10,877 nucleotides of DNA from Oscillospiraceae bacterium (GTDB taxonomy: Bacteria > Bacillota > Clostridia > Oscillospirales > Acutalibacteraceae), in the NCBI GenBank assembly GCA_009786735.1, contig WQRM01000041.1, forward strand, positions 1 through 10,877, given 5' to 3'. The notes beneath the pieces were generated by a model that was not told the origin of the DNA, made no database searches, and saw only the letters and a list, made by a program, of their open reading frames with translations. A program made the position numbers and the translations under genes. Shown here in pieces: positions 1-10,877 of this stretch. Numbering within the stretch: position 1 is the first letter of the stretch; the number at the start of each line of letters is the position of its first letter.

Positions 1-1296
1 CGCCGCGCCATATTTCTTCACCAGCGGCAGCAGCGCCGCGAGCGATTCCGCCTTGCCGTTCACGGAGTTCAGCAGCGGCTTGCCGTTGTACAGGCGCATC
101 GCGCGCTCGGCAGCAATTGGGTCAGAGGTGTCAATCTGCAGCGGAACATCCGTCACGCTTTGCAGCCCCACCACGGCTTGCTCCAGCACAGCCGCCTCGT
201 CGATTTCCGGCAAGCCCACGTTCACGTCGAGGATTTTCGCGCCGTGCTCAATTTGGCTCAACGCTTCTTTATAAACATAGCCCATGTCGTTTTCACGCAG
301 CGCTTGCTTGAGCCGCGGCTTGCCCGTGGGATTGATGCGCTCGCCAATCACCACCGTTGTGCCGCCGAGCGCAGCGGTTTTTGCGTATGACGACACCACG
401 GTGCGCGTCTTGGGCAGCACCGGCAGGGGAGTGATCGCCCCGCAGGTTTGCACGACTGCGGCGATGTGCTCGGGCGTGGTACCGCAGCAGCCGCCGATGA
501 CGTGCGCGCCGCTGTGCGCGATGTCAGCCATCTGGCGTGCGAAGTCCTCCGGCGCAACGTTGAACGTCGTTTGCCCGTTGATGATTTGCGGCAGCCCGGC
601 GTTGGGGTTAATCACAACCGGGATGCTCGCATGCGCCACAAGCTCGGCGAGCAGACGTTGCATCTGCTGCGGACCAAGCCCGCAGTTGAGCCCCAGCGCA
701 GCCGCGCCCAAGCCTTCAATCAGCGCCACCGCCGCGGGAATATCGCCGCCGGTGAGCAGTCTGCCGCCTTCGTCCAGCGTGAAGGTCACCACAATGGGCA
801 GATCGCTGTTCTCTTTTGCCGCCAGCATCGCCGCCTTGATTTCATAGGTATCGCTCATCGTCTCCAGCAAAATTAGGTCAGCTCCGGCGTCAGTTCCGGC
901 TTTGATTGCCTGCGCGAACAGCGCAACGGCCTGCTCAAAGCCCAAGTCGCCCAGTGGCGCAAGCAGCTTGCCTGTGGGGCCAATATCGAGGGCAACCAGT
1001 GCACCGGTAGCTTGTGCCGCCTGGCGCGCAAGCGCAACACCGGCCGCCACCACTTCCTCAACGCAATAGCCCGTGCCGTCGAGCTTCAGGCGGTTTGCGC
1101 CAAAGGTGTTGGTGGTGATGATGTTGCAGCCAGTGCGTGCATAGTCCGCGTGAATGTCCGCAATCGCGTCAGGTCGGGTGATGTTCCACAGCTCGGGCAG
1201 CTCTTGCAGCGTCAGCCCCTTCGCCTGCAGCATCGTGCCCATCGCGCCGTCAAAAACCAGCAGCTCGCTGCCCAATTTGCGCAAAAAATCGTTCAT
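1..1296 (-). CDS. metH: B12-dependent methionine synthase (MetH), N-terminal 432 residues, cut by window edge
   Basis: Transfers a methyl group from methyltetrahydrofolate to homocysteine via cobalamin, giving methionine; cytoplasmic. I translated the open minus-strand frame from the ATG at 1294-1296 down to base 1 without a stop. Residues 1 to about 290 form the homocysteine-binding barrel: it opens with a VFDGAMGTML stretch and has the three zinc-ligand cysteines of the family, Cys205 (LNCG) and Cys270-Cys271 (GGCCGTTP). The folate (pterin) domain begins near residue 315 with IGERINPTGK (GERIN at 318-322). The cap and cobalamin domains would lie left of the window. The start is supported by a GAGGAGG site 5-7 bases upstream. 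The ATG overlaps the TGA of the upstream reactivation-domain gene (ATGA), so translation is probably coupled. The shadow frames on the plus strand here are not genes. Confidence 0.96.
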   Translation of the reverse strand, partial: MNDFLRKLGSELLVFDGAMGTMLQAKGLTLQELPELWNITRPDAIADIHADYARTGCNIITTNTFGANRLKLDGTGYCVEEVVAAGVALARQAAQATGALVALDIGPTGKLLAPLGDLGFEQAVALFAQAIKAGTDAGADLILLETMSDTYEIKAAMLAAKENSDLPIVVTFTLDEGGRLLTGGDIPAAVALIEGLGAAALGLNCGLGPQQMQRLLAELVAHASIPVVINPNAGLPQIINGQTTFNVAPEDFARQMADIAHSGAHVIGGCCGTTPEHIAAVVQTCGAITPLPVLPKTRTVVSSYAKTAALGGTTVVIGERINPTGKPRLKQALRENDMGYVYKEALSQIEHGAKILDVNVGLPEIDEAAVLEQAVVGLQSVTDVPLQIDTSDPIAAERAMRLYNGKPLLNSVNGKAESLAALLPLVKKYGAA

Positions 1297-1874
1297 ACAA
1301 TCCTCCTCAATCCAACCACCGCCGTCACGGACTTCGCCGGGCACAGCATGTTGCCGTCGGTTAATGTCAGCCCAATTCGCCTCGGGCAGTCCAGCATGGT
1401 CAGCACATCGCGCTGGTGTGTAATGTCAAAATCGCCATAGCCCGCGCTGAAGCGTTCGGTGAGCTGCCAGCCCAGCAGTTCGGGCTCGCGCGTGATTTCA
1501 CCCACCACGCTATCACACGCGGCTTCAATCATCGCCGTGCAAACGGCGTCGGCAATCACGGCTTTGTCCATTTCTGTTGCGTTGTAGCGCCGCAGCAAGG
1601 CATCCGCTTCAGCCCCCAGCGTTGCCGCAAACACAGCCACGCGGGTGCAGCCGCGCAAGTGCCGCGCGAGGTCGCCGCTGTGCACGCGCAAGCCGCCGAA
1701 GCCCACCGCCTGCGCCTGCACTTCGCAGTCCCACAGCCGGTAGATATGCTTGGGCGTGATGACCGTGTTGAGCTCTTCATGCAGCTGCGCAATGTGCGCC
1801 AACACGCGCGCATCATCAAGACCTTCGCTGCAGCCCAAATAGCGCAGCACGTCATTCGTGTCTATGTTACTCAC
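1293..1874 (-). CDS. Free-standing methionine synthase reactivation-domain protein
   Basis: A 193-residue protein resembling the C-terminal activation domain of MetH, which binds S-adenosylmethionine so that oxidised cobalamin can be reductively remethylated. In E. coli this domain is fused to MetH; in many Firmicutes and in Thermotoga it is a separate protein. What I see: an ERFSAGYGDF stretch at about residues 140-149, the usual SAM-site signature (RxxPGYG-like, here with Ser-Ala in place of the common Ser-Pro), and a C-terminal LTDGNMLCPAKSVTAVVGL segment typical of the family. The start is GTG at 1872-1874, overlapping the metF stop by 4 bp (GTGA); the stop overlaps the metH start. The tight sandwich between metF and metH supports the role strongly. 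The electron donor is not visible in the window. Confidence 0.9.
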   Translation of the reverse strand: MSNIDTNDVLRYLGCSEGLDDARVLAHIAQLHEELNTVITPKHIYRLWDCEVQAQAVGFGGLRVHSGDLARHLRGCTRVAVFAATLGAEADALLRRYNATEMDKAVIADAVCTAMIEAACDSVVGEITREPELLGWQLTERFSAGYGDFDITHQRDVLTMLDCPRRIGLTLTDGNMLCPAKSVTAVVGLRRIV

Positions 1875-2728
1875 TTCAAAATCTCCGACAAATTGCGCAT
1901 AATCCGCCCGGCAATGTCGGGCTTGTTCATCGTGTAAATGTGAATGTGGTTCACGCCGTTTGCAATCAAGTCGATGATCTGCTCTGTCGCATAGGCGATG
2001 CCCGCCTGGTTCATCGCCGCGGGATTATCCGCAAAGCGGTCCACAATCGCGCGGAATCGTGGCGGCAGCACCGTGCCCGAAATCGAGCAAATCCGTGCGA
2101 TCTGCTTGGCGTTGATCACCGGCATGATGCCCGCGATCACCGGCACGTCCACGCCGCTTTTGAGCAAGCGGAACATGAAGTTATACAGCACATGGTTGTC
2201 AAAAAACATCTGCGTGGTGAGGAACGCACAGCCTGCGTCAACCTTGCGTTTGAGGCTGTCGATGTCCGCCTGCAGGCTCGGGGATTCCGGGTGTCCTTCG
2301 GGGTAGCACGCGCCGCCCACGCAAAAGTCGCCATGGCGCAAAATCGCCTCGGTCAGCTCGTTGGCATAGGCATAGTCGCCCGTGGCGCAGCCCTCGGCAG
2401 GCACGTCGCCGCGCAGCGCCAGCACATTGGTGATGTTCTTGCTCTTCAGTTCATCCAGTACCGCGCCAATCTCTGTGGCATCAGAGCCAATGCAGGTCAA
2501 ATGCGCCAGTGCCGCCACGCCATTGACGTTCTGAATCTCGTTGGCGATCTCCACGGTGTTCCCGCGTGTGCTGCCGCCCGCGCCATACGTCACACTCATG
2601 AACGACGGCTTCAGATCTGCGATTTCGCGTATCACGTTCTTCGCGCCTTCAAGCGGCACACCGGCCTTCGGTGGAAACAACTCGCACGACACCGTGATGT
2701 TGTTGTTGAGAATATCAGTGATTTTCAT
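1871..2728 (-). CDS. metF: 5,10-methylenetetrahydrofolate reductase
   Basis: Reduces methylene-tetrahydrofolate to methyl-tetrahydrofolate, the methyl donor for MetH encoded just downstream; a cytoplasmic flavoprotein. The product is 285 residues, close to the E. coli enzyme, and spans one full TIM barrel. Visible family marks are CELFPPK with the catalytic Glu at residue 16, SVTYGAGGSTR at 45-55, LALRGD with Asp108 at the folate site, CYPEGHPES, and a TTQMFF strand. I chose the ATG at 2726-2728 because it is preceded by AAAGGAGA with a 6-base spacing and because the family begins near this point; the open frame continues to 2776 but into the tail of the upstream gene. It follows the Rrf2 gene by 19 bp and overlaps the next gene by 4 bp. 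In acetogens MetF often has a partner, MetV; none is adjacent here. Confidence 0.96.
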   Translation of the reverse strand: MKITDILNNNITVSCELFPPKAGVPLEGAKNVIREIADLKPSFMSVTYGAGGSTRGNTVEIANEIQNVNGVAALAHLTCIGSDATEIGAVLDELKSKNITNVLALRGDVPAEGCATGDYAYANELTEAILRHGDFCVGGACYPEGHPESPSLQADIDSLKRKVDAGCAFLTTQMFFDNHVLYNFMFRLLKSGVDVPVIAGIMPVINAKQIARICSISGTVLPPRFRAIVDRFADNPAAMNQAGIAYATEQIIDLIANGVNHIHIYTMNKPDIAGRIMRNLSEILK

Positions 2729-2747
2729 GGGTTCTCCTTTAGTTGAT

Positions 2748-3185
2748 TTAGATATAATACATGCTGTCGCCGCCATATTGCTTCGCCTTCGTCACCAGCG
2801 CGTCAAGATCAATCGCCTTCAACGCCTCGGGAATCACCTCGTCCAAGCGGCTAAACACTTCGTTTTGCAGCGTATCTTCAATGTTGGGCGCTTTCACCGC
2901 AACCGTTGCACCGGCTTTTTCAAACAACGCAATCTCAATCGCGAACAGGATGTCATACACCGAGATGTCGCGCGCCGGGCACGCCAGCTGGTAGCCGCCG
3001 CCCGCGCCCTTTGTGGACGTCACAATGTCGCCGCGCTTGAGCAGCGAAAACACCTGCTCCAAATAAATTTTAGACACACCCAGCGTCTCCGACAGCGACA
3101 AAATCGTCACCGACTTTTCTTCGCCGCTCAGTCCCATTTGCACAAGTGCCGCCAGCGCGTAGCGTGATTTTGCTGAAATTTTCAT
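2748..3185 (-). CDS. Rrf2-family transcriptional regulator heading the metF-metH operon
   Basis: A 145-residue winged-helix regulator. Residues 1-12 (MKISAKSRYALA) are the classic Rrf2 opening; a helix-turn-helix lies at about 28-50 (LSETLGVSKIYLEQVFSLLKRG), followed by the wing with GAGGGYQLA at 60-68. Family members include IscR, NsrR and CymR. Iron-sulfur members have three spaced cysteines after the wing; this protein has only one cysteine (Cys69), so it probably does not hold such a cluster, and is closer in that respect to cysteine-metabolism regulators of the CymR kind. The ATG at 3183-3185 has GAGGA about 10 bases upstream; a TTG further up is less likely. It is the first gene of a transcript with metF, the reactivation protein and metH. 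Control of sulfur amino acid synthesis and of itself is an inference from position. Confidence 0.9.
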   Translation of the reverse strand: MKISAKSRYALAALVQMGLSGEEKSVTILSLSETLGVSKIYLEQVFSLLKRGDIVTSTKGAGGGYQLACPARDISVYDILFAIEIALFEKAGATVAVKAPNIEDTLQNEVFSRLDEVIPEALKAIDLDALVTKAKQYGGDSMYYI

Positions 3186-3207
3186 CTGCCATCCATCCTC
3201 TTGCAAA

Positions 3208-3226
3208 ACATATAGTTTATATATGT
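3208..3226. promoter_or_regulatory. Candidate operator: 7-bp AT-rich inverted repeat at the Rrf2 promoter
   Basis: Perfect inverted repeat ACATATA-GTTTA-TATATGT (19 bp, 5-bp spacer) directly downstream of the -10 box of the rrf2 promoter, covering the expected transcription start. Rrf2 proteins bind AT-rich dyads, so autoregulation is plausible; binding is inferred. Confidence 0.55.
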
Positions 3227-3255
3227 ATTTTAGCAGTTGCGCGCCACAATGTCAA
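3227..3255 (-). promoter_or_regulatory. Sigma-A type promoter for rrf2-metF-metH
   Basis: Reading the minus strand, TTGACA (3250-3255) is followed after 17 bp by TAAAAT (3227-3232). The -35 is perfect and the -10 differs from consensus at one position. The rrf2 start codon is about 41 bp below the -10. Confidence 0.85.
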
Positions 3256-3284
3256 GTGTTTTTTAGAAATTTGCAAAAAACATA

Positions 3285-3313
3285 TTGACAAACGTCCATG
3301 CATATGCTATAAT
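3285..3313 (+). promoter_or_regulatory. Perfect consensus sigma-A promoter for arsR and the Cys-rich gene
   Basis: TTGACA (3285-3290), 17-bp spacer, TATAAT (3308-3313): an exact match to consensus. Such a strong promoter fits a gene normally held off by a repressor. It is back to back with the rrf2 promoter; the two -35 boxes are about 30 bp apart. Confidence 0.9.
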
Positions 3314-3326
3314 AGCAACACAACAC

Positions 3327-3342
3327 ATGGATAACCGTCCAT
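3327..3342. promoter_or_regulatory. Candidate ArsR operator between promoter and ribosome site
   Basis: Inverted repeat ATGGA-N6-TCCAT at 3327-3342, just downstream of the expected start point and touching the AGGAGG ribosome site (3343-3348). A further TCCAT half site lies in the promoter spacer (3295-3299). ArsR-family repressors bind dyads over their own promoters; the assignment is inferred from position. Confidence 0.5.
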
Positions 3343-3352
3343 AGGAGGCGAT

Positions 3353-3679
3353 ATGAGCGACAAATTCAAGGCCTTGGCAGACCCAAACCGCTCGGCGGTG
3401 TTCGCGCTGTTGTCGTGCTGCGAGCTTTGCGCCTGTGACATCCTCAAGCAGCTGCCCATCCACCAAACCACGCTGTCGCACCACATGAAAGTCCTGGTGG
3501 ACTGCGGCTTGGTGCGCACGCGGCGCGACGGCAAGTGCATCTATTACGCGCTCAACATCGACACCGTGCGTGACTGCGAGGCCTTTTTCACCGCTGCGCT
3601 CACCAAAGCTTGTCATTGCGGGCCGGACTGCAGCTGCCTGCATTGCTGTAATCTTTCACGAAAGGAGACTGCCCAATGA
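3353..3679 (+). CDS. ArsR/SmtB-family metal-responsive repressor with a Cys-rich tail
   Basis: A 108-residue winged-helix protein. It starts FKALADPNR as ArsR proteins do, has a recognition helix at about 38-48 (QTTLSHHMKVL), and a wing near 55-67 (RTRRDGKCIYYAL). A CCELCACD cluster at residues 22-29 matches the position of the ELCVCDL thiol site that binds As(III)/Sb(III) in classical ArsR, here with two extra cysteines just before it. The last 22 residues add a CHCGPDCSCLHCC tail (six Cys, residues 87-99); the whole protein has 13 Cys. It is therefore probably a repressor released by a soft metal or metalloid; which one cannot be told. The start has AGGAGG four bases upstream. Its TGA overlaps the ATG of the next gene. 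No efflux pump or arsenate reductase follows, which is unusual for an ars operon. Confidence 0.92.
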   Translation: MSDKFKALADPNRSAVFALLSCCELCACDILKQLPIHQTTLSHHMKVLVDCGLVRTRRDGKCIYYALNIDTVRDCEAFFTAALTKACHCGPDCSCLHCCNLSRKETAQ

Positions 3680-3798
3680 ACGAACAACGCACCTGCACCA
3701 ATCCGCTGTGCAAATGTGAAAACTGCACTTGCGACCCCTGCCTGTGTGACGGCGAAACCCATTGCGCCTGCCCCTGCTGCCCGGATGCCGCACAATAG
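3676..3798 (+). CDS. 40-residue metallothionein-like Cys-rich protein
   Basis: A tiny frame starting in the ATGA overlap with arsR and ending at TAG 3796-3798. I read 40 residues with 11 cysteines (positions 7, 12, 14, 17, 19, 22, 24, 30, 32, 34, 35), mostly in CxC and CxxC spacing, for example CKCENCTCDPCLC at 12-24 and HCACPCC at 29-35; no hydrophobic stretch. This is the composition and spacing of bacterial metallothioneins, and the middle part recalls the CACEPCLC segment of cyanobacterial SmtA. A GAAAGGAG site at 3659-3666 lies 9 bases upstream. Co-transcription with an ArsR/SmtB repressor parallels the smtB-smtA pair, although those are divergent. Likely role: binding or buffering soft metal ions in the cytoplasm. 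Alternatives are a metallochaperone or a Cys-rich modified peptide. Too short for default gene callers. Confidence 0.82.
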   Translation: MNEQRTCTNPLCKCENCTCDPCLCDGETHCACPCCPDAAQ

Positions 3799-3807
3799 AA
3801 CGAAACC

Positions 3808-3850
3808 AAAACACACCCTTGTGCGCAACTTGGCACGTGGGTGTGTTTTT
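3808..3850 (+). terminator. Rho-independent terminator after the ArsR/Cys-rich unit
   Basis: An 11-bp perfect stem (AAAACACACCC at 3808-3818 with GGGTGTGTTTT at 3839-3849), extended by an inner GTGC/GCAC pair in the 20-base loop, and ending in a run of five T. It begins 10 bp after the stop codon. The A run on the left could let it work weakly for minus-strand transcripts from scfB. Confidence 0.9.
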
Positions 3851-3856
3851 ATACTT

Positions 3857-3884
3857 CGGGTGGATTCATATCCACCCCTACAGG
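3857..3884 (-). repeat. Palindromic repeat family A, copy 1
   Basis: On the minus strand it reads CCTGTAGGGGTGGAT...ATCCACCCG. Core stem GGTGGAT/ATCCACC. The C-to-T change in one arm is matched by G-to-A in the other, so the hairpin is kept. Confidence 0.8.
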
Positions 3885-3990
3885 TTGCGGCAACTGGCAA
3901 ATTTTCGGGAAATATCTACCTGTAGGGGCGGATGCAAATCCGCCCGGGCTTTCCTATTCCACACAACTCGCCGCCAACCAAATCGCACAC
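3872..3990. repeat. 119-bp direct repeat, copy 1 (intergenic)
   Basis: Matches 4108-4226 at an offset of 236 bp with only two mismatches (3883 and 3907). It includes one family-A palindrome and, at its right end, a copy of the last 11 codons plus stop of scfB, read on the minus strand. The sequences diverge abruptly after 3990/4226. This copy therefore holds a dead fragment of the scfB 3' end. Confidence 0.9.
3919..3947 (+). repeat. Palindromic repeat family A, copy 2
   Basis: CCTGTAGGGGCGGAT, a GCAA centre, then ATCCGCCCGGG. Perfect GGCGGAT/ATCCGCC stem. Lies inside the first 119-bp direct repeat and is identical to copy 5. Confidence 0.85.
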
Positions 3991-4003
3991 CACCTGCGGT
4001 GGG
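3991..4003 (+). repeat. Short repeat module CACCTGCGGTGGG
   Basis: This 13-mer, itself a CCACC/GGTGG-type hairpin, also occurs at 10786-10798 and, inverted, at 9851-9863. It starts exactly where the 119-bp direct repeat ends. Confidence 0.7.
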
Positions 4004-4034
4004 ATTTTCACATGATCAACATGGCTATCGTCAG

Positions 4035-4062
4035 CATGTAGGGGCGGCGGGCGCGCCGCCCG
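4035..4062 (+). repeat. Palindromic repeat family A, copy 3
   Basis: Begins CATGTAGGGGCGGCGGG and ends CGCGCCGCCCG. Forms a larger inverted pair with copy 4 across a roughly 30-bp AT-rich spacer (4063-4092). Confidence 0.85.
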
Positions 4063-4092
4063 AAACCTTAATATAACCATATTTTTATCGCC

Positions 4093-4120
4093 CGGGTGGC
4101 GCGCCCGCCACCCCTACATG
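4093..4120 (-). repeat. Palindromic repeat family A, copy 4
   Basis: Inverted relative to copy 3 and, over all 28 bases, identical to the copy at 8084-8111 about 4 kb away. Lies partly inside the second 119-bp direct repeat. Confidence 0.85.
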
Positions 4121-4226
4121 TTGCGGCAACTGGCAAATTTTCAGGAAATATCTACCTGTAGGGGCGGATGCAAATCCGCCCGGGCTTTCCTATTCCACAC
4201 AACTCGCCGCCAACCAAATCGCACAC
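4108..4226. repeat. 119-bp direct repeat, copy 2 (overlaps scfB 3' end)
   Basis: Partner of 3872-3990. Bases 4190-4226 are the functional 3' end of scfB; the rest is intergenic. Because this copy is joined to the full gene it is probably the parent, and 3872-3990 the derived one. Confidence 0.9.
4155..4183 (+). repeat. Palindromic repeat family A, copy 5
   Basis: Identical to copy 2 as part of the 119-bp direct repeat. It sits 7 bp beyond the scfB stop codon and could act as an mRNA 3'-end hairpin; no T run follows. Confidence 0.85.
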
Positions 4227-5557
4227 TCCAGCCGCTTCTTAAACAGCACACACCCATCCTCATACATCCCGTGGATGCTCCCGCTGGCGTGGTAGGCGTT
4301 CGCCGGGCAGCCGCCCGCGCAAAAATACTTCGCCCAGCAGTCGCGGCACTCGGCTTTCGCGTGCAGGCTGCACCCCGCAAAATCATCGCGCAGGGCAGGG
4401 GAGGTAATCCCCTCGCGCACATTGCCCATGATAAACGCGCGGTTGCCCACAAACTGGTGGCAGGGATAAAACTCCCCATCAGGCGTCACCGCAAGATACT
4501 CCGTGCCCACGCCGCAGCCCGCCGTGCGCTTGTAGTAGCACGGCCCATGCCGCAAGTTCAGCGTGTAGTGGTAGAACGAGTAGTCGCCGTCCACCATGTC
4601 CAGCGCCAGTGCTTCGTATTCATCCAGCACGCGGCGCAAATCATCCGGTGTCAGCGCATGTGGCGCAGCAGGGGAGCACACCACAGGCTCCAGCGAAAGC
4701 GCGCGAAAGCCGAGCGCAACCATGTGCGCAATGTCCTGCAAAAAGTCGGTGTTGTGGTGCGTGAATGTGCCGCGGATGTAGTAGCCACAGCCCTCGCGCG
4801 CCCCCACCAGCCGCCGGAACTTCGGCACAACATCATCGTAGCACCCGCGTCCGTCGTGCGTTTTGCGCAGCCGATCGTGGGTTTCTTTGCGCCCATCAAG
4901 GCTCAGCACCACATTGCTGATTTCACGCTGGCAAAAGTCGATTACATCGTCGTCAATCAGCACGCCATTCGTCGTCAGCGTGAAGCGGAAATGCTTGCCG
5001 CTTTCGGCTTCTTTCCCGCGCGCATACGCCACCAACCGCTTGAGCACATCCCAGTTCAGCAGCGGTTCGCCGCCAAAAAAGTCGATGTCCAAGTTGCGGC
5101 GCGGCCCGCTGTTCGCCAGCAAAAAGTCAATCGCCGCCTTGCCCACGTCATAGGACATCAGCTGCTTGTCCCACGCGCGCACAAAGCAGTATTCGCACGC
5201 CAAATTGCAGGCATGCGCCATATGCAAGCACATCGCTTTGACGAACATCCCCCTCCGCTCCTGCGGAGCACCTCCCCCAGCGGGGGAGGCCTTGGCATTC
5301 CCATCGACCTTGCGGCTGTCGCCAGGGTCGCCCCCCTTGGGGGAGATGTCGCGAAGCGACAGAGGGGGTGAAATGATAATCTCTTGTGAGAACAACTTCC
5401 CCGCATCAATCAACGCCTGTATGTCGGGGAACTGCGTCTGATTCACGCTATCCCAGTGCTGCACCGCATGCAAAACAGACGGATCGACCACATGTATCGA
5501 TCCGCTGTTCACGTCCAGTATGATGTTTTTGCCGTGCAAAGTGTAGCAGTGCGTCAT
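4190..5557 (-). CDS. scfB: SCIFF ranthipeptide maturase, radical SAM/SPASM enzyme with an in-frame repeat insertion
   Basis: Forms thioether cross-links between Cys sulfurs and backbone carbons (Thr alpha-carbons in studied homologues) in the peptide encoded just upstream. 455 residues. The N-terminal peptide-recognition part (1 to about 60; NIILDVNSGSIHVVD) resembles other SCIFF maturases. The radical SAM core has CNLACEYC with cluster cysteines 117, 121 and 124, then FFGGEP at 160-165. The SPASM region has C348...C366, the CxxCxxxxxCxxxC motif at 404, 407, 413 and 417, and C436, for two auxiliary clusters. Between them, residues 63-103 are low-complexity (Pro/Gly/Ser/Lys-rich) and encoded by a hairpin-rich repeat (5249-5371), in frame and without stops, where relatives have a linker of about 15-20 residues. 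An ATG at 5246-5248 follows the repeat, but the matching N-terminal domain argues for the upstream start, which overlaps the scfA stop (ATGA). Confidence 0.95.
   Translation of the reverse strand: MTHCYTLHGKNIILDVNSGSIHVVDPSVLHAVQHWDSVNQTQFPDIQALIDAGKLFSQEIIISPPLSLRDISPKGGDPGDSRKVDGNAKASPAGGGAPQERRGMFVKAMCLHMAHACNLACEYCFVRAWDKQLMSYDVGKAAIDFLLANSGPRRNLDIDFFGGEPLLNWDVLKRLVAYARGKEAESGKHFRFTLTTNGVLIDDDVIDFCQREISNVVLSLDGRKETHDRLRKTHDGRGCYDDVVPKFRRLVGAREGCGYYIRGTFTHHNTDFLQDIAHMVALGFRALSLEPVVCSPAAPHALTPDDLRRVLDEYEALALDMVDGDYSFYHYTLNLRHGPCYYKRTAGCGVGTEYLAVTPDGEFYPCHQFVGNRAFIMGNVREGITSPALRDDFAGCSLHAKAECRDCWAKYFCAGGCPANAYHASGSIHGMYEDGCVLFKKRLECAIWLAASCVE
5249..5371. repeat. In-frame palindromic repeat element inside scfB
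   Basis: About 123 bp (41 codons) with CCCCCTC at one end and its inverse GAGGGGG at the other. It contains several hairpins: CCGC-TCCT-GCGG, CCTCCCCC-AGC-GGGGGAGG, and GTCGC-GAA-GCGAC. The last module resembles intergenic pieces at 9834-9844 and 10803-10813. Length divisible by three keeps scfB open. Boundaries are approximate, set by the change in base pattern and by comparison with what I recall of other maturases. Confidence 0.75.
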
Positions 5558-5700
5558 TCAGCTTGCTGCTCACACGGTTGATTGGCAACGCCGCAGCTGG
5601 TTTTGCAGGCGGATTGGCAGCTGGTTTGGCATTCGCCGCAGCCGCCGTCGCACAGGCTTTCTTGCAGAGTGCGGGTTTCCAGGGTCACAATACGTTGCAT
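5554..5700 (-). CDS. scfA: SCIFF ranthipeptide precursor
   Basis: A 48-residue peptide I translated from ATG at 5698-5700 to TGA at 5554-5556. The leader (MQRIVTLETRTLQES) is followed by the near-invariant SCIFF core CGECQTSCQSACKTSC at 21-36 and a closing GVANQPCE. Members of this family are modified by the adjacent radical SAM maturase, which installs Cys-derived thioether links. It has seven cysteines (17, 21, 24, 28, 32, 36, 43), one more than the name-giving six; Cys17 is the extra one. AGGAG lies 9 bases before the start; a dedicated promoter lies at 5746-5774. The stop overlaps the scfB start, so the two are co-translated. The mature product's function is not firmly established; a quorum-sensing role has been proposed in clostridia. 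Confidence 0.97.
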   Translation of the reverse strand: MQRIVTLETRTLQESLCDGGCGECQTSCQSACKTSCGVANQPCEQQAE

Positions 5701-5745
5701 GGGACTCTCCTAAATAAAAAATAATAATGCGCAATGCAGAAATAG

Positions 5746-5774
5746 AGTATACCATAATTCGGCGCGTTTGTCAA
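5746..5774 (-). promoter_or_regulatory. Sigma-A type promoter for scfA-scfB
   Basis: Minus strand TTGACA (5769-5774), 17-bp spacer, TATACT (5746-5751). The TGA inside the -35 box is the stop codon of the upstream GH2 gene. The 5' leader before scfA is about 40 bases and A/T-rich. Confidence 0.88.
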
Positions 5775-7936
5775 GCGTTCACTTGCACTTGCGCGGTCAC
5801 CTCGCCGCAGCGCACCTGCAGCACCGCAGGGCAGCCCGCCCGCACATACACCACCGCTTGACCCATGCAGGTCTCGCGCGTGTTGCTGCGATAGGCTGTG
5901 GTGTCATCCGCCACGCCGTTGTCCATGCCCAGCCATTCGCCGCCGCGCAACGTGCAGGTGATGGCTGCGTCCTCGCTCACCAACCGCCCTTGTGCGTCGC
6001 GCAGCGAAACAATCACCTGCACCACGCTGTCGCCCTGCTCGGCGTCCAGTGTGATGGCAGCCAGCTCGCCCGGCACGTCGTAGACAGCTTCAACTTGCTC
6101 GTCACCGCGTGTCGCCACCGCACGCAAGCCGTCAAACTGCGCAGGCAGCGCAAACGCCACCGTGTAGCCCTCAAGTGCCTTCGCGCCCAGCGATTGCCCG
6201 TCGCAGAACAGCTCAATTTTTTCGGCGTTGGTGTACACCGTGCCGTCAGCCTCCAAGTGCGCCACGAGTTCATCAGCCCACATCGCATGGCGGTGATGGT
6301 AGCGCGGCTTCTCAAAGCCCGCGGTCGTCAGCAGCCCGGCAGGGGACAGCCGCACCGGCCAACCCTGTGCCTCGCCCAGGTAGTCCACGCCCGTCCACAG
6401 GAATTGTCCGCAGATGTCCTCGTTGTCGCGCACCGCAAGCCATTGATCTTCCTCGTGGCCATTTTCGCTGCCATAAATCACATGCTCGGGATAGGCCTCC
6501 CGGTCGGCGCGATACAGATGCTCCTTGTAGTTGTAGCCCACCACGTCCAGGGTTTGCGGATAGCCCACCAAATTCGCAAGCTCCGGGAACGCAATCGCCG
6601 CCGTCACCGGACGGGTGGTATCGTTTTCCTTCACAATCTCCACCAGCCGTGCGCTAATCTGCGCCAGCCGCTCGGCGTTGGGCTTGTTGGGGTCATACTG
6701 CCGCTCTTGCGCGGGCTTGTTGGCATCGTTGTTGCCGGTCATGGTCTTGAACATCGGGTGGCAGTACGGGTCATTGGGATAGTCAATCTCGTTGCCCACG
6801 CTCCACAAAATCACGCTGGGATGGTTGCGGTCGCGCCGCACAAAATCGCGCAGGTCGCGCTCATGCCAGTTGGGGAACGCATCCGAGTAGCCAAAATGCT
6901 TCGGCGGATACACATTGTGCCCCTGCCACCACTTGTTTTTGCAGCCCTCCCACTCGTCAAAGGCCTCGTTCATCACCACAAAGCCCATTTCGTCGCACAG
7001 GTCTAGCAAGTGCGTGTCCGGCGCGTTGTGCGCGGTACGAATCGCGTTGCAGCCGCAGGCTTTGAGCTTGCGCAACCGCCGCCGCCACACTTCTTTGGGC
7101 ACCGCAGCGCCCAGCGCACCGGCATCGTGATGCAGGCACACACCCTTGAGCTTCATGTTCACGCCGTTGAGGAAGAACCCCGTGTTCGCGCAAAACTTCA
7201 CCGTGCGAATCCCGCAAGTGATGTCCAGGCTGTCGCAAACTTGCCCGGCGTTCAGCACTTGGCACGTCAGCGTATACAGGGCAGGGGAGTCCGGCGACCA
7301 CAACTTGGGATTCTCCATCCGCAGCTGCACGCTACCCGTTTGACCACTGCCGCGCACCGTCTTGCCGTCAAGTGTGAAAGCAACCTCGGCCTCGGCCGAA
7401 AGCGCCCACGCCACGTTTAGCGTATGCGCATCCACCGTGTGCACAAACACGCCATGGGGCACAAAATGCACAGGGTCAAGCACTTCGAGCGTCACATCGC
7501 GATAAATCCCATTGCCGGTGTACCAGCGCGAGTCGGCCAGGTCGTTGTGCTCCACGCGCACGGCGAGCACGTTCTCGCCAGCTCGTGCGAAGGGGCTGAT
7601 GTCGTGCGTCACGCTGGTGTAGCCACAAGGGCGCATGCCCAGGAAGTTGCTGTTGCACCACACGCGCGCGTTTTTGTAGATGCCGCCGAAGTTCACGCGC
7701 ACCGTCTTGCCTGCCACATCTTCGGGCAGCGCAAACCGCAGGCGATACCAGCCCACGCCGCCGCGCGCATAGCCCGTGCCGCTGCTATAGCGCTCATCAA
7801 AGTCATGCTCCACCGCCCAGTCGTGCGGCAGCGTCACGCCTTGCCATTCGCTGTCGTCATAGCCCGCATAAAACGCATGGGGTTGCTCGTCCAAGCAGAA
7901 CTTCCAGCCCTGCGCCAGTGTTGTTGTGTGTCGCAT
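5771..7936 (-). CDS. Glycoside hydrolase family 2 enzyme, beta-galactosidase type
   Basis: A 721-residue retaining glycosidase, probably acting on beta-galactosides. Domain order: jelly-roll sugar-binding domain (about 10-155, with LPHDW at 36-40 and GGVGWYR at 59-65), immunoglobulin-like domain (about 160-250), TIM barrel (about 255-555), then C-terminal beta-sandwich domains. The acid/base is Glu383 in SVGNEI; the nucleophile is probably Glu491 in IYGSENG, the position used by the DUF4982-bearing branch of the family. KGVCLHHDAG and NAIRTAHNAP are typical barrel strands. No signal peptide, so it acts on imported sugar in the cytoplasm; no transporter is next to it. GAGGT lies 6 bases before the ATG; I see no convincing promoter in the repeat-filled stretch upstream. 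Specificity (galactoside versus glucuronide or another) cannot be fixed from sequence alone. Confidence 0.93.
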   Translation of the reverse strand: MRHTTTLAQGWKFCLDEQPHAFYAGYDDSEWQGVTLPHDWAVEHDFDERYSSGTGYARGGVGWYRLRFALPEDVAGKTVRVNFGGIYKNARVWCNSNFLGMRPCGYTSVTHDISPFARAGENVLAVRVEHNDLADSRWYTGNGIYRDVTLEVLDPVHFVPHGVFVHTVDAHTLNVAWALSAEAEVAFTLDGKTVRGSGQTGSVQLRMENPKLWSPDSPALYTLTCQVLNAGQVCDSLDITCGIRTVKFCANTGFFLNGVNMKLKGVCLHHDAGALGAAVPKEVWRRRLRKLKACGCNAIRTAHNAPDTHLLDLCDEMGFVVMNEAFDEWEGCKNKWWQGHNVYPPKHFGYSDAFPNWHERDLRDFVRRDRNHPSVILWSVGNEIDYPNDPYCHPMFKTMTGNNDANKPAQERQYDPNKPNAERLAQISARLVEIVKENDTTRPVTAAIAFPELANLVGYPQTLDVVGYNYKEHLYRADREAYPEHVIYGSENGHEEDQWLAVRDNEDICGQFLWTGVDYLGEAQGWPVRLSPAGLLTTAGFEKPRYHHRHAMWADELVAHLEADGTVYTNAEKIELFCDGQSLGAKALEGYTVAFALPAQFDGLRAVATRGDEQVEAVYDVPGELAAITLDAEQGDSVVQVIVSLRDAQGRLVSEDAAITCTLRGGEWLGMDNGVADDTTAYRSNTRETCMGQAVVYVRAGCPAVLQVRCGEVTAQVQVNA

Positions 7937-8024
7937 CTTGATACCTCATTCTTAAAATTTGCTATTTTCGCCCATTGTGTTGATATATAGCCTGATATTT
8001 CCTGCAACTTGCTGCGTGCCGTAA

Positions 8025-8053
8025 CCTGTAGGGGCGGATGCACATCCGCCCGG
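8025..8053 (+). repeat. Palindromic repeat family A, copy 6
   Basis: CCTGTAGGGGCGGAT, GCAC centre, ATCCGCCCGGG. Differs from copies 2 and 5 by one base, in the loop. Confidence 0.85.
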
Positions 8054-8083
8054 GGCTTCAATAACACACATCTTTTTGCACTT

Positions 8084-8111
8084 CGGGTGGCGCGCCCGCC
8101 ACCCCTACATG
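8084..8111 (-). repeat. Palindromic repeat family A, copy 7
   Basis: Identical to copy 4 over 28 bases; inverted relative to copy 6, which lies 30 bp to the left. Confidence 0.85.
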
Positions 8112-8119
8112 CCGCGGCT

Positions 8120-8250
8120 TGATGAAAGCTGAAGAACACCGTTTCCTGAGCGGCCCTCGCGTTTACGCGGGGGCTGTCGCCGCGAACGAGACCTGCGCAT
8201 CGCACCACTGTGGTGCGGCGACTGGGGGTGCGGATTTCGCTGGCGCGTCC
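8120..8250. other. Hairpin-rich stretch of unknown nature
   Basis: Contains CCTCGCG-TTTA-CGCGGGG (about 8156-8173), a perfect CGCACCAC-T-GTGGTGCG hairpin (8201-8217), and GTCGCCGC (8176-8183), which can pair with GCGGCGAC (8215-8222) to enclose or compete with it. It could be a structured RNA or a further repeat family; I do not recognise it. Confidence 0.35.
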
Positions 8251-8280
8251 TGTTGTAATGTGCGTTTCAAACTTGCATGT

Positions 8281-8447
8281 GCTCCGCACGCCTTCCTCAC
8301 CCCTCGCGGCTCGGGGAGCTCCCTCCAGAGGAGAGGAGCTGGGGCTTGTTTCTTCAAGTTTCGATGTCGTTCACCGCTTAATCCTCGGCTCCTTCCTCTG
8401 GAAGGAGCTGGCACGCGCCGCGCGTGACTGAGGAAGGCTCGCGGAGC
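8281..8447. repeat. 167-bp imperfect inverted repeat, MITE-like
   Basis: Left arm 8281-8342 and right arm 8387-8447 are inverse copies: GCTCCGC-ACG-CCTTCCTCA at the left end against TGAGGAAGG-CTC-GCGGAGC at the right end, then shared CGCGGC and AGCTCC-TCCAGAGGA blocks inward, with a 44-bp centre. No transposase is encoded, and I cannot identify a target-site duplication. Confidence 0.75.
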
Positions 8448-8499
8448 GCCCCTGCGGGGCGCAGGTCGCTTCGCTGTGGTCTCGGACAGGTTGTGTCCG
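8446..8499. repeat. Two short GC hairpins next to the inverted repeat
   Basis: GCGCCCC-TGC-GGGGCGC (8446-8462) and CGGACA-GGTTG-TGTCCG (8483-8499), joined by GGTCGCTTCGCTGTG, which resembles the module at 10803-10816. Confidence 0.65.
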
Positions 8500-8504
8500 C
8501 GCAC

Positions 8505-8532
8505 CCTGTAGGGGCGGCAATCTTGCCGCCCG
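8505..8532 (+). repeat. Palindromic repeat family A, copy 8
   Basis: CCTGTAGGGGCGGCAA, TC centre, TTGCCGCCCG. The core GGCAA/TTGCC differs from the GGAT/ATCC of other copies, yet both arms change together and the stem remains. Confidence 0.85.
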
Positions 8533-8623
8533 AACCACAAAAAACGCACTCGTTATCCGCTTAAGCCTCGCCACCCAATCCCCAAAACACCTCAATACCA
8601 TGCTCAAAACGCGTTATAAATAT

Positions 8624-8648
8624 ACCCCCACGCAATCAGCGCAGGGGT
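8624..8648 (-). terminator. Likely terminator of the small secreted-protein gene
   Basis: On the minus strand, a 10-bp stem with two G-T pairs (ACCCCTGCGC / GCGTGGGGGT, loop TGATT) followed by ATATTTATAA, about 30 bp after the stop codon. The T run is weak, so efficiency is uncertain. Confidence 0.6.
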
Positions 8649-8679
8649 GTTGGTTTTCGCGTCTAATGCCGCCTAGAGT

Positions 8680-9165
8680 TTACATCCAAATCCAGCCGAA
8701 CGCAAACACAAACAGGAACCAGTTCCAGGTTGTGGCAGGGCGATCAGTGCCGGGGATGGTGTTGCCGCCAGCGGGCGGTGTGGGGGGCGTGGGGGTGGTG
8801 GCGGGCACCAGCGTCAGCGTTGTGGTGCCGATGGTCAGGTTGTTGCCCGAGCGAACCACTTGGCCAAACGACATCGTGTTGCCGGGGATCGCAGCGCTGG
8901 TCAAACGCAGCAAACGTGCGTTGCCGGACATCACGAATTGGTACGTCATGCCGCTCGTTGCGCCATTGGCACGAATCACTTGCCCGCTGCCGCCAGCGTT
9001 GAATACCAGCACATCATTGGGACGAAACACTTGGTTTTGCGAGGCAGTCACGCGCCAGCGGCCCACCAGTTGAGCCTCCGTGATGCTTGTGTTTGCTTGT
9101 GCGACCACGATGCCAAAACCTGCCAGCAGCGCCATGACCATCAGAATGCTAAGAATCTTTTTCAT
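8680..9165 (-). CDS. Small exported protein with a proline linker and aromatic C-terminus
   Basis: 161 residues from ATG at 9163-9165, chosen because AGGAAGGA lies about 10 bases upstream and because a signal sequence starts there (MKKILSILMVMALLAGFGIVVAQA, likely signal peptidase cut after AQA near residue 24). The body (about 27-118; LVGRWRVTASQNQVFRPNDVLVFNAGGSGQ begins it, in two parts) alternates short beta strands and resembles small lipocalin-like or DUF5640-like extracellular domains, which I suggest only tentatively. Then comes a Thr/Pro linker (TPTPPTPP), and a final WNWFLFVFAFGWIWM segment, hydrophobic and aromatic, with no basic tail. It may anchor the protein in the membrane or act in sorting. 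It has its own consensus promoter and a terminator, so it is a single-gene unit. Function unknown. Confidence 0.85.
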   Translation of the reverse strand: MKKILSILMVMALLAGFGIVVAQANTSITEAQLVGRWRVTASQNQVFRPNDVLVFNAGGSGQVIRANGATSGMTYQFVMSGNARLLRLTSAAIPGNTMSFGQVVRSGNNLTIGTTTLTLVPATTPTPPTPPAGGNTIPGTDRPATTWNWFLFVFAFGWIWM

Positions 9166-9203
9166 GTCTACAAATCCTTCCTTTCGGTACGTTGATACCA
9201 CCT

Positions 9204-9232
9204 ATTATACAATATTCTACAAGAAATGTCAA
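9204..9232 (-). promoter_or_regulatory. Perfect consensus sigma-A promoter of the small exported-protein gene
   Basis: Minus strand TTGACA (9227-9232), 17-bp spacer, TATAAT (9204-9209), with about 30 bases from the start point to the ATG. Suggests high expression. Confidence 0.92.
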
Positions 9233-9266
9233 GCATAATTTTTGCGATTTTTACCACTAAAGCAAA

Positions 9267-9788
9267 TTATTGGAAAATTTCCACCGCGCGCCCCGTCCGC
9301 AGCGAAGCGTTGCAGTCCAGCACACGTTGGTTGTCGCTGCCACGAAAGCGCGTGTTGAGGCTCTTGCGGCTTTGCATGAACCGCCCATCCACCAGCACAT
9401 CAATCTGCGCCAGCACCGCATGCGCGCCCTCGTCTGCCAGCAGCTCCTCAAACACATAGCCCGTGTAGCACCAGATGTCTTTCCCTGTCTCAACTTCGCC
9501 GCGCGGGAATTGTTGTCTTACCTGCACCAACAAGCTCAACACTGCGGCACGATTGCGCGGGTGCAGCGGCTCGCCACCCAGCAGTGTCAGCCCACGGATA
9601 TGCTTCGGGCGCATCAGTTCAATCACCTGTGCAGCGGTTTCGTCCGTGAAGGGTTTGCCATAGCTAAACTGCCAGGCCTGCGGATTAAAACAGCCGGGGC
9701 AGGCGTGTTCGCAGCCGCTGCAAAACAGCGACACCCGCACGCCCGTCCCGTTGGCAACATCATGTGGTTTCAGCTCGGAATAATGCAT
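9267..9788 (-). CDS. nrdG: Anaerobic ribonucleoside-triphosphate reductase activating protein
   Basis: A 173-residue radical SAM enzyme that generates the glycyl radical on NrdD, the oxygen-sensitive reductase that makes deoxynucleotides. It begins MHYSELKPHDVANGTGVRVS, typical of NrdG; the CxxxCxxC cluster motif is Cys26, Cys30 and Cys33 (CEHACPGC); GGEPL at 71-75 is the SAM-binding strand; and the C-terminal RFRGSDNQRVLDCNAS matches the family's RGSxNQRV ending. The length is normal. An AAAGGAAAG ribosome site lies about 12 bases upstream, rather far. nrdD, which usually lies directly upstream, is not in the window; instead a DUF2807 lipoprotein gene lies 76 bp upstream. I see no clear promoter in that gap. 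Confidence 0.95.
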   Translation of the reverse strand: MHYSELKPHDVANGTGVRVSLFCSGCEHACPGCFNPQAWQFSYGKPFTDETAAQVIELMRPKHIRGLTLLGGEPLHPRNRAAVLSLLVQVRQQFPRGEVETGKDIWCYTGYVFEELLADEGAHAVLAQIDVLVDGRFMQSRKSLNTRFRGSDNQRVLDCNASLRTGRAVEIFQ

Positions 9789-9828
9789 AAGACGACTAGA
9801 CTTTCCTTTTCATCAAAAAACTAGGATA

Positions 9829-9864
9829 GACCCCCGCGAAGCGACGGAGTCCCACCGCAGGTGG
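9829..9864 (-). repeat. Composite repeat module abutting the DUF2807 gene stop
   Basis: Contains GCGAAGCGAC and the inverted 13-mer CCCACCGCAGGTG (9851-9863), both seen elsewhere in the window. The stop codon of the lipoprotein gene (9865-9867) comes directly after it. Confidence 0.65.
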
Positions 9865-10689
9865 CTACCGTGCCCGCACACGACCCACGCCGTCCACGTC
9901 ACGCGTCACGCGCGCGCCGCCATCATAGCGCACGGTGCCCACGCCGCGCACATGCGCCATCAGCGTTTCGGTGGCATACACATCCACCGTACCCACGCCG
10001 TCCACGCGCACGTCAGCGTTTTCAATGGCGAAGTCAAAGCCGCGCACGTTCGCCACGCCTTCCAGCGCAATCGTCGCATACGGCGCGCTGCCGCGCAGGT
10101 GCGCTGTGCCCACGCCCTCCATCTGCAGATCCATCCGATCTTGCAGTTGACCAAAATCAAACTCACCATTCACCACGCCGCGCAGCGAAATCTGCGCATA
10201 GGGCACGCCGGGGTTGTTGTAGTTCACGTCCCACACGCCCTCAATTTGCAGATGCGTGAACGGTAGCCCCGTCATAATCGTGAACTCCGTGCTGCGCAGA
10301 CGCCGCCCGCCCCAGCCCATGATGCTCACGTGGTTTTCGCGAACATTTACGTTGAGATAGTCAAACAGGTTTTCGTCCGTGCGTATAACGAGGCGGTTGC
10401 CCAGCGCTTCATCAACAATGAGCTGCGGGCCGCGGTTGTTGGGCGCATTGTGCAAATCCAAGTTGAGGATAACCAGCACCAGCGAGTCCCAAAACTCATC
10501 ATACTCCACATTCGGCGGCGTGGAAAAATCGGGCAAATGCTCTGCATCCACCGTGAATTCACGTTCCACAACGTTGCGATTCCCACGGGTCATCCGCGCG
10601 CCAAAGCCGCCCCCGCCAATCACAACGCATCCGCCCAGCATCACCAGCAGTGCCGCCGTCAGTATCAGTCCCACAATTTTCTTCACCAT
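9865..10689 (-). CDS. Lipoprotein with DUF2807-like (GIN-domain) beta-helix
   Basis: 274 residues. It starts with a lipoprotein signal (KKIVGLILTAALLVMLGGC, lipid-carrying Cys21), followed by a Gly-rich spacer, so it should sit on the outer face of the cell membrane. The first third (about 40-130) is a beta-rich region without a recognised motif. From about residue 145 there are repeated strands ending in a Gly-Val turn (IEGVWDV, EGVGTAHLRG, EGVANVRG, DGVGTVDVYA, RGVGTVRYDG, DGVGRVRA), spaced roughly 20 residues, the pattern of a short right-handed beta-helix as in DUF2807 / head-GIN domain proteins. The biochemical role of the family is unclear; adhesin-like roles have been proposed. The ATG has AAGGAGA 7 bases upstream. 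The stop lies beside a repeat module, which may have altered the C-terminus. Confidence 0.85.
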   Translation of the reverse strand: MVKKIVGLILTAALLVMLGGCVVIGGGGFGARMTRGNRNVVEREFTVDAEHLPDFSTPPNVEYDEFWDSLVLVILNLDLHNAPNNRGPQLIVDEALGNRLVIRTDENLFDYLNVNVRENHVSIMGWGGRRLRSTEFTIMTGLPFTHLQIEGVWDVNYNNPGVPYAQISLRGVVNGEFDFGQLQDRMDLQMEGVGTAHLRGSAPYATIALEGVANVRGFDFAIENADVRVDGVGTVDVYATETLMAHVRGVGTVRYDGGARVTRDVDGVGRVRAR

Positions 10690-10718
10690 GTTAATTCTCC
10701 TTCTTTGTTGTTGCTGTT

Positions 10719-10727
10719 ATTATAGCA
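10719..10727 (-). promoter_or_regulatory. Extended -10 promoter of the DUF2807 lipoprotein gene
   Basis: Minus strand TGCTATAAT (10719-10727), an extended -10 box; the -35 region 17 bp upstream (TGGCGC) is poor, as is common with extended -10 promoters. About 30 bp before the start codon. Confidence 0.7.
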
Positions 10728-10785
10728 AAAAAGTCACGTGCGCGCCACCAATTCCGGTGTGCAATTGCGCAACTATCAGTTGCCT

Positions 10786-10818
10786 CACCTGCGGTGGGGC
10801 GATGTCGCTTCGCTGTGT
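10786..10818 (+). repeat. Composite repeat module, upstream of the lipoprotein promoter
   Basis: CACCTGCGGTGGG (10786-10798) followed by GATGTCGCTTCGCTGTGT. This is broadly the inverse of 9829-9864, so the lipoprotein and its promoter are flanked by related modules in opposite orientation. Confidence 0.65.
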
Positions 10819-10834
10819 CCGATCACAACCCCAT

Positions 10835-10869
10835 AAAAAATCCCCCCGCGAAGCGGCCTAAAGTTTTTT
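10835..10869. terminator. Possible bidirectional terminator
   Basis: AAAAAA, then a CCGC-GAA-GCGG hairpin (10846-10856), then TTTTTT at 10864-10869. The stem is short and the T runs are offset by 4-7 bases, and the hairpin resembles the repeat modules, so this is tentative. Confidence 0.4.
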
Positions 10870-10877
10870 GCGCTACT

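Follow-up and report, generated by a model that had tools for sequence, protein, structure and literature searches.

How does a maturase gene come to carry, within its reading frame, a stretch that looks like an intergenic repeat? The question is raised by scfB (4190..5557, minus strand) in the window, the whole stretch of 10,877 bp analysed here, which is contig C41 of a host assembly that totals 1,586,422 bases over 227 contigs (70.6% complete; G000, the window's own genome). Rickettsia provides the best-known protein-coding palindromes, and an earlier note on this DNA had suggested a comparable case in scfB. The gene codes for a SCIFF thioether radical SAM/SPASM maturase of 455 aa, which scores 565.9 bits against TIGR03974 (cut-off 425). 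It adjoins scfA (5554..5700, minus strand), whose translation is an intact, cysteine-rich SCIFF precursor peptide of 48 aa; the counterparts adjoining scfB in the two closest relatives, G001 and G010, are also 48 aa long and differ in 1-2 residues. The PDB homologue of ScfB is CteB (match 441.7 bits), and the PDB entries 5wgg/5why align with ScfB residues 102-451. Since this homologue has a solved structure, ScfB is a good test object.

The stretch in question is a palindromic element of 120 bp, which we call family A (5249..5368, minus strand). It encodes PPLSLRDISPKGGDPGDSRKVDGNAKASPAGGGAPQERRG, residues 64-103 of ScfB, and is absent from scfB of G001 and G010. The earlier note had placed its end at 5371 and given it 41 residues with no stop; the start and the open frame stand, but the element has 40 codons and ends at 5368, and the longer version takes in an adjoining codon as well (TCA when read on the coding strand). 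A deviating base pattern had also been noticed, and indeed the GC content of the element is 72.5% versus 58.8% for the window. The proposed terminal inversion is present, with CCCCCTC at 5249..5255 and GAGGGGG at 5362..5368 (plus strand). At least three nested hairpins had been described before; four were found, enclosed by an inverted repeat that is imperfect (71% complementary) and has arms of 48 nt, 5249-5296 and 5321-5368. On the plus strand these are GCTCC-TGC-GGAGC (5257..5269), whose stem sequence differs between copies while pairing is mostly retained, CCTCCCCC-AGC-GGGGGAGG (5271..5289) and, in the second arm, CCCCC-TT-GGGGG (5332..5343) and GTCGC-GAA-GCGAC (5348..5360). When 5245-5375 was folded, none of 200 shuffled sequences folded equally well, either as DNA (z -3.67) or as RNA (z -4.25). 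Pfam gave no domain match in the insert. A structured RNA of a known family was rejected, since Rfam had no match at E<=1 in the region 5100-5500.

ScfB was matched in 44 of 60 related genomes, and over the matched region its identity to the window protein is 87% in G001 and 84% in G010. Between the motifs LIDAGKLF and KA(M/L)CLH both relatives have 16 codons, versus 50 in the window, so that in close relatives this segment is not conserved as protein. As the net gain is 102 bp for an element of 120 bp, about 18 bp of the linker seem to have been replaced. The site is the linker between the RRE and the radical SAM domain, in agreement with the idea of a tolerant inter-domain position. The available text of PMC6231123 describes the linker between the RRE and AdoMet domains of CteB as long and flexible, and states a size of 22 residues in a sentence that prints CteA. 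The downstream cluster cysteines were said to remain, and all 14 cysteines that never vary in an alignment of 15 sequences are present, in a frame that stays open over 455 aa. In the core of scfB (337-342 codons), dN and dS were 0.081 and 0.893 between the window and G001, 0.100 and 0.855 between the window and G010, and 0.091 and 0.830 between G001 and G010. The core of ScfB thus remains under purifying selection, with dN/dS about 0.1, and in the lineage bearing the insert it has evolved no faster than in its relatives.

A wider view of the linker came from a protein search which returned 7984 ScfB homologues at E<=1e-100, 120 of them listed. From 82 of these 120 the linker could be extracted by pattern, with a median of 23 residues counted from GKLF. 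Only two of the 82 exceed 45 residues, those of the window and of the homologue P0006, and both contain element residues. P0006 is 68% identical to the window protein and carries GGDPDDSRKLEDVAKGSP in the same linker, versus GGDPGDSRKVDGNAKASP in the window. Among the matches listed, P0002-P0005 (81-85% identical) have no insert; P0004 and P0002 resemble the proteins of G001 and G010, so that this group adds two insert-free homologues beyond those. Because homologues closer than P0006 lack an element-like insert, we infer from its protein sequence that P0006 probably represents a second, independent insertion into the same ScfB linker. The linker of G001 itself contains AQRSD, encoded by the 14-mer ACAGCGAAGCGACG, of which 400 kb of G001 contain nine copies, and AQRSD is possibly a remnant of another repeat.

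Such variation could also be the ordinary kind: a lineage-specific, GC-rich and Pro/Gly-rich linker arising from normal indels, with a superficial likeness to intergenic DNA. The varying length and sequence of the linker among ScfB homologues would suit this, as would the lack of a Pfam match. Searches of the host genome with the element speak strongly against it. BLAST returned 96 matches to family A at the loose limit of E<=10, the best of which besides the element itself, in an unrelated ORF on contig C27, is 90% identical over 100 bp (E 2.4e-33), and on this ground both chance and an ordinary linker were rejected. A second family, B, of about 165 bp and with similar arms, gave 94 matches at E<=0.01. 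Merged, the matches of both families define 53 sites on 48 contigs, a number that includes short partial matches of 20-30 bp and omits rows merely repeating a place. These many copies, the short linkers of the closest relatives and a peptide motif shared by the C27 ORF and an insert in DnaE of G001 leave the ordinary linker with hardly any credibility. As the earlier note had it, modules of the element also occur between genes; they are not restricted to such places, however, as 5 of the 53 sites, scfB included, lie within genes. The 120-bp stretch is therefore very probably one of the copies of a palindromic repeat that is mobile without being autonomous, tolerated in the linker and translated, which would act like the Rickettsia palindromic elements (RPEs) but in a member of the Bacillota.

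The copies were also compared for pairing. The arms of both families, gathered from all loci, numbered 94 and comprised 65 distinct stems, 62 of them of at least 12 nt. All five outer positions are paired in 29 of these 62, compared with 6.5 on average and 16 at most among 1000 re-dealt controls; position 1 of the stem is largely fixed by the search pattern used. At position 4 the pair is G-C in 23 stems, C-G in 19, A-T in 17 and T-A in two, with one unpaired. At position 2, 29 of the 62 stems do not pair (T-C in 24); this and the fixing of position 1 count against the main explanation. Since the copies mostly keep pairing while the stem sequences change, the spread of the element probably relies on its hairpins.

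Family A was matched in few genomes. At E<=1e-5 it was found in 5 of 14 genomes of the genus, where the matches in G010 span only the arm common to family B, and at E<=1e-8 in one of 295 sampled genomes of the order (at most two candidates per genome scored, which lowers the sensitivity), and this one is the window's own. With these counts, a wide spread of family A was rejected.

Other repeats and a further short ORF were seen in the window outside scfB. A palindromic family D (TGTAGGGGCGG..CCGCCCG) lies between genes at 3857-3946, 4032-4123, 8024-8112 and 8502-8534. A block of 119 bp (3872-3990) is repeated with 98% identity at 4108-4226 and includes the last bases of scfB. By eye, the intergenic region 8140-8480 is a dense mosaic of repeat families with A- and C-like arms, and two inverted copies of yet another repeat, 77% complementary to each other, lie towards the right-hand end of the window (9825-9863 and 10786-10824). 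At 3353-3798, an ArsR-type regulator is followed by a short cysteine-rich ORF starting at about 3676, whose predicted product looks like a metallothionein-type peptide.

In the host genome, gene calls from a purpose-written caller put 4 of the 53 sites inside ORFs that show coding signal to either side of the repeat. Besides scfB, these are the unnamed C27 ORF, which has no Pfam match, a low-molecular-weight phosphatase joined to GNAT on C113, and mnmG on C154; the fifth in-gene site, in yggS at the edge of contig C12, was added manually. The C27 ORF is shorter by 38, 38, 35 and 35 codons in G001, G010, G009 and G012, respectively, where the site is empty. The C113 site is also empty in G010, which is 22 codons shorter, and, by alignment, in G001. 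The phosphatase-GNAT acetyltransferase fusion (L014:980-1861) is matched at E<=1e-10 by 13 of the 14 genomes of the genus. In mnmG, site 1 is empty in G001 (34 codons shorter) and holds a different repeat, of family C, in G010 (15 codons longer). Site 2, read by eye, is occupied by family C in the window's genome, by family D in G001 and by a composite in G010. At site 1 of G001 mnmG (L149) there is a short tandem repeat of the TACGCATTGCGCATT type where other genomes have palindromic elements.

Insertions of this kind were also found in the relatives, where 3 of 23 repeat loci read are embedded in ORFs, again with coding signal to left and right. In G001, the replicative polymerase DnaE contains two in-frame repeat copies in opposite orientations, and relative to G010 these two sites show differences of 52 and 46 codons. 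None of the nine further genomes in the alignment of site 1, and none of the six at site 2, has the insert; the window's own genome, a 70.6% complete draft, gave no DnaE match. In G010, a repeat with coding signal on both sides lies inside a P-type ATPase ORF. Wherever orthologues were compared for scfB, the C27 ORF, phosphatase-GNAT and DnaE, they were without inserts.

These copies bear on whether the element might never become protein, being skipped by ribosomal bypassing or removed by RNA excision. Hairpin elements are bypassed by ribosomes in yeast mitochondria, and the mRNA of the scfB element is predicted to form a strong nested hairpin of -75.7 kcal/mol, which could impede translation and is counted against the main explanation. 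In the search for unbroken spanning ORFs, which places frame-breaking copies outside the counts, the in-gene copies are stop-free and in frame despite elements of 127 and 130 bp, lengths that three does not divide. This argues against skipping, which would not require frame, as does the lack of an Rfam match, and we regard skipping as very improbable. The translation of the insert into ScfB is instead suggested by the open frame, the purifying selection on the gene and the recurrence of such insertions. Predicted tryptic peptides within residues 64-103 include GGDPGDSR and ASPAGGGAPQER.

The recurrence across other genomes and genes also weighs on a technical explanation, by which scfB would have been fused by mistake with a repeat of the assembly graph. 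Assemblies typically break at repeats, and the present one is a metagenome draft. Nevertheless, the 455-aa protein is recorded on two contigs, the longest being 39,205 bp against 10,877 bp for the window contig, and both scfB flanks are in frame, so that a chimera is scarcely believable. In a sample of 400 kb of G001, 158 repeat regions cover 18.1 kb. Twelve of them lie within ORFs, in a sample of which 84.8% was called coding. Eight of the twelve have coding signal on both sides and seven were retained, in six ORFs: a phosphoribosyltransferase, RluD, LigD, acetaldehyde dehydrogenase, EutC and an ORF of 1027 aa with two repeats and no Pfam match. The region at C1:135181 was dropped as a repeat insertion, since it reads as an ordinary internal protein repeat. 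In RluD, 310 residues of G001 align with 295 codons of the window's genome, one TGA being marked in the match. At L270:13409-15058 and 16789-17601 of G001, repeats lie in linkers beside terminal helices of acetaldehyde dehydrogenase (C-terminal) and EutC (N-terminal), positions which by eye resemble microcompartment targeting tails.

These counts also concern a possible use of the insert. The 40 residues in ScfB might have been domesticated and kept as useful, for example by giving the RRE extra reach. The element-like insert in the same linker of P0006 could be read in this way, as could the absence of stops from all six frames of the window copy. The inserts in general, however, are found in functionally unrelated proteins and mostly in one lineage where compared, and repeats are scarce within genes of the G001 sample, as if mostly harmful, which makes domestication unlikely. 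More probably, the element would be selfish DNA which serves as raw material for protein segments and which ScfB does not need.

The course of events that we propose is as follows. Within a small clade of Oscillospiraceae, family A would spread through the genomes and would have reached the ScfB linker in an event akin to transposition, with the replacement of the 18 bp or so mentioned above. The insert may survive because the linker joining the RRE, which binds the leader peptide, to the radical SAM domain tolerates a change of length. Transcribed and translated, it would form a Pro/Gly-rich loop of 40 residues, probably unstructured, that does not destroy the maturase.

As to how the element moves, its flanks and the aligned empty sites, inspected by eye, showed no target-site duplication. 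REP/BIME palindromes are hairpin units with conserved pairing which go with RAYT transposases. The present unit differs from them in being longer and two-armed, and within the genus the presence of repeats is not matched by that of a Y1 transposase: PF01797 was found in 4 of the 14 genomes (G000, G001, G005 and G013), while it had no match in the repeat-carrying G009, G010 and G012 (66-86% complete). A Y1/RAYT enzyme as the mobiliser is therefore not supported. Spread by phages or plasmids was rejected as well, since viral contigs had no match to an exact 30-base pattern, 50,697 phage records yielded one weak element match (74%) and plasmids none.

The likeness to RPEs drawn in the earlier note is apt for the mode of action: both are palindromic, multicopy and inserted in frame into unrelated genes. 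As far as the available text of PMC10969869 goes, RPEs are, like the repeats described here, short palindromes (about 150 bp) of several families with many copies. Like the repeats of this clade, those of Rickettsia and Wolbachia lie in frame in unrelated genes, the known ones typically in non-structured segments (excerpts of PMC10969869 and PMC2996958). Here we found a palindrome of 120 bp with copies inside and between genes, and in-frame insertions absent from orthologues in scfB, the C27 ORF, phosphatase-GNAT and, twice, DnaE. Unlike RPEs, whose hosts are intracellular alphaproteobacteria rather than Oscillospiraceae, family A has a GC-rich two-arm layout with variable but mostly paired stems; the comparison is one of layout and behaviour. 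With MITEs, family A shares small size, terminal inverted repeats (here CCCCCTC/GAGGGGG), scattered copies and occasional in-frame fusions (portions of PMC10969869 and PMC5896051); by eye, no target-site duplication was noticed. SMR-A of Haloquadratum walsbyi is also similar, with about 110 bp, inverted terminal repeats and no target duplication, and its mobilisation is given as unknown in the accessible part of PMC3119063. It differs from family A in being archaeal; the same part remarks that it hits other mobile elements and describes no in-frame insertion into genes (PMC3119063). Protein-coding palindromes are named for Rickettsia, Wolbachia and Methanocaldococcus jannaschii in excerpts of PMC2996958. 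In its available text, a 2024 review of MITEs treats RPEs as an extreme case of in-frame insertion and allows that other prokaryotes could conceivably show something similar (PMC10969869). Among the best-ranked titles and starts of abstracts, with few subscription journals covered, we found no report of such insertions in Clostridia or other Bacillota, a faint indication of their absence.

Taken more broadly, we are inclined to think that at least four recently active palindromic families enter the same linkers repeatedly in this clade of gut bacteria, with perhaps tens of translated inserts per genome, in a process of the Rickettsia type that arose independently in Bacillota. Repeat-derived residues in proteins of this clade should not be taken for domains. 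If this reading is true, filled and empty sites of one gene in Bacillota would allow intergenic DNA to be watched as it becomes protein, and one could ask which positions tolerate inserts and whether any are kept for use. The repeats would then be a continuing source of new protein segments, even in DnaE and MnmG.
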